In this document: one piece after another, positions 1-64,000 of the stretch
How the letters are laid out: each line of letters starts with the position of its first letter
Numbering within the stretch: the stretch's first letter is position 1
Source of the DNA: a virus
Virus record (IMG/VR): IMGVR_UViG_3300027714_000008
Location: 34,739 to 98,738 of that record
DNA: 64,000 bases
Strand: one strand, 5' to 3'
The notes under the pieces: model-generated
Seen by the model: the letters and a program-made list of their open reading frames with translations, nothing else
Databases searched by the model: none
What the model was told of the DNA's origin: nothing
Program-made: the position numbers and the translations under genes

Positions 1-1022
1 TTTTGATTTAAGGCAAGGTTACGTATAAATTTATTACGTCCTTCATGCTTTATTATAAATTCTATTTCCTTTTGATAATCGTTATTTGTATTATCAAGTC
101 TTGTTTCGTCTGCATACTTCAACATCAACATAGTAATTTTTAATTGAGCAAGGTCTCCAGCATCTTGTAACGTCTTTGTTTTTGTGACTTGGTAGACAGG
201 ACCAAACAAACCTTCTAACACTAGCTTGTGTGTCTGTGTACCATCTAAAGTTCCTGTAAGACCAAATCTATATTTTGCTTCTACTGCCTTGTTCATAATA
301 GACGACAAAGACTTTGATTTAAATCCATGACACTCATCACCAAATATCGCATCAAACTGATGAAACCATTTACGTGGCATTTTATATATCGATTGCCATG
401 TAGAAATTATCACACGTTTATTAGTATCTTTATCTTTACCAGAATATATTCTATGAACTTTTGCATCAGCATCGTATCCATAATCAGAAACATCTTTATA
501 CAACTGTTCAACCAACGATGTTGTAGGAACAATAATAAGTATTTTGTTCTTACACGTTGCTAAAATATACCTCATTAAAATATACATGATTAAAGATTTA
601 CCTGAACCAGTTGGAGATAGTAGAATAGCGTTCTTACGTCTAAGGCCAATCATAACTGCATCGTGCTGATATTCTCTAGGCGTGTACGGCATATTCAATA
701 AATTGTAGAACTCTAGCAAATGGTCTTCATTTATCTCGTCTAACACCGCTGGAAGCCCATACGCGGTCTCTATTGTATCCATGCTATACTTACGCTCTGC
801 ACAGAACTTAATAACATAAACGTAAAGTCCAGAAGACAACTCGCCATTCATAGAATTGTATAGACGTATCTTTCCGTCCCAAACCTTTGCTTTAAAGGCT
901 GGCATAAATTTGTAACCTGGTACAAAAAAGGAAAAGTAATCACTTAGCTCTTGAGCAATACCAAGGTCACAGTCTATCGTGAGCATGCTATAGTCTTTAA
1001 GCTCTAATGTAATATCAGCCAC
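1..1022 (-). CDS. uvsW: UvsW-like ATP-dependent DNA/RNA helicase (partial)
   Basis: About 340 codons are present; the 3' end lies beyond the left edge. Translation shows a superfamily 2 helicase: Walker A PTGSGKS with GKS at residues 141-143 and a DECH box at 229-232, followed by LTGTL (motif III-like). The N-terminal lead-in aligns with T4 UvsW (ADITLELKDYSMLTIDCDL against the T4 DIKVHFHDF...RIDCEE pattern), which supports a GTG start at 1022 rather than the internal ATG at 986. In T4, UvsW unwinds R-loops, drives branch migration and ends origin-dependent replication. The start overlaps the preceding 83-aa gene by 8 bp, indicating co-translation in a uvsY-uvsW recombination cluster like that of T4. 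Confidence 0.92.
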   Translation of the reverse strand, partial: MADITLELKDYSMLTIDCDLGIAQELSDYFSFFVPGYKFMPAFKAKVWDGKIRLYNSMNGELSSGLYVYVIKFCAERKYSMDTIETAYGLPAVLDEINEDHLLEFYNLLNMPYTPREYQHDAVMIGLRRKNAILLSPTGSGKSLIMYILMRYILATCKNKILIIVPTTSLVEQLYKDVSDYGYDADAKVHRIYSGKDKDTNKRVIISTWQSIYKMPRKWFHQFDAIFGDECHGFKSKSLSSIMNKAVEAKYRFGLTGTLDGTQTHKLVLEGLFGPVYQVTKTKTLQDAGDLAQLKITMLMLKYADETRLDNTNNDYQKEIEFIIKHEGRNKFIRNLALNQ

Positions 1023-1266
1023 TAATATAAGAACCTTTTGGTCTGTACCATTGTTTCTGATCGTGTAGTCTACCTAGGAGATTTTCTATCTTACTAAGCT
1101 CAGTACCTTCAGCACGACCTTCACCATACACTCGCACATTTGCGTCTGTTGGAGTTACATCAAGGGTATACCTTCTGGACAGCTTTGCCACGTACATTCG
1201 TAATGCGTGATCTATAATATCCAAATCTTCTACATCTAATTTAAATGTATCGTTGTGCTTACTCAT
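1015..1266 (-). CDS. Small protein between uvsY and uvsW (83 aa)
   Basis: The product is 83 aa, charged and mostly helical in appearance (MSKHNDTFKLDVEDLDIIDH...), with no domain I recognise. Its ATG shares the TAATG overlap with the uvsY stop, and its TGA lies 8 bp inside uvsW, so it is translationally coupled in a three-gene unit. T4 carries small genes (uvsY.-1 and uvsY.-2) in the same position, so it is a positional counterpart; I cannot show sequence homology. A role linked to recombination is inferred from context only. Confidence 0.8.
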   Translation of the reverse strand: MSKHNDTFKLDVEDLDIIDHALRMYVAKLSRRYTLDVTPTDANVRVYGEGRAEGTELSKIENLLGRLHDQKQWYRPKGSYISG

Positions 1267-1709
1267 TATCCACCTGCTTCAAAAGTTTTCCATTTAATCA
1301 TATTACCAATTGTCTGATGTCGCCAATTAATATTAGATACTATTTCACTCAAGGTACTTATAACAGTTTTCCAATACTCAAGTTTCTCTATTGATTTTTG
1401 AATATCAGTATCAGCGTTATAGTAGTAGTCCATTTCACCCTTTAATACTTTAAGACCATGAAAAGGATCGTACTCCCAACCATTAGCCACAATATCATCG
1501 CCAGACATTTTACCATTATAGTAAAGCCATTTTTGCTTTAGTAATATCTTTTGAGATTGTTCTGATCTCTTAGACATCAGTTTAGCCTCTGAGAGAAGTC
1601 TCAAATACTTGGCGTGTAGTTTTGGGGTAAGTCTTGAAGCTTCGTCTAGCTTTGTATTAATTTGGCAATCTTCTTGCCACATATCTAAAATCACATTTAA
1701 GTCTATCAT
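1266..1709 (-). CDS. uvsY: UvsY-like recombination mediator
   Basis: A 147-aa protein, close to the T4 UvsY length (137 aa). Shared features are a helical N-terminal half, the central ALK/LLK-x-LYYNGK segment (T4 has LDYYSGR), a later K.EYWKT segment matching T4 LQYWG, and the C-terminal end FEAGG (T4 ends FEAGK). UvsY loads the UvsX recombinase onto gp32-coated single-stranded DNA; gp32 is encoded at 57.6-58.5 kb in this window, while uvsX is not seen. The gene lies 16 bp downstream of the tail-tube-like gene and is coupled by TAATG to the next small gene. Confidence 0.85.
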   Translation of the reverse strand: MIDLNVILDMWQEDCQINTKLDEASRLTPKLHAKYLRLLSEAKLMSKRSEQSQKILLKQKWLYYNGKMSGDDIVANGWEYDPFHGLKVLKGEMDYYYNADTDIQKSIEKLEYWKTVISTLSEIVSNINWRHQTIGNMIKWKTFEAGG

Positions 1710-1725
1710 AATAATCCTTCATATT

Positions 1726-2286
1726 TTATCTAATTTCAAAGTAAGTATACCTGAAGTTAACAGGATATGCAATGTTTTGTTCAGTAGACACCGCTTCAAA
1801 GTTTACAGAGCCTATCGATGTTGGCATACAGTCTATATATCTTATTTGTTTGAGTGTGTTATTGGCACTTGATAATACTGACAATGTAATGTCTGCATAC
1901 GTTGGTGGGCTAACATCATAGTCCACAGTACCACTTAATCCCATAGGTCTTTTTTCTTTTGTTTCTACTAATCTCTCAAGCCAATTCTGCATCTCTTGAT
2001 ATGAATTTAATTCTTCATCAAGGATAACATTAACACTAAGCTCTCCGAATGATATTTTATCTGGTGCAAAAGGCACTGAACTCACACGTGAATATGGTAA
2101 CTCTACAGCAGATGCAGTCATGTCAGGATGCGTAAACGATTGCGCAAAGTATTCTAAGTTTGGAAAATTCTTACGATTGATCAACATCTTAAAGCCTGTT
2201 GGCTGTAAAAAGTTAGTAGTTGTCAAAGTGCTTATGTTCTTTTTTGGATTCAAGACACTTGTATTAACTGGATTTAACTGAGGCAT
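1726..2286 (-). CDS. Tail tube-like (gp19/gp54-fold) structural protein
   Basis: The 186-aa product shows the pattern of the phage tail-tube fold: a MQNWLERL helix near the middle, then beta-rich sequence with a DCMPTSIGSVNFE segment and a final FRYTYFEI strand, as in T4 gp19 and gp54. The true tail tube, gp19, is elsewhere (8886-9416), so this is an extra paralogue, probably a baseplate or tail-completion protein. An AGGA-type ribosome site precedes the ATG, and an exact late box lies 28 bp upstream. The exact role is not established. Confidence 0.6.
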   Translation of the reverse strand: MPQLNPVNTSVLNPKKNISTLTTTNFLQPTGFKMLINRKNFPNLEYFAQSFTHPDMTASAVELPYSRVSSVPFAPDKISFGELSVNVILDEELNSYQEMQNWLERLVETKEKRPMGLSGTVDYDVSPPTYADITLSVLSSANNTLKQIRYIDCMPTSIGSVNFEAVSTEQNIAYPVNFRYTYFEIR

Positions 2287-2313
2287 AATCGTATCCTATT
2301 TTTCTTACACTTA

Positions 2314-2321
2314 TATTTATA
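2314..2321 (-). promoter_or_regulatory. T4-type late promoter (TATAAATA)
   Basis: An exact TATAAATA on the minus strand lies 28 bp before the ATG at 2286, in a divergent intergenic gap. It matches the T4 late -10 element recognised by gp55/gp33 with the sliding clamp; gp33 is encoded in this window. Confidence 0.8.
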
Positions 2322-2362
2322 AGGTAAATTAAAGGGTTTATTTGAAACAATGAAAATAGTAG

Positions 2363-2390
2363 TTGACATTATCCTAGTTTTCTATATAAA
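2363..2390 (+). promoter_or_regulatory. Sigma70-like early promoter
   Basis: TTGACA at 2363-2368 and TATAAA at 2385-2390, with a 16-bp spacer, sit 29 bp before the ATG at 2419. This is a host-type promoter firing rightward, opposite to the late box at 2314. Confidence 0.75.
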
Positions 2391-2418
2391 GATTATAGAA
2401 ACAATAAGGAAATGTATT

Positions 2419-2628
2419 ATGTCAAATGCTTATATTGTAACAGGTTCACAAGATGGTATCATTAGTGTTTTCACTAGTTGGAAAAAAGCAACTGTAGTAG
2501 CACTAAAATATTGTGGTGAAGAAGGTCAAGAAGTATATCGAGATGACAATGATGATCGTGCATGGACTGTCCGATACTTCGAAGGATGGAATGGAGAAGC
2601 CCACATTGAACGTTGGTACATGAAATAG
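2419..2628 (+). CDS. Small early protein (69 aa)
   Basis: The start at 2419 is preferred over the upstream in-frame ATG at 2350 because the latter overlaps the promoter, and because AAGGA stands 9 bp before this ATG. The product (MSNAYIVTGSQDGIIS...) is aromatic and acidic and resembles a small beta-rich domain of the type common in phage early regions. I do not recognise the family. It is first in a rightward group of four small genes lying between the late capsid and recombination genes. Confidence 0.7.
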   Translation: MSNAYIVTGSQDGIISVFTSWKKATVVALKYCGEEGQEVYRDDNDDRAWTVRYFEGWNGEAHIERWYMK

Positions 2629-2634
2629 TATGTG

Positions 2635-2663
2635 TTGACAAATAAAATCATATGTGATATAAA
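2635..2663 (+). promoter_or_regulatory. Sigma70-like early promoter
   Basis: TTGACA at 2635-2640 and TATAAA at 2658-2663, with a 17-bp spacer, begin just after the stop of the previous gene and lie 43 bp before the ATG at 2706. This is a near-consensus host promoter. Confidence 0.85.
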
Positions 2664-2705
2664 GATAATGTGAGTTAAATTTTTAATAATCTTGGAGGAT
2701 TATAG

Positions 2706-3014
2706 ATGAAGTTACTTAAGTCTCAACGTGAAGCTCTTTCATATGCAGTCTCTTATTATGACGCATATTGGAGAACCTATGATCAAATCGTAGTAGCTCC
2801 TGAAATCTACATTAAGAAAGGTTTTCATTCTAGCTGCTCTAAAGCAGATGTGAAATACTACTTGGATATGGAAAAGCTGATAGATGCTGGCGTGATTGCG
2901 CGTCAAACATATACGCCTATGGGCAATAAGCGATCCGAGTGTGATAATCATGCGGCTCATATCATCGACCATGAAAAGGTGCGTGAGATGTGTAGGACAG
3001 GAGTTGTAGCATGA
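2706..3014 (+). CDS. Hypothetical early protein (102 aa)
   Basis: A 102-aa product with a GGAGG-like ribosome site (TTGGAGG at about 2694-2700) and its own strong promoter. It contains a helical stretch with SCSKADVKYYLDMEKLIDAG, which could be a small DNA- or protein-binding helix-turn-helix, but no family is recognised. Its stop overlaps the next gene (ATGA at 3011-3014), so the small genes behind it are co-translated. Confidence 0.75.
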   Translation: MKLLKSQREALSYAVSYYDAYWRTYDQIVVAPEIYIKKGFHSSCSKADVKYYLDMEKLIDAGVIARQTYTPMGNKRSECDNHAAHIIDHEKVREMCRTGVVA

Positions 3015-3160
3015 GAAGTTGGTCGGTGATTGCTAGTAGTAAATGGTCTACAGAAAAGACATCTGGCTTGACATACAGTGAGGCACGTGAGTTACATTCA
3101 ACACACCATATATCAGGTAAATGGTATATGGTGCAATCATTCTTAGAAGGAACAAAATAA
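3011..3160 (+). CDS. Very small protein (49 aa)
   Basis: This 49-codon frame starts at the ATGA overlap with the 102-aa gene and ends in a TAATG overlap with the next one. The close coupling on both sides is the main evidence that it is real. The product (MRSWSVIASSKWSTEKTSG...) has SxARELHSTHHISGKWYMV, a pattern typical of tiny phage proteins that modify host functions. Function unknown. Confidence 0.6.
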   Translation: MRSWSVIASSKWSTEKTSGLTYSEARELHSTHHISGKWYMVQSFLEGTK

Positions 3161-3351
3161 TGAGTTCTGCATATAAAATTAAACCAAGAGATGAGGTTAC
3201 AACTAAAGAAAGTATACTTATTGCTGAATTCTTAAAAAACAATGCTGTCACAAAAATTAAAACTGGACACACTGTCACTGGATCACAAAGGTTTAAAGAA
3301 GACAAAAAGAATGAGGTGTATTACAAAAAATATAATGGTAGTAAGACATAA
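3160..3351 (+). CDS. Small basic protein (63 aa)
   Basis: The ATG at 3160 shares the TAATG junction with the preceding stop; the in-frame ATG at 3121 lies inside the previous gene and is not preferred. The product is 63 aa and lysine-rich (KIKPRDEVTTKESILIAEF, ending in NEVYYKKYNGSKT). No family recognised. It is the last gene before the terminator at 3384-3412. Confidence 0.65.
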   Translation: MSSAYKIKPRDEVTTKESILIAEFLKNNAVTKIKTGHTVTGSQRFKEDKKNEVYYKKYNGSKT

Positions 3352-3373
3352 AAAAAGCCCACCGAAGTGAGCT
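3350..3373 (-). terminator. Intrinsic terminator of gene 23 (leftward)
   Basis: Read on the minus strand, a 7-bp stem (AGCTCAC/GTGGGCT, one G-T pair) closes a UUCG tetraloop and is followed by seven T residues. It lies 47 bp after the capsid gene stop and ends the long leftward late transcript. Confidence 0.85.
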
Positions 3374-3383
3374 TTAATTAAGT

Positions 3384-3412
3384 GGGATAGGTTAAACACC
3401 TATCCCTTTTTT
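3384..3412 (+). terminator. Intrinsic terminator of the early island (rightward)
   Basis: A 9-bp perfect stem (GGGATAGGT/ACCTATCCC) with a 5-nt loop is followed on the plus strand by TTTTTT. It stops transcripts from the small early genes before they run antisense into the capsid gene. With the hairpin at 3350 it forms a back-to-back convergent terminator pair. Confidence 0.85.
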
Positions 3413-3419
3413 GTATTTC

Positions 3420-4775
3420 TTACTGTAGGATGTTGTCTACACGGAAGATTCGGTAGTATTGGTTAGTCTTAGCAGTAGCTAATCCGTCATTTGGTGTTGA
3501 ACCAACGAATGGGTTTGAGACCATGCCGTAGCGTGTCTTAAATCCGATTTTCGGTTGGAAGTCATTCTCACCAACTGCACGAACCATAGTTAATGGTACG
3601 TATGGGCAATAGAAGATACCAGCATCGTATGCGTTTGTACCTTTATAGCCTACAGTTACGTAATCTGCAACTGCATATGGATCGATGTACACACGTGTAC
3701 GACCATTCATAACACCAGCGAATGTGTTGCCTGTATCGTCTACTTGTAGATCTACTGACAATGCTGGAGTATAATCCAACATACCAGAAGCCGCTAATGC
3801 AGAAGCTACGTCAGATGAACATAGGATGAAGTTACCCTTGCCGCGACGTGTTTCTTTTGCAATTACGTTAGCTTCACGTTCGATCTGCATGATCAAACCT
3901 TTGAACTTCTCTACTGACCAACGACCATCTGCATCTGTTGACAAGTCAAAGATACCTTGGATAGCAACGTTAGTTGACAATGCACCAGTTTTAGCTTGGC
4001 TGTTGATTGAACGAATTACTTCGCGGTTAATCTCAGCTAAGATTTCTGTTGACAAGATGTTAGCTAATTCAGTTTCAGCGTCTAAGCCGTGAATTGCTTT
4101 CAAGTCTTGTGCAAGCTCTAATGAGTATTCAGCTTTCAAAGCACGTGATTTTGCAGTCACAGTAGCTTTTTCAATTGTGAAACCCATCTCGTTGAAAGTA
4201 GAAGCTGTGCTACCTAATCCTTCTGCGTCGCCTGTTGGCATACCACCAGCAAATATTGGACCTGTACGCTCATTGTTGATTGAGCTGTCTTTTAGGTTGT
4301 ATGAATTAGCTACACCAGAAGTTGCAGACGAGTCATCTGTTAAACCATTTAAGCCAGATGCACCAGCACTTTGTGTCACACTTGAGTCACCAGAGAATAC
4401 TGTATCTGCTTCGTTGAATAAAGCTTCTGTTGAACCAGTTGTACCAGCTGTATAACGTGACTTCATTGCAAAGATCAAGCCAGTTGGACCTGTCATTGGC
4501 TGTACACCACATAAATCGTATGCGATCATGTTTGGCATTGAACGACGTACTAAAGAGATTAAAACTGGATCCCAATTAGCTGCAGAAGAACCAACGTTGT
4601 TTGGTGTTTCCGCTAAGAAACCTGATTGAGCACGCTCTTCATTTAGTGCTTTCTCTTGGTTTTCTAAAGTGACAGCAGTAACCGAACGGCGATGCTTGTC
4701 TTTGATTGAAGGCGCAGATTCTTCATTAAGAACTGGTGCCCATTTTTTGACTAAACTGTCATATGATTCCATCAT
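3420..4775 (-). CDS. 23: Major capsid protein gp23
   Basis: A 451-aa protein clearly matching T4 gp23 (521 aa): IAYDLCGVQPMTGPTGLIFA, RALKAEYSLELAQDLKAIHG, DAETELANILSTEI and FKTRYGMVSNPF all have direct T4 counterparts. The N-terminal propeptide ends in FLAE (residues 53-56), matching the gp21 protease site in T4 gp23 (FLTE), so the mature protein probably begins at T57. It is shorter than T4 gp23, with less sequence in the insertion domain. The start is one of two adjacent ATGs (4775 or 4772). The gene is last in the capsid operon 20-67-21-22-23 and is followed by a strong terminator. Confidence 0.97.
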   Translation of the reverse strand: MMESYDSLVKKWAPVLNEESAPSIKDKHRRSVTAVTLENQEKALNEERAQSGFLAETPNNVGSSAANWDPVLISLVRRSMPNMIAYDLCGVQPMTGPTGLIFAMKSRYTAGTTGSTEALFNEADTVFSGDSSVTQSAGASGLNGLTDDSSATSGVANSYNLKDSSINNERTGPIFAGGMPTGDAEGLGSTASTFNEMGFTIEKATVTAKSRALKAEYSLELAQDLKAIHGLDAETELANILSTEILAEINREVIRSINSQAKTGALSTNVAIQGIFDLSTDADGRWSVEKFKGLIMQIEREANVIAKETRRGKGNFILCSSDVASALAASGMLDYTPALSVDLQVDDTGNTFAGVMNGRTRVYIDPYAVADYVTVGYKGTNAYDAGIFYCPYVPLTMVRAVGENDFQPKIGFKTRYGMVSNPFVGSTPNDGLATAKTNQYYRIFRVDNILQ

Positions 4776-4799
4776 TGGATGTATTCCTATTAATTAAAT

Positions 4800-5720
4800 T
4801 TACTGGGTTGATTTGATTGCGGCAACGTAACGCTGCATTGATTCTGATAACTCTACCTGAGTAGTTGTGTCATCTTCAATCAATTCTTCGCTTGTTGTAG
4901 CTTTTTTGGCAAAGACAGATTCTTTAATGGTTGCAACTTTATTTGCAAATTCATTATCGAAATCGTAACCTTCAACCATGGTGCGTAATTTGTCAACTTG
5001 TGTGTCAGCTAAATCACTTGACGCTTCACGGATAGCCGCTTCACGTAAATGGTGTGCAACTTCAGCTTTAGATGCAAGTAATTGCTCTGTAGCTTCGTTT
5101 AATTTAGCTGATAATGTATCAACACTTTCTGCAAGATCATCTACTAGATCAACTTTGGCTTCTGGGATGTCTACATAAGATTCAGTGAACAAGGTCTTTA
5201 AACCTGTCATAAAGTCTTCTGCTATTTCCGCACGGAGACCTGATTGGATTGCCAATTGGTTCTCTTCTACCCAAGCTTCAACAACGTAGTTGAGATAGCT
5301 ATCAACTTTTTCAACAAGCTCTGCTTTAGTAGCGGATACTTCTTCATCAAGTTGAGTGGCATATGATTCTTCCAAACGATCAACTTCTTCTGCAAGCTTT
5401 GCTTTCACATTAGCTTCAAAGATAATAGTTGCTTTAGCTTTAAACTCTCCTGAAAGAGTTGCCTCAGATTCTACTAATGAGTTAAGTTCGTCATGGAAGT
5501 CTACTTGTAAGTCTGCAGCTTCTGTGGCTACCACTTTATCCATTTTTTCAGCTTTCGCTGAATTTGATTTGTCGCCCTTGCGCTTTTTAGCTTTGGGGCT
5601 TTTGCCTTCTGCAGCTTTTACTGAAGCTATTGAGGCTTCTTCTGCGTTCTTCGGATCGTGAGCTTCTTCGATTTCATTCTCGTCGAGCACCACATCCTGG
5701 TCTTGGATTTGATCAGTCAT
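4800..5720 (-). CDS. 22: Prohead core scaffold protein gp22
   Basis: This 306-aa, strongly charged, helical protein sits between the prohead protease and the major capsid gene, exactly where T4 has gene 22. The N-terminal third is acidic and then lysine-rich (low complexity), and the remainder is long coiled-coil with Glu/Lys/Ala heptads (e.g. ATKAELVEKVDSYLNYV), as expected for a scaffold removed by proteolysis during head maturation. Identification rests on position, length and composition together. Confidence 0.88.
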   Translation of the reverse strand: MTDQIQDQDVVLDENEIEEAHDPKNAEEASIASVKAAEGKSPKAKKRKGDKSNSAKAEKMDKVVATEAADLQVDFHDELNSLVESEATLSGEFKAKATIIFEANVKAKLAEEVDRLEESYATQLDEEVSATKAELVEKVDSYLNYVVEAWVEENQLAIQSGLRAEIAEDFMTGLKTLFTESYVDIPEAKVDLVDDLAESVDTLSAKLNEATEQLLASKAEVAHHLREAAIREASSDLADTQVDKLRTMVEGYDFDNEFANKVATIKESVFAKKATTSEELIEDDTTTQVELSESMQRYVAAIKSTQ

Positions 5721-5729
5721 GTATGACTC

Positions 5730-6392
5730 CTAATAAGTTATATTTTTCAGTTCCGAGAGGAAATTCTTAAACTCACGAGCCTGTACCTCATAGAGGTCAG
5801 TTCGAGAAGCCTTTTTAATTTCAGTCTCCATTTTTTCAATTACCTGAGATTCGATAATGCCGTTGTTCCAAACCCACTCCACACCTTCCATAATTCCATT
5901 GACAAAAGCCGTTGGAGCTGATGGATCTTGTACAATATCAACTGTACTAAGAATGAAGTCATCTTTGACATACATTACGCCGTTACGATTCTCAAGACTA
6001 CCCATACCACGAGTTGACACACCTAGTTGAACGCCACCATCAAGAAGACCTTTTACAATCTGCCCCATAGGAGTTTCCAATATGCGTGCTTTTCCTACAA
6101 CATCATTTCCATTCCAATCAAGGCTTTCTATGATGTGCGAAACTTTATCAAGATTTACAGTGGGACCTTCTGGATGGTTAAGTTCTCCAACTGCACGTCT
6201 TGTTTTTACCTGTTCTGTAACGTATTTATTAACGGCTGATTCCATGATCTTCCGTGGATAAACTCGTCCATTTCTATTCTTTGATTCTGATTGCATAAAG
6301 ACGCCTTCAATAAAGTGGTCTTTACCACCTTCTGCTTTGGCCTCTGAAAAACATTCAAGATTATTATCTGTGTATTCTGCAATCAGTTTCAT
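5730..6392 (-). CDS. 21: Prohead core protease gp21
   Basis: A 220-aa serine protease of the T4 gp21 (S77) type. The catalytic His is in GELNHPEG (H73) and the catalytic Ser in LGVSTRGMG (S126), the same motifs as T4. The N-terminal part has NRNGRVYPRKI, conserved in this family. It cleaves the scaffold and the capsid propeptide (FLAE site in gp23). The C-terminal 35 residues are helical and probably removed by self-cleavage, as in T4. It lies just upstream of gene 22 in the head operon. Confidence 0.95.
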   Translation of the reverse strand: MKLIAEYTDNNLECFSEAKAEGGKDHFIEGVFMQSESKNRNGRVYPRKIMESAVNKYVTEQVKTRRAVGELNHPEGPTVNLDKVSHIIESLDWNGNDVVGKARILETPMGQIVKGLLDGGVQLGVSTRGMGSLENRNGVMYVKDDFILSTVDIVQDPSAPTAFVNGIMEGVEWVWNNGIIESQVIEKMETEIKKASRTDLYEVQAREFKNFLSELKNITY

Positions 6393-6396
6393 TCTA

Positions 6397-6687
6397 TTAT
6401 CCTCTAGGGAAATCTACTGGTGAAAGCTTTACGGCTGTATTTGCCGCAAATATCTCATCAGACTTTGCTTTGATAACGACAACAGATTCCATAGGAGCTA
6501 ATGTCATTGATCCTTTAAGTACGTTTCCAGCAGTTTGTATAGTCACAAGATAAGCTGTGGTTGCATTAGTATTAACACAACGTACTGTTCTGGCTTTATT
6601 TATATTCAATAATGCTGGCACTCCAGCTGAGTCAGTGTGTACAGCCGCTGCAATTTCTGCGCCTGTGGGTGTTACAAAGTTTACCAT
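6397..6687 (-). CDS. Unknown head-region protein (96 aa)
   Basis: A 96-aa protein with alternating hydrophobic beta-type sequence (TAYLVTIQTAGN, VVVIKAKSD), no cysteines and no signal peptide. It lies in the head operon between the 66-aa gene (1-bp junction) and the protease gene, where T4 has gene 68, but it does not resemble the helical, charged gp68. A small beta-sandwich, possibly a capsid decoration or core protein, is an inference from position and composition. Confidence 0.75.
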   Translation of the reverse strand: MVNFVTPTGAEIAAAVHTDSAGVPALLNINKARTVRCVNTNATTAYLVTIQTAGNVLKGSMTLAPMESVVVIKAKSDEIFAANTAVKLSPVDFPRG

Positions 6688-6888
6688 TTACTTACCTGTC
6701 TTTAATTGTTTGATGAACTCTTTAGCCATTTTCTCAGCAGTCTTTTGATTAGGAAAAGTGTCAAACTTGTCGCCGTCTATAGACACATCAATCATACCTT
6801 GCTTACTAGATGTGAATACAACTGGGTATCCATTAATCTTTTTACTTGTGGATTTAAGTCCAGCTCTTAGTTCTTTTAAGGTTTTCAT
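6688..6888 (-). CDS. Small basic head-region protein (66 aa)
   Basis: A 66-aa lysine-rich protein (MKTLKELRAGLKSTSKKING..., ending in FIKQLKTGK). It looks like a small alpha/beta domain with a C-terminal helix. It has its own exact late box 23 bp before the ATG and is followed without a gap by the 96-aa gene. It occupies the T4 gene 68 position together with that gene. I recall similar short proteins in marine T4-like head operons but cannot name a function. Confidence 0.75.
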   Translation of the reverse strand: MKTLKELRAGLKSTSKKINGYPVVFTSSKQGMIDVSIDGDKFDTFPNQKTAEKMAKEFIKQLKTGK

Positions 6889-6910
6889 TTCAATCCCATT
6901 CAGTTATCTT

Positions 6911-6918
6911 TATTTATA
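6911..6918 (-). promoter_or_regulatory. T4-type late promoter (TATAAATA)
   Basis: An exact TATAAATA on the minus strand, 23 bp before the ATG at 6888, in the intergenic gap after gene 67. Confidence 0.85.
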
Positions 6919-6957
6919 CAAAAATAAGTTTACAACTTTAATTAATTCCAACCTTCT

Positions 6958-7233
6958 TTAATCTTCATCATCATCATCATCTTCATCATCGTCCTCATCG
7001 TCGTCATCGTCGTCGTCAGACTCTTCTTCTGTTTCATCGTCGTCTAATTCTAAATCCTCAGGATCGACATCTTCTACATCATCTGGCAATTCACCAAATA
7101 TATGTCCTGCCGCAACGACCTTTTGTTGGGCTAAAGCATCATCGATACGTTGACCCATCATTTGTTCAAAGCTATTTTCTGCTGCATTAAAATCTTTATC
7201 TACAACACTGTCTATAAAATCTTGTGTACTCAT
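6958..7233 (-). CDS. 67: Prohead core protein gp67
   Basis: A 91-aa protein with a helical N-terminal half (MSTQDFIDSVVDKDFNAAE) and an extreme acidic tail made almost only of Asp and Glu, the hallmark of T4 gp67 (PIP), an internal prohead core protein. It lies directly downstream of the portal gene, as in T4. The ATG at 7233 is chosen over the in-frame GTG at 7242 because the GTG lies within the ribosome binding site (AAAGGTG). The TCATCATCGTC-type DNA repeat is simply the codon run for the acidic tail. Confidence 0.9.
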   Translation of the reverse strand: MSTQDFIDSVVDKDFNAAENSFEQMMGQRIDDALAQQKVVAAGHIFGELPDDVEDVDPEDLELDDDETEEESDDDDDDDEDDDEDDDDDED

Positions 7234-7248
7234 TATAATCACCTTTGT

Positions 7249-8811
7249 TTATTCGTCTTCTTTTTCATCAGACTGATTGTTATTATCTACTTCTTTATCT
7301 TCTTTATCTTTAGGGTCTTCAACTTCGCCTACTTTTATTTCAGCACCAATTTGATCGCCCATTTCTTTAATCTGTTGTTCATCAAAGTGAAGAACATTTT
7401 TCATAATCCATTCTTTAGAGAAGTATTCACCAGCATATGATTGAACTTCATTTAATATACCTAGGCGTCCCTGTAGAATTTCTGTTTCTTTCAATTCTGT
7501 AAAGTGATTGTCACGAACAAAATCGATATTGATATTAGATTTCCAATCGTCCCAATCTTCTTGGACTATGATTTGTTTTAGAAGTAGTTGCTTCTTTAGT
7601 ATGTTTAAGAACAAAGAAGAAAAACGACGACGTAGTTTGTCGATAAACTTTTGAAATTTAAGTTCTTCTCTGCTTATTTCAGACGATCTACCTAATTGGA
7701 ACGTGGACTCTTGCTCTAGTCTTTGTACTGGAACATTTAATGCACGATATAATTTCTTTTGAAAGTATATGATGTCTTCGATTTGACCTAGATTATCACC
7801 ACCGGGTAGTGTACTAATCTCTGTGCCTTTACCGCCTTCACGACGTGGAAGCCAGAAATCTTCTAGCATAGACATGTGCTTGCGATCATCCTTGACTTCA
7901 CCAGTGGTTGCATCATAGACAATTTTATTCTTATAACGAGCCATGATGTTTTTCATGTACTCTTCGGCTTTACCACGCGGTAAGTTACCGACATCAACGT
8001 AGAATATTCTACGCTCAGGTGCACGTGCCAAACGATAGATAACTAATGAGTCTTCCATCATTCTTAATTGGTTGATAGGCTTTAACGCCTTATGTAGATA
8101 TGATACTACTTTTTTACGATGCTCATCAAGCAATCCAGATGTCACATAGCTTATCGCATCTACGTTTATCTTGACAACGTTTGTAGCTACGTTTCCAGGC
8201 TTTTCTTCGTAGACAAAAAACTCACTTACTTTCTCTACAATGTCAGCATTAGTAACAGGATCTTTCTTTTTCTTAATCTCTTTTACTTTGCGAATTTTAG
8301 TCGCATCGATAGGACGAATTTCTTGTATACCAGCTTTTAAGTTGGCTTCATTAACAACTAGGTGATGCACCATTCTGCCGTCAATATACCAACGTTTAAA
8401 CATATCAGAACCTAAATCTGAAAAGTTTAACATAGAAACAACATCATCAAATTCAGTAAAGATTTGTTTCTTAACCTTGTCACTCATACCTTTGATCTTA
8501 TCAAGGTTTACTTTGACAGGAGCTTCAAGTTCAGATGTGCTTACCGCTTCGTTACAAATCTCATCAATTGCCATATCCACTTCTGGGTGCATGCCAACTG
8601 CCCTGTATCTTTGGACTAACTCTACAGAACCTTTTGCGTTATCGCCTTCAAAATCAATGTACTGACCTGTGTGTGAACCAGATGCAGTTACGTAACCAGC
8701 ACCATCATCGTCGATAGGTGGTACAATTGAGGGTAACTTTACTTTAGCCTGTGCATTCTTTTCTGCTTTACGCAGTTCAAAACCAAATAATTTAACTATT
8801 GGACCAGCCAT
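7249..8811 (-). CDS. 20: Portal vertex protein gp20
   Basis: A 520-aa protein (T4 gp20 is 524 aa) with characteristic portal segments: MHPEVDMAIDEICNEAV, GRMVHHLVV, RLARAPERRIFYVDVGNLP, WLPRREGGKGTEI and TLPGGDNLGQIEDI. It forms the dodecameric portal through which DNA is packaged and to which the neck attaches. The C-terminus is a charged, acidic tail. A late box lies 58 bp before the start, separated from the tail tube gene by a terminator hairpin. Confidence 0.97.
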   Translation of the reverse strand: MAGPIVKLFGFELRKAEKNAQAKVKLPSIVPPIDDDGAGYVTASGSHTGQYIDFEGDNAKGSVELVQRYRAVGMHPEVDMAIDEICNEAVSTSELEAPVKVNLDKIKGMSDKVKKQIFTEFDDVVSMLNFSDLGSDMFKRWYIDGRMVHHLVVNEANLKAGIQEIRPIDATKIRKVKEIKKKKDPVTNADIVEKVSEFFVYEEKPGNVATNVVKINVDAISYVTSGLLDEHRKKVVSYLHKALKPINQLRMMEDSLVIYRLARAPERRIFYVDVGNLPRGKAEEYMKNIMARYKNKIVYDATTGEVKDDRKHMSMLEDFWLPRREGGKGTEISTLPGGDNLGQIEDIIYFQKKLYRALNVPVQRLEQESTFQLGRSSEISREELKFQKFIDKLRRRFSSLFLNILKKQLLLKQIIVQEDWDDWKSNINIDFVRDNHFTELKETEILQGRLGILNEVQSYAGEYFSKEWIMKNVLHFDEQQIKEMGDQIGAEIKVGEVEDPKDKEDKEVDNNNQSDEKEDE

Positions 8812-8833
8812 AATATATCCTTCTAAGTGTAAG

Positions 8834-8861
8834 TAAAGAGGGGCAAGTTAATCACCCCTCT
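8834..8861 (-). terminator. Hairpin terminator after gene 19
   Basis: Perfect 7-bp stem AGAGGGG/CCCCTCT with an 11-nt loop. On the minus strand it is followed by TTTACTT, a short T run. It separates the sheath/tube transcript from the portal transcript, which begins at the adjacent late promoter. Confidence 0.65.
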
Positions 8862-8869
8862 AATATCTT

Positions 8870-8877
8870 TATTTATA
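8870..8877 (-). promoter_or_regulatory. T4-type late promoter for the head operon
   Basis: An exact TATAAATA on the minus strand, in the gap between gene 19 and gene 20. The downstream hairpin at 8834-8861 lies in its leader, so some attenuation of this transcript is possible. Confidence 0.85.
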
Positions 8878-8885
8878 ACAGCTTT

Positions 8886-9416
8886 TTAGCTAGTTACGCC
8901 AGCCGCTTCCCAATACTGTATCTGGAATTCGACTTGGAATTCTTCGATGACATCAGTAGCTCCATAACTAAGATCAATTGGTGATACATTCGTAGGAAAA
9001 CAACCACGGAAGTTGTATGTCTTAAGTGATGAACCATCTTTATCAAGTTGTTCAACGATAAGATCTGCTGAATAATCATTCACACTTGTCAAGCCAGTGT
9101 TTGCTTGATGGTTGTTCATGCCATTCATCCAACGTTCCATTGAGTCACGTACAACAAAGTCTGTGTCATTGATAATAGTCGGTGTCCATACATCAAATGT
9201 ACGATCGCCAGCCATTTTTAACTGTCGTCCACGAAATGGTACTATGATAGTACCAAGTATAGACCCAGGAAGCTGTGCCGCTGAACAAAGGAATGAAGTA
9301 ATTTCTACATCACCTTGTGCATAAGCAGGAAAGTTTATGGTTGCTTTGAATAGATTTGGTCTAGCTCCGCCACCTCTTAGTTTTGACTTAAAGTCATCAA
9401 CGCCTAATATTGCCAT
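8886..9416 (-). CDS. 19: Tail tube protein gp19
   Basis: A 176-aa protein (T4 gp19 is 163 aa). It begins with GVDDFKSKLRGGGARPNLFK, the usual gp19 opening, and has SAAQLPGSILGTIIVPFRGR and RMERWMNG-like segments typical of the tube fold. It polymerises into the inner tail tube around the tape measure. It lies 15 bp after the sheath gene, as in T4. Confidence 0.95.
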   Translation of the reverse strand: MAILGVDDFKSKLRGGGARPNLFKATINFPAYAQGDVEITSFLCSAAQLPGSILGTIIVPFRGRQLKMAGDRTFDVWTPTIINDTDFVVRDSMERWMNGMNNHQANTGLTSVNDYSADLIVEQLDKDGSSLKTYNFRGCFPTNVSPIDLSYGATDVIEEFQVEFQIQYWEAAGVTS

Positions 9417-9431
9417 TTTCTAATATCTCCC

Positions 9432-11171
9432 TTAGACCGAGCCAACAACTTCTTCGAAGTCTACACCAGTTCTAACAGCTACGAAATTTAGTGTAACGTA
9501 GTTGATTGAACGTGCAGGCTTGATGAAGATATTTGCTATGAATTCATTTCTATCTATAACGGCTGCGGAGTTATTTGATTCGTCACAAACAACACGGAAA
9601 TCTGTAATACCGCGACGACCTTGGATTTCTCTCAAGAAAGGTTCTACGATGTTTACAAATTCTGCACGTGTAAATTCGTCATTGAATTCAAACATAACAT
9701 TTCTTGCAGCAATTGCAATTGCTCTTTCCATAGTCAGGAACAAGCGACGAACGTTGATACGATCGAAAGCTGATGGTCTGGCTAAGAATGTTTTATCACC
9801 AAATAACAATACGCCTTGACCAGGAATATTTGCAACTGGATTAATACCAGCTTTATATAGTGTGTCTCGTTCTGCTTTAGTCGGAGAATATGTTAAGGCA
9901 GTTATACCTAAAACTGAACCACGTCTTTGACCAGCTGGTGAAAACCAAGGTGCCGCTTGAAGATCAGAAGCCGCCATAATACCTGCAACCGAAGATGCGT
10001 CTGGAATTTGGATATATTGGTCATTGTACTTGTCATATACTTTAAGATAGTTGTTTGAAACAACCAAGTAAGACGACCTTGTAAACGTGTCTGTTGTTAC
10101 AATTGAAGTAGCAACTGGTGTTGATGCATTCACAACTGCAGCTCTGTTAGGTGATGCTACTACGACACAATCTTTACGTGTAGTTCCAGCAATTACAATC
10201 ATGTTATTAACAACAGTTGTCATATCACCTTGTGCTGACATACCAGGAGCGATTAAGAAGTCAACAGTAATTGTGTCAACGTCACTAAACAATGCCATAC
10301 CTGTGCCATACTTACTTGCAGTAAGTGCGGCTGAATCAGCACCAGCAGTTAAACTAGATGTTATTGGAGCAGATGCAGATGCTTGATACGTTGTACCTTG
10401 AGCGGCTGTGCCAGCATTAGTTAGTGCAGCTAATGTACCTTCAAAAGTTGCAAGGTAAACATATTTAGATGCACTATTAATTACGTCTTTAACATAATTA
10501 GATGATCCGTCTGAAGATTTTGCATCAGATGCAACAGAGACAAATGCGTAACGCTCTAATATAGTACCAGGAGTTCCTGTAAACAGACCATCCTCGTCTA
10601 TAACTGCAACGTGTACTTCGTCATTTACAGCACTTCTTGCTAATCCATAGGCAGATGTTACTGGTGGTGAATCGAAAGCCGCTCTTTGACCCCATACTGA
10701 AAAGTATGTGCCTGAAGAATCTGAGCCTGCTGGACATAAAGAAACTCTTAAAGAGTTACCTAGTGCGCCTGGATATCTTGCAATCCAACCACCAGCATTT
10801 GTGTCACCAGAGTCAGAACCAAACGTACTTGATAACGAGTCAAAGTGCTCTTCTTCTCTCACAAGTAACGTTAGCCCTGCGGAGTTTGCATTGTATGCAT
10901 GCGCTGTAGCTTCTCGTACCACTTGTAGAGAACTTGAATATTTTAAATAGTATGCGGCAGACAGAAAGTCTACAGCCTTAGTAGATGATGGGGAAGCGAA
11001 TGTCGCCGCAAGATTAGCCTCTGTGTCTATCAGAGTAGCTTTTCTAACTGGTCCCCATCTAAAATCACCTACAAATGCGCCTGTTGTCGATTGTACATTT
11101 GGCACTACGCCAGTTAAATCAACTTCTTTGACTACAATTGCTGGGGATTCTGATGGACTGAATATTGCCAT
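9432..11171 (-). CDS. 18: Tail sheath protein gp18
   Basis: A 579-aa contractile sheath protein. The N-terminus SPAIVVKEVDLTGVVPNVQ and GAFVGDFRWGPV match T4 gp18, as do the C-terminal parts LFGDKTFLARPSAFDRINVR and FMFEFNDEFTR-like sequence and the final strand YVTLNFVAVRTGVDFEEVVG. The shorter length than T4 (659 aa) reflects a smaller variable surface domain in the middle. A late promoter lies upstream at 11238. Confidence 0.97.
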   Translation of the reverse strand: MAIFSPSESPAIVVKEVDLTGVVPNVQSTTGAFVGDFRWGPVRKATLIDTEANLAATFASPSSTKAVDFLSAAYYLKYSSSLQVVREATAHAYNANSAGLTLLVREEEHFDSLSSTFGSDSGDTNAGGWIARYPGALGNSLRVSLCPAGSDSSGTYFSVWGQRAAFDSPPVTSAYGLARSAVNDEVHVAVIDEDGLFTGTPGTILERYAFVSVASDAKSSDGSSNYVKDVINSASKYVYLATFEGTLAALTNAGTAAQGTTYQASASAPITSSLTAGADSAALTASKYGTGMALFSDVDTITVDFLIAPGMSAQGDMTTVVNNMIVIAGTTRKDCVVVASPNRAAVVNASTPVATSIVTTDTFTRSSYLVVSNNYLKVYDKYNDQYIQIPDASSVAGIMAASDLQAAPWFSPAGQRRGSVLGITALTYSPTKAERDTLYKAGINPVANIPGQGVLLFGDKTFLARPSAFDRINVRRLFLTMERAIAIAARNVMFEFNDEFTRAEFVNIVEPFLREIQGRRGITDFRVVCDESNNSAAVIDRNEFIANIFIKPARSINYVTLNFVAVRTGVDFEEVVGSV

Positions 11172-11237
11172 GTATAGATCCTTTTCAGATATTAATTAAT
11201 AAGTTATCATAATACGAGTTCTTTATCATTATGTGTA

Positions 11238-11245
11238 TTTATAAC
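11238..11245 (-). promoter_or_regulatory. T4-type late promoter for gene 18
   Basis: An exact TATAAATA on the minus strand, immediately after the QueC-like gene stop and 67 bp before the sheath ATG. Confidence 0.85.
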
Positions 11246-11248
11246 ATT

Positions 11249-11884
11249 TTAATATTGTCCAAATGCCCATTTCTTCTCCTGACAATGATAGCATATTTTA
11301 CATGGTTCTGTGTAATTATTAGTTCTCTCAGCATAATACGTACAAGACCAACTCTCTTTAATATACCTTTCAGGTAAATCTAATTGCTTAAACAAAAGAG
11401 CTATGTCTCGTTTGTCCATATGAGCAAAAGGTCTATAGGTTTTTGCACCAGTTGCATGATGTACTTGATAGATAGTATTAGTCTTATTGACTCTTCTTTC
11501 ATCTTTGTACATACTACCCCAAGTATTAACAATGTTCCATGAAGGTAGTGCAGTAAGGCCAGTTATAATTATTTTTAAATCCTTGTACTTTTCATACATT
11601 TTCTTATCAAAAATACCATGAATTTCATGTTGTTCATTAATACCATCCTCTTCCCAATGAAATACTTCAATTTCTTTTATATTAAGATTTGGATGTTTAA
11701 TTCTTGCATCAGATAAAATACCTTTGGTAATAGATGCAGTGTTTGTAACTCTACTACCAATTGATTGCATAGGAAGGATAGACACATTTGGAGATATTAT
11801 ATCACATATATAAAATAATAAAACCAATGAATCTAATCCACCAGAAATACCAACACCGACCATTCCAGAATCAGGTAAGTCCAT
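11249..11884 (-). CDS. QueC-like PP-loop ATPase
   Basis: A 211-aa protein with the PP-loop signature SGGLDS (residues 14-19) near the N-terminus and four cysteines at the C-terminus (C181, C195, C198, C201; spacing C-x13-C-x2-C-x2-C), followed by KKWAF. QueC, which makes 7-cyano-7-deazaguanine (preQ0) using ATP, has the same N-terminal loop and a C-terminal four-cysteine zinc site (C-x8-C-x2-C-x2-C) with a nearby AF. Other PP-loop enzymes activate different substrates, so the reaction is not certain. No other deazaguanine genes (queD, queE, folE, dpdA) are in this window. The gene sits between the terminase and sheath genes, 3 bp after gene 17, so it is expressed late. Confidence 0.7.
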   Translation of the reverse strand: MDLPDSGMVGVGISGGLDSLVLLFYICDIISPNVSILPMQSIGSRVTNTASITKGILSDARIKHPNLNIKEIEVFHWEEDGINEQHEIHGIFDKKMYEKYKDLKIIITGLTALPSWNIVNTWGSMYKDERRVNKTNTIYQVHHATGAKTYRPFAHMDKRDIALLFKQLDLPERYIKESWSCTYYAERTNNYTEPCKICYHCQEKKWAFGQY

Positions 11885-11887
11885 AAT

Positions 11888-13507
11888 TTAAAATCCCATA
11901 TTTACCTTAACGTTTTTATCGACTGTCCATACACCCATATCTTCTTCTAGTATATTACTTTCGTCGTCTTGACCATCGTTTATAAACCCGAATGGCACTA
12001 AATCGTTTTCAATCTCTTTCATACGTTGTTCAAACATCATTTCCTTTAGATTAACATCAGTCAGTTCTTCAAAGTTATTACCCACGGCAAAATATCCAAA
12101 CAACACTAGGTTCATCATTAAGTCGTCATGGTTTCCTTCTGATGCTTCGTATGATGCACCTTTGGCTACAAACGTGGACATCTCTAATATAGTCTGAGGG
12201 TCTACAATATCTAACTTGCCATGTTCAATAATGTCTTTAATGGCAGAACACCCAATACGTTTTGTTTTCCTAGTCATCTCTACACCAATACGATCAGCTC
12301 TTATAAGAGAATCCATGTGAAGGTTTTCGTACTCTAAATCATTATATAGGCCGTTACAAACCAGCGATCCTTGATCATTAGCTTCAATAATAGTATAAGC
12401 CTCATTGTAGAGATTTGCATACTTATAAATAATTGTAGGGTAGAGGATTGGTGAGATAGTATTACAGCGATACACAGCAACCTGCTTAAAAGGTCTTTGG
12501 CTAATATCGATCAAGTTAAACGTGCTATAGTCCAATCCTCTACCTCTCGCAACATCAACTAACATTATGTAGCTATGTTTGGGATCAGGATTTTCATACA
12601 TTAAAAAACTACCGCCTTCTAACACTTGTACATGAGGTTTGGCTTTTTGTCGTAATAAATGTTCTGCTGAAATTAAAGTTGCGCCTGTGCCAAAGAAAGT
12701 GTTACCAAATTCTTGATCAAATTGTAATTGGCTTGTATTACCAATAGTCTTGTCTTTCCATTTTTCATCACGACCAGGAACGTCCCACCAATCAACTCTG
12801 AATGGCACAAATTCACTTGTGTTTTGCATAGCACCTTCCCAAATTTTATGGAACATGTTACCTATACCATTAGCAGTAGAAGTGATAATAATCTTTGTGT
12901 CCTTACCAGATGAAACAACTGGATATGTAGACGTGTAAAATTCTGCCGCACGTTCAACAAATGCAAACTCGTCTAAGTACAATAGGTTAACAGACATACC
13001 ACGAATTGAGCTACCACTAGTTGCGGCTGCAATAATTCTGCTTAGATTAGAAAATTCTAAAGAACCTTTATTTAAAGCCTTTGTGCCTGGTTGTAAAAAG
13101 AAAGGTAAGTTCTCTAGCATCAAAGTAACTCTTGCCAACATTTCACGCGCAGTAGCACCCTTGTTTGCTAAAACAGCAACAGTTTTCTCGGCATGGAATA
13201 TTGCATACCACAATAAGTAAGCAACAGAACTTATTGATTTTCCAGACTGTCTACAGGCAAGCACAATAGAAAATCTATTATTTTGAAAGTGACTAAACAT
13301 TTGCTCTTGATAAGGATACAAATCAAATGGAACAAGCCCTCTATCTAAGCTGATAACCTTACAGTATGTTCTTGCAAAGTAAGAAGCATCGTGCATGCAC
13401 TTAGCATACTCTTTGACTTGCCATTCAGACCATTCTTGTACAACGTTATCGGCTTTAACTTGTCTATTACCATTATAACTTTTACTCGTATCCATCACAA
13501 TAGCCAT
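11888..13507 (-). CDS. 17: Terminase large subunit gp17
   Basis: A 539-aa packaging motor. The N-terminal ATPase has Walker A ACRQSGKS (84-91) and Walker B LLYLDE (175-180) with motif ITSTANG. The C-terminal RNase H-like nuclease has acidic residues in LVDVARGRGLDYS, IEANDQGSLV and NHDDLMMNLVL. Length and order match T4 gp17 (610 aa), which has a longer N-terminus. Only 2 bp separate it from gene 16, whose product regulates it. Confidence 0.97.
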   Translation of the reverse strand: MAIVMDTSKSYNGNRQVKADNVVQEWSEWQVKEYAKCMHDASYFARTYCKVISLDRGLVPFDLYPYQEQMFSHFQNNRFSIVLACRQSGKSISSVAYLLWYAIFHAEKTVAVLANKGATAREMLARVTLMLENLPFFLQPGTKALNKGSLEFSNLSRIIAAATSGSSIRGMSVNLLYLDEFAFVERAAEFYTSTYPVVSSGKDTKIIITSTANGIGNMFHKIWEGAMQNTSEFVPFRVDWWDVPGRDEKWKDKTIGNTSQLQFDQEFGNTFFGTGATLISAEHLLRQKAKPHVQVLEGGSFLMYENPDPKHSYIMLVDVARGRGLDYSTFNLIDISQRPFKQVAVYRCNTISPILYPTIIYKYANLYNEAYTIIEANDQGSLVCNGLYNDLEYENLHMDSLIRADRIGVEMTRKTKRIGCSAIKDIIEHGKLDIVDPQTILEMSTFVAKGASYEASEGNHDDLMMNLVLFGYFAVGNNFEELTDVNLKEMMFEQRMKEIENDLVPFGFINDGQDDESNILEEDMGVWTVDKNVKVNMGF

Positions 13508-13509
13508 TA

Positions 13510-13872
13510 TTAATCCTTGTCTGGTAGTACGTCTATGACGTCACCCTCTTTTTTCTGTAAGTCTGATAGCATTTTTTGTATCTCTACAGTAGACCCAACT
13601 AATAAATTATTAGTGATGCCACCAGCTGGAATATCAGAAGGGTCTTCCTTCTTAATATCTTTTTTCTTTTTGTGTAAATCTAATAGATTACCATTGACAT
13701 CTGCCATTGTTTTCATTAGGCCAGAAAGCACTTCAAATGCGCGAGGGTGTTCTGTTGATCTTGCAACTTCGATCATATCTTCTAAGGCTGCTGAACCTTT
13801 TACTAGGATGTCGTGGTAAGTTTGTCTTGCATACTCAAAATCATTATCTACATTATCAGATGAATCAATCAT
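13510..13872 (-). CDS. 16: Terminase small subunit gp16
   Basis: A 120-aa helical protein in the T4 gene 16 position, between 15 and 17. It has an acidic N-terminus, a central helix pair (FEYARQTYHDILVKGSAAL, then a helix containing LSGLMKTMADVNGNLLDLH) and a charged, flexible C-terminal tail. These are features of T4-like small terminases, which assemble into rings and stimulate gp17. It overlaps gene 15 by ATGA. A late box lies inside gene 15, 122 bp upstream. Confidence 0.88.
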   Translation of the reverse strand: MIDSSDNVDNDFEYARQTYHDILVKGSAALEDMIEVARSTEHPRAFEVLSGLMKTMADVNGNLLDLHKKKKDIKKEDPSDIPAGGITNNLLVGSTVEIQKMLSDLQKKEGDVIDVLPDKD

Positions 13873-14651
13873 GCGCTATCTAAAGCTCCATAGAATGTTG
13901 TCGTAAATCCATAATCACTATCTGGACTTGCGGATGCTGGGTTAGGTATCACTCTGATTGTTGAAACTAACTCATCAGAGTCTTTTATACCACTATTTAT
14001 AGTGTGTAATTTCATGTCTGCTTGACGTATAATCTTACCAGTTGTAACAGGACCATAGAAATTAATTTTCATTTCAAAGTCTAAAGTGTAAAGAATACTA
14101 CGTCTTTGCTCTAAAGCACCTTCATAGTCGTCTGTGAATGAAACACTCTGCAAAGAAATAGGGCTGTCTTCTAATATATCTTCACCTGCAATAGGCTTTA
14201 TTGTTAAAGTATATTGTGGAGCAAAGTAAGGAACAATCTGTTCAACTATTTGTAACGCATCATCTTGAGACTTTGCATAGATGTTTAATTGAAAGTTTAT
14301 ATTATAAGGTACTGGTGTTTTAACTTTGTTTCTATCGTAAACACTAGTGCCTGTAGTGTTAAACTGATTGACCTTACTTAATTGTCTGACTGGATCATAA
14401 ACAATATTAACAATCTCGAATGATATGCGAGGAAGTTTGATAGCCAATTGTCTTTCAGCATCTTCACCATTAGTCTGTGATCTAAGACGTTCAATAAAAT
14501 CACGTTTAGGCGCATATGTCAATGGTACTTTAACTTGACTTATTACTGCGCCAGCAGAGTTCTTACGTAACACATGTAAGTTATTAAACAGACTGCCAAA
14601 CACGGCAACTGATTTACGAATTCTTTGATGATAGAAATATGTACCAAACAT
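13869..14651 (-). CDS. 15: Tail sheath stabiliser / tail completion protein gp15
   Basis: A 260-aa protein (T4 gp15 is 272 aa). The N-terminus MFGTYFYHQRIRKSVAVFGS is the typical gp15 opening (T4: MFGYFYNSSFRRYATLMGDL), followed by VKVPLTYAPKRDFIERL and KLPRISFEIV, also conserved. It caps the finished tail and docks it to the neck. It lies directly after gene 14. Confidence 0.95.
   Translation of the reverse strand: MFGTYFYHQRIRKSVAVFGSLFNNLHVLRKNSAGAVISQVKVPLTYAPKRDFIERLRSQTNGEDAERQLAIKLPRISFEIVNIVYDPVRQLSKVNQFNTTGTSVYDRNKVKTPVPYNINFQLNIYAKSQDDALQIVEQIVPYFAPQYTLTIKPIAGEDILEDSPISLQSVSFTDDYEGALEQRRSILYTLDFEMKINFYGPVTTGKIIRQADMKLHTINSGIKDSDELVSTIRVIPNPASASPDSDYGFTTTFYGALDSA
13994..14001 (-). 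promoter_or_regulatory. Possible internal late promoter (TATAAATA)
   Basis: An exact TATAAATA lies inside gene 15, 122 bp before the gene 16 start. It could raise terminase expression, but an intragenic match may also be chance. Confidence 0.45.
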
Positions 14652-14654
14652 TAT

Positions 14655-15572
14655 TTAAGTCTCCACGTCACCAAATGGGTTGCTTTCAGAGAAGTCTAAG
14701 AAGCCACCAGCTATGGTTTTAAAATCAGCATTTTGTTCATCGTCAGAAATTCTATTATCCTCTACAACACCACTAGCCTGTACGACACCTTTTGCACCCG
14801 ATGTTAGACCTGTGATTGTTCCAGAGTCAAGGAATTCACGGAACTTACCATCTGTAGAACCAATGTGAGCCAAAGATAACACGCTATCAGAATCAGAAGC
14901 AAAGTTAGCCGCTGGTGCAAATGCGACGACTTCACCCCTCATAAATATTCCAAGGTCACTGTCAAGTGTCTGTGAAACGTTTTCGCCAACTTGGAACAAA
15001 GTTGCGCTTGATGAATCTTGATGTAATGTAAGATCCATTTGATAGGCACTATGCTTTTCAATATCATCAATAGCTTTGACACCTGTATCAAAATCTTCAT
15101 CATTGTATTCGAATAGAGAACAACGCATTTTAAATGTTGGTAGATTCTTAAGCTGATAAAAAGGCGATTCGTCTTCGACCTTTTGAATTTCAAAAGTAGA
15201 GTTTGACATAGGCAAATGTATTAAATCACCTTCTCTAGGTCTATAGAAAGCAATATCATTCTTACCGACTAATTGATCAAAGCGACGTCGTGCAACAATA
15301 AACGTTGCTTCGTCTCTTATCTCAACACCGAATTTTGAAAACAAGTCTCTTTCACCATCAAAACCTTCTAGGTTCTCAATATACATTTCAATCTTATGAG
15401 ATTTTTTAAATTTAGAAACAGAGTCGTCACCAAATATACGATCTTCGTTTACTAATTCACGAGGAATATAGAAAACGTCTTGACCATACATTTGTAGAGA
15501 CTCAATTATTATGTCTTCATATAATGTCTGTTCGCTTTTAACGCCGACATTGAAGTATGCATTGGTTGCCAT
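14655..15572 (-). CDS. 14: Neck protein gp14
   Basis: A 305-aa protein (T4 gp14 is 256 aa). The N-terminal region SLQMYGQDVFYIPRELVNED and FSKFGVEIRDEATFIVARRR are clear gp14 segments, followed by RPREGDLIHLPMSNSTFEI. It forms the neck with gp13 between portal and tail. The C-terminal 100 residues are a divergent, Ser/Asp-rich extension with a DSGTITGLTSGAKGVV stretch of the kind found in marine phage structural proteins. Confidence 0.93.
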   Translation of the reverse strand: MATNAYFNVGVKSEQTLYEDIIIESLQMYGQDVFYIPRELVNEDRIFGDDSVSKFKKSHKIEMYIENLEGFDGERDLFSKFGVEIRDEATFIVARRRFDQLVGKNDIAFYRPREGDLIHLPMSNSTFEIQKVEDESPFYQLKNLPTFKMRCSLFEYNDEDFDTGVKAIDDIEKHSAYQMDLTLHQDSSSATLFQVGENVSQTLDSDLGIFMRGEVVAFAPAANFASDSDSVLSLAHIGSTDGKFREFLDSGTITGLTSGAKGVVQASGVVEDNRISDDEQNADFKTIAGGFLDFSESNPFGDVET

Positions 15573-15573
15573 A

Positions 15574-16329
15574 TTATCCTACAAAGAAATCTGGTGGAAA
15601 TTCGTGTTCTAGTCGCATTGTTTCTTTTAGTGTTGCAATCTCGGCAGTAGCATCGTCATACAATTGTCTACCATTAAGAAGAACGCCGCCTGGAAGTTGC
15701 ATACCTTCAAACTTAATTAGGTTTGCACCCCATTGTTGTTTTATCAACTGTGTGGTGAAGTCTTTTACAAACATATCATTATAGACTGATGTGAAAGTTT
15801 CTGGATTAATTATGTTGTCTGTTTCAAGAACTACGTAATCACCAGCTTTAATAGATTTATCATTCATGTTACTAAACCACTTTAGACGATTCTGATGTCT
15901 ACGGAAATTTACTTGTGGCGTGCCAGTCAATTGACTTTCTAGTAAAGATAGATATTGTTGCATCTGTGTGAAGTAACCAAGATCACCTATAAAGCTACCT
16001 TGGTTTGCCACATCTTGTAGCATCAATTGATATTTAATACTAAAAAAGTTTCTTGAAACTGATGCACCAGTTTGTATTGGTAATGCTTTTATAACATACA
16101 ATATATTGGTAGGTAAAGTTATATATTCGTTTGTAATGTCTGTAGCAGTCATTAAATGAACATGAAAACCTCTTGATACTGCATCAGAATGAAACTCTGC
16201 ATAATACTGTAGAGCGTCGTCTATACGATCGTCTATTTGATCCTCGTCTACGTTAATTTCAATGACAGGAGCACCTAGCCTACGAAGAGCATGGTCTTGT
16301 AATTGTACTCTGCTTGTAACAATAGCCAT
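15574..16329 (-). CDS. 13: Neck protein gp13
   Basis: A 251-aa protein (T4 gp13 is 309 aa). Conserved features are the opening QLQDHALRRLGAPVIEINVD, IDDALQYYAEFHSDAV, and the C-terminal DMFVKDFTTQLIKQQWGANL and MQLPGGVLLNG segments. It binds the portal after packaging. The first gene of the head-neck-terminase block, it is separated from the long fibre gene by about 60 bp containing a hairpin. Confidence 0.95.
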   Translation of the reverse strand: MAIVTSRVQLQDHALRRLGAPVIEINVDEDQIDDRIDDALQYYAEFHSDAVSRGFHVHLMTATDITNEYITLPTNILYVIKALPIQTGASVSRNFFSIKYQLMLQDVANQGSFIGDLGYFTQMQQYLSLLESQLTGTPQVNFRRHQNRLKWFSNMNDKSIKAGDYVVLETDNIINPETFTSVYNDMFVKDFTTQLIKQQWGANLIKFEGMQLPGGVLLNGRQLYDDATAEIATLKETMRLEHEFPPDFFVG

Positions 16330-16354
16330 TAAAAATAATCCTTCTGGTGTAATA

Positions 16355-16378
16355 GGAGAGAGATATTATTCCCTCTCC
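16355..16378 (-). terminator. Possible hairpin after the long fibre gene
   Basis: A 6-bp stem GGAGAG/CTCTCC with a 12-nt loop lies in the gap between the fibre gene stop and gene 13. No T run follows on the minus strand, so it may be an RNA-stability or processing hairpin rather than a true terminator. Confidence 0.3.
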
Positions 16379-16390
16379 ATTCTATTTAGC

Positions 16391-19300
16391 TTAGTTTAAT
16401 AGGTTGCCAGCGGCATTATATACATTAATTCTATAATGAGAAGCCGCTTGTCCGTCTAAAGTACCAGCATTAACACCACTTGTGCCGTTGACATCAACTG
16501 TTCTAAGGGCAGTTAGTATCTGTGCGGCTGTCTGATCGGCTGTAGCACTTGATTCAATGCCGTCTAGTTTAGTACCATCGGCGGCAACGTCACGACCATC
16601 AACTGTTCCCGATGCGGCAAGGTTGACAACAGTTAACGTACCTGAGCTAGAATTAAAGGTAAGATTAGAACCACTCTTTGGCGGCAATTCGCCTGTCGCA
16701 CCAGTTGTAAATAATGGAAAACAAGTCGTATCACTTGATTCATCTGCTACTGTAACAGCAGTAGCAACAGCTGCTAAAGCAACATCAATATTAGCCGTAC
16801 CATTGAAAGATGTACCACCGATAGTTCTTGCAGTTGCTAATGCAGTTGCAGTTGCCGATAAATCTACTGCAATATTAGCACTACCATTAAATGATGTTCC
16901 ACCAATAGTCCTTGCAGTTGTTAAAGTGGCGGCTGAACCAGATGTGTTTTGATTACCAGTTGCATTAACACCAGCAAGGTTTATATTCGCTGATCCATTA
17001 AATGATACACCACCAATAGTCCTTGCAGTTGCTAATGTAGTTGCGGTATTCGCTAAACCCACTGCAATATTAGCACTACCATTAAATGATGTACCGCCAA
17101 TTGTTCTTGCAGTTGTTAGCGTAGCGGCTGAACCAGATGTGTTTTGATTACCAGTTGCATTAACACCAGCAAGATTTATATTAGCACCACCATTAAACGA
17201 TACGCCACCAATAGTTCTTGCAGTTGCCAATGTAGTTGCAGTTGCGGCATTACCAGTGACTTCACCAGTAAAATTAGTTGCTGTTATTTTACCTGTACTT
17301 GGATTGTAAGTAAGCCCTGTGTCATGTTTTATCGCCGTAACTGCGCCACTTGTTGCCGCGTCAAACTTAATTGTAAAGTTTGTGTTAGTTGATTCGTCTG
17401 CTGTTGTTACAGCACCAGCAGCTGCCCATGATAGTGTTTTGTCACCACTTGTTACTAAGGCTTGTCCAGCAGAACCATCTGCATTTGGCAATGTCCATAT
17501 AACGTTAGCGGATGGAGAAACTGGTTGACCAAATCCTACATAGTTACTTGCGTTACTGTCAAGGAACCTTTGTTCTGTTACTGCTGACACAAGTGATGTT
17601 AATACGCCTGAGCTAGGGTTATATGTTAAGCCAGTATCCGTCTCAATACCCTGTGTCCCTGTTGCACCATCTACGAATGTAGGAAATACTGTTTCATTGG
17701 CTGTATTGTTAGCAGTTGCCGTAATTGCAGTTCCTATTGCTGCAGTGCCAGATGTGTTTTGATTACCAGCAGCATTAACACCAGCAAGGTTTATATTCGC
17801 TGATCCATTAAAGGATACGCCACCGATTGTTCTTGGAGTAGCTAAGATGGTTGCAGTTGCCGCATTACCAGTTAATTCACCTGTAAGTGCGCCCTCAAAT
17901 GTACCAGCTTTAACAATACCCAACGTGACTGAACTATCAGCCATGTTTATAGTACCTGAAACATCAGAGTCGTAAGCGTTTAAGAATGTCCACTTAGTCT
18001 CACTCACATCAAAGAATAGACCCACGTGAGTGTGGCCTATACCTGAGCTACCAGTGTTTCTGTTTGTAAATATACCAGTATCAACATTGATAGGAGATGC
18101 TGAACCTAGCCATGCGTTATTTAATGTGTGACCAGTTACTGCACCAAATTCTACACTAATACCATTTGCTAATGTGTGCGCACTATCGTTAATTCTAATA
18201 TTTTCACCTAGGACAGTAGAAAATGCAGAGTCATAAGAAAACTTGAATGAGTCACCAGCCGAGTCTGCACTATCAATTGCAAGATAGAAAGCTCTGTTGA
18301 CAATATCTGTAAAGTGACCTTTAAGAACCGCATCATCAAGACCTGAACCTGTTACCAATGCAGTGTTTGCATCACCTATTGTATCACCTTGGTTAAGATT
18401 ATTAAATGCGCCACCAATATTGATATTCTGTGTGGATGCGTTTACTTGAGTACCTAAAACTGTTAAGTTATTACCAACAACCAAATTAGTGCCTATGTGA
18501 GCATCACCAATAGTTCTAAAAGTTTGAGTCGTATCATGGCTTAACTCGACCAGAATTTGTCCAGTGCTTGCATGACTTGTTAAAACACGACCAACTGTAA
18601 TTGGAAAGTTAGGGAATGAATTTTCTGTACTAGACAATGCACCAGCTGATGCTCCAAGGAATACAGCGGCATTGGCAGTCAAAGAAGACGTGTCGATGTT
18701 ATTTACTAGACCTGAGTTTGTTACGTACCCAAATGTGCCATTCTCAATATCATGGGTTGCAAGACCAGAAACTTCGTAGTGATCCGCGTTTGATCCGTTT
18801 GCAAGTCCGATTGTAGGTGTAGTACCTTGCACACCAACATAATAGACTGGTTTACCATCAAGGATTGTTGCACCAGATCCGTTATAAACTCTAGTAACTT
18901 GCTCTTGACCAACTTGTAAAGTCATAGCAGCTTCGTCGTTGTAGACTGCTAAAGCACCGAATGCTGAGTCGTAAAATACTCGACCTTCTGCATGTGCAGG
19001 GATAATACCAGAATAATCTAAGAAGCCTGGTGCAATTGAAGTGGCAGTGACAACATCGAATGTTACGTCGTCTGTTGTTGCAACTGCTTGACCAATAGCA
19101 ATGTCGTTGGCATTTACTGTGACACCAGTACCAGCACCAATGTTTAATGTGCGTGTAGCTGCAATAGTACCACCGCCTGTCAAACCTGCACCAGCAGTAA
19201 TTGTTACGCCGGTGTGATCAATATGTTCGTTTGCAACAAATCCACTTAGATTGTCGTGTACGATTTGTCCGTCATTAGTTGTGATGTTATCTGCATTTGC

Positions 19301-20269
19301 AGTTAAACCAGTACCAGCAATAACATTAAGTGTACGATTGGCGGCGATAGTACCACCGCCTGTTAAACCAGTGCCCGCAATAACAGAAACACCTGAGTGA
19401 TCGATATGCTCATTTGCAACAAATCCGCTTAGACTGTCATGTACAATGTCACCATCAGTTGTAGTAATCACACCAGTGCTATCATTGTATGTAATACCAG
19501 TACCACCACTTATAGCGTTCTTAGCGTCACTGTCTGCACGAGCAGTCGTGTAATAAAGGTTACTACCTTCTGTAAGATTAGCTGTAGTGAAAGGACCTAG
19601 TGTAGCAGTTGCAGTAAATGTACCACCATCTGCTGTACCAATTGTTAAGATGCCGTTACTACTATCGTATCCAAATGATGCAACACCTGCAACTGGAAAT
19701 ACTCCAGCAGAGTCTATTAGTCCTTGAGCGTTTACTGTAAATTTTGGAACTAAAGAACCAGAACCATAAGTACCAGCAGTCACACCTGTGTTTGTTATTG
19801 ATATTTTACCAGCGGCAGAGTCGTATGTAATTCCTGTGGAAGCTACTAGCTTGGCTCTTACTTCTGCTACACTAGGACCTGTATATGTTAATACGCCTGT
19901 TGCAGGGACATATGCAAAAGAACCATCTCCACCAGCGTCTGTTAGACTGATTGCGTTCTTTGCATCAGAATCAGCTCTTGCTGTAGTGTAGTATAGATTA
20001 TTACCTTCGCCTAAGTTGGTAGTGCTTTTTGTAGCTATTCGTACATCAAAGGCAGAGTCAACTCTTGATGTTGTATGATACAAATTGCTACTGCCTTCAG
20101 TAATCTCATCTGTATTATCCTTTGATGCTATTTGTGTAGCAACGTATGCTTGCGTAGCAACTGGAAGGTTTGCCTGAGTTATAATGCCACTTACGTTTAC
20201 TGAACTATCAAACGTTGAAGGTCCTTTGACTGTAATGCCATTCTTAACTATAAAATTCTTGTCTGCCAT
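16391..20269 (-). CDS. Long repeat-containing tail fibre protein
   Basis: A 1292-aa fibre-type protein with low Cys and high Thr/Ser/Gly/Asn. The N-terminal third has repeats of NLYYTTARADSDAKNAIS; the middle has GTGLTGGGTIAANRTLNV and VANEHIDHSG repeats; the C-terminal third has at least five copies of TARTIGGVSFNGSANI-type units. All are hallmarks of phage tail fibres. The C-terminus ends INVYNAAGNLLN, a tail shared with the small structural gene at 27.4 kb. Its role is presumably host recognition. It is the last of a four-gene fibre run and is followed by gene 13. Confidence 0.9.
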   Translation of the reverse strand: MADKNFIVKNGITVKGPSTFDSSVNVSGIITQANLPVATQAYVATQIASKDNTDEITEGSSNLYHTTSRVDSAFDVRIATKSTTNLGEGNNLYYTTARADSDAKNAISLTDAGGDGSFAYVPATGVLTYTGPSVAEVRAKLVASTGITYDSAAGKISITNTGVTAGTYGSGSLVPKFTVNAQGLIDSAGVFPVAGVASFGYDSSNGILTIGTADGGTFTATATLGPFTTANLTEGSNLYYTTARADSDAKNAISGGTGITYNDSTGVITTTDGDIVHDSLSGFVANEHIDHSGVSVIAGTGLTGGGTIAANRTLNVIAGTGLTANADNITTNDGQIVHDNLSGFVANEHIDHTGVTITAGAGLTGGGTIAATRTLNIGAGTGVTVNANDIAIGQAVATTDDVTFDVVTATSIAPGFLDYSGIIPAHAEGRVFYDSAFGALAVYNDEAAMTLQVGQEQVTRVYNGSGATILDGKPVYYVGVQGTTPTIGLANGSNADHYEVSGLATHDIENGTFGYVTNSGLVNNIDTSSLTANAAVFLGASAGALSSTENSFPNFPITVGRVLTSHASTGQILVELSHDTTQTFRTIGDAHIGTNLVVGNNLTVLGTQVNASTQNINIGGAFNNLNQGDTIGDANTALVTGSGLDDAVLKGHFTDIVNRAFYLAIDSADSAGDSFKFSYDSAFSTVLGENIRINDSAHTLANGISVEFGAVTGHTLNNAWLGSASPINVDTGIFTNRNTGSSGIGHTHVGLFFDVSETKWTFLNAYDSDVSGTINMADSSVTLGIVKAGTFEGALTGELTGNAATATILATPRTIGGVSFNGSANINLAGVNAAGNQNTSGTAAIGTAITATANNTANETVFPTFVDGATGTQGIETDTGLTYNPSSGVLTSLVSAVTEQRFLDSNASNYVGFGQPVSPSANVIWTLPNADGSAGQALVTSGDKTLSWAAAGAVTTADESTNTNFTIKFDAATSGAVTAIKHDTGLTYNPSTGKITATNFTGEVTGNAATATTLATARTIGGVSFNGGANINLAGVNATGNQNTSGSAATLTTARTIGGTSFNGSANIAVGLANTATTLATARTIGGVSFNGSANINLAGVNATGNQNTSGSAATLTTARTIGGTSFNGSANIAVDLSATATALATARTIGGTSFNGTANIDVALAAVATAVTVADESSDTTCFPLFTTGATGELPPKSGSNLTFNSSSGTLTVVNLAASGTVDGRDVAADGTKLDGIESSATADQTAAQILTALRTVDVNGTSGVNAGTLDGQAASHYRINVYNAAGNLLN
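16780..17260 (-). repeat. Degenerate tandem repeats in the fibre gene
   Basis: At least five imperfect repeats encode TARTIGG(V/T)SFNG(S/G)ANI units, partly alternating with AGVNATGNQNTSG spacers. The longer paired unit of about 180 bp recurs nearly identically (compare 16910-17040 with 17100-17230), which suggests recent duplication. A further diverged copy is near 17750-17850. Confidence 0.8.
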
Positions 20270-20288
20270 GGTTCATTGTCCCCGATGG

Positions 20289-20915
20289 TTATGTGATAAT
20301 TGTTTGGTGGGCTTTAACTAATATTGTATTTGCAGGATTACGTGTAAATTTAACTTCAATTGTGCCTGAGTTATTTGTTACAGCTAAAGATCCTAGATCA
20401 CTATCACCAGTATGTACTATACCATATTCTGTACTTGCTATATTTGTTCCGTCAAATGCAGTCAATATTTTAGAGATTTGTGTCTCTGTAGAACTGCCAT
20501 TGTATGCTGAAATATTAAATTCTATTGCAGTGGATGCACCACCTGTTACATATGATGCAACGATTGTAGCTGATCCGCTTGTTACTGATACACCAACTGG
20601 TTGTGCTTTAACTATACCATTCTTAGTATAAAGAGTGCCAATGTAAGCACCTCTAAATCTTATATCATCTGTGCCAATATCAATCGCATCTGAATCAGAG
20701 GCAAATAATGCACCAGAAATAGTTGCACTATCAAGTGTTTTATTAGTTAGTGTTTGTGCACCCGACGTTGTAACAGATTCAAATCCACCAGCGGTCGAAC
20801 CATTATGTACTCTAATACTATTTAATTGATTATCATATGAGATTTCACCAGCAGCCCCAGTAAAGTTATTATTCTGAGCTGTTGTGCCTCGTCTAAACTG
20901 GACTACTGTAGGCAT
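20289..20915 (-). CDS. Fibre-associated structural protein (208 aa)
   Basis: A 208-aa protein opening with MPTVVQFRRGTTAQNNNFTG and GEISYDNQLNSIRVHNGS, the start typical of phage fibre or fibre-adaptor proteins that carry a trimeric head domain. It continues with TLTNKTLDSATISG (fibre stalk repeat) and a beta-rich C-terminus. It lies in a co-directional run of fibre genes, 19 bp before the long fibre gene, and may form part of the same fibre. Confidence 0.75.
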   Translation of the reverse strand: MPTVVQFRRGTTAQNNNFTGAAGEISYDNQLNSIRVHNGSTAGGFESVTTSGAQTLTNKTLDSATISGALFASDSDAIDIGTDDIRFRGAYIGTLYTKNGIVKAQPVGVSVTSGSATIVASYVTGGASTAIEFNISAYNGSSTETQISKILTAFDGTNIASTEYGIVHTGDSDLGSLAVTNNSGTIEVKFTRNPANTILVKAHQTIIT

Positions 20916-20933
20916 TTATTTAATTCCTTATTT

Positions 20934-21419
20934 CTATACACTTGAATCTACGCCAAGATCTATTGTTGCTAACGAACCTACAGGATTCATACATTCAAAT
21001 GTTCCGCCTGTTGAAATTCCAAACGCATCAATTTGACCTGTTGAGTCTACTGTTCCATAATTACCTTCTGGAAAGTTAACTGCTCCAACGCCTGTTATGA
21101 CTGCGTTATCTACATATATTTTATTTACCGCATCATTATTATCAGAAGGCGAAGATAAATTAACAATCCTAAGACTGTTCATGTTTATCTGACCAGTCAT
21201 TGTTCCACCAGATGTGAGCAATGTTTCTGATTGTGCCGAATCTATTTGAGCCTTTATAGCATCAGAATCAGTAAAAAATTTAACTACATTATCGGCATTT
21301 TTATAAAAAAGTCTTCCGTCTTTATAGTTAATAGCCAATTCACCATAGGCCAAATCGCCAACAAGAGGTATCTTGCCAGCCGAATCTGATTTAAGTAATC
21401 TAATCTCTACGTTAGACAA
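20934..21419 (-). CDS. Fibre-type structural protein (161 aa)
   Basis: A 161-aa protein with GELAINYKDGRLFYKNADN and then TSGGTMTGQINMNSLRI and NDAVNKIYVDN, all standard fibre-stalk motifs (the GGTMTG...I.NL..P...DAVNK.YVD pattern). It has its own exact late box at 21463. Probably a short fibre or fibre base. Confidence 0.8.
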   Translation of the reverse strand: MSNVEIRLLKSDSAGKIPLVGDLAYGELAINYKDGRLFYKNADNVVKFFTDSDAIKAQIDSAQSETLLTSGGTMTGQINMNSLRIVNLSSPSDNNDAVNKIYVDNAVITGVGAVNFPEGNYGTVDSTGQIDAFGISTGGTFECMNPVGSLATIDLGVDSSV

Positions 21420-21462
21420 TGTCTATTCTTTTCTTTTTAGTAAAACTATATAATATTAGTTC

Positions 21463-21470
21463 TATTTATA
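21463..21470 (-). promoter_or_regulatory. T4-type late promoter for the fibre run
   Basis: An exact TATAAATA on the minus strand in the gap before the gene starting at 21419 (44 bp upstream). Confidence 0.85.
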
Positions 21471-21474
21471 ACGA

Positions 21475-22467
21475 TTAATACTCGCCGCCGTCAACAATAT
21501 TCAAAGTTACACCACCATTAACTACAGTGAATTGAGTATTATCAAAGAAAGCTAAACCTCTTTGCGTGTATGAGGCGTTAAATACATTGATTTTAAACTT
21601 ACCGCTTGATGAATCCAAGTTAAAACCGATAGATGCATCAGCAGTAGTTATCTTTGCTCCTACATCAGAATCGAAACCTAAATATGAACCAGCAAGTGTA
21701 CTCGCTTTAAATGGCGCAAGTGAAAATGACGAGTGTGCTATATTAATTGCAGTCGATCCTGTTGGATCTAGTGTATAGTTATCATACACCTTAAATGTCT
21801 TATCTGTTGCGTCTCTGAACATACCAGTAAACGCAAAACCTGAACTATCTTCTTTGCGTCCAGCCGCATAACCAATATCAATAGAAGCGTTTGGGCTTCC
21901 AGCTGAGTCATTAGAGTTAAGCTTGATGTGATGGTCTGCAAGGTTCAAAGTCTCTGAATTAATAACAGTCTGTGTGCCTGTAACTGTAAGCCCACCTGTA
22001 ATTGTGAGATTTGCCAAAGACAAAGTGTCGTCAATATTAATAGCAACGTTGTTATTAGTTACTACTGTTCTTAAACCATTACCACCCGAAAAAGTTAAAG
22101 TGTCAGCTAGGATTGATACAGAATCAGTTCCAGAGTCGCCAGCCAAAGCAATGTTAGTAGCAACACTTATTTCTCCAGCAGAGTCAAGTCTACCATCCGA
22201 AAGTATTTTTATTTGTGGTATTTTTGTGGCTGAACCATAAGTTCCAGCAGTAACATTAACAGGAGGTAAAGCATCCGAGGCTTCCCATTTGCCAACAGAC
22301 GAATCATACGCAAGAAGGTTGCCGTGTGATGCACCCGAAACATCTACGTCAGATAAACTTGCAAATGATCCACCAGATTGAACAATGCTACGTATTGGTG
22401 CGCCAACAACCACTTTTTTTACTTGAGTTTCATTCAACCCAGCGATTATGACAGTTCTATCAACCAT
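21475..22467 (-). CDS. Fibre-type structural protein (330 aa)
   Basis: A 330-aa beta-rich fibre protein. It includes LTVTGTQTVINSETLNLADH, the frequent fibre/stalk motif of marine myoviruses, and LSDVDVSGASHGNLLAYDSS. Gly, Ser and Asn are high and Cys absent. It is 7 bp before the next late box and follows the 118-aa gene. Role inferred: tail fibre or appendage. Confidence 0.78.
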   Translation of the reverse strand: MVDRTVIIAGLNETQVKKVVVGAPIRSIVQSGGSFASLSDVDVSGASHGNLLAYDSSVGKWEASDALPPVNVTAGTYGSATKIPQIKILSDGRLDSAGEISVATNIALAGDSGTDSVSILADTLTFSGGNGLRTVVTNNNVAINIDDTLSLANLTITGGLTVTGTQTVINSETLNLADHHIKLNSNDSAGSPNASIDIGYAAGRKEDSSGFAFTGMFRDATDKTFKVYDNYTLDPTGSTAINIAHSSFSLAPFKASTLAGSYLGFDSDVGAKITTADASIGFNLDSSSGKFKINVFNASYTQRGLAFFDNTQFTVVNGGVTLNIVDGGEY

Positions 22468-22476
22468 AGCTTTGTA

Positions 22477-22833
22477 TTACCTTGTAATCGATGCGTTTAC
22501 GTTAATTCTTCCTTCTAACACTCTTTCAACAATTAACGTAGAAGAGCTATCAAGATACTGTATTTCAGCATCGTAAAGGTATCGACCAGGTTTAAGTATT
22601 TCAGTTTGAGCATTAGTCAAAGAAAGATTTACAATGCCTGATGTCGCAGGGCTTGTAATCACGGCTAAGAAATCGTGGCTATCTGCACTATCAGAATTTA
22701 TTGATCTTTTTAATTTTGCTTTAGCAGAAAAATTAGTTAAATTCTTAGCAGTATCATCTATTGAGTTTACTAAGTGTACTTCAATAGCTACGTCAGTACC
22801 TTGATCTATTTCAATTTCTTCGTATTGTGCCAT
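22477..22833 (-). CDS. Small Ig-like structural protein (118 aa)
   Basis: A 118-aa beta-rich protein: EEIEIDQGTDVAIEVHLVNS, then SAKAKLKRSINSD and GRYLYDAEIQYLDSS. The pattern resembles the N-terminal Ig-like or BppU-like domain of phage baseplate proteins that attach receptor-binding proteins. It has its own late box 31 bp upstream. Possible adaptor for the fibres that follow; not proven. Confidence 0.65.
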   Translation of the reverse strand: MAQYEEIEIDQGTDVAIEVHLVNSIDDTAKNLTNFSAKAKLKRSINSDSADSHDFLAVITSPATSGIVNLSLTNAQTEILKPGRYLYDAEIQYLDSSSTLIVERVLEGRINVNASITR

Positions 22834-22863
22834 GAATGGTACCTTTACTTGTGTTCTTTACAT

Positions 22864-22871
22864 TATTTATA
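22864..22871 (-). promoter_or_regulatory. T4-type late promoter (TATAAATA)
   Basis: An exact TATAAATA on the minus strand, overlapping the stop region of the glycosyltransferase gene and 31 bp before the ATG at 22833. It resets transcription for the fibre genes after the glycosyltransferase cassette. Confidence 0.85.
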
Positions 22872-23649
22872 ACAAATATTTCCCCATACCAGAATAAAAA
22901 ATAGATTCGTGGCAAGAATTAAATACACAAATAGCTTTACTTTCATCATAAAAAACTAATACTTTACCGATCACAGCTCCACCAGCTGCTAATGTAGACT
23001 CTGTGTCTAATCTAATAAAGTAAGATTTATCTGGATCAATGTGAGGTGTAAGTTTACATCTAAAATACCAATCATCTTCACTTAAACTACAAAAATTAGC
23101 ACTAGGAATTTCATAGCTAAAAAATCTATCAATGCCATGATATAGATTAGTATAAAGTTTTATTGATTTTACAAACTTATTATATAAGTCTTGATTCTCA
23201 TTGTTGTACCAAACCATAATTGAAGAATTGTAATAAGGTTTGGTATGTTTCGAAAACTCCTGAAAATAATCATTAGAATAATCATTTAAACTTTCCTCAA
23301 AAACTTGATCTATTAGAGTTAGTTTATTATGTGACGCTTCATCAAATAGATGATCGATATTATTTTGTATCACTACATCTAAATCTAAATAAAGATTGAC
23401 ACCATCATAATCATTTTGTTTAAACATGGTAAGTTTCCACCACCAAGCTTTTAAATCGAGTCGCGTGTCTAATGAAACAATGCTTATTCTTTCGTCAACA
23501 CCCTCAGAATCTTCTGTATAACAATAAAAGTTAAATGGCAAAGTGATGTTTCTCTCTGCCATTCTATAGAGTCTATTTACATGTTCAGCAGTGAACTTGT
23601 CACCCCATTTAACACATACTACGTTGTGTTCCAAATCTTTTGTACCCAT
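22867..23649 (-). CDS. Glycosyltransferase-like protein (260 aa)
   Basis: A 260-aa protein with a Rossmann-type start (NVVCVKWGDKFTAEHVNRLY), an LKAWWWKLTMF segment and a DxD metal/nucleotide-sugar site in NLYLDLDVVI (D89-L-D91), as in GT-A glycosyltransferases of the GT8/capsular type. It overlaps the previous glycosyltransferase gene by 31 bp, so the two are translated together. Donor and acceptor unknown. Last gene of the three-transferase cassette. Confidence 0.72.
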   Translation of the reverse strand: MGTKDLEHNVVCVKWGDKFTAEHVNRLYRMAERNITLPFNFYCYTEDSEGVDERISIVSLDTRLDLKAWWWKLTMFKQNDYDGVNLYLDLDVVIQNNIDHLFDEASHNKLTLIDQVFEESLNDYSNDYFQEFSKHTKPYYNSSIMVWYNNENQDLYNKFVKSIKLYTNLYHGIDRFFSYEIPSANFCSLSEDDWYFRCKLTPHIDPDKSYFIRLDTESTLAAGGAVIGKVLVFYDESKAICVFNSCHESIFYSGMGKYLL

Positions 23650-24284
23650 TCTGCTTTGTCCTCAATCATATTGTCGTCATATATGAAATGTACTAGCTTG
23701 ATTTGATCGCCAAACTTCTCTTGAGTTATCAAAGGCTTGTTATAGTAATCGTAGTATTTATTTATTATATCCTTGTTGTTTCTGGACGAACCTTCTGTAT
23801 GAACACCTAACCATTGGCCTGGGAGTTCCTCTATAAAGTAATTAGAATCAGTAACAAAGTTTTGTTCGCCCATTCCCATAATACCAATTAATTTTCCATA
23901 GTGATTAATCCAGAAATCAGGATTAGAATAAAATTTGTCGTAAACGGCAAGTTGATTATAACCAGGATTAATTTTATAAAACCCACCATTATATTTACAA
24001 CCACTGTTTTTCCACCATCTTGGAAACGCTCCAATATGATTTTCTACAATGTCATAGTTGAATAGTTCATCTAGGCTTCCATTAACAATAATATCTATGT
24101 CCATAACAATGCAAGGATCTTGGCGTTTAAAAAAAGATATTTTATCCCAATGACCATTAGGGCAATCAGTCTTTACAATAAAGTTAAAATCGCCAGAATA
24201 ATTCCTAGCTATGCCATTTTGTAAATTGTCAATATATTTTGAGCTATACTTTTCACCGAAATGTGTTACGCATATATCAATCAT
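23619..24284 (-). CDS. Glycosyltransferase-like protein (221 aa)
   Basis: A 221-aa GT-A-type protein. It opens with IDICVTHFGEKYSSKYIDNL and has the DxD motif in CIVMDIDIIV (D62-I-D64), then a GFYKINPGYNQLAVYDKF segment and a late His/Trp region (PGQWLGVHTEG). It overlaps the oxygenase gene upstream by ATGA and the next transferase downstream by 31 bp, so it belongs to a coupled cassette. The target is unknown; virion or host surface glycans are possible. Confidence 0.72.
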   Translation of the reverse strand: MIDICVTHFGEKYSSKYIDNLQNGIARNYSGDFNFIVKTDCPNGHWDKISFFKRQDPCIVMDIDIIVNGSLDELFNYDIVENHIGAFPRWWKNSGCKYNGGFYKINPGYNQLAVYDKFYSNPDFWINHYGKLIGIMGMGEQNFVTDSNYFIEELPGQWLGVHTEGSSRNNKDIINKYYDYYNKPLITQEKFGDQIKLVHFIYDDNMIEDKAEWVQKIWNTT

Positions 24285-24985
24285 TCAATGCCTATTTCTT
24301 CTAGTACGTCTTCCCAAAAGCCTTTACTTGTTTGATCAAATACATAAGACACTGTAAATCTCCAACAATCAGTAGAAGCCATATGATACACCAAGTTTTC
24401 AGGACCATCTTCATATGATCCAAAGTAAAAGGCTTTAGCTTGCCAACCCACTTTATCTTTTACTAAAACTTCTTCACCAGTTTTAGGATCTACATGTTTC
24501 CAATACCCATCACCAGTTTCAGACCAAGTTAAAACTATATTGTAACTTGGTGCGTTTGCATTATTATGCCAACCAATGTAGCCACCAGGAGGGTACACAG
24601 CCGCCAAAGCATTAGATCTAGTGCTTAAAATAGAAGACAACTTTTTATTAAGCCTTATGTAGTTGTCATTAAAGTATTTCTCTTTGATTTTATCATCGTC
24701 TGTCCTTGGAGTTCTATCCCAATAATCAGATGTTTTTACTTGCTTAAATGTATACCCATAAAGACATTCAGGATAACCATCGTGGTCTTTATAATCAGCC
24801 ATGATTTTCTTTTTGTATGCGTCACTTATATTTTCTTCACGTTTGTTTTTTTCGTTGTTTGCATTTATAAGATAAGCATGTTTTTTAAAAGATTCTAAAT
24901 CGTTATACCAAAGGTCTTTAAACTCATTGAGTGTATCAAGAACTTCGTTATTAACAATGTTAACACTTGTCATAGTCTTTGTCAT
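24281..24985 (-). CDS. 2OG-Fe(II) oxygenase-like protein (234 aa)
   Basis: A 234-aa protein whose C-terminal half looks like a 2-oxoglutarate/iron(II) oxygenase: PPGGYIGWHNNANAPSYNIV gives the first metal His (H140), and YHMASTDCWRFTVSY gives the distal His (H201) and the 2OG-binding Arg (R209). The position that is Asp in the classical HxD triad is Asn here (N142), so it may use a His dyad like the Asp/Asn hydroxylases, or be altered in activity. The N-terminal 110 residues are helical and charged. It lies between glycosyltransferase genes. Confidence 0.65.
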   Translation of the reverse strand: MTKTMTSVNIVNNEVLDTLNEFKDLWYNDLESFKKHAYLINANNEKNKREENISDAYKKKIMADYKDHDGYPECLYGYTFKQVKTSDYWDRTPRTDDDKIKEKYFNDNYIRLNKKLSSILSTRSNALAAVYPPGGYIGWHNNANAPSYNIVLTWSETGDGYWKHVDPKTGEEVLVKDKVGWQAKAFYFGSYEDGPENLVYHMASTDCWRFTVSYVFDQTSKGFWEDVLEEIGIE

Positions 24986-24988
24986 TCT

Positions 24989-25732
24989 TCAATACCGATC
25001 ATATTTTTCTATTAAACCGCTGTAGTGTTGGATTATAACACCTTTCTCTGGCTTTGTAAACCCTTTAATTTCATACGTCATATACCAATTCCATCTCTCA
25101 CCATCTTCAAAGGAACCTACTTTAAGATCTTTATAATAAGGGTGTTCCTCTGTTAAAAACCATAAAGTGAATTGATCGAATTGACGTAATACTTCTGGAT
25201 GCAAATCAAAATCTTGTTTACCATCTTTATATGCAGGCCACCAATTTCCAGCAAATTGATTGCGGTAATATTCGTTCCACATTTTCATAAAACTTTGAAC
25301 TATAGGTTTTCTAATATCATAAAGAACTATGCCACCACAAAGTTTCATTTCTCCACCACGCCACTTACGAATTGCAAACAAAGAATCTTTGTCCACAGGC
25401 AAATCAACAAAGGCTATGTCGTTTCCTTTAAGTTGATCAAATGCAAACTCAATATCTTCATGTATGATTTCTACGTCAGCGTCAACATACATTGTAATAT
25501 CAAAAGGAGTCTTATCTAAAGCCCATAGCTTTTCTCTTACATGGTCACCGCAATATATTAAGTGGTCCGCAATAGATTCGCGCCCATCACAGAAAGCTTC
25601 CTCTGTAACAAGACAAACTTTAGCGTCTGGATAGTTATCTCTAATAGAATTTATTGCGTTTATAGCTAAATCAAAAAACCTAGGTTTAGTAGATGCTACA
25701 AGTAAAAACCCTTTAGTCGGTTCCGTTTTCAT
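24989..25732 (-). CDS. Glycosyltransferase-like protein (247 aa)
   Basis: A 247-aa GT-A-type protein with GFLLVASTKPRFFDLAINAI at the N-terminus, a DxD site in MYVDADVEII (D84-A-D86) and MKLCGGIVLYDIRKP, where the GG-x-x-LY pattern recalls GT8 enzymes. It is the first gene of the cassette, overlapping the coiled-coil 156-aa gene by 20 bp. It differs strongly from the other two transferases here, suggesting that each adds a different sugar or acts on a different target. Confidence 0.75.
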   Translation of the reverse strand: MKTEPTKGFLLVASTKPRFFDLAINAINSIRDNYPDAKVCLVTEEAFCDGRESIADHLIYCGDHVREKLWALDKTPFDITMYVDADVEIIHEDIEFAFDQLKGNDIAFVDLPVDKDSLFAIRKWRGGEMKLCGGIVLYDIRKPIVQSFMKMWNEYYRNQFAGNWWPAYKDGKQDFDLHPEVLRQFDQFTLWFLTEEHPYYKDLKVGSFEDGERWNWYMTYEIKGFTKPEKGVIIQHYSGLIEKYDRY

Positions 25733-26183
25733 TATTTAATACTTCCATCACAATCATCATACAATATACATTAACTTCAACGACGTTTTGAGCTTTTCTT
25801 AATTTAGATTTTAAAACTCTATTAGTAGAATTTTTAATAGCGTCTATCTCGAAAGCAGAAATCTTAGCTTCAAATAGTTGTTGAAGGTCTTTTGCTCTTG
25901 CTCTTTCTAATCTTGCTTGTTCTGCTTCAGTGCGTTCAACTAATTTCTTTTCGTTACGTTCGTTAGTGTTGGCAGTGATTGCTTCAAAAGTTATAGCATC
26001 AAGAACTTCTTTAAAGTCTGGATTTTCATTTCCATCAACATCAAATTTATTTACAGTAAGTTGTTGAGTAGTAGAATTTTCATTCTCATCGACAATCGTT
26101 AAAATTGTTGTTATTCTATTTTGATCATAACTTTCCCAAAAGGACTTTTTATCCCAAGTGCGATTATTCATAGTATTCTCCAT
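25713..26183 (-). CDS. Helical protein linked to the fibre genes (156 aa)
   Basis: A 156-aa protein with a beta-rich N-terminal half (RITTILTIVDENENSTTQQL) and a strongly charged helix (AEQARLERARAKDLQQLFEA) likely to form a coiled coil. It follows the Tyr-repeat structural gene and overlaps the first glycosyltransferase gene by 20 bp. Length, charge and position fit a tail fibre assembly chaperone or a small structural partner, but I recognise no family. Confidence 0.65.
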   Translation of the reverse strand: MENTMNNRTWDKKSFWESYDQNRITTILTIVDENENSTTQQLTVNKFDVDGNENPDFKEVLDAITFEAITANTNERNEKKLVERTEAEQARLERARAKDLQQLFEAKISAFEIDAIKNSTNRVLKSKLRKAQNVVEVNVYCMMIVMEVLNNENGTD

Positions 26184-26219
26184 TACTTTTAATTATATAT
26201 ATCAGTTATTATAACACAT

Positions 26220-27425
26220 TTAAGCTTTACGTACATACAAAGTATATGTTTCAATTGTACCAACGCCAGAACCAATAGTTTCGCCTGCATAGTTACCAGT
26301 ATAAGCACCAGTGTAGTTGCCAACGTAGTTACCAGTATAAGCACCAGTGTAGTTGCCAACATAGTTACCAGTATAAGCACCAGTGTAGTTACCAACATAG
26401 TTACCAGTAAACGTTGCCGCACCTAAGAAGTTTGCCACATACTGGAATTGTTGACCACCGCCTTCATAATAAATAACTGTACGCACTCTTTGAAAGTTTG
26501 CACCATTTGGATTTACATAACCTGCTGAGTAAGTACCAGCATAAGTACCAGAATAATCTGCTGAGTAAGTAGCTGAGTAAGTACCAGAATAATCTGCTGA
26601 GTAGGTACCAGCATAAGTCCCAGAATAATCTGCTGAGTAGGTTACATCTGAAGTTGTTTTCTTTGTATCTGTTGCTGTACCTTGTGCTTGCCAAGTTCCA
26701 GTTGCAGATGGTACACCATTAGCAGATGATCTTAATTGATATGCACCAACATTATTTGCCGCCGCCATTGTGTACTTTCGTAACCAAGTACCGAATGTAT
26801 GTTTAATTTCTGCATCGTCCATTTCTTGTAGACCATCGAAGCTTGAATCGTCATTTTTTATCTTGACAGGACGAACTGCTGTAGGAGCCGTCATTGTTTG
26901 ACGTTGCCAAATACTATGTGTGATTGTGCTACCATTTGATGCTTGTGTGTCAGTAAAGACGTCTGCCAAATGTTCGTCGTAATCTGAACCAGGAGTAGAC
27001 GAGGCTAACTTGTAAGTGCCTGGATAATTGCCTGCGAATACCACAGCAGACAAACGAGCTAAAAGCGTATTCATATTTGCATCTGTGAATTCATCTGTTG
27101 CGGTGTTATCATCATCCCACGTTATAGGTCTGTGAAAATCGCCACCATTAGTTGCTACAGAACCAGACTTTTGAAATAGAACTGTATTAGTTGTACCTGT
27201 ACTGATACCAGAACCTGGATGTGTGCCAATTGCTTGGTTGAAGAATGTGTTTGAGTACGTTCCTATATTAGTAGAACTTGAATTAGATGTTGTTAAAGCG
27301 GCTACAGCAGTTTGAGCTTGTGCGGCAAGATGTAATCCAGCTTGATACGAAAGATATGCTTCCTCAGTCGTGGTCATCTCTTTCAAGTTACCATTGGTAT
27401 CACTTAATTTAATTGGGACACTCAT
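26220..27425 (-). CDS. Structural protein with Tyr-Gly/Asn tandem repeats (401 aa)
   Basis: A 401-aa protein. The N-terminal 100 residues look like a T4-type virion adaptor (VPIKLSDTNGNLKEMTTTEE), and the middle contains DEFTDANMNTLLARLSAVVF. Two repeat blocks follow: (S)ADYSGTYAGTYS repeats, and a 12-residue GNYTGAYTGNYV unit in three nearly exact copies (36-bp DNA repeats). I recall similar NYxGNY repeats in marine T4-like virion proteins, but their structure is unknown to me. The last segment (ETYTLYVRKA) is beta-like. Probably a fibre or baseplate appendage. Confidence 0.8.
   Translation of the reverse strand: MSVPIKLSDTNGNLKEMTTTEEAYLSYQAGLHLAAQAQTAVAALTTSNSSSTNIGTYSNTFFNQAIGTHPGSGISTGTTNTVLFQKSGSVATNGGDFHRPITWDDDNTATDEFTDANMNTLLARLSAVVFAGNYPGTYKLASSTPGSDYDEHLADVFTDTQASNGSTITHSIWQRQTMTAPTAVRPVKIKNDDSSFDGLQEMDDAEIKHTFGTWLRKYTMAAANNVGAYQLRSSANGVPSATGTWQAQGTATDTKKTTSDVTYSADYSGTYAGTYSADYSGTYSATYSADYSGTYAGTYSAGYVNPNGANFQRVRTVIYYEGGGQQFQYVANFLGAATFTGNYVGNYTGAYTGNYVGNYTGAYTGNYVGNYTGAYTGNYAGETIGSGVGTIETYTLYVRKA
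26292..26399 (-). repeat. Three 36-bp tandem repeats (GNYTGAYTGNYV unit)
   Basis: Three 36-bp units (26292-26327, 26328-26363, 26364-26399) differ at only a few bases, with a partial fourth copy following. They encode a 12-residue Tyr-rich unit. The near identity at DNA level suggests recent slippage or recombination. Confidence 0.9.
26521..26643 (-). repeat. Imperfect tandem repeats (YSADYSGTYAGT unit)
   Basis: Repeats of about 36 bp encode YSADYSGTYAGT and YSADYSGTYSAT units. They are more diverged than the neighbouring GNY repeats and are probably older. Confidence 0.8.
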
Positions 27426-27435
27426 CTTTTATTCC

Positions 27436-27756
27436 TTATGTGTTCAGTAAAGTACCAGCTGCGTTATACACATTTGGTAATCGTCTATTCAACTCATTAA
27501 CAGAGCTTACCAGCGATGTTTTGTTTGTAGTAGTCAAAGATGCCAATGAAAGAACTCCACCACTATCACCATAAAAATTAGTCCTTAATGATAATACATC
27601 ACTATCAACATCTGAGTGGACTTTATTAACAGCAACAACAAGTGATGTTGCAGAGTCCGTCAAAGATGTAAGATCACCTTGCAATATTCCAAGTTGATTT
27701 GTTTTATCTCTCCAACTAGCAATTGTAGTTGAAAGATCAACGTTGATTAATGACAT
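27436..27756 (-). CDS. Small structural protein (106 aa)
   Basis: A 106-aa protein: NVDLSTTIASWRDKTNQLGI, then LTSLTDSATSLVVAVNKVHS and TTNKTSLVSSVNELNRRLPN, which are fibre-like coil motifs. It ends VYNAAGTLLNT, matching the INVYNAAGNLLN end of the long fibre at 16.4 kb. The shared tail suggests a common attachment or folding tag. It is coupled closely to the 71-aa gene upstream (1-bp gap). Confidence 0.72.
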   Translation of the reverse strand: MSLINVDLSTTIASWRDKTNQLGILQGDLTSLTDSATSLVVAVNKVHSDVDSDVLSLRTNFYGDSGGVLSLASLTTTNKTSLVSSVNELNRRLPNVYNAAGTLLNT

Positions 27757-27757
27757 G

Positions 27758-27973
27758 TCATAACTTCTCTATAATCTGGCTTAACATCATTTTAATATCT
27801 TTTACATCACTTTTAAGCTGGTTAATTTCTTCCCTTTCAGCCGCCTTAGTCTCTCTTTGGTTTACCCTGAGGTTCTTAATGCGATTGATCTCAGTGCTAT
27901 TTATATTAATTATAGCACCTGTATTTTTATCTCTTGCTAATCCGCTATGACCTTCTACCTTCACTAAATCCAT
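27758..27973 (-). CDS. Small coiled-coil protein (71 aa)
   Basis: A 71-aa protein: MDLVKVEGHSGLARDKNTGA with a turn, then a helical C-terminal half (REEINQLKSDVKDIKMMLSQ) with heptad spacing. I recall very similar short proteins in marine T4-like structural operons (MDLVKVEGH... opening). Function unknown; a spacer or assembly factor of the baseplate is likely. Confidence 0.72.
   Translation of the reverse strand: MDLVKVEGHSGLARDKNTGAIININSTEINRIKNLRVNQRETKAAEREEINQLKSDVKDIKMMLSQIIEKL
27898..27905 (-). promoter_or_regulatory. Possible internal late promoter (TATAAATA)
   Basis: An exact TATAAATA lies inside the 71-aa gene, 142 bp before the 106-aa gene. Intragenic, so chance is possible. Confidence 0.4.
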
Positions 27974-29574
27974 TATGTGCCTAATGCAATAGTTCTTAAC
28001 GCTTTAAATCTAGGTACGTCTGTTGACGATGTTGAACGCATTACTATTTTAATTTGGTAAGTAGTAAATGGTGCAAGGTCTCCTTGATATGTTCCACCTA
28101 TGACATATTTATACTCTCTGAATACGTTATAATTTGTATCAATAGGAAGCGTATTATGATTTGAATCAGGTTCTACTTTTGATGCCTCTATCCAAGCAGT
28201 GTCTTCAATGCTTACGTCACCACCAGCATCTAACACTTTATAGAAAAGATCAAAGTCTGTACCCTGAGGTCTATTGACATCAACAAGGACTTTAATACCA
28301 GTTGCAGGTTCAGCTAATAAAACAGGTATTGATATGTGTTTAGCCAAGGTAGATCCAAAGTTTGCAACTGTCTCAGCTACATAGCTTAATGGGACGTTAA
28401 ATCCAGTTGTTGCCGCTGAATCTGGATTATCAATAATGTTGTGGACTGATATAACAGAAGCTCTTTGTAAGTCTACAGAAGGAGCCGCATATGAACTTGT
28501 TGTCACTAACTCCAAATCAATAGTATAAGAAGACCTAGTAAGGGCTGTGTCTCTAACAGCAGTCGCAATAACAGCTGGAGAATTTAAGAACGTATCCATT
28601 TTGTTTGCTGTTGCGTGTTTAGGTAAAGTCCCATAAGCAGTTTCACCACCACCAAAAGATTTAGAAGTTGTTAGACCAGCTACCATGCGATGATTTGTGC
28701 CATTTGGTTGAAGTATTTCAATATTAGGCTTAAAGCTATCTATGATATATTGTTGTGTAGCAAGGATGCTATTACCACCACCGAATATAGCTGAGTCTGC
28801 CGAACTGTCCATTTCAAATTTATAGCCAGTACCATCAATGTGAGTAACAGCTCTTGATCCTAAGATACTTGCACCTAAAACACCATTGATGCTAGTAGCA
28901 GAATCTAACCCACTTGAGTCAGAAGATATATGTACGACGTCATTTACTTGAAAGCCGTGGTTAGGATGTGCAACAGTAACAGTTGCATCACTTGCCGCAA
29001 ATAGAAACGGATTACTTGTTAATGATTTTACAGGTGGCGGAGCCGCATTAAATCTTACTAATGCGTTAGTGCCTGTGAAGTTGGCTCTATATACTTTAAA
29101 AGTTAAATCACGAGTCTGATCCGCTTCAAATACTCTACCATTAGCAGACTTAAAGAATATGCCTGCGTATGGATCTGTTTGAAGTCTTTCTGTTGTTGAA
29201 CCTAGTTTGAAGTCACCTAACTTAGCAGTCCACACTTGATATGCATTACCAAGAGCATTTGATTGTATGCAAATAGCAAAGTCTTTGCCACCTTCAAGGT
29301 ATACTGGTTCTTCAAAAGTGAAAGTTGTTTCTGTAGCCGCTGTAGCAGACACAGTTATGTCACTTGCCGCTTTAAAAGAGACACTGTTTTCGATTATCTT
29401 ACTAGAATCAGGAACACCATTAACAGTAGGTCTTATACTAAGTTGAACAGGATAGTCTGCATCTGCCGCTTTAGTTGCAAAATAGATACCTATTTTAGTT
29501 ATGTATATTCCTGAAACCTGATTGACCCTAAACGTTTGGGCAATCGGTTGGATTAATTCAGAAGTAGATGACAT
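27973..29574 (-). CDS. Baseplate/fibre structural protein (533 aa)
   Basis: A 533-aa protein with SELIQPIAQTFRVNQVSGIY and a jelly-roll-like region (GGKDFAICIQSNALGNAYQV), then TVAHPNHGFQVNDVVHISSD, a motif frequent in marine phage virion proteins. No Cys-rich or catalytic motif. It follows the large DUF4815-like protein and precedes the 71-aa coiled-coil gene. It is presumably part of the baseplate periphery to which fibres bind. Confidence 0.75.
   Translation of the reverse strand: MSSTSELIQPIAQTFRVNQVSGIYITKIGIYFATKAADADYPVQLSIRPTVNGVPDSSKIIENSVSFKAASDITVSATAATETTFTFEEPVYLEGGKDFAICIQSNALGNAYQVWTAKLGDFKLGSTTERLQTDPYAGIFFKSANGRVFEADQTRDLTFKVYRANFTGTNALVRFNAAPPPVKSLTSNPFLFAASDATVTVAHPNHGFQVNDVVHISSDSSGLDSATSINGVLGASILGSRAVTHIDGTGYKFEMDSSADSAIFGGGNSILATQQYIIDSFKPNIEILQPNGTNHRMVAGLTTSKSFGGGETAYGTLPKHATANKMDTFLNSPAVIATAVRDTALTRSSYTIDLELVTTSSYAAPSVDLQRASVISVHNIIDNPDSAATTGFNVPLSYVAETVANFGSTLAKHISIPVLLAEPATGIKVLVDVNRPQGTDFDLFYKVLDAGGDVSIEDTAWIEASKVEPDSNHNTLPIDTNYNVFREYKYVIGGTYQGDLAPFTTYQIKIVMRSTSSTDVPRFKALRTIALGT
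28106..28113 (-). promoter_or_regulatory. Possible internal late promoter (TATAAATA)
   Basis: An exact TATAAATA lies near the 3' end of the 533-aa gene, 133 bp before the 71-aa gene. Intragenic, weaker support. Confidence 0.4.
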
Positions 29575-29616
29575 TTATTAGTCCTTTAAGTGTTTTTACC
29601 ATAATTTTTTAGTTTA

Positions 29617-32600
29617 TTAATCCCACTTGGTGCTGTAATGTGCTGCAGCTTTGACAGCATCATACTTATCTGTACCGCCTATCTCACCATCATCATAACT
29701 GGCCCCATTTCCAGCAAAATCACGATGGTCGTTATCGCCAGAACTAGTGTTGTTGTAACTAGGATCTTGTGTAGTTTGAACTGTTGTTTGAATAGCGTGC
29801 CTTCTAGTGTGTTTAATATCTTCTTGATAATGTTGCATAGTACCAGTTGAAACAAAGTCAGACGATGCGTATGATGTTGCGTTAACTCTATTTAGCTCAC
29901 TAATATCTATAAGCGTAAATTGTCTTGTTCCTGTTAAGAATTTAGTTGCATTCTTATTTGGCACAAAGATAATACCTTCAATTGCACCATTAGCATCTGA
30001 TAATATGGATGCAGTCTTACCGCCTAAAGTAGGTGGGAATTCTGTTTCATTGATGTACTTATCACCAGGATCAAGATAATTAGAATTAGTCGCTTGTGCC
30101 GCAAAGTATTGGAACTTTCCTGAACCTGTTTGAACAAAAGCAGAAATATCAGTTTCGTCATAGAATGGGAAGTAACGAGTATTAGGTCTCAAGCCTTGCG
30201 CTTTAAAGAATATAAATCGTTCTCTTTGGTATTGAATAGATGTTTCATAAAGTATTTCGTCTGCCATTGATGTCACGACTGTTTCACTCTTGACAATTGT
30301 ACTTGTTACAGTAGAAGTCGTTCGACCATTCTTTGAAGTCTTACTTTCAGAGTAACCGGCTTTTAATGAATCTGCTTGTACACCTGACCAGTTAAAGCCC
30401 CAATCATTCCACAAGGAAGTGTTTGCTGGGTCTAGCTTTGTTCCGCCGTCAACAATCTTAGCAGGTAAACGAGAGGTGTCGAACCATGTATCAGTAGATG
30501 GTGACATTTTAATATGCCCAATAGTCACACCTAAGTTAAATGCGTTTACTGATGTTGCACTGGATGCCTGAGTATTTGAAGCATATACAACTTCTTCATA
30601 AAGAGGGTATACTGTATCGCCTATTAAGGACACACGATCAGAAGCATCAGAGTCATAAACAAGTTCAGAACTGTTTGCAACAAATGATGGTCTTAATTCT
30701 CTATTGAATACATCAGTAGATGCACGATAATCTAATGCAGTTCTTAAACTTTGTGAGTGGTCTGTAAAGTTGTCGGCAGTTAGGCCAACTTTTAGACGAT
30801 TAACACCAGCCGAGTCAAGAACTTCTAAAGTAGCAGTTTCTAGCTCAAGCATGTTTAATGTAGTAATTTCTTCAATCTTGTCCATACGTGTTTCAAGATC
30901 AGATATATCTCTCATAGTGTAACGTCTGTTATCAACATACGTCATAGATACATCGCTATCATTCAATGTGTAAGGATTTATAGATAGTCTAGCAAGTTCC
31001 ATTGCATTATCAGGAACGGATGGGTGTATAGGAAATAATGACCTTTCACCAGCAACCGCTTCAAATGTGCCTGCTTTATTCAATACAATTCTGTAACCTT
31101 GACCAAGATAGTAAGCAATGTCTGTAGTAATAAGATCAGTGTTAGCTGGAATTTCTACAGTTACCGCACCAGTTGAAGTAAAGTCAGATGCAGTGTTAGC
31201 ACGTAAAGGTCTAAAGTCTAATACGTCTCTTAAAGAAACAGTCTCACCATTCTTTTGTCTGTATGATGGAATGTCTTCATATTCAACTTGACCAGTGTAA
31301 GAATTTACAGCAAAGAAGTCTCCGCCAGCTCCGTGTGCAAAGTGATCAAAGTTAACATAAACATCACCGCTTGGAGCAGAAAAGCCAGCACGTAATGTTA
31401 GAATGCCTTCCGAATAGAAGTTATCTCTTTGTCCATTGTCAAGTACATAATAGTCTGTAATGACATTACCAGCAGATGTAGCATCTCGTACTTCATTAAT
31501 TCTAAATATGTCACCACGCTCTAGCTGAACTGTGTCGTCACTTTCAGGAGAAATAGTAGCCGTTCTATTTGTTAATGCTTTAGTTTTTACTGTGGCAGCA
31601 CCTTTGTTGACATAGGCTAACAATGAAACAGCAGAAGATTTTTGAAGCGTTCCTAATGTAACACCTGTAGTTCCGTTACCACCAGCAGTCACAGTAATCG
31701 CACTTTCTACACCAGAAGAATCTGTTGATAGTAACCAATTTGTAGAGTTGGCAAAAGTCTCGCCTGTTGCAGACAATGAAAGAGCCAATGTAGCGTTAGC
31801 CGCTGCAGTACCAGTGAAACGTCTTTGTGTCGTCAATGATATGTCAGTTATGGCAGAAGGTCTGATACCTGATAAAGGGAACAATAAGTTATTATTAGAA
31901 GTGTCTTTTATTACAGCAACACTATTTTCAAGAACAAGATCAGCATAGTTAGTAGTGCTAAGACCTATACTTCTAACAGCACTAAACTGTTTAGCCGAAG
32001 CCATTACAACATCAAAGATGTATATTCTATAATACAAACCAAATTTCTCAATAGACCTTATTCTAGCCGTACCAATAGTTGCACCACCATGAGTAACAGC
32101 CGATCTTAAATTGACATTAGCCATAGTTGTAATGTTTGGCAAGCCTAACTTAGTCAAAGATAAAATGTAATTACCATACTCTGAGGCAACAACATCATTG
32201 TTTACTGTAGTAGTTGTTCTTGGCTTGTCAATAGGAATTCGTATTGGGTTATAAGATTCGAACCTTTTACCTTTTACATAAGCAATACCAGCATTGATTG
32301 TTATATCAAGTTTAGTTGCATCAGAATCGTTGGCTTGGGTTTTTATTATGAATGGCTTAACTGTATAGTTACCAGACTCTTCGAATGTCCTTTGAGCCAA
32401 GATGTCGCCTACGACACTCAAGCTCCTATCACCAGCAGACTTAACAGCCGCCATTAATCCATTGACAATATCAAAGGATGGAATGAATGTAGTACCAGCA
32501 GAAACATTAGCTTGTAATGCCAGTGCTAATGTAATCTTATATCTGTCTGCACCAGGAGCAGTCAAGTTTGGTGTGTCTGTTGAATTGTCGTAAAGTGCAG

Positions 32601-33279
32601 TATCATCAGCCGCTTTAACAACTTGTTCTGAAACAGTAAAACCAACTACAGCCGTAGGTGTACTTGAATACTTAGAAATAACAATGCTTTGCGCATTAGA
32701 CTGAACGAAGTGACCGCTTACGAAGAATACTGATTCTTTTACCGAGAGCCTTGTACCACGCCCAACAGCTGGATTTGCAGTAGTATTAGTAGATTGTACT
32801 TGTAAGTTTGTTCCACTGACATCGCCATTGATAACTTCACCTGGTGTTAAACGAACAGGTGTGGTGGTACCAGAAATTGAATTGTTATTTACATACTCAA
32901 CAAAGATTGTTGCAGGGTCACCATCAGCCGCTGCTTTGATTTCAACAATGCGAACTTTAATAGTAGATGTTTGTCCAGTAAAAATTTCACCGATTAAAGC
33001 AGAGAACGTTGTAGGTAAAGCATATGTAGTAGTATCTAGTTTACCAAATTCAAATCTTGTATCTAATTGAATACCACCCGAATGGACAGGCGCACCTTCT
33101 TTAAATACAAAACGAGCATGTTGCTCTGCTTCTCTTTGAATAATCGTTTGAAGTTGGGTTAACTCTCTTGCTTGAAGTGCTGAACCCGAATTAAAAAGTA
33201 TTCTGTGATAATTATCGCTGTCTGCGAAATCATCTCTGTATGTCTGACTAAAGCTGGTGCTTGTAACGTTGCTTACCAT
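29617..33279 (-). CDS. Large baseplate structural protein, DUF4815-like (1220 aa)
   Basis: A 1220-aa protein. Its N-terminal YHRILFNSGSALQARELTQL and QTIIQREAEQHARFVFKEGA are the signature opening of the DUF4815 phage tail family. Long beta-rich middle domains follow, with ISDLETRMDKIEEITTLNML as a helix linking to the C-terminal third. It lies next to gene 8, where T4 has genes 7-10, and may fill the gp7 or gp10 role, but no direct similarity to gp7 is visible. It probably anchors the fibres. Confidence 0.82.
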   Translation of the reverse strand: MVSNVTSTSFSQTYRDDFADSDNYHRILFNSGSALQARELTQLQTIIQREAEQHARFVFKEGAPVHSGGIQLDTRFEFGKLDTTTYALPTTFSALIGEIFTGQTSTIKVRIVEIKAAADGDPATIFVEYVNNNSISGTTTPVRLTPGEVINGDVSGTNLQVQSTNTTANPAVGRGTRLSVKESVFFVSGHFVQSNAQSIVISKYSSTPTAVVGFTVSEQVVKAADDTALYDNSTDTPNLTAPGADRYKITLALALQANVSAGTTFIPSFDIVNGLMAAVKSAGDRSLSVVGDILAQRTFEESGNYTVKPFIIKTQANDSDATKLDITINAGIAYVKGKRFESYNPIRIPIDKPRTTTTVNNDVVASEYGNYILSLTKLGLPNITTMANVNLRSAVTHGGATIGTARIRSIEKFGLYYRIYIFDVVMASAKQFSAVRSIGLSTTNYADLVLENSVAVIKDTSNNNLLFPLSGIRPSAITDISLTTQRRFTGTAAANATLALSLSATGETFANSTNWLLSTDSSGVESAITVTAGGNGTTGVTLGTLQKSSAVSLLAYVNKGAATVKTKALTNRTATISPESDDTVQLERGDIFRINEVRDATSAGNVITDYYVLDNGQRDNFYSEGILTLRAGFSAPSGDVYVNFDHFAHGAGGDFFAVNSYTGQVEYEDIPSYRQKNGETVSLRDVLDFRPLRANTASDFTSTGAVTVEIPANTDLITTDIAYYLGQGYRIVLNKAGTFEAVAGERSLFPIHPSVPDNAMELARLSINPYTLNDSDVSMTYVDNRRYTMRDISDLETRMDKIEEITTLNMLELETATLEVLDSAGVNRLKVGLTADNFTDHSQSLRTALDYRASTDVFNRELRPSFVANSSELVYDSDASDRVSLIGDTVYPLYEEVVYASNTQASSATSVNAFNLGVTIGHIKMSPSTDTWFDTSRLPAKIVDGGTKLDPANTSLWNDWGFNWSGVQADSLKAGYSESKTSKNGRTTSTVTSTIVKSETVVTSMADEILYETSIQYQRERFIFFKAQGLRPNTRYFPFYDETDISAFVQTGSGKFQYFAAQATNSNYLDPGDKYINETEFPPTLGGKTASILSDANGAIEGIIFVPNKNATKFLTGTRQFTLIDISELNRVNATSYASSDFVSTGTMQHYQEDIKHTRRHAIQTTVQTTQDPSYNNTSSGDNDHRDFAGNGASYDDGEIGGTDKYDAVKAAAHYSTKWD

Positions 33280-33291
33280 TATTTTCTCTTC

Positions 33292-34641
33292 TTACAATTG
33301 AATTACGATTTTAATATCTTCGGTTTGGTCTGTGGCTCTAGTAATAGCGGCTCTATTTTCAACATACAACACTTCACCTGAATTTATGTTAATGTTTGGA
33401 GTTGTCCATGTACTTGCACTATCTAGTGTTCCAGCACCATTACCATCTGTCTCAGTCAAGGCTTCGGCAGTTGTAAATGCAGTAAAGCCTGTGTCCTCTG
33501 TCTGATGGTAACGTATTATCTTAGTCGATGTGCTATATGTATCAACGTATGCTTTAGCACCAGAAGACCCACCTAAGATAGTATTATCAGGAGTGAATGC
33601 TGTCGTCTGTGATGCTACTAATAAACTTTTAAGAGCAAATCCAGATGCCGCTGTAAAGTCGGAATCAGTTGTAGGGACTAATGGATTTTTAATTAAAGCT
33701 ACTTGACGGAAATCATTATCAGTTATAAATGTGTTTGTTTCATTGCCAGCTGGTTTTGTATTGAACATAACAGCCTTTGCTCTAAGGTCATTTAAAGCGT
33801 TTGCACCAAAACCCTTATTAGGAGAAAGTACAGCACGTGCCGTAGCAGAACCAGCACCGAATGTTATAGTAGCTTTAGTGAAATCATGTCCGTGTCTAAT
33901 GCCACCAGTACCATTTGAATCTAATAGGATGTCTACGACTGCGCCACCACTTATAATTGCCGTGGCTGTACAACTGTCACCATCACCAACTACTGTGACT
34001 GTAGGAATTGATGAATAACCAGTACCACCAGATACAACACGAATACTACCGATTTGACCTGATATTGCCGCTGTCTGTACGCCCTTTTGTTCTACTAAAG
34101 CCGCCGCTGACGAACTGTCTGTTGTCCCAATCAATTTTACAGGAACAAAGTTTGCAGAAAGAAACTTGTTTGCGTCTGTAGCAGAAAGGGTGTAAAGGAA
34201 TTTCCAAGTGTAACCATCGGCTAATAAGAATGATGATGTTGCAGAGCCAGTTGGTTCTACAGTAGATGCTACAGCCGCACCAGTCGAGTCTTTACCTTGT
34301 TGTAGGCAAATATACACTGCATTATCGTCTGTGATAACAAAGTATGGTGTAGTAGGATGCGAAGCTATGTTATCGTCCCAACCATCATAAAGTGTACCAG
34401 CTGTCCAGTTATTTCTAGGAACAACATAAGAAACGTCTTCACCAGATTTAATTGATTGAAGTTGCAATCTTAAATTACGTTCTTCTCTTAAAGTATTAAC
34501 AGGTGTTGGAGCTGTGTCTGAACTATCCCAATCGATAGAGTTACCTATACCGATATAATAAGATGCTGCTGTTGTTCCAACTTCTGCGATAAGACTATCA
34601 AGAAGTACCCTTTTTAAACTGTCAGTAATAATGCCTGTCAT
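33292..34641 (-). CDS. 8: Baseplate wedge protein gp8
   Basis: A 449-aa protein (T4 gp8 is 334 aa). The match is clear at the C-terminus: HQTEDTGF... then NSGEVLYVENRAAITRATDQ and TEDIKIVIQL, aligning to T4 HSGEMIYMENRPPIIMAMDQ-TEEINILFTF. The N-terminal ASYYIGIGNSIDW, VPRNNWTAGTLYD and GYTWKFLYTLS also correspond. An additional central domain (VTVVGDGDSCTATAIISGG-type beta repeats) explains the greater length. Confidence 0.9.
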   Translation of the reverse strand: MTGIITDSLKRVLLDSLIAEVGTTAASYYIGIGNSIDWDSSDTAPTPVNTLREERNLRLQLQSIKSGEDVSYVVPRNNWTAGTLYDGWDDNIASHPTTPYFVITDDNAVYICLQQGKDSTGAAVASTVEPTGSATSSFLLADGYTWKFLYTLSATDANKFLSANFVPVKLIGTTDSSSAAALVEQKGVQTAAISGQIGSIRVVSGGTGYSSIPTVTVVGDGDSCTATAIISGGAVVDILLDSNGTGGIRHGHDFTKATITFGAGSATARAVLSPNKGFGANALNDLRAKAVMFNTKPAGNETNTFITDNDFRQVALIKNPLVPTTDSDFTAASGFALKSLLVASQTTAFTPDNTILGGSSGAKAYVDTYSTSTKIIRYHQTEDTGFTAFTTAEALTETDGNGAGTLDSASTWTTPNININSGEVLYVENRAAITRATDQTEDIKIVIQL

Positions 34642-34653
34642 TTGTTTTTCCTA

Positions 34654-35643
34654 TTAAGCTACTGTAACGCTTGATTGATTACCAACGAGATACCAATTAG
34701 CACCATCCCAGATAACTGTTGCGCCGTCATATTGAGCTAGCGCAAATGTAGAACCCTGTGCATAATTTGCAGGGGTTACAGTAGCTACTCCAGCTCCTTT
34801 GTTTGTAAATATTTTAGATTCACCGACTGTTGTACCATCGGCTAAAGACACTGCTAATGCAGAACCTTTATTACAGATTATATAGCCTACTGTTGCAGAG
34901 GCCGCACCATTTGCAGTTATTGTTGCAGATGTGATTGCGTGCTTATTAAGTACAGCAGAACCAGTACCCTTACCACCAATTGTAACATTAACATTAGTAT
35001 CACCACCACTTGCAATAATCGTAGGACTATTACCTGTTGCGGCATTGGCTAATGTTACTTCATTAACTGCTGAACCTGTTGCAGTTACTTTAACTAACTC
35101 ATTACCATTAGTGTCATTTAAAGACGTGCCATACTTACCTGTGTTTATTACAGGAGATGTCAAAGTCTTGTTAGTAAATGTCTGTGCAAACCCAGCAAAA
35201 GCAAACGTATCATTTCCAGCCAACAAAGGTAAAGTCACAGTCCTATCAGCACTCAATTCACTTACAGCAAACACATACTGGTGATCGGCAGACGTGTCAT
35301 TAATTTGTGGTGTTGTTATGACAGGAGAAGTCAAAGTCTTATTTGTTAGCGTTGAAGTTCCTGTATCTAATGTTACAGTGCCACCAGCATCGGGTATTGT
35401 TATTGTTCTGTCAGCAGTCGGGTCTGTTACAAGTAATGTTGTTTCAAAGCTATCGGCAGATGCGCCTTCAAAGACAATAGAGTTTGAAGTCAGAGTGATA
35501 CCAGCCGAAAGAACATCACTGTCTCCGCCTAATTTCTGAAAAAGTTCTACAAAATTGGAATTAATTTTAGTACCAGCAGAACGTAAAGTTTCGCCTGTGC
35601 CGTCATTAGCAGCCGCTCCAATCGATATGTTTTGCCTAGTCAT
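34654..35643 (-). CDS. Fibre-type structural protein (329 aa)
   Basis: A 329-aa protein with an N-terminal NISIGAAANDGTGETLRSAG and KINSNFVELF, the usual opening of phage fibre/baseplate appendage proteins, then stalk repeats TLTNKTLTSPVI (two copies). A Gly-rich C-terminal domain follows. It is preceded by its own late box and lies between gene 8 and the 331-aa wedge-like gene. Likely a short tail fibre or wedge appendage in place of T4 gp9-12. Confidence 0.78.
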   Translation of the reverse strand: MTRQNISIGAAANDGTGETLRSAGTKINSNFVELFQKLGGDSDVLSAGITLTSNSIVFEGASADSFETTLLVTDPTADRTITIPDAGGTVTLDTGTSTLTNKTLTSPVITTPQINDTSADHQYVFAVSELSADRTVTLPLLAGNDTFAFAGFAQTFTNKTLTSPVINTGKYGTSLNDTNGNELVKVTATGSAVNEVTLANAATGNSPTIIASGGDTNVNVTIGGKGTGSAVLNKHAITSATITANGAASATVGYIICNKGSALAVSLADGTTVGESKIFTNKGAGVATVTPANYAQGSTFALAQYDGATVIWDGANWYLVGNQSSVTVA

Positions 35644-35675
35644 TAAATTTTAATCCTTTAAGCTTTAATTAATGT

Positions 35676-35683
35676 TATTTATA
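35676..35683 (-). promoter_or_regulatory. T4-type late promoter (TATAAATA)
   Basis: An exact TATAAATA on the minus strand in the gap before the gene starting at 35643 (33 bp upstream). Confidence 0.85.
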
Positions 35684-35719
35684 ACAGTTATATGAGTTGA
35701 TTTGCCAAGTCTTATTGTT

Positions 35720-36715
35720 TTATCTAGTTAATATACCACCAGCTGAGTCTGCAAATACAGAGCCATGCTTGCCGTCAAAGTACGATTGATCCATAGTCTC
35801 GAATGTGTTAGAGAATTTAACCGCTTTAATTGTTCCGTCACTATCTTCATCGAACCTAGGTGAGTTGGCGTCAATAGCATCTTCAATATCGTTGTACATA
35901 GCATCAAACTGTGCAACAGTAAGTTCGCTGTATACCTTAACAGTTGCATTAAGATCAACACGTTCTTTATTAAGACCTGAATCGCTTGTATCATCAAAGA
36001 TACCAGTGATAGAAGTGAAGGCAGTCATACTTAATGGAGTGCCTGTAAGTTGTAATGTAACTTGACCAGCATCACTATCTAAGATAGCCAAAGGTTGAGT
36101 TCCTAAGTTTAGGTTTCCTAGACTTTCAAGAATAACTTCACCACCAAGAAAAAAGCCTGATGGATGCACAAACGATTTGTATAAGTCTCTCCACTTTGCA
36201 ATTGGTACTGATGAACGAACTAATATAGATAATACTTGATATAGCGCACCATTCTGAATATATCTCAATGATTCAGAACCAATTTTAGATTCACCTACAA
36301 TAAACAGGTTAGCTTTAGGATAAACAATCTCAGGTTGCTCTCCATAGAACGTTCTAAAGAAAGTTTCAGATGAAGATAAAGAACCTTTAATTCTATAGTT
36401 ATCAGCAAGCATACCAGCTATCAGCCGTGGGTCTTTAAAGTAATCGGCAGTCACAAGACCTTGACCGATTTCTCCGAATATCTGATTTAGATAGGTAAGT
36501 TCTGTTGCCCTTACGTCTCTTAACTTATATAAGTTCTGTATATCATTATCAAATCCATGATTTGCATCAGAATCCATATAGTCGTAATACTTCTCAAGAA
36601 AACTTACTAGCTTAGGATACTCGGCTATGTAGTGTTCAGGAAGAACTTCTCGGATCTTGCTAGTCGATAGATTCTGACCTCTGCGATCTTCATCAAGTAA
36701 TGTTTGTTGAACCAT
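35720..36715 (-). CDS. Baseplate wedge-like protein (331 aa)
   Basis: A 331-aa protein starting with a helical region: VLPEHYIAEYPKLVSFLEKY and YDYMDSD, then NLYKLRDVRATELTYLNQIF. This resembles proteins next to gene 6 in marine T4-like phages, with the pattern P.F...YPKLV.FL..YY.Y.......NL...RDI. It overlaps gene 6 (start at 36715 in the gene 6 stop). In T4 the following gene is 7, so a gp7-like role is possible; T4 gp7 is three times longer. Confidence 0.72.
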   Translation of the reverse strand: MVQQTLLDEDRRGQNLSTSKIREVLPEHYIAEYPKLVSFLEKYYDYMDSDANHGFDNDIQNLYKLRDVRATELTYLNQIFGEIGQGLVTADYFKDPRLIAGMLADNYRIKGSLSSSETFFRTFYGEQPEIVYPKANLFIVGESKIGSESLRYIQNGALYQVLSILVRSSVPIAKWRDLYKSFVHPSGFFLGGEVILESLGNLNLGTQPLAILDSDAGQVTLQLTGTPLSMTAFTSITGIFDDTSDSGLNKERVDLNATVKVYSELTVAQFDAMYNDIEDAIDANSPRFDEDSDGTIKAVKFSNTFETMDQSYFDGKHGSVFADSAGGILTR

Positions 36716-38550
36716 TATAGGGCTACTTGTGTCTTGCCGTAATCTACTGTACCAGCAGTAAACGATCTAGTTGTATCGATATTTAGTACATAATTTCTAA
36801 GGGGTGTAACAGTTCCTTGATTTGCAGGAGTTACTGATATTCTAATATAATCAACTCCACCAGAAATTGATACTGGTGCAAACCCTGTTATTGAAATAAC
36901 ACCAGTCGTAGCATTGTAAGTACCCACGTTACTGATTTGAATACCACCATCTGCATCAACAACTTGAAGTTGTGTAGAACTTAATAGATTGCGTATAGTA
37001 CATAGCTTACTATTAAATGTAAATGTGTTAGAACTGACAATATAGTGAACATCGTCTGGTACGGCGAGTTGGACAGGGAAAGTGACATCGTATGCCTTGG
37101 ATGTTGCCAATGTAGGCACAAACCTTCGTTGCAACTTTAGGTCTATTTTTGAATTTAAAATAGAGTCACCTATGTTATCAATCTCTGTAAGTAAATTAGA
37201 CCTTCTGAATGTTTTACCGAATGCGTTTAGATTAGTTGTAAAGTAGTTTGACACAATCGTAGCAACATTAGTTTCGGCACTTTTTAATGTGACGTTGGTT
37301 TTATTAGGGTTGAAGTTAAACAATGTCGATGTTTCAAGAAACGTTATAACAGGATCAACAAACTTTGTATCTATTGTCATAATAGCCAAAGGCTTAATAA
37401 GATTAGTTATGATTTCATCTTGAGTAGCAACCTTTGATGCGGCTGATGTCGTATCAGGAAACTTGAGAGATACAAACACTTTACCATATTCTGGTGTAGG
37501 TAAGTTATCTTCTCCGCCCCAAGCAATACAATCAGATACAGCTGGATATTTTGAAAGAATTAAAGCCTTATAGTCGTCGGCAGTAACAAGTCTGTTTTGA
37601 GCAGAGAATGCAATAGGAGCATTTGATCTAATAGACTCTATTGTTTCTTTGTCTGCACCGCCACTTGCGACTGTAGATGTCGTTGATACAATAGTATAAG
37701 CAGTACCATCAACTGTGATTGTGTTAGTTGGAGTGTATGTAGCACCACCATTTGACAATGCACCTTTAGAGGATAAGTACGACACAACGATCTTATTGCC
37801 AGCAACAGGAGCTAGTCCAGTTGTAATGCCGTCACTGAATGATAATTCATAGAAAGCATTAGGGGATTCTCTTAATTGGAAAAGCCTTGAACTTGTGTCA
37901 ACTGTAATTGCCTTATGTAATTCCGAGTACACAATGAAATCAGAAGAAGCTGATGAAGTGAATACGTTTATTGCAACAGTTTTTGTATCAATGGACGTTT
38001 CAGGAATGACATAAATCTGACGATCTGTGGCTGAACCAACATAGAATGTTTTTGTTTTTAGAGTGCCTTCGACTAAAGGTATTGCCGTAGTACCAAGAGC
38101 ACTTAGGAAAGAATAGTTACCTGTGCCGTCATCAGTAGCAGTGTGTGCCTCAAGCGTATAGAATGTGTATGAAATGTCATCAACACTTGTAGTAAAAGTA
38201 GAATACTTTGGTAGCGTTATTGTAGCTGGTCTGCCTACAGCAGTAATAGTAGTCGATAGAGCTACGTGTGCAGTTGCAGAAGTAATTGATTTTGGATTGT
38301 ATCCAAGTGTTTCTGCATGTGACACAACAGATGATCGTAATTGTGCTGTATTTAAAAATGATTCATTAAGGGCAAAGTTTGCAACTAACCCATTGAAGTG
38401 AGTGTTGTGTGCCAAGACATCAAGTATGTTTGATAATCCAGATGCTTCAAAGTTATAATCAGCGAACTCGGTTTGTTGTGACAAGTGCGTTTTAAGACTT
38501 GTTTTGATTGTTGCAAAGTCGAGTTGGGTTGACTTGATATTAGTAGCCAT
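36715..38550 (-). CDS. 6: Baseplate wedge protein gp6
   Basis: A 611-aa protein (T4 gp6 is 660 aa). The N-terminus has TSLKTHLSQQTEFADYNFEA and LDVLAHNTHFNGLVANFALN, the hallmark gp6 opening shared with gpJ-like proteins of other contractile machines; SAQNRLVTADDYKALILSKY is the conserved central motif. gp6 dimers tie wedges into the inner baseplate ring. It follows gene 25 by 1 bp, the typical 25-6 pair. Confidence 0.94.
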   Translation of the reverse strand: MATNIKSTQLDFATIKTSLKTHLSQQTEFADYNFEASGLSNILDVLAHNTHFNGLVANFALNESFLNTAQLRSSVVSHAETLGYNPKSITSATAHVALSTTITAVGRPATITLPKYSTFTTSVDDISYTFYTLEAHTATDDGTGNYSFLSALGTTAIPLVEGTLKTKTFYVGSATDRQIYVIPETSIDTKTVAINVFTSSASSDFIVYSELHKAITVDTSSRLFQLRESPNAFYELSFSDGITTGLAPVAGNKIVVSYLSSKGALSNGGATYTPTNTITVDGTAYTIVSTTSTVASGGADKETIESIRSNAPIAFSAQNRLVTADDYKALILSKYPAVSDCIAWGGEDNLPTPEYGKVFVSLKFPDTTSAASKVATQDEIITNLIKPLAIMTIDTKFVDPVITFLETSTLFNFNPNKTNVTLKSAETNVATIVSNYFTTNLNAFGKTFRRSNLLTEIDNIGDSILNSKIDLKLQRRFVPTLATSKAYDVTFPVQLAVPDDVHYIVSSNTFTFNSKLCTIRNLLSSTQLQVVDADGGIQISNVGTYNATTGVISITGFAPVSISGGVDYIRISVTPANQGTVTPLRNYVLNIDTTRSFTAGTVDYGKTQVAL

Positions 38551-38551
38551 A

Positions 38552-38995
38552 TTATCTTAGCCTCGTTATGTTTGTTTCGAGTGTTACAATCTCATCGGAG
38601 CTTACTACTTGAAATGTTAAGCTGATACTGATACTATTAGCATCAGGTTGTAGATTAGTAACGACGTTTTTTACTTTTGCTCTTGGTTCGTATCTATTTA
38701 GAACTGATCTAATGACAGTATCAATTTCGAATATGCTGTCGTTATCTGCTAATTGAAAAAGAATGTTGTTTAAATCCCCACCAAAACTAGGTTGAAAAGG
38801 CTTCTCATATTTATTAGTCAATAGTAGGTTCTTAACAGCTTGTTTAACAGCCGCTGCATCTGTCTTCTTGAATATTTCACCAGAAGGTTTCTTTGCAAAT
38901 GTTAAATCTATATCACTGAACAATTTATTACGAGTTGTTACAATAGATCTAGCACCTAAGTTGCCGTCTTCCACTGAAAATGCTCTTGATACCAT
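38552..38995 (-). CDS. 25: Baseplate wedge protein gp25
   Basis: A 147-aa protein of the gp25/GPW family: SDIDLTFAKKPSGEIFKKTD, AVKQAVKNLLLTNKYEKPFQ, PSFGGDLNNILFQLADN and the conserved YEPRAKV segment. gp25 has a lysozyme-like fold but no lysozyme active site and starts sheath assembly with gp6 and gp53. T4 gp25 is 132 aa. The late box at 39116 lies 121 bp upstream. Confidence 0.94.
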   Translation of the reverse strand: MVSRAFSVEDGNLGARSIVTTRNKLFSDIDLTFAKKPSGEIFKKTDAAAVKQAVKNLLLTNKYEKPFQPSFGGDLNNILFQLADNDSIFEIDTVIRSVLNRYEPRAKVKNVVTNLQPDANSISISLTFQVVSSDEIVTLETNITRLR

Positions 38996-39023
38996 TTTTA
39001 TTCGCTTTTTATTAACTTTAGGG

Positions 39024-39052
39024 TTGACAACTTAGTATAACGTGTATATAAT
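39024..39052 (+). promoter_or_regulatory. Perfect consensus sigma70 promoter with no gene
   Basis: TTGACA at 39024-39029, a 17-bp spacer and TATAAT at 39047-39052 form an exact consensus promoter on the plus strand, in a 144-bp gap where both neighbours are on the minus strand. Downstream there is only a 23-codon frame (ATG at 39067) and an imperfect hairpin (39070-39089) followed by CTTTT; beyond that, transcription would be antisense to the needle gene. See the findings. Confidence 0.85.
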
Positions 39053-39115
39053 AAAGAAGTAATATATGAAGCCCAGTATATACTCAGCTCTTTTAGAATC
39101 ATTACTAATTAAGTT

Positions 39116-39123
39116 TATTTATA
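39116..39123 (-). promoter_or_regulatory. T4-type late promoter for genes 25 and 6
   Basis: An exact TATAAATA on the minus strand in the same gap, directed leftward toward gene 25. Confidence 0.8.
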
Positions 39124-39139
39124 ACACTTATTACTAATC

Positions 39140-41113
39140 TTATAATTCATGTAAAATTAAATCACTAGAAGATAACACATTACCATTATATCTTGTTTCT
39201 ACTTCGCTTTTAAAATTACCATCAGTCACATCATAACTTTCGTTTAACATAGGGCTTATGATTATCAACTGACAACTTAATGGCACTTTAGGATCATAGC
39301 TATCATAGTCTAATATTATTTTCTGTGTAGTGGCTAAATCTTTTAAAAGATCAGCAAGCCAAAACGTTTTTTCAATATCTACAATACCAGACTCGTTTTG
39401 TATTTCCCATACAGCCGCACGTCCTTCTGACTTGTATTTATTAACACTATCTGACCACCCTTTTGATGCAACATCGTTTGGTCTTACATTGTAAAGACCT
39501 TCTATTACAACTATTCTATAATTATGCATCTCATTCTTAAATTGAGGGTCATTATACTTTTGTAATATATCAGCGTTCACTTGAAAATTTCTGGCTATCT
39601 GCGCTCTATCTTTTTTAGGAACTTGAGATATTATTCCAGTCGCACCTTTAGCACCAGTATATGTCGCCAAGGTTATTGATCCTGACAACTTAGTTTTATT
39701 ATTAATAATAGCATCGTTTTTTATAACTATCTCTGGTTGATAATTAACACTTGGATTAGTATCTGGCACAACAAAAGCAATGTTATTACCTCTTGATGCA
39801 CTGCCAGCAGAATTTCTACTAGTTCTTGGTGACGACTTTTTACTTTTAATCTCAACTAAATTTGGTGGGTTGGTTTTTGCATATGATGGAGATAAAATTC
39901 CAGACGCTATTGCTTGACCAATAAATGCTGTATTAGTTTTATTACTAGGAGTTCTTAGTGCCGCACGCACTTCTTGTATATTCAATTCTTTTGTAGAGAA
40001 GCCACCTGTAGCTTTTGTTTTATCTAATGCTCTTAATAGATGATCGTCAATATCTACTTTAACATCTACAGCACCTATTGTTGTGTTGAATAATAAATCA
40101 TTTACAATAGCCGTCGTCGGTGCAGCCGTTGTAGGAGTTGCTGTATCTGTGATAGCAGTACCACCTGATGTTGCAGTTGCGGCATACGATTGTGATCTTG
40201 CAATTTGTGCTATACCTTTTAACGATCCGTGGAATGTAGGTGCAGTAACTCCAGCTACAAACGTAGCTCCTTTGCCGTACATTGTAATATCCGTACCACC
40301 AATTGTTCCTGTTCCACCAAAGACTGATAGATTAGTTGCCGCAATGTTCATATTAGCAGACGATTGATGTAATCTAGTTCTAGCACTGATTTGCGTAACT
40401 GAGCCTGATGAAAGATGCATATCGCCTTGAGATGTAACTCTTGCAACACCTTTGATAACTTGTGTCATATCACCTAATACAGTGTTAGTCATTGATTTGA
40501 TAACAGTTTTAGATGCGTGTCCTTTTGTTATATGACCAGTGTTCTTTTCTACAATAGTTCTGGAAGAACCTTCTATATTCTCAATCTTATCTTCACCAAC
40601 AGTTAATTTATATTCACCATTGACTTTAACATTGTAATCACCAGCTATCTCCATATCTACGTTACCACCATATACTATTTTGGCGTCACCTAAGATAGTG
40701 ATATGTTGATCTTTTGATACTGATATAATTTGAGACCCCGAAGCGATTATCATTCTTCCGTCTTGGCGTATTTCAACACCATTACCTGAATTGTGCTTTA
40801 GTATTATTCTTTCGTTACCAGGAGTGTCGTCCATTTCAAAGCTATGACCAGTTGCAGTCGTGGTTGCTCTATTCAATGTTCTTTGAGATGGAACTGGATC
40901 AGAACTTATTAACTTATCAAATCCACCAACAAGGCTGAGACTTGTATAATCTGCACCAATAGAAACTCTTGGTGTCGTACCTGTATACCAATTTTTAAAC
41001 TGAGGGTATACGCCAGTGACGTCAGAATACAAATCTGTCTCTTTGCCCTGCTGAACTACAATAGGTCCTAGCCTTAGCTGTCTTTCGTTAAGATTATCAT
41101 TAGATGTTGTCAT
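39140..41113 (-). CDS. Beta-helix needle / tail hub protein (657 aa)
   Basis: A 657-aa protein. Residues about 90-260 carry repeated short beta strands (GVEIRQDGRMIIASGSQIIS, ITILGDAKIVYGGNVDMEIA, DYNVKVNGEYKLTV) typical of the gp5 C-terminal/VgrG beta-helix spike. The N-terminus starts RLGPIVVQQGKETDLYSDV; the C-terminal half (from about 330) is a separate domain with YRIVVIEGLYNVRPNDVASKG and AAVWEIQNESGIVDIEKTFW, not recognised. T4 gp5 has OB, lysozyme and beta-helix parts in one chain; here the needle is its own gene. Confidence 0.75.
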   Translation of the reverse strand: MTTSNDNLNERQLRLGPIVVQQGKETDLYSDVTGVYPQFKNWYTGTTPRVSIGADYTSLSLVGGFDKLISSDPVPSQRTLNRATTTATGHSFEMDDTPGNERIILKHNSGNGVEIRQDGRMIIASGSQIISVSKDQHITILGDAKIVYGGNVDMEIAGDYNVKVNGEYKLTVGEDKIENIEGSSRTIVEKNTGHITKGHASKTVIKSMTNTVLGDMTQVIKGVARVTSQGDMHLSSGSVTQISARTRLHQSSANMNIAATNLSVFGGTGTIGGTDITMYGKGATFVAGVTAPTFHGSLKGIAQIARSQSYAATATSGGTAITDTATPTTAAPTTAIVNDLLFNTTIGAVDVKVDIDDHLLRALDKTKATGGFSTKELNIQEVRAALRTPSNKTNTAFIGQAIASGILSPSYAKTNPPNLVEIKSKKSSPRTSRNSAGSASRGNNIAFVVPDTNPSVNYQPEIVIKNDAIINNKTKLSGSITLATYTGAKGATGIISQVPKKDRAQIARNFQVNADILQKYNDPQFKNEMHNYRIVVIEGLYNVRPNDVASKGWSDSVNKYKSEGRAAVWEIQNESGIVDIEKTFWLADLLKDLATTQKIILDYDSYDPKVPLSCQLIIISPMLNESYDVTDGNFKSEVETRYNGNVLSSSDLILHEL

Positions 41114-42678
41114 TAATTCTGTCTCGCTGTAATCAATGCAGACCTACTTAAAGGTCCTAGATTATTATTGTATTGTACTGCGTTTGATTTACTAAAGGTG
41201 TTTAGTATATATGCGTCAACGTCAAACCCAGGATCGATGTCGTTGTTTTCTGTACATTGATTATGACCTAATACTTGTCCACTCTGAAATACTTTATAGA
41301 ATATTCTTAGGAAATCTTTCTGTGCTTTCATTTGTGCCACTGTAATTGATTCTGATGATAAGAAAGACTCTGGGTTGTCTGTTCCTGATAGACAATTATA
41401 ACCTGCAACGTGGGCTATACCAATACTGTACTGGTTGTGTCCAAAGTCGTTTGCATGCGCACCTTCTATATTTAAAGGTCTGCCTCGTTGTATTGTTCCG
41501 TCTCTTTTAATTATATAGTGATAACCTAGTCCAGAAAATCCTGTACCTGTATGCCATTGATGAATATCTTCTGCACCAATGTGTGGTTGATCAATAAAAT
41601 TACCTGTCCAGTGAATTACTGTCTCAGTTATTTCTCTTGTACAATTAGAAAGTTCTGCCTCTAATTCATCTAAACTTGAAACTATACTAAACGAATAGCC
41701 TTTCTTATTAGATGCTGGACTTTTTATTACAGTCGAAGCACCTTGCCATTCACCATTTTGTGATCCAATAGTATAAACTGGTGCAGTAGAGATGCCAAGG
41801 TTTGCATAGACAGAGTTCAATTGATTTACTAAAGAGCCAACTGATGTGTCAATATTAGATAGTTCGGTTTCAATTTGAATTGCAGTTAAGTTAGAATAAC
41901 CATTTAATAGATTTGCGGCTGTAAGATAATCTTTTTTATCTAAGAGCGCAGACACTTGTTTCCTTGTCTCGTTAGGAACTATGATGCCTGTGTCTTGTGT
42001 TAGTTGACCTATTGCATATCCTATAGGATCTATTGTTGCACCTATTATATCTTTAATAGATTGATTAAACCCCTGATCAAAAAACTTAGTTAATCCAGAA
42101 GTGATATTATTAGTTGATGTCTCTAAATCTTTAAAAATGCCACTCGGTAAACCATCGACAGTGCTTGCAAATTGGCTTATAACTGAACTTGATGATAATG
42201 CTTTAGTAGCATTAGGTGCAACACTTTCCATTGCACTTGACAGTTTGTCTAATGCAAGACCCGATTGTTGTTGCAAAGCAGACGCAATAGCTTCTGGTGT
42301 GGGCATAGCTAAAACAGTGCTATTAATTCCTATCTTTATATCGTCTGAAAGTCCTGTGATAGTTTTTAAAGCATCACTTGAGCCACTAGCAAAATCATTC
42401 GTAAGATTTACACCTTGAGGATTTTCTTCAAGTAAAGCAACTCCTTTGTTAATAACAGTAGTATCTGCTTCAACTAATCCATCAATCTCTTGCGTCAATG
42501 CTTTCCAACCACCATGAATTTTACCAACAGTAAGCCCAACCTGTGTTGACTGTAAGGCAGTAAACTTTGATTGCGCAGATATAGCGGCAGTTTGAATCAC
42601 ATCAAAGTTATTTGTATTGGCTAAAGATTTGATTGTTTGATTTAAATTTTTTAAACTTACTGTAGGAGTAGTAACCAT
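41113..42678 (-). CDS. Hub-encoded N-acetylmuramoyl-L-alanine amidase (521 aa)
   Basis: A 521-aa protein. Residues 1-300 are helical and Ser/Thr/Asn-rich without a known domain. The C-terminal 170 residues are an amidase_2/PGRP domain: ETVIHWTGNF (first zinc His), GLGYHYIIKRDGTIQRGRPL, GAHANDFGHNQYSIGIAHV, and GHNQCTENNDIDPGFDVDAY, where the last His and an Asp, in the place of the T7 lysozyme Cys, would complete an AmpD-type zinc site. It cleaves the bond between MurNAc and L-Ala. It lies between the gp5-like and needle genes, linked by overlaps, so it is probably a virion-associated hydrolase. Confidence 0.82.
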   Translation of the reverse strand: MVTTPTVSLKNLNQTIKSLANTNNFDVIQTAAISAQSKFTALQSTQVGLTVGKIHGGWKALTQEIDGLVEADTTVINKGVALLEENPQGVNLTNDFASGSSDALKTITGLSDDIKIGINSTVLAMPTPEAIASALQQQSGLALDKLSSAMESVAPNATKALSSSSVISQFASTVDGLPSGIFKDLETSTNNITSGLTKFFDQGFNQSIKDIIGATIDPIGYAIGQLTQDTGIIVPNETRKQVSALLDKKDYLTAANLLNGYSNLTAIQIETELSNIDTSVGSLVNQLNSVYANLGISTAPVYTIGSQNGEWQGASTVIKSPASNKKGYSFSIVSSLDELEAELSNCTREITETVIHWTGNFIDQPHIGAEDIHQWHTGTGFSGLGYHYIIKRDGTIQRGRPLNIEGAHANDFGHNQYSIGIAHVAGYNCLSGTDNPESFLSSESITVAQMKAQKDFLRIFYKVFQSGQVLGHNQCTENNDIDPGFDVDAYILNTFSKSNAVQYNNNLGPLSRSALITARQN

Positions 42679-43511
42679 TATTTGAACCTCTTAAAGATTT
42701 CGCGTGCAAGTTCAATTCTTTTATCTCTTGCAGAACCATCGCTTCTTTCATAATATTTATCTACTGTGATTGCGGCGTTATCGACACCACTAGATGCTCT
42801 TATTTTAGACAAAGCCCTTTTCTCTTTTCCTACAAGCTCATACAGTACAAATGAAAGCTGTGTTGATAACAAATCTTTTGATTTATTGATTTCGTGAGAA
42901 TAGTTTATAAGATCAGTATATCTAGTATCTCTCCACTGTGCTATACCATAGGCTTCTTTACCTTCATCACTTGGATTAAATGCAGTCGGACTAATAGAGA
43001 CACCTGATTCTGCCGCAAAGTTACCTACAAGTCCAGCAGCTTGTTCTAAAGTAAACCCTCGGTCTGTAAAAAAGTTAAAACTTTTCTCTGCATTTGTACT
43101 ACCTTCTAAGTCACTAACCAATGATTCACCAGATAATCCAGGCGGTCTTAAAGGTGGCAATTGGTATGTTTCGCCAGAAAAAACTGATTCGCATTCACTA
43201 GACGGACGCATTATAGAAGGAATAGTACCTAAGACTAATGGTACTTGTGAATCTGTGCCGTCTAAGAACACACCAAATACTTGTGCGCCAGTTTCCAACA
43301 TAGTGTTTGATCCATGACCACCAAATCCAGGTTCTGTTGTGGGAACTACAACTGATGCCCAAGGAAGATCAGAATTTTTTATGTCCTTACTGTGAATACC
43401 AGTAATTCTAATTTGAACTCTGCCTAAAGATAAAAAAACATCATTGTTATTAACAATAGTCCCAAAAAAGAACCTATTAATATCATCTCCGTAAAAACTA
43501 TCGCACGTCAT
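42678..43511 (-). CDS. 5: gp5-like tail hub protein with lysozyme domain
   Basis: The start at 43511 forms an ATGA overlap with the gene 27 stop and gives 277 aa; an upstream in-frame ATG at 43553 lies inside gene 27. The N-terminal OB-fold shows the gp5 pattern: NNDVFLSLGRVQIRITGIHS, LPWASVVVPTTEPGFGGHGS and GAQVFGVFLDG (T4: LGRVRVRVVGLH, LPWMSVIQPITSA, GTRVYGHFLD). The C-terminal domain (FFTDRGFTLEQAAGLVGNFA, AESG, YGIAQWRD) is a phage tail lysozyme type, not the T4-lysozyme fold of T4 gp5. The beta-helix is absent and is encoded separately at 39140. Confidence 0.88.
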   Translation of the reverse strand: MTCDSFYGDDINRFFFGTIVNNNDVFLSLGRVQIRITGIHSKDIKNSDLPWASVVVPTTEPGFGGHGSNTMLETGAQVFGVFLDGTDSQVPLVLGTIPSIMRPSSECESVFSGETYQLPPLRPPGLSGESLVSDLEGSTNAEKSFNFFTDRGFTLEQAAGLVGNFAAESGVSISPTAFNPSDEGKEAYGIAQWRDTRYTDLINYSHEINKSKDLLSTQLSFVLYELVGKEKRALSKIRASSGVDNAAITVDKYYERSDGSARDKRIELAREIFKRFK

Positions 43512-44872
43512 TTTATATTTGTTTCCCTTGGAAGATCGGCTAGTTTTACACAACTAGCAATTACATCATATCTCTCATTCTTAAATGAATGTCTGACTGC
43601 ATACATTAGATAATCACCAGACTTTTTCTGATCTTCTAAGCTTTCTTCTTCTCTGCTAGGGTTAACTGCCGTGTCTAAAAACTTTAATGTTATTTGATTG
43701 CCTATAGTGTTACTATATGCACCATTGAGAAAGTTTCTTCCTGGTAATATAACTTCAATTGCATTTCTTATAATAGTTTCTCTCAACGCCTCGTTTGTCA
43801 CCTTTAACTTGTGTTGTGATAAATCGACTGCTTCTGAATAACTATTCTTAGAATTGTATACATCTGACATCACAACCTTAGTAACGACTCTGGATTTTAA
43901 TTGTGCGACTGGTATTTCATTTAACTTGTAGTTATTTGAATACGTCAACACATTTTGATTTTTTGCTATGATTTGATTAGACTTTAGTACTTGTAAAGTA
44001 TCGTCTAGGTTGTGTGTCACACCACCATTTTTAATTTCAGAACCAATAGTAGGATCATAGAACTTGTACTGTGCGCCGACTAAACCCTTTTGTATTAAAC
44101 TAACAATCTCGTCATTACTCTTTGAAGTGTAGCTTTGAATTAATTGTGCTTGTTCTTCTATGCCTTTTGAAGCCGCAATTGATGTTGTAATTTGTGAATA
44201 GACGTATGGCACAGGATCAGGATTAGTTGATAGCATCAAGTTTAAAGGTATTATATGTAGTTTATCATTAGCCAAAGTCGAAAAGAAGTAATATGGAACA
44301 CCATCAATAGTAGTTGCTCTTTCATTTACCCATCTTGCCGCTTGTAGAGGCGTCATGTTTGGTATTAGAACCTTTATAGGCGATTGAGCGTCAGCTTGTA
44401 CAGGACCAGAGAAGTCTTTACCTAGATTGTCACGAATGATGTTCTGGACTATATCAACTGGTTTACCTTGGTACGCCTTGTTTACATTAATCAATGTAGA
44501 ATTAAACGCATGGACTTCTACTATACGAATTAAGACTGCTGAAGTTCTATCATTGCTTCTTACGTTTTTGATTGTGTCCTCAATGACAAACTTTTTTGTT
44601 ATTGCTACTGCTTCTTCGTCTGGCAACTTAAACGTCAATTCTATAAACTCTGCACCAGAAAATCCAATGTAGTTGTATACATTTGCGTCATCAATAAACA
44701 ATATTTCGCCTGTAATGTACGGCTTATCTAAATGTTCATATATGTCAATATCAGTAATGATGTTTTTAATATCAACTGTAGTATTGCTTGTATCAACAGA
44801 AGACGTTATGATTGCAGATTGCAATACATAGTCGTGAGCACTCATTGCTTTATTTTTAGTTGTTGCGTTCAT
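43508..44872 (-). CDS. 27: Baseplate hub protein gp27
   Basis: A 454-aa protein (T4 gp27 is 391 aa) with an N-terminal tube-like domain: IKNIITDIDIYEHLDKPYIT, GEILFIDDANVYNYIGFSGA and ELTFKLP. This is the gp27 hub pattern of a trimeric torus that connects the tube to gp5. VLIPNMTPLQAARWVNERAT is also conserved in the family. It sits just before gene 5, as the gp27-gp5 complex requires. Confidence 0.88.
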   Translation of the reverse strand: MNATTKNKAMSAHDYVLQSAIITSSVDTSNTTVDIKNIITDIDIYEHLDKPYITGEILFIDDANVYNYIGFSGAEFIELTFKLPDEEAVAITKKFVIEDTIKNVRSNDRTSAVLIRIVEVHAFNSTLINVNKAYQGKPVDIVQNIIRDNLGKDFSGPVQADAQSPIKVLIPNMTPLQAARWVNERATTIDGVPYYFFSTLANDKLHIIPLNLMLSTNPDPVPYVYSQITTSIAASKGIEEQAQLIQSYTSKSNDEIVSLIQKGLVGAQYKFYDPTIGSEIKNGGVTHNLDDTLQVLKSNQIIAKNQNVLTYSNNYKLNEIPVAQLKSRVVTKVVMSDVYNSKNSYSEAVDLSQHKLKVTNEALRETIIRNAIEVILPGRNFLNGAYSNTIGNQITLKFLDTAVNPSREEESLEDQKKSGDYLMYAVRHSFKNERYDVIASCVKLADLPRETNIK

Positions 44873-45609
44873 TAGGTGGATCTAACAGAATCTTGATACG
44901 CTTTAACGACTTGCCCAATTGCATTAGGCTTAATGATTTTTAATTGTCTTAAAGTGTCGTTATCTTTTTGATACCTTTCAAGGTATGTGACAGGAGTTAA
45001 TAATGCACTGACTGCTGAATGTGGATCAACGTCTGTACGTTCATTTGCTCCATTTACATAATGATGTGGTGCAAGATGTTCTAAAGTAGATCCAGATAGT
45101 TGAATAGTTTCTGGGAATTCAACATCACTGTTATCTCTGACCAATTCTGTACTAGTGAATGATTCCGTACTTGTAGTCCTAATAACTAATTGACCTAAAT
45201 CCAAGTTTCTTTTTATGATAACACCAGTTGCACCAGATGTCTGACCGACTAATGCGTCTCCCACTTGAAAATGAATAAAAAGCTCTGTACTATTACGAGT
45301 AGTCAAAATAGTGTTAGGATAATCTTTAATTGCTTTTGCTCTAATCTCTTGTACTGTCAAAGGCCAACCACGCTCTCGTAGGTTGTCATTCAATAAATAC
45401 AAAGTCCAGTAATATTTTACAGTGGCATAAATATCTTGTGAAACAGTATCAGGTCTTTCACCATCTTGAATATTGTAATACTCATAAAAGTTAACATTGT
45501 CTTTTATCTGATCTATAATATCTACATACACAGACAAATTTTGAATAGCAGTTTGTGATTTTTCGTTTCCAAATTTGTATAATGATATGGGGTGATTTGT
45601 AAAATACAT
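44872..45609 (-). CDS. 53: Baseplate wedge protein gp53
   Basis: A 245-aa protein (T4 gp53 is 196 aa). The N-terminus has a LysM-like start (YFTNHPISLYKFGNEKSQTA), followed by RPDTVSQDIYATVKYYWTLY and LLNDNLRERGWPLT, matching the T4 RPEELANAIYGNPQLYWVLLMCND pattern. The C-terminal LRQLKIIKPNAIGQVVKAYQ matches T4 LRQIKIIAKSDINSFMNDLI. An insert of about 50 aa (VGQTSGATGVIIKRNLDLGQ) explains the longer chain. Closely packed between 48 and 27. Confidence 0.92.
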   Translation of the reverse strand: MYFTNHPISLYKFGNEKSQTAIQNLSVYVDIIDQIKDNVNFYEYYNIQDGERPDTVSQDIYATVKYYWTLYLLNDNLRERGWPLTVQEIRAKAIKDYPNTILTTRNSTELFIHFQVGDALVGQTSGATGVIIKRNLDLGQLVIRTTSTESFTSTELVRDNSDVEFPETIQLSGSTLEHLAPHHYVNGANERTDVDPHSAVSALLTPVTYLERYQKDNDTLRQLKIIKPNAIGQVVKAYQDSVRST

Positions 45610-45611
45610 TA

Positions 45612-46622
45612 TTAATATCCAGCTGTTATATCGTTGCGAGTAAGAGTTCTTTCTTCTCCAAATGATAATGTTATATCAACTTCTGATGGTTTTCCATCTT
45701 CATGCCAACTCATAGATTGTGGGTTATACACTGATTGAAATCCACGAAGTACACTAGTAAGAATTTTAGTACCTACTGGCTGATCATTGTATCTCATTGT
45801 AATATCAAACTTGTCAGGAAACTTATAACCAATAGGAACGTTTAGACCACCTGCTTCTTGTGCATCAAAATCAATATCAATTGTTTCTGGATACATAGTT
45901 GTACGGAAGAATTTTATTATATTTTCAATCTCTATTGCTTCTCTTTGAGATGTGGCTATTAATTTAAAAGTAAACGAGAACTCTCTTAGTGCAACAGATT
46001 TAAATAGGTTGATAGTGTTAGGGTTTACTGTCACTGCTAAAGCATTTGTAACGGCACCACCAGCTATAGCACTTTTTTGTGCTAATCTAGTTGCCGCTAA
46101 TCTTGCCGCCGCTTGATCAGCAATACCACCTTTTAACAAGTTTATTGTACTACCTGTTGCTTGACCAACACCTCTTGCTAATGAACTTACCGCACCAAGA
46201 CCAGATTTAATACCAGCAGAAGCAATACCGCCTATTGCACCAAGTTCCATATTCTCATATGATACCTGATCGTCAAACCTAAGACTTGATGGAAGATATA
46301 GTATAACACCAGTATCATACTGGGGTATTGATTTGGCTGATGAGACAATCGGTTGTAGGTCATTTGGAGAACCTAATCCTACACTTGTATCAAATTCACT
46401 TGCTCTTGCAATTTCACGTTGCGTTTCTAAATATGCCGTTGTAGCAGAGTTTACCAACTGTGATAATACACCAGCCCCATTTTCTCTCCTAAAGGCGGCA
46501 CCTATATTAGCACCAGATATTTCAGGTGCCGTGTACACAACTGGTGTGAATCGAATGGTGCCTTTGTAATCATCTCTTTTATGAAATGGAAAAGTATAAG
46601 GACTTGCATTGGCGTTTGTCAT
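45612..46622 (-). CDS. 48: Baseplate tail tube cap gp48
   Basis: A 336-aa protein (T4 gp48 is 364 aa). The YTFPFHKRDDYKGTIRFTPV opening, the hydrophobic Ala/Gly-rich middle (GAIGGIASAGIKSGLGAVSS), and the C-terminal KSVALREFSFTFKLIATSQR and FRTTMYPETI agree with the T4 tail-cap family, which starts tail tube polymerisation on the hub. It is the first gene of the leftward operon and has a late box 38 bp upstream. Confidence 0.88.
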   Translation of the reverse strand: MTNANASPYTFPFHKRDDYKGTIRFTPVVYTAPEISGANIGAAFRRENGAGVLSQLVNSATTAYLETQREIARASEFDTSVGLGSPNDLQPIVSSAKSIPQYDTGVILYLPSSLRFDDQVSYENMELGAIGGIASAGIKSGLGAVSSLARGVGQATGSTINLLKGGIADQAAARLAATRLAQKSAIAGGAVTNALAVTVNPNTINLFKSVALREFSFTFKLIATSQREAIEIENIIKFFRTTMYPETIDIDFDAQEAGGLNVPIGYKFPDKFDITMRYNDQPVGTKILTSVLRGFQSVYNPQSMSWHEDGKPSEVDITLSFGEERTLTRNDITAGY

Positions 46623-46659
46623 GTTTTTAACCTGATAAATAAAAAGGAATTATATAAGA

Positions 46660-46667
46660 TATTTATA
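46660..46667 (-). promoter_or_regulatory. T4-type late promoter for genes 48-53-27-5
   Basis: An exact TATAAATA on the minus strand in the 52-bp divergent gap between genes 48 and 4. A one-mismatch plus-strand version (GATAAATA, 46634-46641) may serve gene 4. Confidence 0.8.
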
Positions 46668-46674
46668 CACTAAA

Positions 46675-47169
46675 ATGGCATACTCTGGAAAGTATATAGT
46701 TAAAAACCCATCTAAGTACAAAGGTGACCATACACGTGTCACTTATCGTTCTTTATGGGAAAGAAACTCATTCGCTTGGTGCGAAAACAACCCTAATATA
46801 AAAGATTGGTCTTCTGAGGAAACAGTGATACCATATTACTATGATGTTGATAAAAAGTACCATAGATACTTCATGGATCTTAAGATTACTTATACTAATG
46901 GTAAAACATGTTTAGTTGAGATTAAACCAGACAAAGAAACTAAACCGCCTAAAAGACCTGACAAGACAAGACGTTACTTGAATGAATCATTGACTTATAT
47001 TAAGAATATGAATAAGTGGGACGCCGCAAGAGAATACGCCAAGGATCGTAATTGGGGTTTTGAGATATGGACTGAGGACACCTTGACTCAAATGGGGATA
47101 TTAAAAAAAGCCTTAAAGCCATTGAAACCTCTTAGAAAACCTAAGAAAAAACCTAAGAAAAAGGTATAA
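46675..47169 (+). CDS. 4: Head completion protein gp4
   Basis: A 164-aa protein matching T4 gp4 closely: MAYSGKYIVKNPSKYKGDHT, VTYRSLWERNSFAWCENNPN and the E49, D68, E82-x-K84 (VEIKP) pattern of a PD-(D/E)xK nuclease fold. gp4 acts in DNA-end or head completion so that tails can attach. The C-terminus is an unusually basic PK-repeat tail (KPLRKPKKKPKKKV). No clear ribosome site lies just before the ATG; the nearest (AAAAAGG) is about 30 bp away. Confidence 0.93.
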   Translation: MAYSGKYIVKNPSKYKGDHTRVTYRSLWERNSFAWCENNPNIKDWSSEETVIPYYYDVDKKYHRYFMDLKITYTNGKTCLVEIKPDKETKPPKRPDKTRRYLNESLTYIKNMNKWDAAREYAKDRNWGFEIWTEDTLTQMGILKKALKPLKPLRKPKKKPKKKV

Positions 47170-47172
47170 ATA
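47165..47172 (+). promoter_or_regulatory. T4-type late promoter, very close to the start codon
   Basis: An exact TATAAATA on the plus strand overlaps the gene 4 stop and ends 5 bp before the ATG at 47178. Transcription from it would start at or after this ATG, so the message would be nearly leaderless or begin inside the gene. Confidence 0.6.
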
Positions 47173-47177
47173 ACTAC

Positions 47178-47768
47178 ATGAGTAATATTTTTAAAAACAT
47201 GGAATTAGAAGCCTTTCGTAACGGAATTCAGCCGCGTACTAAACAGTCGCGTGAATGGTTTCGTAAGAAGGCTGTTGCAATGGGTAAAGTCAATCGTGCA
47301 ACTCTAATGAAAGAAGACCCTATCGTTCTAAAGAATAGAACAGTGCTTGGATCTATGTGTATGTTTTTCTATGACCCAAAAGGTAAAGACACTTTACCAT
47401 TCTATGATTCATTCCCTTTAGTTATCGTTTTAGGTCCTGCCAAAGGTGGTTTTATGGGATTGAACTTACACTACCTACCATTAGTTCTACGAGCAAAGTT
47501 TTTAGACAATTTACTTGATGTGACAAGCAATAAAAAATATAATAGAAGCACTCGATTTGATGTGACGTATGATCTTTTACAAGGTGCGGCAAAGTTTAAA
47601 GAGTTTAAACCATGTCTAAAGCATTACTTGTCTAGTCAAGTAAGAAGTAAGTTTGCATTTGTAGAAGCACCTGAGTGGGAAATTGCCGCTTTCTTACCAA
47701 CAGCCGATTTCCAGAAAGCGTCTGCAACTAAAGTCCATGCAGATTCAAGAAGAAAGATTAATAAATGA
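47178..47768 (+). CDS. Virion protein, possibly DNA end protector gp2
   Basis: A 196-aa basic protein: QPRTKQSREWFRKKAVAMGK, FYDSFPLVIVLGPAKGGFMG, LNLHYLPLVLRAKFLDNLL, FKPCLKHYLSSQVRSKFAFV and WEIAAFLPTADFQKASATKV. These motifs look like those I associate with T4 gp2-type DNA end protectors, and gene 2 is beside gene 4 in T4, but I could not check the alignment. An alternative start at 47199 (MELEAF) is possible given the late box just upstream. Confidence 0.55.
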   Translation: MSNIFKNMELEAFRNGIQPRTKQSREWFRKKAVAMGKVNRATLMKEDPIVLKNRTVLGSMCMFFYDPKGKDTLPFYDSFPLVIVLGPAKGGFMGLNLHYLPLVLRAKFLDNLLDVTSNKKYNRSTRFDVTYDLLQGAAKFKEFKPCLKHYLSSQVRSKFAFVEAPEWEIAAFLPTADFQKASATKVHADSRRKINK

Positions 47769-48472
47769 CATATAGTGTAGATCAATTAAAAGGATTGATG
47801 TCTAGTAAAGGTGGCATTGCAATGGGCAATGTCTACAGAGTTATACTTCCGTCACTTCCCGGTGCGACTTCTACAGATGTAAATTTGTTATGCTCAAGAG
47901 TAAATATTCCAGGCAAACAGGTTGTTACGTATGATCGAGAAATTGGTCACAAGATGGAAAAAATTGCATACAGACAATTGTATGAAGATGTTACTATGAC
48001 TTTCTTCTTACTGAATGATTATGGTGTGCGTAACTATTTTGATACTTGGACAGACGCAATCGTAGATCAAGACTCTTATCAGATAAAGTATAAGAACACA
48101 TATACAAAACAGATTAAGATACAGCAATTAAAGAAAGGTATTGGTTTTCCTGTGTATTCTACACCATTGGGACTGCCTTTGTTACCAGCAGAAATACAGA
48201 ACAGACTTCCAAGTATAGGTGGATTTGATCTTGCACAAGGAACATTCGACTTAGATTTCATTACGGACGATAAAGTAGTGTATGAAGTTTCTTTAGAGGA
48301 AGCTTTTCCTACTACTATAACAGGTGTAGAACTCGGTAATGCTAATGGTGAGATACTTGAGTTTAACGTCACTTTCTCGTACACTAAATACAATATAACA
48401 AAGAGCAGACAAGCAACACCTAACAGTGATTTTATAACGTCACAACTTGGCACATTATTAACTAATATATGA
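47765..48472 (+). CDS. 54: Baseplate tail tube initiator, gp54-like
   Basis: A 235-aa protein of the tail-tube fold family: VYRVILPSLPGATSTDVNLL, CSRVNIPGKQVVTYDREIG, YEDVTMTFFLLNDYGVRNYF, then EEAFPTTITGVELGNANGEI and EFNVTFSYTKYNI. The pattern (SRVNIPG...Y.DVTMTF...Y..RNYFDTW...FPT.....L) is shared by gp19 and gp54. Its place beside gp26/51 and the tape measure favours gp54. T4 gp54 is 320 aa. Overlaps the previous gene by ATGA. Confidence 0.72.
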   Translation: MTYSVDQLKGLMSSKGGIAMGNVYRVILPSLPGATSTDVNLLCSRVNIPGKQVVTYDREIGHKMEKIAYRQLYEDVTMTFFLLNDYGVRNYFDTWTDAIVDQDSYQIKYKNTYTKQIKIQQLKKGIGFPVYSTPLGLPLLPAEIQNRLPSIGGFDLAQGTFDLDFITDDKVVYEVSLEEAFPTTITGVELGNANGEILEFNVTFSYTKYNITKSRQATPNSDFITSQLGTLLTNI

Positions 48473-48483
48473 GGACTACCTGA

Positions 48484-49197
48484 ATGGCACTACCAAAACT
48501 GAATGATACTCCAAAGCACGAACTTGTTATACCTTCAAGCAACCAAAAAATTAGATATAGACCTTACTTGGTGAAAGAAGAAAAGGTTATGATGATGGCT
48601 ATGGAATCACAAGACATGACGGCAATTCTTAATGCCGTGGCTGATACAGTCGATGCTTGTATTGAGAATGACATTAGTACGAAAGAGTTGGCTATATTCG
48701 ACATTGAATATTTGTTCACACAGATACGAGCAAAGTCTGTTGGCGAAAGTAGCAAAATAAACCTTAAATGTTCTAATAAAGAATGTGAAGTTGATAACGA
48801 GATTGATGTAGATATTTCAAGTATCACGATCGATGTTCCTGATATTGATCATGTCATTAAGATTACTGATGAAATTAGTATAGAAATGAAATGGCCTTCG
48901 TATTCTGATATGTTAGAGTTGGGTATCACAGATGCACAATCAGCTAACGAAGGTGCGTTTGCAATGATTGCTAAATGTATTAGTGCAATCGTCACAGAAG
49001 AAGAAAGAATTGTGACATCTGATGTACCAAAAAAAGAAGTGTCAGACTTTATTGACTCTATGACTAAAGACCAGTTTTCTAAAGTAAGTGCCTACATTGA
49101 ATCTATGCCTAAACTATCTCACACAGTCAATTTCGATTGTAACAAATGTAAACATGCCAACGAAATTGTTTTAGAAGGTCTGGCAGATTTTTTTTAA
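48484..49197 (+). CDS. 26: Baseplate hub/tail assembly chaperone gp26
   Basis: A 237-aa protein of the T4 gp26 baseplate family: IRYRPYLVKEEKVMMMAMES, ILNAVADTVDACIENDISTK and FDIEYLFTQIRAKSVGESSK. Two Cys pairs (LKCSNKEC and FDCNKCKHANE) look like a zinc site. The C-terminus ends in LADFF at an 8-T run; a -1 slip there continues into a gp51-like frame. A GAGGA ribosome site precedes the ATG. It lies directly before the tape measure gene, where tail assembly chaperones with programmed frameshifts are typically found. Confidence 0.88.
   Translation: MALPKLNDTPKHELVIPSSNQKIRYRPYLVKEEKVMMMAMESQDMTAILNAVADTVDACIENDISTKELAIFDIEYLFTQIRAKSVGESSKINLKCSNKECEVDNEIDVDISSITIDVPDIDHVIKITDEISIEMKWPSYSDMLELGITDAQSANEGAFAMIAKCISAIVTEEERIVTSDVPKKEVSDFIDSMTKDQFSKVSAYIESMPKLSHTVNFDCNKCKHANEIVLEGLADFF
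49188..49194 (+). promoter_or_regulatory. Candidate -1 ribosomal frameshift site
   Basis: The heptamer T TTT TTT, read in the gp26 frame (GAT TTT TTT TAA), allows both tRNAs to re-pair after a -1 slip and avoids the TAA immediately after. The -1 frame then stays open for 61 codons to a TAA at 49377. Confidence 0.75.
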
Positions 49198-49379
49198 TAT
49201 GCCTTTCTCACGACAACTTGGTGAATTATTACGGAACAAACTTTCAATTGATGCAACATCATAGTTACTCATTGACTGAAATAGAACTAATGATTCCGTG
49301 GGAAAGAGAAGTCTACTTGAATATGTTAATGGATTATTTGAAAGAAGAAAAAGAAGCAGAAAGACAAAGGAACGCCTAA
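49194..49379 (+). CDS. 51: gp51-like frame, probably made as gp26-51 fusion by -1 frameshift
   Basis: This frame has no good start codon near its beginning. From the slip point it reads LICLSHDNLVNYYGTNFQLM, then QHHSYSLTEIELMIPWEREV and YLNMLMDYLKEEKEAERQRN before the stop. The NYY..NF.LM..H.YSLTEIE.MIP.ERE.Y pattern is what I recall for the C-terminal part of gp26/gp51 proteins in related phages. A GTG at 49221 (VNYYG) could be an independent start, but no ribosome site is evident there. The stop lies 1 bp before the tape measure ATG. Confidence 0.68.
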   Translation, partial: LICLSHDNLVNYYGTNFQLMQHHSYSLTEIELMIPWEREVYLNMLMDYLKEEKEAERQRNA

Positions 49380-49380
49380 C

Positions 49381-51240
49381 ATGGCTGATGCAACACTCAA
49401 TGACGTAATATTAAAATTACGTGCTGATAACGATAAACAATTAAGAGAACAACACAGCACAACAGATGCAGTTAAAAACTTGTCTAGTACCATAAGAGCG
49501 TTGCTTGAAAAGATGGAAGGCGACGCATTAAAGAATCGTGAAGCTTTACTTGAGGCCAATAAGAAAAATAAACAACCTAAACCAGATACGAACACTAGTA
49601 GTAGAAGTAGTAGTAATGGTAAAAGTTTAGCTGTATTTGGTAATCCTTTTAAAGGTTTGTTCAGTAGTATAGGTTCGCTTGTTGCATTTGCTGGAGCGTT
49701 TGCATTGGCTACTGAAGGTTTAGGTCCTTCTATAAAAGATCTAAATAAATTTACAAAAGGTATGAACAAATTATTCCTCTTGCCAGCAAGATTAGCAACA
49801 GACCTTGTTGTAGCTCCTGGAAAATCCATATACGATAAAGTCTTTAAAAATGTTAAGTTGATCGAGGATTCGGTAGAAAAACGTTTTAGCCCCTTTTTAA
49901 GACGAGTGACTCCAGGTGATATTGCAAGGGGGTTGAAAACAAAGAGTGGAGAGCTAGTTAAACTTGGACAGGTCACTAATTTAGCAGATGCAAGAGAAAG
50001 TTCGCTTACTCAAAAACAAAAACCTCAAAGTGCCTTAGTTCGTTTTTTTAGTGACATAAACAGAATGATTAAAAATGTTATGCCTACCAAAACAGTAAAA
50101 AGTGCGATAGAAAAACTAAAACCAGTATTCGAAGCGATTAAAAATAATAGAATGTTGCTAAACATTGTTAGGTTTGTAAAACCGCTTGCCGCAATCCTTT
50201 CTGTATTTGATGGTATTAAAACCGCCAGAAAAGAGATGGAAGACGAACAAGGTATTGTTGATAAATTATTTGCTGGTACAGGTGGTTTGGTAGGCGGAAC
50301 TCTTGGCTCTTTCTTTGGAGAGTTTGCAAACGTGCTAAAAAATATACCTATTTTTATTATCAAAAAACTGTTACCAAAAGATTATTTAATAACAGATAAA
50401 GATGGTAATGTTACTATTAATAAAGATAAAAACCTATTAACTAAAATTTTAGGTGGAATAGAAACACTCGACTTCAATCAATTAATTAAAGACCTTATTC
50501 AAATTCCATTTGAAAAGACGGGTGAGGCAATCACATCTATAACAACTGGTCTTGGGTGGACTGGAACTGAAGACGAAAAAATTAAATCAAAAGCCGCATG
50601 GACTACATGGTGGAATAACTGGAAGACACTGAATGGTTTCGGAAAGAATGTGTCTAGTATGGCTGGCGTTGCCTTTGAAATAGTATATTCTCCTGTCAAT
50701 ACAATATTAGAGGCACTTTTAAAGAATTTCACTAAGGATGGACAGGATAGAGAAAAGACTACTATGATGGAAAAGATAAACAAGTTTGCTCTTTTCATAC
50801 AAGACCTTATTCCAAGTCCACAGTATTTCATTGATCGGCTTCCTGAAGGAGTTGCAAAAGCATTAGGGTTAACACATTCACGACAACATAATAATGATTT
50901 AATTAACAGTACCAGCGATATCCGTGAAATCATAAAAGACATTAATAACATTAAAGACCTTCGAGCTGATATGAGATTAGCTAAAGTTAGAGCGACTGGA
51001 AGTGGTTCTTATATGTTGAATAGTGATTTAGAGCAAGAATTTTCTACCCGATTAAAAGAACGACGAGAAAAACTAAAAGCAGAAATATTCAATAGTAAAC
51101 TAACACAATTTAATGCCAATAACGATGGAGCTAAACTTGATGCGCCTGTGATAAATAATAATAACAATGCTATCGGTGATGCTGTTTTTCTGTCAGCTCC
51201 TGAGTCACATCATCCTGAAAGCCTACGATTTCCTAGATAG
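49381..51240 (+). CDS. 29: Tail tape measure protein gp29-like
   Basis: A 619-aa protein, close to T4 gp29 (590 aa). The N-terminus is coiled (ILKLRADNDKQLREQHSTTD, LSSTIRALLEKMEGDALKNR), followed by a hydrophobic Gly/Ala segment (GSLVAFAGAFALATEGLGPS) and a second one (LFAGTGGLVGGTLGSFFGEF), which are features of tape measures that enter the membrane during DNA ejection. The C-terminus has more coil (LKERREKLKAEIFN). Position after the gp26/51 chaperone supports the call; the protein sets tail length and threads the tube. Confidence 0.85.
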   Translation: MADATLNDVILKLRADNDKQLREQHSTTDAVKNLSSTIRALLEKMEGDALKNREALLEANKKNKQPKPDTNTSSRSSSNGKSLAVFGNPFKGLFSSIGSLVAFAGAFALATEGLGPSIKDLNKFTKGMNKLFLLPARLATDLVVAPGKSIYDKVFKNVKLIEDSVEKRFSPFLRRVTPGDIARGLKTKSGELVKLGQVTNLADARESSLTQKQKPQSALVRFFSDINRMIKNVMPTKTVKSAIEKLKPVFEAIKNNRMLLNIVRFVKPLAAILSVFDGIKTARKEMEDEQGIVDKLFAGTGGLVGGTLGSFFGEFANVLKNIPIFIIKKLLPKDYLITDKDGNVTINKDKNLLTKILGGIETLDFNQLIKDLIQIPFEKTGEAITSITTGLGWTGTEDEKIKSKAAWTTWWNNWKTLNGFGKNVSSMAGVAFEIVYSPVNTILEALLKNFTKDGQDREKTTMMEKINKFALFIQDLIPSPQYFIDRLPEGVAKALGLTHSRQHNNDLINSTSDIREIIKDINNIKDLRADMRLAKVRATGSGSYMLNSDLEQEFSTRLKERREKLKAEIFNSKLTQFNANNDGAKLDAPVINNNNNAIGDAVFLSAPESHHPESLRFPR

Positions 51241-51309
51241 TAAAACTTGACAAGTCATAATACCTAAGCATGTATTAAAACTGCTTTACACTAATTAAAA
51301 GTAATTGTG

Positions 51310-51395
51310 GTCGGTGCAGGTTTGCTAGACTTTATTATTAGTATCACAGGCGTCATACTAAATAGTTTTAAGGTTCGAGTCCTTAACCGACATCA
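51310..51395 (+). tRNA. tRNA-like element (degenerate or atypical)
   Basis: A canonical T arm is present at 51369-51385 (stem TAAGG/CCTTA, loop TTCGAGT), and 6 bp of acceptor stem pair (GTCGGT 51310-51315 with ACCGAC 51386-51391), followed by A-TCA rather than CCA. The total span of 82 nt between the acceptor ends fits a class II tRNA. However, I could not fit a normal D arm or a convincing 5+7+5 anticodon arm; a 6-bp hairpin TAGTAT/ATACTA with a 10-nt loop takes its place. It may be a decayed tRNA or a tRNA-like RNA. No anticodon assigned. Confidence 0.35.
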
Positions 51396-51409
51396 ATCAA
51401 TATTAGTGC

Positions 51410-51438
51410 TTGACAACACCATCATTTTATTCTATAAG
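51410..51438 (+). promoter_or_regulatory. Sigma70-like early promoter
   Basis: TTGACA at 51410-51415 and TATAAG at 51433-51438, spacer 17 bp, upstream of the gene at 51468. The region 51241-51409 before it holds no gene apart from the tRNA-like element. Confidence 0.8.
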
Positions 51439-51467
51439 ATATGTATATTGACATAGGAGAATATGCT

Positions 51468-51656
51468 ATGATGGAATTTATTGAAAGCCCTAAAACATGG
51501 TTCAAAGCAACTAATTCGATTGAACCAGTGGACATCTTTAAAGATGATTATTCAGAAAATACATGGTTCGTTTGTATACCAAATCTATCTAACGCATTTG
51601 AAACATTTGAAGAATGTAAAGAATGGGCAGAAGGATCTGTCGGAATAAAATCTTGA
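51468..51656 (+). CDS. Small acidic early protein (62 aa)
   Basis: The start at 51468 (ATGATG pair) is favoured by TAGGAGA 8 bp upstream; the earlier in-frame ATG at 51441 lies too near the promoter. The 62-aa product (MMEFIESPKTWFKATNSIEP, ending in ECKEWAEGSVGIKS) is acidic with three Trp. No family recognised. Confidence 0.68.
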   Translation: MMEFIESPKTWFKATNSIEPVDIFKDDYSENTWFVCIPNLSNAFETFEECKEWAEGSVGIKS

Positions 51657-51681
51657 CACCTCTCAAGTTATCGTGTAGACA
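51653..51681 (+). promoter_or_regulatory. Possible early promoter
   Basis: TTGACA at 51653-51658 overlaps the previous stop; TAGACA at 51676-51681 stands at a 17-bp spacing, a weaker -10. It would drive the 61-aa and MazG genes. Confidence 0.45.
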
Positions 51682-51717
51682 CATATTATAAACATAAACA
51701 GAAAGATGAGTTTTATT

Positions 51718-51903
51718 ATGACAGACATTCAAACAGTGACAGAAATGGCAAAGCGCATGCGAAGTCTGCATCGCCGTTCAGCACTTTTCGGAAAAAGCCG
51801 TTACACTATTCTTGAAGAGATTAGTCTAATTGCTGAGGAATATGAGATCATGGCAGATCGTATTGAATCTACTATGGTTAATGAATTAGGAGCGGATGTA
51901 TAA
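51718..51903 (+). CDS. Small helical protein (61 aa)
   Basis: A 61-aa helical protein (MTDIQTVTEMAKRMRSLHRR, ending in RIESTMVNELGADV). The upstream in-frame ATG at 51706 (MSFI) is possible, but the later start has better spacing from the purine-rich GATGAG. It is coupled to the MazG gene by TAATG. No family recognised. Confidence 0.65.
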   Translation: MTDIQTVTEMAKRMRSLHRRSALFGKSRYTILEEISLIAEEYEIMADRIESTMVNELGADV

Positions 51904-52205
51904 TGCAATTACAAGATACAATCAATAGTATAATTCAATGGCATTATGATCGTAATTTGATTGATGGAAGTTCAGACAAAGATCAGTACCTAAAGCTCAT
52001 ACAAGAAGCTGGTGAGTTGTCTGATAATATTTGTAAAGGTAAAGACATTCGTGACGACATCGGTGATATGATGGTTGTCCTTATCAATATTATGGAACGT
52101 AATAACTTAACTTTAAATGAATGTCTTGAAGTTGCCTATAACGATATTAAAGATCGTAAAGGTAGAATGGTTGATGGTGTGTTTGTTAAAGAGGATGATA
52201 AGTGA
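51903..52205 (+). CDS. MazG-like nucleotide pyrophosphohydrolase
   Basis: A 100-aa protein with the MazG metal site: LIQEAGELSD (E35 and E38) and DDIGDMMV (D52 and D55), an ExxE...DxxD arrangement in a four-helix dimer. MazG proteins hydrolyse (d)NTPs, and phage copies are thought to lower ppGpp or clean the nucleotide pool. Preceded by TAATG and followed by a GTGA overlap with a DNA methyltransferase gene, it is in one translation unit with DNA modification genes. Confidence 0.82.
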   Translation: MQLQDTINSIIQWHYDRNLIDGSSDKDQYLKLIQEAGELSDNICKGKDIRDDIGDMMVVLINIMERNNLTLNECLEVAYNDIKDRKGRMVDGVFVKEDDK

Positions 52206-52981
52206 AACTACTACAAGGCGATTGCTTGGAACTAATGAAGACTATACCTGATGGTTCTGTTGACTTAGTGCTGACAGACCCACCATATGGAACTACAGCT
52301 TGTAAATGGGATATTGTTATTCCTTTTGAACCTATGTGGGATCATTTGAAGCGACTAATTAAACCGAACGGCGCGATTGTATTATTCGGAAAAGAACCAT
52401 TTTCAAGTGTTTTAAGATGCTCAAATTTAAATATGTTTAAATATGATTGGATATGGAAAAAAGATACAAAGTCTAATTTTCCACAAGCATCATTTCAGCC
52501 ATTAAATAATATTGAAGATGTTATTGTTTTTTCTAATGGTTATGCGAGAAACTTTCCAAAAGGTAGTGACAAGATAAATGACATAATGGTTTACAATCCT
52601 CAAATGTCAGATGGAAAGAAGTATAAAATCCCAAAAGCCTCAAAAACAACAGAAGTTTTTAATGTAAATCATAAGAATGGAGAATACAAGCATAAAGAAA
52701 AAGATACTACAAAGAGGTTTCCATTTAACACTATTGAAATAAACACAGATAAAAAAAGAGTACACCCAACACAAAAGCCAGTAGCATTAATGGAGTATCT
52801 AATCAAGACCTACACCAACGAGGGTGAAACAGTTTTAGACTTCACAATGGGTAGTGGAACAACAGGTGTAGCCGCTAAAAACCTAAACCGAAGCTTTATT
52901 GGTATTGAGCTTGACAAAGACTACTACAATATTGCAAAAGAGCGCATACAAAATGCGAATCTACTTGGAGACTTTTTATAA
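52202..52981 (+). CDS. DNA methyltransferase (259 aa, N6A/N4C type)
   Basis: A 259-aa enzyme with the DPPY catalytic motif at residues 26-29 (LVLTDPPYGTT) and the SAM-binding FxGxG-type motif near the C-terminus (VLDFTMGSGTTGVAAKNL), the beta-class order. KRVHPTQKPVALMEYLI is the usual connecting segment. It starts with GTG in a GTGA overlap with mazG. No restriction enzyme is adjacent, so it is an orphan enzyme, probably protecting phage DNA or acting on regulation. Confidence 0.9.
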   Translation: MKLLQGDCLELMKTIPDGSVDLVLTDPPYGTTACKWDIVIPFEPMWDHLKRLIKPNGAIVLFGKEPFSSVLRCSNLNMFKYDWIWKKDTKSNFPQASFQPLNNIEDVIVFSNGYARNFPKGSDKINDIMVYNPQMSDGKKYKIPKASKTTEVFNVNHKNGEYKHKEKDTTKRFPFNTIEINTDKKRVHPTQKPVALMEYLIKTYTNEGETVLDFTMGSGTTGVAAKNLNRSFIGIELDKDYYNIAKERIQNANLLGDFL

Positions 52982-54294
52982 TGACTGACGTGAAACTTAT
53001 GCTAGGCAATTGCTTAGATCGACTAAAAGACCTTGATGATAATTCAGTAGACAGCATTGTCACTGATCCACCTTATGGAATTGATTTCATGGGTAAGAAG
53101 TGGGACTACGATGTTCCGTCTACAGAGATTTGGGAACAAGCGTTAAGAGTTCTCAAACCAGGTGGTTATCTATTAGCATTTGCTGGCACACGAACACAGC
53201 ATCGTATGGCAGTTCGTATTGAGGATGCTGGTTTTGAAATCAGGGATATGATTGCATGGGTGTATGGTAGTGGATTTCCTAAGTCTCACAATATCAGCAA
53301 GTCTCTTGATAAAATGGCTGGTGCTGAACGTGAGATAATTGGGAAGCACAATGGAAGCGGAATGACCAAATCAAATGTTGAGCAGGGAGCGCAAAAGAGG
53401 AACGTCACAGAGTGGAATACATACTCTGACGTCCCAGTCACCGATGAAGCCAAACAATGGGAAGGTTGGGGTACTGCACTCAAACCTGCATTAGAACCTA
53501 TTACAGTTGCACGTAAACCACTAGGAGAAAAGACTGTTGCCAAGAATGTATTGAAATATGGCACTGGTGGTATCAATATTGATGCTAGTCGAGTTGCACA
53601 TATCACTGTTGGTGATGGAAGTAATCTTGCACTGAACTCACATCTTAGGGAGGGTATAAATGGTGGCAATGGTGGTAAAATTATTGCGACAGAACCAGAT
53701 CGCCGCACGACTATACCAAATAATTCAGGTAGATTCCCCGCAAACTTTATTCACGATGGTTCTGAGGAAGTTACGAGTGGGTTTCCTAACACTAAAAGTG
53801 GCAGATCAAATGGCAATGCTCCAATTGGAGAAAGTGGGGTAAATGTGCCATTGCGTAGAGGCGTTGTGGTTGAAAGAAATGATGATGGTTCAGCCGCACG
53901 TTTCTTCTATGTTCCAAAGACATCTAAGAAAGATCGTAATGATGGGCTAGAGAACTTTACACCAAAGGCCACAGCGTCTTCTGAGTTCAGACCAAACCAT
54001 GCAGAGAAAGCAGATAATGGTGAAGATGGCAATCCATATGGACGTTGGACGCCCACACAGAACAACCACCCTACTGTAAAACCTACAGACCTTATGCGTT
54101 ACCTTGTAACTATGGTAACACCAAAAGGTGGTACAACACTTGATCCGTTTATGGGTAGTGGCTCTACAGGACGTGGTGCAAAGCTAGGTGGTTTTAACTT
54201 CATTGGTATTGAACTAGACGAAAACTACCTAGAGATTGCTAAAGCTAGAATTGATGTTGTATCTACTGAAGTTACGTTAGGAGACTTTTTATAA
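52981..54294 (+). CDS. DNA methyltransferase (437 aa, N6A/N4C type)
   Basis: A 437-aa enzyme: DPPY at residues 29-32 (IVTDPPYGIDFMGKKWDYD) and the SAM motif near residue 400 (LDPFMGSGSTGRGAKLGGFN), with NHPTVKPTDLMRYLVTMV before it. It is longer than the neighbour because of a Gly/Asn-rich central insert (EGINGGNGGKII...) that may be the target recognition domain. It begins in the TAATG of the previous methyltransferase, so the two are coupled but not close duplicates. Confidence 0.9.
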   Translation: MTDVKLMLGNCLDRLKDLDDNSVDSIVTDPPYGIDFMGKKWDYDVPSTEIWEQALRVLKPGGYLLAFAGTRTQHRMAVRIEDAGFEIRDMIAWVYGSGFPKSHNISKSLDKMAGAEREIIGKHNGSGMTKSNVEQGAQKRNVTEWNTYSDVPVTDEAKQWEGWGTALKPALEPITVARKPLGEKTVAKNVLKYGTGGINIDASRVAHITVGDGSNLALNSHLREGINGGNGGKIIATEPDRRTTIPNNSGRFPANFIHDGSEEVTSGFPNTKSGRSNGNAPIGESGVNVPLRRGVVVERNDDGSAARFFYVPKTSKKDRNDGLENFTPKATASSEFRPNHAEKADNGEDGNPYGRWTPTQNNHPTVKPTDLMRYLVTMVTPKGGTTLDPFMGSGSTGRGAKLGGFNFIGIELDENYLEIAKARIDVVSTEVTLGDFL

Positions 54295-54467
54295 TGCCGT
54301 ACATCTTAATAAAAAATGGAAAAACTGTTCAACACATCACTTTTAGTGGTAACATAAAAAAGTATTGGAAACGTGAACAAAAAGTTGATGATTTGTTATT
54401 CAATACACTGGAAGCCGCTAATGAAACCGCTGAGGTTTTAGATGCAGAAACTATGTGGGTTGCATAA
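54294..54467 (+). CDS. Very small protein (57 aa)
   Basis: A 57-codon frame starting in the TAATG stop of the methyltransferase and ending in another TAATG. The coupling supports it as real. The product (MPYILIKNGKTVQHITFSGN, then KVDDLLFNTLEAANETAEVL) looks like a compact alpha/beta domain. Unknown function. Confidence 0.6.
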   Translation: MPYILIKNGKTVQHITFSGNIKKYWKREQKVDDLLFNTLEAANETAEVLDAETMWVA

Positions 54468-54667
54468 TGAGTAAAGCATTTGATAAGAAGCAAAGAAAAC
54501 AGGCTCAGAAACAAGCCGAGGATGCGTATGTGTTGTTTATTAAGTGGTGTAAGTGGGGTACATACGTAATGATAGCTACAGTATTAATTGCCAGTGTTGG
54601 TTGTAATAATGGTGTAGATGGAACTGGCTCTAAGCCTAATGGTGAACTATGTACAGACACTTGCTAA
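54467..54667 (+). CDS. Small membrane or lipoprotein-like protein (66 aa)
   Basis: A 66-aa protein with a basic N-terminus (KKQRKQAQKQAEDAYVLFIK), one hydrophobic segment (YVMIATVLIASVGC) and then a short polar, Cys-containing tail (CNNGVDGTG..., ending in CTDTC). The Cys after SVG could be a lipobox, although the -3 residue is unusual. It could be a superinfection exclusion protein or a small lysis lipoprotein. It shares the TAATG junction with the 57-aa gene. Confidence 0.6.
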   Translation: MSKAFDKKQRKQAQKQAEDAYVLFIKWCKWGTYVMIATVLIASVGCNNGVDGTGSKPNGELCTDTC

Positions 54668-54682
54668 CGATAAAAATATAGC

Positions 54683-54711
54683 TTTACAACTACATTAATT
54701 TATGTTACAAC
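54683..54711 (+). promoter_or_regulatory. Early promoter (TTTACA-N17-TACAAC)
   Basis: TTTACA at 54683-54688 and TACAAC at 54706-54711, spacer 17 bp, 23 bp before the ATG at 54734. It has the same TTTACA-17 pattern as the gp32 promoter. Confidence 0.55.
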
Positions 54712-54733
54712 AATAATAAGAATAGGAACGATT

Positions 54734-54931
54734 ATGACAAAAACACTAGACCATGATGCTTTGGCATTAGAAATAATAAAAGCCTATGATGAACATGCAT
54801 TGACCGCTGAAGTAGTAGTCTATAGATACAATGACACACAGGTTGTTCGTGAAACAGTTACGATAGACTTTAGAGACGATTGTGATTATCATACTACTAT
54901 TAGCTCTAAACCGATCTATACTGAGACATGA
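54734..54931 (+). CDS. Small early protein (65 aa)
   Basis: A 65-aa protein (MTKTLDHDALALEIIKAYDE, then VVRETVTIDFRDDCDYHTT) with an AGGA ribosome site. Its beta-rich second half may bind another protein. It overlaps the next gene by ATGA. Unknown. Confidence 0.65.
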   Translation: MTKTLDHDALALEIIKAYDEHALTAEVVVYRYNDTQVVRETVTIDFRDDCDYHTTISSKPIYTET

Positions 54932-55095
54932 GTAAAACTAGCTTGGAATGGTCAGAATTATTTGGACTGAGGATAGCTTTGTCTACTCTTAAAGCCTCAG
55001 TGGATACACAGCTACCTATCCGTAAAACAGAAAATGTTGTTGCAGACTGGATGCAATTAAGAATAAAACAACTTGAGGATAAAGGTGAAAGATAA
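54928..55095 (+). CDS. Very small helical protein (55 aa)
   Basis: A 55-codon frame beginning in the ATGA overlap with the 65-aa gene and ending 2 bp before the next ATG. The product (MSKTSLEWSELFGLRIALST, ending in RIKQLEDKGER) is helical. Unknown. Confidence 0.58.
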   Translation: MSKTSLEWSELFGLRIALSTLKASVDTQLPIRKTENVVADWMQLRIKQLEDKGER

Positions 55096-55097
55096 TC

Positions 55098-55349
55098 ATG
55101 CATAGTAAATACCTGTTTAGAGGACTCAAACTGTACTCTTCTGCATTGAAGCGAGATAAGAAATACATATCGTATATTCGCAGCAATTTTAAACTTGAAG
55201 AAGCTTATAGAGATTATTGTAATACGACAGAAGATGGGTTACTCGAAAACTTAGACGAAATTTACTGGACAGACTCAGTTGAATATGCTGATGCGCATTA
55301 TGGAGAAATTGCGCATGAAACCACACGCCATGATAAAGATTGGGATTGA
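55098..55349 (+). CDS. Small protein (83 aa)
   Basis: An 83-aa protein (MHSKYLFRGLKLYSSALKRD, acidic C-terminal half ending in HETTRHDKDWD) with many Tyr and Asp. No family recognised. It is in a packed run of tiny genes from 54.3 to 56 kb. Confidence 0.62.
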   Translation: MHSKYLFRGLKLYSSALKRDKKYISYIRSNFKLEEAYRDYCNTTEDGLLENLDEIYWTDSVEYADAHYGEIAHETTRHDKDWD

Positions 55350-55351
55350 AT

Positions 55352-55456
55352 ATGAAAAGAATTAATATAGACTTGCCTTTCGTGATTATTGCACTAGCAA
55401 TAGTATTGACATCTGCGCTGATAGTTATTGATCCACTATCCATTGTAAGGGGTTAG
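55352..55456 (+). CDS. Single-span membrane peptide (34 aa)
   Basis: A 34-codon frame starting 2 bp after the previous stop. It is almost entirely one hydrophobic helix: DLPFVIIALAIVLTSALIVI, with a basic N-terminus (MKRIN). Its size and packing fit a phage membrane micropeptide. Such short frames can be chance, so confidence is limited. Confidence 0.45.
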   Translation: MKRINIDLPFVIIALAIVLTSALIVIDPLSIVRG

Positions 55457-55458
55457 AT

Positions 55459-55614
55459 ATGAATTTTGCATGGGGTTCTGAAAAAGAAAAGATTAAAGCC
55501 TTACGTATTTCTAAGTCTGAACGTGCGCGTATTCGTAGACGTACTGTAAAGAATATTGTTGCAGATACTACACAAAGGTTGTATGCTAAGATTAGACGAA
55601 ACAAAGGTAAGTAA
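55459..55614 (+). CDS. Small basic protein (51 aa)
   Basis: A 51-codon frame just after the membrane peptide, ending 1 bp before the SpeD-like gene. The product is very basic (SERARIRRRTVKNIVADTTQ and AKIRRNKGK), consistent with nucleic acid binding. Unknown. Confidence 0.5.
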   Translation: MNFAWGSEKEKIKALRISKSERARIRRRTVKNIVADTTQRLYAKIRRNKGK

Positions 55615-55615
55615 T

Positions 55616-55987
55616 ATGGAATTAATAGAACACAAGCATTTAATTATTCGTGCTGAAGTTTTAAACCCTCCAAAAGACGAAGTTTGGGTACAAAATTGGC
55701 TTACTATGTTAGTAGATAAAATTGGCATGAAAGTTGCCAAAGGACCTATTACAGCATATGTAGATGTGCCAGGTAACGAAGGGATAACTGGTTTAGTTGC
55801 GATAGAAACTAGCCATATTGCAATACACATATGGGAACTCCTAGAGCCTGCACTTGTACAACTAGATGTATACACCTGTAGTTCTTTGGATAAAGATATG
55901 ATCTTTGCAGAGTTAGAACAATGGAACCCTACTAAAGTTGAATGGAAATACCTAGATCGAGAATTTGGGTTAAACGAAGTTGAGTAA
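55616..55987 (+). CDS. SpeD/AdoMet decarboxylase-like protein (123 aa)
   Basis: The ATG at 55616 is one base after the previous stop, and the 123-aa product begins in the domain. It matches short prokaryotic S-adenosylmethionine decarboxylases: IETSHIAIHIWE and LVQLDVYTCSSLD. The pyruvoyl-forming Ser (S66), H71 and C88 are in place (S-to-His spacing 5, as in Thermotoga AdoMetDC), but the usual Glu before Ser is Thr. It could make decarboxylated SAM for polyamines, or act as a SAM-degrading anti-restriction enzyme as in some phage relatives; which of these cannot be decided from sequence. Confidence 0.7.
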   Translation: MELIEHKHLIIRAEVLNPPKDEVWVQNWLTMLVDKIGMKVAKGPITAYVDVPGNEGITGLVAIETSHIAIHIWELLEPALVQLDVYTCSSLDKDMIFAELEQWNPTKVEWKYLDREFGLNEVE

Positions 55988-56008
55988 ATTTAAAGAAAGG
56001 AAAATGAT

Positions 56009-56323
56009 ATGAATGCGGAACAAATGAGAGAGGTGCTTTCAAAAGCTGTTGTTGAAGTGACCTTTACTGAAACGAGATGGGTTTCAAAATTGAATAAGAA
56101 TAAAGTAGAAGTGCATACATCACTTTTTACTTTAGATTCAAACATCGTATCAACTAATGATTGCCCAAAGTATCCAGGATTGCACGACCTCGTACATAGT
56201 GGATGGATTGAATTTACTAGTTTAGTTGTAGCATGGGATATTAAAAATAAAAAATGGTTGCAATTTAACTCTGAGGATGTTACAAGTTTTTTGACTGATA
56301 AAAACGTACAACTGATATTTTAA
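56009..56323 (+). CDS. Hypothetical protein, DUF2693/WYL-like (104 aa)
   Basis: A 104-aa protein: VEVTFTETRWVSKLNKNKVE, then FTSLVVAWDIKNKKWLQFNS, which resembles the VVVWD...WRSF pattern of the short DUF2693/WYL-like phage proteins. A ribosome site AAAGGAAAATGAT lies upstream. Function unknown; small WYL-like domains can bind nucleic acid or nucleotides. Confidence 0.55.
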   Translation: MNAEQMREVLSKAVVEVTFTETRWVSKLNKNKVEVHTSLFTLDSNIVSTNDCPKYPGLHDLVHSGWIEFTSLVVAWDIKNKKWLQFNSEDVTSFLTDKNVQLIF

Positions 56324-56328
56324 ACACA

Positions 56329-56336
56329 TATAAATA
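56329..56336 (+). promoter_or_regulatory. T4-type late promoter (TATAAATA)
   Basis: An exact TATAAATA on the plus strand, 27 bp before the ATG at 56363, within a region of early genes. It points to late expression of the small membrane protein. Confidence 0.75.
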
Positions 56337-56362
56337 ATTGTATGAGAACGAAGGAATAGTAA

Positions 56363-56578
56363 ATGGTAGACTTAGACACAAATTTTATTGTTGGCGCATT
56401 GCTTATTGGAATTAGCGCAGTAAGTTACTTTCTAGGGAAATGGAAAGAAGAGATAAAACAGCTAGATAGTATTGAACATACTATAACATATCTTTCTGAT
56501 AATGGGTTCATAAGAACTAAGAAAAATCCTGAGAATGGTGAAACTGAACTAGTCAAGCTTAATGGAGATATAAATTAA
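56363..56578 (+). CDS. Small N-terminally anchored membrane protein (71 aa)
   Basis: A 71-aa protein with one N-terminal transmembrane segment (FIVGALLIGISAVSYFLG) and a charged 45-aa tail (KEEIKQLDSIEHTITYLSDN). It has its own exact late promoter among early genes, unlike its neighbours. Late timing and a single membrane anchor fit a lysis role (holin or spanin-like), but neither is proven. Confidence 0.6.
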   Translation: MVDLDTNFIVGALLIGISAVSYFLGKWKEEIKQLDSIEHTITYLSDNGFIRTKKNPENGETELVKLNGDIN

Positions 56579-56581
56579 CTG

Positions 56582-56610
56582 TTTACATTATCTAAATTGT
56601 ATGCTATAGT
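56582..56610 (+). promoter_or_regulatory. Early promoter (TTTACA-N17-TATAGT)
   Basis: TTTACA at 56582-56587 and TATAGT at 56605-56610, spacer exactly 17 bp, just after the previous stop and 30 bp before the ATG at 56640. Confidence 0.72.
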
Positions 56611-56639
56611 AAGAATATACAATATTGGAGAACTTTATT

Positions 56640-57224
56640 ATGGCTATGCGAAAAACAATGTCTAAAACAGAACTCGCTAGAAAAAATGCTAAATCTAAAG
56701 CTACAAGAGACGCAAAGAAAAATGCGGCACTCAAAGAATTAGGTATTGATGTTAAACGAACTAAGATTCGTAAGAAGCGCAAACCTATGACTGAAGAACA
56801 ACACGCCGAAGCCATAGCGCGTCTGGCAAAAGCTAGAGAAGCTAAAGGACCTGTTAAGCACACACAATTTCATCCTGATGTTGTTGCATTACCTGATGAG
56901 CATGAACTGTCATTAAAGAATGTGAGACAGTGGTTAAAGACACAAAAAGAATTGTTGATTAGTATGAAGTTGTATAAGGACAGTAAAGATGCTGTAGAAA
57001 GAAACAAATATAACATTTGCTATACTTACGTAAGTAATTTGAATACGTATCTAACTAAAGGTGTCTATGTAGATCACAAGATTGGTGAGCATGGAACTGG
57101 TAGTATCAAATACTCTTGTACTCATATGTCATTTAAAGCAGATGGAACTCCGAAGAGAACGCATGGTGTCTACTATCCAGATATGGGTATGGTCTATGAA
57201 ACTGGAATGGAAGATAGAGAGTAA
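56640..57224 (+). CDS. Basic protein upstream of gp33 (194 aa)
   Basis: The start at 56640 is favoured by TTGGAG about 12 bp upstream over the in-frame ATG at 56625. The N-terminal 70 residues are very basic (RKNAKSKATRDAKKNAALKE, KRTKIRKKRKPMTEEQHAEA), suggesting nucleic acid binding. The C-terminal half is mixed (LYKDSKDAVERNKYNICYTY). It sits directly before gene 33 and may be co-expressed with it; role unknown. Confidence 0.65.
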   Translation: MAMRKTMSKTELARKNAKSKATRDAKKNAALKELGIDVKRTKIRKKRKPMTEEQHAEAIARLAKAREAKGPVKHTQFHPDVVALPDEHELSLKNVRQWLKTQKELLISMKLYKDSKDAVERNKYNICYTYVSNLNTYLTKGVYVDHKIGEHGTGSIKYSCTHMSFKADGTPKRTHGVYYPDMGMVYETGMEDRE

Positions 57225-57228
57225 TACA

Positions 57229-57456
57229 TTGAAACAATTTTTAAACAAAAGTGAGTTCTCTATAATGGTAGAACGATCTGTACACGAAAAACGAGTTAGT
57301 TACATAGATGCTATTGTAGACATATGTAATGACAATCAAATTGAACTTGAGGATGTCGGTAAGTATGTTAACAGTATTGTCAAAGATAAGATTGAGGCGG
57401 AAGCAAGAAGTCTAAATTGCTTAGACGCACCAAAAATAAACACGTTGCCGATATAG
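57229..57456 (+). CDS. 33: Late transcription co-activator gp33
   Basis: A 75-aa helical protein: SEFSIMVERSVHEKRVSYID, AIVDICNDNQIELEDVGKYV and IVKDKIEAEARSLNCL, matching the gp33 pattern (YLDAIV..C......IE.VAK...) of the T4 co-activator that links RNA polymerase to the sliding clamp at TATAAATA promoters. The likely start is TTG at 57229, 4 bp after the previous stop, since the conserved N-terminal part precedes the first ATG (57265). T4 gp33 is 112 aa. Confidence 0.8.
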   Translation: MKQFLNKSEFSIMVERSVHEKRVSYIDAIVDICNDNQIELEDVGKYVNSIVKDKIEAEARSLNCLDAPKINTLPI

Positions 57457-57501
57457 ATCACTGTTAAAACAAAAATTAATTAATAAGGAGAAAATTAAGA
57501 C

Positions 57502-57530
57502 TTTACATAAAGACTAAACTACTATACTAT
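57502..57530 (+). promoter_or_regulatory. Early/middle promoter of gene 32 (TTTACA-N17-TACTAT)
   Basis: TTTACA at 57502-57507 and TACTAT at 57525-57530, spacer 17 bp. The same pair with the same spacing recurs at 60401-60429 before the A1-like gene. Confidence 0.72.
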
Positions 57531-57582
57531 GCCTATATGGTAAACACGTAATATAAACCTAAAAATATAAATGGAGACACAT

Positions 57583-58485
57583 ATGTCATTCGCAAAACTA
57601 AAAAACAATCGTCCAGATTTAAAGGACATGGCGGCTAAAGCCAACGCTTCACCAAGCGGAACAACAAACAGTAAAGATGATCGCTTTTGGTATCCTCAGC
57701 GAGATAAAGCTGGAAATGGTTACGCAGTAGTTCGTTTTCTACCAGGATTAAAAGGTCAAGGCGAAAGCTATTGGGCAAAATACTGGGATCATGCTTTTAA
57801 AGGACCTACAGGTCAGTGGTACATAGAGAAATCATTAACAACTATAGGCCAGCAAGACGCAATCGCAGAAGCTAATTCTTTATTGTGGAACTCTGGCATA
57901 GAGTCAGACAAAGACATTGTTCGTAAGCGTAAGCGTAACTTGCGTTATGTAACAAACGTTCTTATTGTAAGTGACCCAGCTAATCCAGAGAATGAAGGCC
58001 AAATAAAACTATATCGTTTTGGTAAGAAAATCATGGATAAAATTTTAGATACAATGACACCTAAATATCCAGATGAAAAGCCTATGGATCCGTTTGATGT
58101 GTGGGATGGTGGCGATTTTGTCATTAAGATTAAGATGATAGATAAATATCCCAACTATGATTCATCAGTATTTAAATCACCATCACCACTGTTTGACGGC
58201 GATGATACTAAATTAGAAGCTGTATTTGATAAGCAACATGTGTTGGATGAATGGGTAAGTCCTGAAAACTTTAAAACATACGATGAATTAAAAGCGCGTC
58301 TTAATCTTGTACTAGGTGAGAAAGCACCTAGGACTGTTAAAGATACAGTTTCATTGGATACGACTGAAGAACCAGCTCGTATGAAAACATCAGAGCCAGT
58401 CCAAATGCAAACAGCAGAAGTTGCATCAGCAGATGATGAAGACGATATTATGGCACACTTTAAATCTTTGGCTAACGAAGACTAA
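57583..58485 (+). CDS. 32: Single-stranded DNA-binding protein gp32
   Basis: A 300-aa protein (T4 gp32 is 301 aa). The ATG at 57583 is preceded by GGAG; the in-frame ATG at 57571 overlaps that site. Conserved OB-fold segments are DKAGNGYAVVRFLPGLKGQG, HAFKGPTGQWYIEKS, TNVLIVSDPANPENEGQIKL and YRFGKKIMDKILDTM. The C-terminus ends in an acidic tail (ADDEDDIMAHFKSLANED), the protein-interaction tail of gp32. The three Cys zinc ligands of T4 gp32 are absent; only the His is kept. Its own promoter and terminator bracket it. Confidence 0.95.
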   Translation: MSFAKLKNNRPDLKDMAAKANASPSGTTNSKDDRFWYPQRDKAGNGYAVVRFLPGLKGQGESYWAKYWDHAFKGPTGQWYIEKSLTTIGQQDAIAEANSLLWNSGIESDKDIVRKRKRNLRYVTNVLIVSDPANPENEGQIKLYRFGKKIMDKILDTMTPKYPDEKPMDPFDVWDGGDFVIKIKMIDKYPNYDSSVFKSPSPLFDGDDTKLEAVFDKQHVLDEWVSPENFKTYDELKARLNLVLGEKAPRTVKDTVSLDTTEEPARMKTSEPVQMQTAEVASADDEDDIMAHFKSLANED

Positions 58486-58502
58486 AGTAAACAATATGCA
58501 AT

Positions 58503-58536
58503 AAAAAAAGGCTAGTAGAAATACTAGCCTTTTTTG
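58503..58536. terminator. Bidirectional intrinsic terminator
   Basis: A perfect 10-bp stem (AAGGCTAGTA/TACTAGCCTT) with a GAAA tetraloop, flanked by an A run on the left and a T run on the right. It ends the gp32 transcript rightward and the endolysin transcript leftward. Confidence 0.92.
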
Positions 58537-58537
58537 T

Positions 58538-59380
58538 TTATGCGAATAGTTTTGCTTGTGTAGCAGGACCTGCCATACCATCAGGCGTTAGTCCATTAGA
58601 TGTCTGCCACGCCTTTAAAGCTTTAACAGAACCATTTCCGAAATCACCATCTGCGGTTATGCCTAATGCTTTTTGAACTTTAGCGGCTAAGGCTCCTTTA
58701 GAACCTTTCTTAATTGTTGTAGACGCTTTTGTCTCTGTTATAACAGGATCTTTACCTGTCAATATGTGGTATATGTGAGTGTAATGTTTAATACGATCCT
58801 CAAGACCTATTGTTCCGCCATTAACAAGCTTGGTCATTCTCTTAACATCACATGCGTCTGCTGGCACATTTATATTCCTAGAATTCCAATACCAAGCGGC
58901 TGAACGTAATGCACCACGATGCGTGCCAAGATACTTAACAACTTCTTCAGGAGAAAGATTTACATTTTTATCTTTACCAAAGGCAGTGTAATTATTCTTC
59001 CCGGTCAATTGTATTATACCTCTTCCACGAAATAACCATCCTTCACGACTCTCAGTATCACCATTACCCATGCGATTTGCATAAACTATATTGGCAATCT
59101 TTTCAGGTTGTCTGTGGTATTCTTCTGCATTTCTACCAGCACGTTCAAAATACTTTGGAAAAATCTTATTAAGTCCATTAGCTGAATAATTTAAATTCTC
59201 TTCTAACACTTTAAAATTATTTGACTCATGGGCACATTGTGCCATAAAACCTGCAATACGTTCTGGGGTGTTAATGTCATATTCAGGTAAAATGCTTTCT
59301 AGTGCTTTATGCCACGATTCCATTTCCTCTTGATCTTTACCATTAAGAATATGCTTTACTTGATCTAAGGTTAATATCAT
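58538..59380 (-). CDS. GH19-type endolysin with peptidoglycan-binding domain
   Basis: A 280-aa protein. Residues 1-210 form a GH19 chitinase-like lysozyme: FMAQCAHESNNFKVLEENLN (catalytic Glu E52), YANRMGNGDTESREGWLFRG, RGIIQLTGKNNYTAFGK. The last 65 residues are a PG_binding_1 domain (KKGSKGALAAKVQKALGITA, DGDFGNGSVKALKAWQ). It cuts glycan strands at the end of infection. There is no signal peptide, so a holin is needed. It is separate in type from the tail lysozyme and amidase in the hub. Confidence 0.93.
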   Translation of the reverse strand: MILTLDQVKHILNGKDQEEMESWHKALESILPEYDINTPERIAGFMAQCAHESNNFKVLEENLNYSANGLNKIFPKYFERAGRNAEEYHRQPEKIANIVYANRMGNGDTESREGWLFRGRGIIQLTGKNNYTAFGKDKNVNLSPEEVVKYLGTHRGALRSAAWYWNSRNINVPADACDVKRMTKLVNGGTIGLEDRIKHYTHIYHILTGKDPVITETKASTTIKKGSKGALAAKVQKALGITADGDFGNGSVKALKAWQTSNGLTPDGMAGPATQAKLFA

Positions 59381-59382
59381 TC

Positions 59383-59649
59383 TTATGTTTCCTTACTATA
59401 AATTTCTTGTAGGTGGTCTTCGAATGCTTCCACTTTAGCTAAACGATCAGGCCACAAGATGTATTCTTTTTGTGGATTGCTTTTTAAATTGTTTAATAGT
59501 GGTGTGAATGCGTTATAGAGCGCATCAAGCTTGGCTTGTACACGTGCTAGTTCATCGACAATAGTACCAGTGGTATCTATTTGTGCCTTAACTATTTCTA
59601 ATTCATCTTCGTCTACGGCTGTGAAACCAAAGTCAAAAAACTCTGCCAT
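59383..59649 (-). CDS. Small late protein (88 aa)
   Basis: An 88-aa protein: MAEFFDFGFTAVDEDELEIV, a helix-rich middle and LLNNLKSNPQKEYILWPDRL. I recall very similar short proteins in T4-like marine phages (FGFTAV...YI.WPDR pattern), of unknown function. It sits 2 bp before the endolysin start and has its own late box 20 bp upstream. It may be a virion or lysis-associated protein. Confidence 0.72.
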   Translation of the reverse strand: MAEFFDFGFTAVDEDELEIVKAQIDTTGTIVDELARVQAKLDALYNAFTPLLNNLKSNPQKEYILWPDRLAKVEAFEDHLQEIYSKET

Positions 59650-59667
59650 GATGTTTACTCCAAAATG

Positions 59668-60339
59668 TTATTTATAAGCCAACAACTTTAGATTTTTTCT
59701 GTGCCAACTTATTAACTGCTTATGAAAAGATTCGTCAGTTATATTGAATATTTCCTCAAGGTATCCCTTTGTTAAAACATCATCCATAGCTAAACTTGTT
59801 GACACTTCTAATGCCTGCTCCTCGCTAAACCAACTGCCGTAACAATGATGCCTTTTGCCAGTTAGACAAGTCTGGTGATCTTTTAATTTTATTTTACATA
59901 CTTGTAATCTGTATTCTTGCCAATGATTATTGGCATGATAATTCAAGTAATATGTGTTATCTGGTGTCATATAATCTGGAAAAATGTCATGCGCTCTAGT
60001 CATTAAACGACCACCAAGGTTTACATAAGCATCTAAAGAATAATAATCATCGTTAAAATTTTGCTGTTGATGATAATCAGTATAATTATCCCAACCTTTT
60101 ATAGCCACACACAGCATGTTCCAATGATTTATGTTTAGCACACACTTGTTTATATCAGTGTGCATCTTGTGTTTAAAGTAGTAGTTATAGTTTGGAGAAT
60201 ATTTATTTATAAGATTAGATATAAATTCTCCGCCACCACCTTTATCGTATAATATAAAATCGAATTGATTATTTTTTAATGCATCACGTTGGTTTTCTAT
60301 CAAAAGCTCTATTCGAATTTTGTGTTCTTTGTCCATCAT
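59668..60339 (-). CDS. Unknown protein with Gly-rich N-terminal loop (223 aa)
   Basis: A 223-aa protein with FDFILYDKGGGGEFISNLIN near the N-terminus, resembling a nucleotide-binding or sulfotransferase-like loop (strand, Gly-rich turn, helix), and a His/Cys-containing middle (TCLTGKRHHCYGSWF). Many Asn, Tyr and His. The fold is not recognised with confidence. It lies upstream of the 88-aa gene and the endolysin and faces away from the A1-like gene. Confidence 0.6.
   Translation of the reverse strand: MMDKEHKIRIELLIENQRDALKNNQFDFILYDKGGGGEFISNLINKYSPNYNYYFKHKMHTDINKCVLNINHWNMLCVAIKGWDNYTDYHQQQNFNDDYYSLDAYVNLGGRLMTRAHDIFPDYMTPDNTYYLNYHANNHWQEYRLQVCKIKLKDHQTCLTGKRHHCYGSWFSEEQALEVSTSLAMDDVLTKGYLEEIFNITDESFHKQLISWHRKNLKLLAYK
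59669..59676 (-). promoter_or_regulatory. T4-type late promoter for the lysin region
   Basis: An exact TATAAATA on the minus strand at the 3' end of the 223-aa gene, 20 bp before the ATG at 59649. It drives the 88-aa gene and the endolysin. Confidence 0.85.
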
Positions 60340-60400
60340 AGTGCTATTCCAAGTTCATTGTATGTGTATATATAAACTATAAGAACAACAAATTAAGTTC

Positions 60401-60429
60401 TTTACATTAATCAGAATATCTGATACTAT
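60401..60429 (+). promoter_or_regulatory. Early promoter of the A1-like gene (TTTACA-N17-TACTAT)
   Basis: TTTACA at 60401-60406 and TACTAT at 60424-60429, spacer 17 bp. Both elements equal those before gp32, so these genes may be co-regulated. Confidence 0.75.
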
Positions 60430-60465
60430 GTTTTTATGTATAAATTATTACGGAGTCAGTGAAAC

Positions 60466-62100
60466 GTGACAGAAAAAACAAAACAAGAAATCGAAAGGGA
60501 ACAGCTAAAAGCAGAGAAAAAGAATCACATTCTATCTGTTTATCGTTCGATTGTTAAAAAAGAAAAACGTCTTCCAGTGCGACAAGACTTCTTAGAGTTT
60601 GAAATCTCAAGAGATATTTTACGCACAACATTTGGAGGAGTTGAAACCTTACATGAGTACATGCGAGATACAAACGAAGAGTTTTTAAACGAACACTTTT
60701 CTTCTGTTGATAACATGTTTTCAGAAAATAAAAGTGCATCAACATCTGAGAAGCGCATCTACGTTGTTACTACAGCGGTAGCTGGTGCAACTGCACACAC
60801 AGGCTTCTTGAAAACCATGAATAAATTTTGTAAAGAAAACGACGGACAAATTGTCATCATGCCAGCGGAAAGTATTTCCAACAGCTTTGAAAAGAAAACT
60901 GCTGTGTTTGACAAAGAGTTTAATAGTGACAAATATTTATTTGTTCAAGAAGATACACCATTGAATAATAATATTTCTTTGTGTAGCATCCAAGTGTCTG
61001 CAAAACAAGTTAAACCTATTACAGGTCTTTCTCGTTTAGGTAGACGTGAAGGTTCATATGTCTTTGCTAGTCCCAAGCAGTTTTTAGAATACATTCCCTC
61101 TGGTAATAACAGAGATAAAAACTATTCTATTATGACACCTGGGTCTTGTACTTTACCAAACTACTACAGTGAGACATTCGTGTCTAAGCGCATTTCATAT
61201 ATTGCAGGCCATGATCATCAAATGGGTGCTGTCATTATTGAAATTGAGGATGATGACATCTTCCATTTCAGACAAATCCAATGTGAAGACGATGGTTCGT
61301 TCATTGATATGGGTAAACAGTACAGTCATAATAAAAAGACTAAGCGAGTTCCAGTAAATGCGATTATGGGAGATATTCACGGCGTACAAGCTGATGAAGA
61401 CGCCATTGGTATGTTCGCAACTTTATTTGCTACTATGGATCTTCGTTCACTTTACTTACATGACATATTTGATGGTTACAGTATTTCACACCATATTCGT
61501 GACATCTCTGAGAAAAGTAAACGCAGTGAAGATGGAATGGGTAAATTAGTAGGTGAGTTAGAATACACATATGACTTGGTTAAAAGTATCAGTGATACGA
61601 CAAAGGCTAAAGATGTCTTTATCGTAAAATCAAATCACGACGAATTCCTTGACCGATACCTAAAAGAAGGTAGATATGTATTTGATGCCGAAAACCATTT
61701 AATATCTTTGAAGATTGCAACAGCTCTATTCGAAGACGAAGACATTCTTCAAAGAGGTTTTGACGTAGTGGGTAAAGAGTCTCCATCGCATTGGCATTAC
61801 TTACAACGAGACGATTCGTCAATCATTGCAGGAGTTGAATGTGGATCACATGGTGACTTAGGTTTGAATGGTGCTAAAGCCGCTCTTAACTCATTAGAAA
61901 GAATCTATGGGGATTGTGTTACTGGTCATAATCATACAGCGGCAATTCAACGTGGTGTGTTCAGAGTTGGAACTTTGTCACAGTTAGACATGGGATATAA
62001 TAGAGGACCTAGTTCTTGGACGCAGACGTGTTGCTTACTATATGAAAATGGTCAGAGACAATTGATTAATAACATCAATGGTAAATGTAGCATACTATAA
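60466..62100 (+). CDS. Metallophosphoesterase, phage T5 A1-like (544 aa)
   Basis: A 544-aa protein with the metallophosphoesterase motifs in order: GDIHG (302-306), DIFDGY, SNHDEF (NHDE 390-393), CGSHGDLG and GHNH (487-490). The N-terminal 300 residues are a separate domain with helical start (KTKQEIEREQLKAEKKNHIL) and IYVVTTAVAGATAHTGFLKT. The overall size and motif set resemble the A1 protein of phage T5, which is needed for host DNA breakdown and DNA transfer control; that likeness is from memory. It starts with GTG, with CGGAG 10 bp upstream. Its early promoter implies an early attack on the host. Confidence 0.65.
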   Translation: MTEKTKQEIEREQLKAEKKNHILSVYRSIVKKEKRLPVRQDFLEFEISRDILRTTFGGVETLHEYMRDTNEEFLNEHFSSVDNMFSENKSASTSEKRIYVVTTAVAGATAHTGFLKTMNKFCKENDGQIVIMPAESISNSFEKKTAVFDKEFNSDKYLFVQEDTPLNNNISLCSIQVSAKQVKPITGLSRLGRREGSYVFASPKQFLEYIPSGNNRDKNYSIMTPGSCTLPNYYSETFVSKRISYIAGHDHQMGAVIIEIEDDDIFHFRQIQCEDDGSFIDMGKQYSHNKKTKRVPVNAIMGDIHGVQADEDAIGMFATLFATMDLRSLYLHDIFDGYSISHHIRDISEKSKRSEDGMGKLVGELEYTYDLVKSISDTTKAKDVFIVKSNHDEFLDRYLKEGRYVFDAENHLISLKIATALFEDEDILQRGFDVVGKESPSHWHYLQRDDSSIIAGVECGSHGDLGLNGAKAALNSLERIYGDCVTGHNHTAAIQRGVFRVGTLSQLDMGYNRGPSSWTQTCCLLYENGQRQLINNINGKCSIL

Positions 62101-62106
62101 CAAATA

Positions 62107-62136
62107 AAGAAAAGGGGATTAATTTCTCCTTTTCTT
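62107..62136 (+). terminator. Hairpin terminator after the A1-like gene
   Basis: A 12-bp stem (AAGAAAAGGGGA/TCTCCTTTTCTT, one G-T pair) with a 6-nt loop, directly after the gene stop. The T-rich right arm replaces a separate T run. Confidence 0.7.
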
Positions 62137-62146
62137 ACATTAGCAC

Positions 62147-62175
62147 TTGACATCTCCTTTTATTTACATTAAAAA
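62147..62175 (+). promoter_or_regulatory. Possible early promoter
   Basis: TTGACA at 62147-62152 with TAAAAA at a 17-bp spacing (62170-62175), 26 bp before the ATG at 62201. The -10 is imperfect. Confidence 0.5.
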
Positions 62176-62200
62176 TAAGTGTAAACAAAAGGAGTTTCAA

Positions 62201-62482
62201 ATGATTGCCCTTCAAAAAGACCTTGCTCTAGTTCTATCAGACATTGATATGATAGCTGAATTGTGTGACACTGCAATGCAGGACACTAATCAAAATCTTA
62301 AAAACACATCTGATTATGACTATAAAGATAATAAGATTGAATTTCTTATGGGATCATTAGGTGATGCTGGATTTGATTTAGACGCTATAATTGATAAAAT
62401 TAAAGAGCTTCGAGTTTTTGTAGAAGACACTATCGACACTGTAGAATATAATGAAATTGCAAAACAGGCGATTAGAATTTAA
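62201..62482 (+). CDS. Small acidic helical protein (93 aa)
   Basis: The ATG at 62201 follows AAAGGAG by 7 bp; the in-frame ATG at 62147 overlaps the promoter. The 93-aa product is acidic and helical (LALVLSDIDMIAELCDTAMQ, DAIIDKIKELRVFVEDTIDT). Unknown; acidic small early proteins often inhibit host nucleases or act as DNA mimics, but nothing here proves it. Confidence 0.65.
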   Translation: MIALQKDLALVLSDIDMIAELCDTAMQDTNQNLKNTSDYDYKDNKIEFLMGSLGDAGFDLDAIIDKIKELRVFVEDTIDTVEYNEIAKQAIRI

Positions 62483-62495
62483 ACAAACAAAAACC

Positions 62496-62524
62496 TTGAC
62501 AAAGCTTTCTTTTTGTGTTAATAA
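62496..62524 (+). promoter_or_regulatory. Sigma70-like early promoter
   Basis: TTGACA at 62496-62501 and TAATAA at 62519-62524, spacer 17 bp, upstream of the gene at 62555. Confidence 0.72.
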
Positions 62525-62554
62525 TAAGTGTAATCAAGAGAGAAAAAAGAATCA

Positions 62555-62908
62555 ATGACTGTTTTAGTAAAAACCCCATGTGCTAGTGCTACTTTGAAAT
62601 TCTTCGGTGTGTCAGGCACTACGTGGAACGACAGAACAGGTAGGAACGTTTGGGACGCAACTTTACGTCGTAATGGTTTTGCTGTTCGTAGTCGTTTCTC
62701 TGCCTTAGGTGGAGCAACTACTGTTGGAGCCGCTAGAGCAAAGATCAGAAAAATCGCCGCTAAAGATAAAGGCATCATCGCCTTTGTTGCTCGTGTCGAT
62801 GGTCACGTTTTAGTGATTGATAGAGATGGTAATACTGCTGTTGATACCGACCCTAGAAAAAAAGACAAAAGAAAAATGTTTGGTTTTGTTGCTGTTTGGG
62901 CGAAATAG
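62555..62908 (+). CDS. Possible papain-like small protein (117 aa)
   Basis: A basic 117-aa protein. VKTPCASATLKFFGVSG near the N-terminus (C9) and KGIIAFVARVDGHVLVIDRD with GNTAVDTDP (His in GHVLVI) resemble short phage papain-like proteins, where a Cys and a later GH(V/A).V.DG...D motif form the active site. The similarity is a remembered pattern only, and the Cys-His distance is shorter than in true proteases. It has its own promoter and appears to be a single-gene early unit. Confidence 0.55.
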   Translation: MTVLVKTPCASATLKFFGVSGTTWNDRTGRNVWDATLRRNGFAVRSRFSALGGATTVGAARAKIRKIAAKDKGIIAFVARVDGHVLVIDRDGNTAVDTDPRKKDKRKMFGFVAVWAK

Positions 62909-62911
62909 TTC

Positions 62912-62940
62912 TTGACGTTAATTCTTTAATGTGTTAATGA
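62912..62940 (+). promoter_or_regulatory. Sigma70-like early promoter
   Basis: TTGACG at 62912-62917 and TAATGA at 62935-62940, spacer 17 bp, overlapping the end of the previous gene region and 25 bp before the next ATG. Confidence 0.6.
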
Positions 62941-62964
62941 TAGTTATAAACCAAGGAGTTTAGT

Positions 62965-63174
62965 ATGTCACATTCAGTAAAAAATCATAAATTTCACACA
63001 GAAGCCGATGCACAAGCATTCATCGATCTTACAAATTATAATGAGCCTAATGCAGATAAGTATATCGGTGAGGCTTATTACACGTGTGGAGATAATGTTT
63101 GGCCTAACAATCCTGATTTAGCATTACTTTTTGGAAACCCTTATTGGTCAGTTCGAGTCGAGACTTACAAATAA
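62965..63174 (+). CDS. Small early protein (69 aa)
   Basis: A 69-aa protein (MSHSVKNHKFHTEADAQAFI, then DKYIGEAYYTCGDNVWPNNP) with an AAGGAG ribosome site. Compact, Tyr/Asn-rich. No family recognised. Confidence 0.65.
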   Translation: MSHSVKNHKFHTEADAQAFIDLTNYNEPNADKYIGEAYYTCGDNVWPNNPDLALLFGNPYWSVRVETYK

Positions 63175-63199
63175 AAACTTTATATTATGGAGAATAATT

Positions 63200-63502
63200 A
63201 TGAATAATGAATTAAAAATGGGTATTGAAAATCTAGCAACATTACTTACAAGTAGGTTGGATGATAGGCACCCAACTTTACCAGATCATAGCTTTTCTAC
63301 TACAGTAGGTCGAAAGTATACTAAAATACTAGATCCACGTGGCGGTGTTTGGGGTTTTGTTGTAATGACTACAGACGATGAAAAGTTTGAGCAAGGTGAT
63401 ATTTTAAAACCAGCAAGTTGGAGTAGTCCAACACGAAACTTTGCACGTGGCAATGTGTTACATACAAAGCCTGTTGGTGGTGGACTTGTATATGGTCTTT
63501 AA
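63200..63502 (+). CDS. Hypothetical early protein (100 aa)
   Basis: The ATG at 63200 with ATGGAGAA upstream is preferred over the in-frame ATG at 63131, which lies inside the previous gene. The 100-aa product has RKYTKILDPRGGVWGFVVMT and a Gly-rich C-terminus (SPTRNFARGNVLHTKPVGGG). No family recognised; a small OB-like or DNA-binding fold is possible. Confidence 0.65.
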   Translation: MNNELKMGIENLATLLTSRLDDRHPTLPDHSFSTTVGRKYTKILDPRGGVWGFVVMTTDDEKFEQGDILKPASWSSPTRNFARGNVLHTKPVGGGLVYGL

Positions 63503-63596
63503 AAAAGATTGCGATTATGTAAAGTAATCGCTTGACAAACTCGTTTTAATCATTCAATTATAATGTATAAGTTAAACAAATATAAGGATTATCAAT

Positions 63597-64000
63597 ATGG
63601 CCTGTATTACACAAGCAGAAAAAAAAGTATTAGCTCCTTCAATCAAAGCGGTTCTTAAGAAGTATGGCGTTAAAGGTTCTATCGGTGTTAAGCATCACAT
63701 GACCCTAGTTGTTAATATTAAAGCGGGTGCCTTAGACTTTATCGGTGACGCTAACAAGAGCCGAATTGAAAGAGCTGAGAAGCAAGGAACACAAGCCTAT
63801 GAGATCACAAATGGTCATTACCAAGTTTGTAACCACTATGTTGGGGATAACAAAGGTGCTATCGGCAAATTCTTCGATGAGTTGATTAAGGCTATGAAAG
63901 GTACTGATTGGTTTGACGAGAGTGATAGCCAGACTGACTACTTCCACATTGCTTATTACTTAAATGTTAATGTTGGTAAGTGGAACAAACCTTATATATT
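63597..64000 (+). CDS. Conserved phage protein of unknown function (partial)
   Basis: About 134 codons are present; the gene runs off the right edge. The product starts MACITQAEKKVLAPSIKAVL and has KKYGVKGSIGVKHHMTLVVN, FFDELIKAMKGTDWFDESDS and QTDYFHIAYYLNVNVGKWNK. I recall these motifs (LDEL..AMKG..W.DKSD.QTDYF..AYY...NVG.W..PY) in a conserved unknown protein found in many large phages. A TAAGGA ribosome site precedes the ATG. Upstream, TTGACA (63532) and a perfect TATAAT (63559) are 21 bp apart, too far for a standard promoter. Confidence 0.75.
   Translation, partial: MACITQAEKKVLAPSIKAVLKKYGVKGSIGVKHHMTLVVNIKAGALDFIGDANKSRIERAEKQGTQAYEITNGHYQVCNHYVGDNKGAIGKFFDELIKAMKGTDWFDESDSQTDYFHIAYYLNVNVGKWNKPYI

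What the first reader, a model, noticed from the sequence alone, without database searches (positions are those of the whole stretch)
39024..39123. Perfect sigma70 promoter with no gene, facing antisense into the needle gene
TTGACA-N17-TATAAT is an exact consensus, better than any other promoter in this window, yet it lies in a 144-bp gap between two leftward late genes. Its transcript would hold a 23-codon frame (ATG at 39067), an imperfect hairpin (39070-39089) followed by CTTTT, the reverse of the gene 25 late promoter, and then the antisense of the hub needle gene. It could make a small regulatory RNA, a micropeptide, or an early antisense RNA that blocks late hub expression.
Basis: partly seen in the sequence, partly recalled or inferred. 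Interest (0 to 1): 0.65.

Follow-up and report, generated by a model that had tools for sequence, protein, structure and literature searches.

The report
Conserved backward-facing early phage promoter
A perfect bacterial-type promoter pointing the "wrong way" between two late tail genes of a marine T4-like phage is not an accident: the same promoter element recurs in gaps between other genes across a family of phages, mostly without a gene behind it, so these phages probably make an unrecognised early non-coding RNA.

Summary
TTGACA-N17-TATAAT at 39024-39052 (+) is the only exact consensus in the window (0.06 expected) and lies in the 144-bp gap between leftward gp25 and gp5, facing the gp25 late promoter. 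The conservation test is passed: a relative (94% gp25) differs at 8 of 153 positions, none in the -35, the -10, the 34 bases downstream or the late promoter. The record has one other exact copy, sharing 25 contiguous bases, in the gap between the gene after uvsW and gp55, again antisense. That second site is the widespread one: 33 of 62 distinct gp55 gaps carry an antisense promoter of at least 11/12 (shuffles 0.43), as do 15 of 16 cultured Kyanoviridae at 10/12 or better. Many copies add a palindrome centred on the expected start site whose sequence changes freely. No conserved reading frame follows; the 23-codon frame and the hairpin-terminator fail. Best reading: an early non-coding antisense RNA opposing late transcription. 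The mechanism is inferred; a replication-primer (T4 oriE-like) role is a rival, and a skew test went against it. New variant of a known kind; interest 0.6.

The parts
39024..39029 (+). -35 hexamer TTGACA of the antisense promoter
   Evidence: unchanged in L007/L008; TTTACA in L009/L010
39030..39046 (+). 17-bp spacer; holds 4 of the 8 differences to L007
   Evidence: 39031, 39038, 39040, 39041
39047..39052 (+). -10 hexamer TATAAT
39039..39063 (+). 25-nt block identical to the second copy of the element in the same virus record (G000:C1, promoter 33814-33842)
39053..39086 (+). conserved region after the -10 (expected start about 39059): no difference to L007; its first 11 bases also identical in the second copy
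39075..39084 (+). AGTATATACT, perfect 10-bp palindrome (TATAC/GTATAC-like sequences recur in other copies)
39066..39137 (+).
39116..39123 (-). T4-type late promoter TATAAATA for gp25; the antisense RNA would run through it
38552..38995 (-). gp25 baseplate wedge gene
39140..41113 (-). gp5-like baseplate hub gene, read antisense by the proposed RNA
   Evidence: PHROG 430, E 3.3e-24; Pfam Gp5_trimer_C below its cut-off

Best explanation
The site is a working host-type sigma70 promoter of early type. It belongs to a small family of gap-located elements whose widespread copy lies in the gap upstream of the late sigma factor gene gp55 and points antisense into the 3' end of the operon in front of it (in this phage: tail gene, uvsY, an 83-aa gene, uvsW, a small gene). 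At the window site it starts a non-coding RNA at about 39059 that runs rightward over the gp25 late promoter and into the gp5 gene in antisense. Shown here: sequence, orientation, conservation, shared sequence between copies, absence of a conserved reading frame. Inferred: that it is transcribed early; that its job is to oppose late transcription at these junctions, by polymerase collision and by pairing with the late mRNA leader, until late RNA polymerase takes over; and that the palindrome at the start site in many copies is a control site for a factor that changes along with it.
For: Exact promoter, unique in the window. Two exact copies in the 98.7-kb record, sharing 25 contiguous bases, both antisense to leftward genes. 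Constraint pattern of a promoter: differences to L007 fall in the spacer and beyond 39086, none in hexamers, start region or late promoter. L009/L010 (73% gp25) keep a TTTACA-N16-TATAAT version at the same place. gp55 gap: antisense score >=11/12 in 33 of 62 distinct gaps against 0.43 (max 3) in shuffles, >=10 in 54 of 62 against 4.72 (max 9); 15 of 16 cultured phages >=10/12 against 0.87 (max 4). Third site, before or near a DUF7207 gene, in L095, L097, L112/L285 and L287. Late promoter at 39123(-) for gp25 and at 2321(-) heading the operon that ends at the gp55 gap. In two cyanophages the same cassette precedes cp12, reported as co-expressed in early infection in a passage of review PMC6359870. 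Palindrome: stems of at least 5 bp right after the -10 in 23 of 68 copies against 0.95 (max 5) shuffled and 4.3 (max 11) with halves swapped; 23 of the 24 found anywhere in the first 34 nt are centred 6.5-9.0 nt after the -10, with many different arm sequences.
Against: No RNA data. The window copy itself has neither the start-site palindrome nor the G-run. The gp25-gap site is confined to the close clade: 10 of 80 gp25 loci carry the element pattern, 0 of the 70 at 58% identity or less, and six of the ten have the window's own sequence. Some cassettes of this kind drive ordinary sense genes, so antisense placement is not a rule for the promoter type. 4 of the 79 gp55 loci scanned score 9 or less for any antisense promoter (L176, L239, L243, L244), and several others with a score of 10 lie outside the usual place. 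No terminator was found, so the length of the RNA is unknown.
Confidence: 0.5

Rival explanations
1. The element is a transcription-primed replication origin, like T4 oriE/oriF: the early transcript forms an R-loop and primes leading-strand synthesis; the few copies per genome are several origins.
For: T4 oriE uses an early-mode promoter and most early T4 synthesis starts in regions dominated by late transcription (review PMC3016281, passages); that repEA/repEB lie between genes 5 and 6 and are antisense to late genes is recalled (Vaiskunaite 1999, not held). The window copy sits at the gp5 | gp25-gp6 junction; the second copy is next to uvsY-uvsW. Few copies per genome with shared sequence; G-rich non-template strand in most gp55-gap copies.
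Against: Fourfold-site GC skew on the two sides of the gp55 gap runs against the prediction (predicted direction in only 10 of 43 loci). No iteron-like repeats around either copy. Copies before cp12 and other sense genes look like gene promoters.
Confidence: 0.15
2. It is simply the ordinary early promoter and leader of these phages, left behind where a small early gene was lost, or copied in; the antisense RNA does nothing.
For: Sense early-type genes in relatives have a very similar cassette, including a Shine-Dalgarno-like G-run (L276-L284). No frame follows in antisense copies.
Against: The gp55-gap copy is kept across very diverged phages, usually 28-37 nt from the upstream stop codon (23-32 nt in 13 of the 15 cultured ones), which a relic would not be. 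In G000 the sense early-type promoters lack the 25-nt block; only the two antisense copies match in full.
Confidence: 0.2
3. A 23-codon micropeptide is made from 39066.
For: An ATG frame exists; L009 also has a 26-codon ATG frame at the same place (by eye).
Against: The two peptides are unrelated; no frame is kept at the gp55 site (GTG followed at once by TAA in several copies); changes between the window and L007 are not biased to synonymous sites.
Confidence: 0.04
4. The conserved feature belongs to the sense strand: a C-rich signal after the stop codon of the upstream operon (for example a Rho site or an mRNA 3' end), and the antisense promoter is incidental.
For: The gp55-gap copies lie at a nearly fixed distance from the upstream stop codon and the sense strand there is C-rich and G-poor.
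Against: It does not explain TTKACA-N16/17-TATAAT, nor most of the cultured cyanophages, which keep the promoter without a C-run, nor the window copy, which lies about 87 nt from the gp5 stop and lacks the run.
Confidence: 0.1

Closest known systems
Bacteriophage T4 oriE region (repEA/repEB, gene 5-6 interval)
   Same: Early-type promoter opposed to late tail genes at the gene 5 boundary (review passages; the opposite strands of early and late transcripts are recalled).
   Different: No conserved frame like repEA/repEB, no iterons around the copies, skew test against an origin at the gp55 site, and here the element is dispersed.
CfrI antisense RNA of cyanophage S-PM2
   Same: Non-coding antisense RNA of a lytic T4-like marine phage, covering the 3' end of a gene (passages in PMC2984593; PMC9602691).
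   Different: Different locus (psbA / homing endonuclease); here the site is a core replication/late-control junction kept across the family.
Syn9/P-TIM40 early regulatory element (Doron et al. 2016)
   Same: Recalled abstract: a novel regulatory element controlled early-gene transcription in T4-like cyanophages. The AACnCTGnCAGGGTT start-site motif could be part of it or the same thing.
   Different: Paper not held, so identity with that element, and whether it reported antisense sites, could not be checked. The motif occurs only a few times per genome, which does not look like a general early motif.
Halovirus HF2 intergenic repeats that carry promoters (PMC8707807)
   Same: Dispersed intergenic repeats acting as promoters in a tailed virus (search listing and start of abstract only).
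   Different: Archaeal virus and promoter type; not shown to be antisense in what I saw.

Membership tests
Bacterial sigma70-type promoter | -35 and -10 hexamers with 16-18 bp spacing | tested here: met
   12/12 with spacer 17
Bacterial sigma70-type promoter | Hexamers conserved in relatives while surroundings drift | tested here: met
   L007; L009/L010; gp55 site
Bacterial sigma70-type promoter | Transcript starts at the predicted position | not testable with these tools
   no RNA data
T4 oriE-type replication origin | Early-type promoter opposed to late genes near gene 5 | tested here: met
[quoted passage not shown]
   one 10-nt pair 245 bp apart in 801 bp around the window copy, none in 901 bp around the second copy
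T4 oriE-type replication origin | Small early genes repEA/repEB | tested here: not met
   23-codon frame not conserved
T4 oriE-type replication origin | Nucleotide skew shift at the site | tested here: not met
   gp55 site, 10 of 43 loci in the predicted direction; the window site itself was not tested this way
T4 oriE-type replication origin | DNA synthesis starts there | not testable with these tools
   needs infected cells
Cis-antisense RNA (CfrI-like) | Promoter giving RNA complementary to a neighbouring gene | tested here: inconclusive
   promoter and orientation met; RNA not shown
Known structured RNA family (Rfam) | Covariance-model match | tested here: not met
   no match in 38500-39700 at E<=1, none at gathering threshold in window, L084, L085
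Small protein gene | Reading frame conserved among copies | tested here: not met

The most novel reading that the evidence does not exclude
Kyanoviridae-type phages share a non-coding antisense promoter system: an early sigma70 promoter with a start-site-centred palindrome, kept in the gap upstream of the late sigma factor gene and copied to further late-gene junctions in some lineages, read by a factor that changes lineage by lineage together with all copies in a genome, and used to hold back late operons until the early-to-late switch.
Probability: 0.3. Interest if true: 0.78.

Novelty: new variant of a known kind. Interest (0 to 1): 0.6.

Why it matters
How the abundant marine T4-like phages time early and late transcription is not settled: they lack the T4 proteins that retarget host RNA polymerase (passages of PMC2984593). 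A promoter that opposes the operon in front of the late sigma factor gene in 15 of 16 cultured members examined, with predicted start coordinates, makes one part of that question directly testable by re-reading existing strand-specific RNA-seq.

Tried and rejected
Micropeptide: frame not conserved. Hairpin-terminator at 39070-39094: no folding signal. Rfam: nothing. Host mimic: the start-region pattern in GTDB genomes gave 12 stretches, none with a near-consensus -35 (best 2 mismatches); taken as chance. Replication origin: skew and iteron tests went against it; kept as a rival. Blast of the type-C element against phages gave only short hits in streptococcal, lactococcal and Oceanotoga phages, E 0.04 and worse. 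The site near DUF7207 could not be tested in this phage, because the 98.7-kb record has no DUF7207 gene. I first called the copies 'type A/B/C' by their own sequence; for the DUF7207 site that label is circular, because the copies come from different contigs, so I claim shared sequence within one genome only for G000/G001 and for cultured genomes. The within-genome comparison is biased: the second copies were found with motif patterns, two of its rows (S-CAM4, S-CAM7) rest on 3-mismatch hits, and I set the 15-nt register by hand; its 0 of 20000 is not a clean probability. In one search, 19 of the 79 gp55 loci were left out of the alignment (7 duplicates; 12 with no, misplaced, truncated or doubtful promoter), so the alignment and the 68-row counts (the 60 kept plus 8 added copies) are of promoter-positive loci; the unselected figure is 33 of 62. 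One of the 80 loci (L170) was dropped earlier because its gene start is missing.

Full report
What is there. The window is bases 34739-98738 of a 98,738-base virus record. At 39024-39052 (+) stands TTGACA-N17-TATAAT, the only exact consensus in the window; shuffled sequence gives 0.06. It lies in the 144-bp gap between two leftward genes, gp25 (PHROG 261, Pfam GPW_gp25) and a gp5-like hub gene (PHROG 430). The gp25 late promoter TATAAATA is on the opposite strand at 39123-39116, so an RNA starting near 39059 would run through that promoter and into gp5 in antisense. The late mRNA leader of gp25 would in turn run over the antisense promoter.

Conservation at this site. Of 80 gp25 loci, ten carry the element pattern: six with the same gap sequence as the window, two at 94% gp25 identity (L007, L008) and two at 73% (L009, L010); the other 70 do not. 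Against L007, 8 of 153 positions differ: four in the spacer, four from 39087 on, none in -35, -10, 39053-39086 or the late promoter. L009/L010 keep TTTACA-N16-TATAAT and a TATTTATA late-promoter complement.

A second copy in the same genome. The record holds exactly one other exact consensus promoter, at G000:33814-33842. It shares AACGTGTATATAATAAAGAAGTAAT with the window copy, 25 contiguous bases across the -10 and start region, and lies in the gap between a 137-aa gene behind uvsW and the late sigma factor gene gp55. It too is antisense. A T4-type late promoter at window 2321(-) heads the operon (tail gene, uvsY, 83-aa gene, uvsW, 137-aa gene) that ends at this gap (the operon is inferred from gene order, the tail label from similarity by eye). 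Sequence-model search of the record finds full-length matches only at these two places; the sense early-type promoters of this phage do not match in full.

The gp55 gap is the widespread site. I took 80 gp55 loci from viral contigs (62-100% identity; more existed than the tool listed), dropped one without a gene start, and scanned the gap on the antisense strand. Among 62 distinct clear gaps, 33 score at least 11/12 and 54 at least 10/12, against 0.43 (max 3) and 4.72 (max 9) in dinucleotide shuffles. gp55's own, outward-facing promoter is there too (sense strand: 25 of 62 at 11/12 or better), so this is a divergent pair. The end of the -10 is usually 28-37 nt from the upstream stop codon. In 16 cultured phages of this group (fetched), 15 have an antisense promoter of at least 10/12, 14 of them with exact TTGACA and all 15 with a 17-bp spacer; shuffles give 0.87 of 16 (max 4). 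Methylophilales phage Melnitz is the exception. Loci are related, so these counts are not independent events. Two of the 16 records (Sf-FR1, Sf-FS3) carry no family name in their taxonomy line.

A third site. A copy lies in the gap between a possible head-scaffold-like gene (my guess; PHROG and Pfam gave no match for the L112 protein) and the gene that follows it, a DUF7207 gene in L097, L112/L285 and L287 and a kinase-like gene (by eye) in L095; always antisense. L288-L291 lack it, and the window's record has no DUF7207 gene.

Anatomy. Right after the -10 many copies have a palindrome. Stems of at least 5 perfect pairs occur in 23 of 68 aligned copies, against 0.95 (max 5) when the 24 bases are shuffled and 4.3 (max 11) when halves are exchanged between copies. 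Of 24 such stems found anywhere in the first 34 bases, 23 are centred 6.5-9.0 nt after the -10, where the start is expected, and the arms have many different sequences (CAAAG/CTTTG, CATAT/ATATG, AAGGC/GCCTT, CTTTT/AAAAG and others). Cultured cyanophages show a similar symmetry around position 8 (AACTCTG-T-CAGGGTT type, with G-T pairs and mismatches allowed and no control run). Because the centre is at the start site, half of it would not be transcribed, which favours a DNA site over an RNA hairpin; this depends on the true start, which is unmapped. A G-run and a TATAC sequence follow in most gp55-gap copies. The run resembles a Shine-Dalgarno sequence and similar leaders precede sense genes in relatives, but no conserved start codon or frame follows in the antisense copies. 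The window copy has neither palindrome nor G-run; its sister copy at the gp55 gap has a short G-run (GAAGGG) and no such palindrome.

Shared sequence within genomes. In cultured cyanophages the start-site motif occurs only a few times per genome: one copy at the gp55 gap, others before cp12 (S-SSM5, S-MbCM100), before small early-type genes (Syn9, S-SSM5, S-RIM4), or antisense in another gap before a helicase gene (Sf-FR1). The second copy tends to resemble the gp55-gap copy of its own genome: mean 13.6 of 15 within, 9.3 between. This suggests a trans-acting factor or gene conversion, but the second copies were found with motif patterns, so the comparison is biased. cp12 is listed as co-expressed in early infection in a review passage (PMC6359870), which fits early timing.

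Function. No step from promoter to effect is shown. The common denominator in this phage is an early-type promoter aimed at the 3' part of a late operon, so opposing late transcription is the simplest reading. The T4 oriE parallel is real in position and promoter class (PMC3016281 passages; the gene 5-6 position is recalled), but oriE's iterons and early genes are missing, and the skew at the gp55 gap has the predicted direction in only 10 of 43 loci.

Literature. Library searches and passages from PMC3016281, PMC3037559, PMC9602691, PMC6359870, PMC5082946, PMC2988020, PMC2984593, PMC3014915 and PMC5931967 mention the psbA antisense RNA CfrI but, in the passages I saw, no antisense promoter at gp55 or gp25. 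The two most relevant papers, on Syn9 transcription (Doron et al. 2016) and on T4 repEA/repEB (Vaiskunaite et al. 1999), are not held; what I say of them is recalled or second-hand. An earlier report of this element in Syn9 cannot be excluded.

Noticed in passing
G000:33740-33842 (L085 16240-16342): gp55's own promoter (TTTACA-N17-TATAAT, - strand) and the antisense one stand back to back about 35 bp apart: a divergent pair upstream of the late sigma factor gene, repeated in relatives.
   Followed up: yes
L095 1827-2825 versus L097 667-1119: A kinase-like gene (191 aa) lies between the antisense element and the DUF7207 gene in L095 but not in L097; the element stays next to the upstream gene's 3' end.
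   Followed up: no
window 2363, 2635, 51410, 62147, 62496 and several places in L084/L085: Sense early-type promoters of this phage (TTGACA with TATAAA-like -10) share leader words such as GTGAGTTAA, GTATAGAAACAAAGAAAG and GTGTAANCAA, a class apart from the antisense element.
   Followed up: no
L251 1432-1527 (MZ577097.1 132367-132462): In Methylophilales phage Melnitz a tiny minus-strand CDS is annotated across the gp55 gap; that phage is the one of 16 without a clear antisense promoter.
   Followed up: no
L126 and L130 (G004:8030, G005:2680): Another strong sense promoter, TTTACA-N17-TATAATA with a long conserved leader, in the L095/L097 relatives.
   Followed up: no
window 41113-42678: The gene next to gp5 encodes a C-terminal amidase_2 domain (Pfam PF01510) after a long unassigned N-terminal part, in the baseplate operon.
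   Followed up: no

What the first reader, a model, noticed from the sequence alone, without database searches (positions are those of the whole stretch)
49100..49379. Probable programmed -1 frameshift joining gp26 to a gp51-like frame before the tape measure gene
The gp26 frame ends GAT TTT TTT TAA. The heptamer T TTT TTT (49188-49194) lets both tRNAs re-pair after a -1 slip, and the new frame is open for 61 codons, ending 1 bp before the tape measure ATG. Its product is conserved-looking (NYYGTNFQLM, SYSLTEIELMIPWEREVY) and lacks a good start site. Tail assembly chaperones made by frameshifting just before the tape measure are well known in lambda-like phages (gpG/gpGT). The same layout here suggests that gp26 and gp26-51 are the equivalent pair in a T4-like phage.
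Basis: partly seen in the sequence, partly recalled or inferred. Interest (0 to 1): 0.75.

Follow-up and report, generated by a model that had tools for sequence, protein, structure and literature searches.

The report
Frameshifted tail chaperone, T4-like marine phage
A marine T4-like virus most likely makes two versions of one tail-building helper protein from a single gene by having some ribosomes slip back one base at a run of Ts; the sequence evidence across its relatives is very strong, but this kind of trick, and its presence in T4-like phages, has been reported before.

Summary
Confirmed. In the window, gp26 (48484-49197) ends GAT TTT TTT TAA. Heptamer T TTT TTT lies at 49188-49194, and a gp51-like frame is open in -1 for 61 codons, ending 1 bp before the next ORF.

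The arrangement is fixed across relatives. gp51 lies in -1 in 176/176 scored loci, and T TTT TTN is present in 175 (70 clusters at 75% aa identity). Of 78 loci picked by gp26 alone, 74 could be scored and all 74 had both. The codon before the Phe pair varies (D/N/S/A/T/H) but always ends in T. Purifying selection moves from frame 0 to -1 at the heptamer, even where no start codon exists for 18 codons. An SD-like motif 11-15 nt upstream exceeds synonymous expectation.

T4 gp51 is itself a gp26 paralog with the same C-terminal extension. Genomes with the -1 arrangement have one PF12322 gene (14/14); T4-type genomes have two (4/4).

Best reading: gp26 and gp26-51 are the short and long tail assembly chaperones, made by -1 frameshifting. 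Such frameshifting is classical, and T4-like chaperones were identified in 2022 (Vladimirov et al., seen only through citing papers). A well-supported new member of a known kind. Not shown: fusion protein, efficiency, chaperone activity.

The parts
48484..49197 (+). gp26: short chaperone form (TAC-N like), 237 aa, PF12322 / phrog_150
49173..49178 (+). weak SD-like AGAAGG, 9 nt before the heptamer; possible stimulator
   Evidence: Sequence; SD-like signal enriched over synonymous shuffles across 70 clusters; weak in the window, -4.9 kcal/mol
49188..49194 (+). slippery heptamer T TTT TTT (-1 shift site)
49195..49197 (+). 0-frame stop TAA of gp26
49194..49379 (+). -1 frame extension (gp51), 61 codons plus stop; C-terminal domain of the long form; phrog_634
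49381..51240 (+). 619-aa ORF, putative tape measure protein (by position and length only)
   Evidence: Position and length; no family match; a Caulobacter phage ORF one small ORF further on in the same layout is annotated tape measure
47765..48472 (+). tail-tube-family gene directly upstream (phrog_45)

Best explanation
One gene encodes both tail assembly chaperones of this T4-like phage. Most ribosomes stop at TAA 49195 and release gp26 (short form). A minority slip back one base on T TTT TTT (49188-49194), with both tRNAs re-pairing, and read 61 more codons to make gp26-51 (long form). By analogy with lambda gpG/gpGT, many short and few long chaperones would coat the tape-measure protein made from the next gene, and the C-terminal domain of the long form would recruit tail-tube subunits. 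Shown by sequence: the heptamer, the -1 extension, their joint conservation, selection on the -1 frame from the heptamer on, and homology of the fusion to T4 gp51. Inferred: that slippage occurs, its efficiency, and the chaperone role.
For: gp51 in -1 in 176/176 scored loci, heptamer in 175; 74/74 scored in an unselected set. Preceding codon always ends in T while its amino acid varies, first Phe always TTT. pN/pS switches frame at the heptamer, also where no start exists; entropy drop at the heptamer; in 7 clusters the -1 frame is closed just before the heptamer and has no start for 18 codons. SD-like signal 11-15 nt upstream. T4 gp51 aligns with the predicted fusion through the junction (hhalign probability 99.4, E=1.6e-21). 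One PF12322 gene with the -1 arrangement, two in T4-type genomes.
Against: No protein or ribosome data. No conserved downstream structure, and none in the window. The window's SD-like element is weak. Fold similarity to a solved tail chaperone (HK97, 2ob9) is not significant. The tape measure ORF is unproven.
Confidence: 0.9

Rival explanations
1. gp51 is a separate small protein, started at an internal codon after gp26 (independent initiation or termination-reinitiation).
For: Public records annotate it so, with varying starts. Six deeper clusters have an ATG overlapping the gp26 stop.
Against: 29 of 70 clusters have no ATG/GTG/TTG from the frame opening to -1 codon 17, yet those codons are under purifying selection. 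No conserved start position. The T run would be unexplained, and T4 gp51 shows the fused form in frame.
Confidence: 0.05
2. The frame change is made by RNA polymerase slippage on the T run (indel in the mRNA), not by the ribosome.
For: The window has 8 T in a row.
Against: 50 of 70 clusters have only 6 T, too short for efficient transcriptional slippage (own knowledge), while the heptamer phase relative to the codons is kept.
Confidence: 0.03
3. Sequencing or assembly error, or a chance T run at the end of gp26, with gp26 and gp51 really one continuous gene.
For: Homopolymer runs are error-prone; T4 gp51 is continuous.
Against: The same frame relation occurs in 176 loci from many metagenomes and in complete isolate genomes, mostly with only 6 T; no relative of this type with an in-frame gp26-51 fusion was seen.
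Confidence: 0.01

Closest known systems
T4-like tail assembly chaperones gp26 (short) and gp51 (long), Vladimirov, Gautam & Davidson, Virology 2022, 566:9-15 (PMID 34826709; not held, seen through PMC10885494 and PMC12846349)
   Same: Homologous proteins (PF12322 on T4 gp26 and gp51); same short form plus long form with the same C-terminal extension.
   Different: T4 has two separate genes on opposite strands and no slippery run; here one gene with a -1 site. The citing paper says poly-T slippery signals are known in T4-like phages, so this state is probably covered there; the text could not be read.
Lambda gpG / gpGT tail assembly chaperones (Xu, Hendrix & Duda 2004; review PMC5009743)
   Same: Short form plus -1 frameshifted long form, encoded before the tape measure gene (review passages).
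   Different: No sequence-level relation tested or shown; heptamer differs; the gp26 frame ends 0-8 codons after the site in this family.
HK97 tail assembly chaperone structure 2ob9
   Same: The tail chaperone among the PDB fold matches of the gp26 model (ranks 7 and 9).
   Different: Match not significant (E 0.6-1.2, prob 0.51-0.63); aligns to part of the model only.
Vandenendeviridae/Andersonviridae tail chaperone frameshift with GTTTTT motif (PMC12846349)
   Same: T-rich -1 site at the end of the short chaperone, -1 frame open in all genomes they examined, before the tape measure gene.
   Different: Different phage families and motif; homology to gp26 not tested here.

Membership tests
-1 programmed ribosomal frameshift | X XXY YYZ heptamer in the 0-frame phase | tested here: met
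   T TTT TTT at 49188-49194; T TTT TTN in 175/176 loci
-1 programmed ribosomal frameshift | -1 frame open and under protein-level selection from the site on | tested here: met
   pN/pS 0.28 in -1 vs 1.02 in frame 0; entropy drop
-1 programmed ribosomal frameshift | stimulatory element (upstream SD-like or downstream structure) | tested here: inconclusive
   SD-like enriched across the family but weak in the window; downstream structures lineage-specific, none in the window
-1 programmed ribosomal frameshift | frameshift product made in cells | not testable with these tools
   needs reporter or mass spectrometry
T4 gp26/gp51 family (PF12322, phrog_150, phrog_634) | profile match of short form and extension | tested here: met
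   PF12322 E=1.6e-60; phrog_150 and phrog_634
T4-like tail assembly chaperone pair | short form plus long form = short form with C-terminal extension | tested here: met
   Predicted fusion is homologous through the junction to T4-type gp51
T4-like tail assembly chaperone pair | located just before the tape measure gene | tested here: inconclusive
   A 619-aa ORF follows by 1 bp, but has no tape-measure profile match
T4-like tail assembly chaperone pair | needed for tail assembly, absent from virions, binds tape measure | not testable with these tools
   For T4, gp51 is required for assembly and not in the final particle, and both are listed as hub assembly chaperones (PMC3004832)
lambda/HK97 tail chaperone fold | structural similarity of the short form | tested here: inconclusive
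   HK97 2ob9 among matches at prob 0.51-0.63, E 0.6-1.2

The most novel reading that the evidence does not exclude
In several deeper lineages (Caulobacter, Sinorhizobium, Rhizobium/Agrobacterium and Schizotequatrovirus phages) the junction may be read in two ways: slippage at T TTT TTN gives the fusion, and an ATG overlapping the gp26 stop gives a free C-terminal domain. In Ackermannviridae-like phages the same -1 extension persists without the heptamer, so a long form there would need an undescribed shift site. The short/long chaperone ratio would then be set by several decoding solutions within one homologous family.
Probability: 0.2. Interest if true: 0.55.

Novelty: new member of a known kind. 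Interest (0 to 1): 0.4.

Why it matters
gp51 is annotated in marine phage genomes as a separate gene with varying starts, or not at all. Treating the pair as one frameshifted gene would correct these annotations, give abundant marine phages a defined tail chaperone pair, and show one family reaching the same short/long pair either by frameshifting or by two genes, with both states inside Straboviridae.

Tried and rejected
Transcriptional slippage: 50 of 70 clusters have only 6 T. A conserved downstream hairpin or pseudoknot: RNAalifold gave no consensus over 70 clusters; strong hairpins are lineage-specific (S-PM2, S-WAM1) and absent in the window. Independent start of gp51: no conserved start. 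Tape measure by profile: no match. Fold evidence for a tail chaperone: suggestive only, none for T4-type gp51. PDB relatives by sequence: none. The key prior paper was not held. No cyanophage ribosome-profiling paper was found. The fusion itself was not folded: from the tool description I judged that a -1 join could not be submitted, and did not try. The short ORF ATG 49199-49264 is in the third frame; its conservation was not tested.

Full report
What is there. gp26 (48484-49197, 237 aa) ends GAT TTT TTT TAA; heptamer T TTT TTT at 49188-49194 inside a run of 8 T; the -1 frame runs 61 codons to the stop at 49377-49379, 1 bp before ATG 49381 of a 619-aa ORF. gp26 matches PF12322 (E=1.6e-60) and phrog_150; the extension matches phrog_634 'baseplate hub assembly catalyst' (E=1.3e-25). 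The gene before gp26 is tail-tube-like. The window is part of a 98,738-base IMG/VR virus record with a single PF12322 copy; the record may be incomplete.

Conservation. Three sets of relatives were used: 80 IMG/VR loci chosen by the extension, 78 chosen by a gp26 protein alone, and annotated phage genomes (the last group was read separately). In 176 of 176 scored neighbours gp51 lies in -1 relative to gp26, never 0 or +1, and 175 have T TTT TTN (113 C, 55 T, 4 G, 3 A). In the gp26-chosen set, free of selection for the feature, all 74 scored loci have both. A few loci repeat the window phage; counts by cluster (70 at 75% aa identity) avoid this. The 0-frame stop lies 0-8 codons after the heptamer, so the heptamer rather than the gp26 end is what is kept.

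Selection on nucleotides. The residue before Phe-Phe varies (D 28, S 20, N 17, A 3, H 1, T 1 clusters) but its codon always ends in T, and the first Phe is always TTT; under the genes' own codon use these have probabilities near 10^-15 and 10^-13.5. The test was conditioned on having the run and treats clusters as independent, so these figures overstate; in the 176 scored loci only one lacked the run. T4-type gp26 genes lack it (for example TTC TTT in T4).

Where the reading frame changes. Residue entropy in -1 is mostly about 3 bits or more upstream and mostly below 2.8 after the heptamer, with many columns under 1.5; 13 of 70 clusters have a -1 stop directly before the heptamer and none has one in the 28 codons shown after it. 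In clusters without ATG/GTG/TTG from the frame opening to codon 17, codons 3-17 give pN/pS 0.28 in -1 and 1.02 in frame 0; upstream it is 0.63 in frame 0 and 1.39 in -1. In 7 clusters the frame is closed just before the heptamer and has no such start for 18 codons. Separate initiation at a usual start codon cannot explain this.

Stimulators. SD-like tetramers cluster 11-15 nt before the heptamer; mean anti-SD energy is -7.1 against -5.85 kcal/mol for synonymous shuffles (z=-7), resembling the dnaX arrangement (own knowledge). The 60 nt downstream fold more stably than synonymous shuffles (mean z -0.98; controls 0.03 and -0.35), but no shared structure exists and the window shows none. The window's SD-like element is weak.

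T4 comparison. A profile of the predicted fusion matches T4 gp26 only to the junction but T4 gp51 through it; PF12322 hits T4 gp51 residues 1-201; T4-type gp51 aligns with fusions without a gap at the junction. T4 genes 26 and 51 lie on opposite strands. Over 18 complete genomes, the 14 with a -1 extension (11 with the heptamer, 3 Ackermannviridae-like without) have one PF12322 gene and the 4 T4-type genomes have two. In a tree, T4-type gp26 and gp51 domains each form one group beside the rest; the root is unknown, so the direction of change is inferred. Straboviridae holds both states: VH7D, Aeh1 and Citrobacter Ci1 have T TTT TTC with a -1 extension. The T4-type gp51 model (mean pLDDT 82) shows a gp26-like order of elements followed by three helices.

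Prior knowledge. Tail chaperone frameshifting is widely conserved; the 2016 review says 'except T4' (PMC5009743). Vladimirov et al. 2022 identified the chaperones of T4-like phages; the paper was not held, but PMC10885494 reports from it that some T4-like phages carry a short gene and a longer fused gene, and PMC12846349 cites it for poly-T slippery signals in T4-like phages. The concept is therefore known. What is added here is this case, the breadth of the test, the SD-like signal and the copy-number match; whether that paper already holds some of these could not be checked.

Verdict. A -1 frameshift producing gp26 and gp26-51 is very likely (0.9). Occurrence, efficiency and chaperone activity are not shown.

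Noticed in passing
L097, L198, L199, L200, L201, L202, L206, L092, L094 (junction after gp26): Ackermannviridae-like phages keep a -1 extension after gp26 (e.g. IFEIDLLSYF...MPWHL) but lack the T6 heptamer; the junction reads NTT TT(C/T) NNN stop. Some have an ATG overlapping the stop, others ATT, ATC or ATA in the same place. How a long form would be made there is unexplained.
   Followed up: partly
L087, L088, L089, L090, L091, L158 (gp26 stop): Six deeper clusters have an ATG overlapping the gp26 stop (T[AG]ATG) in addition to T TTT TTN, so both slippage and reinitiation are possible.
   Followed up: partly
L085 and L083, about 60 nt after the heptamer: Synechococcus phages S-WAM1 and S-PM2 have strong lineage-specific hairpins right after the slippery site (-25.9 and -13.7 kcal/mol, z -4.9 and -3.1 against synonymous shuffles) that could stimulate shifting.
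   Followed up: no
window minus strand, near 18723: A 66-codon open frame ends at TTTGGGT one codon before its stop and continues in -1 into a frame open for 778 codons; probably a spurious overlap with the start of a long gene.
   Followed up: no
window 52202-54294: Two consecutive ORFs (259 and 437 aa) with DPPYG motifs typical of DNA methyltransferases.
   Followed up: no
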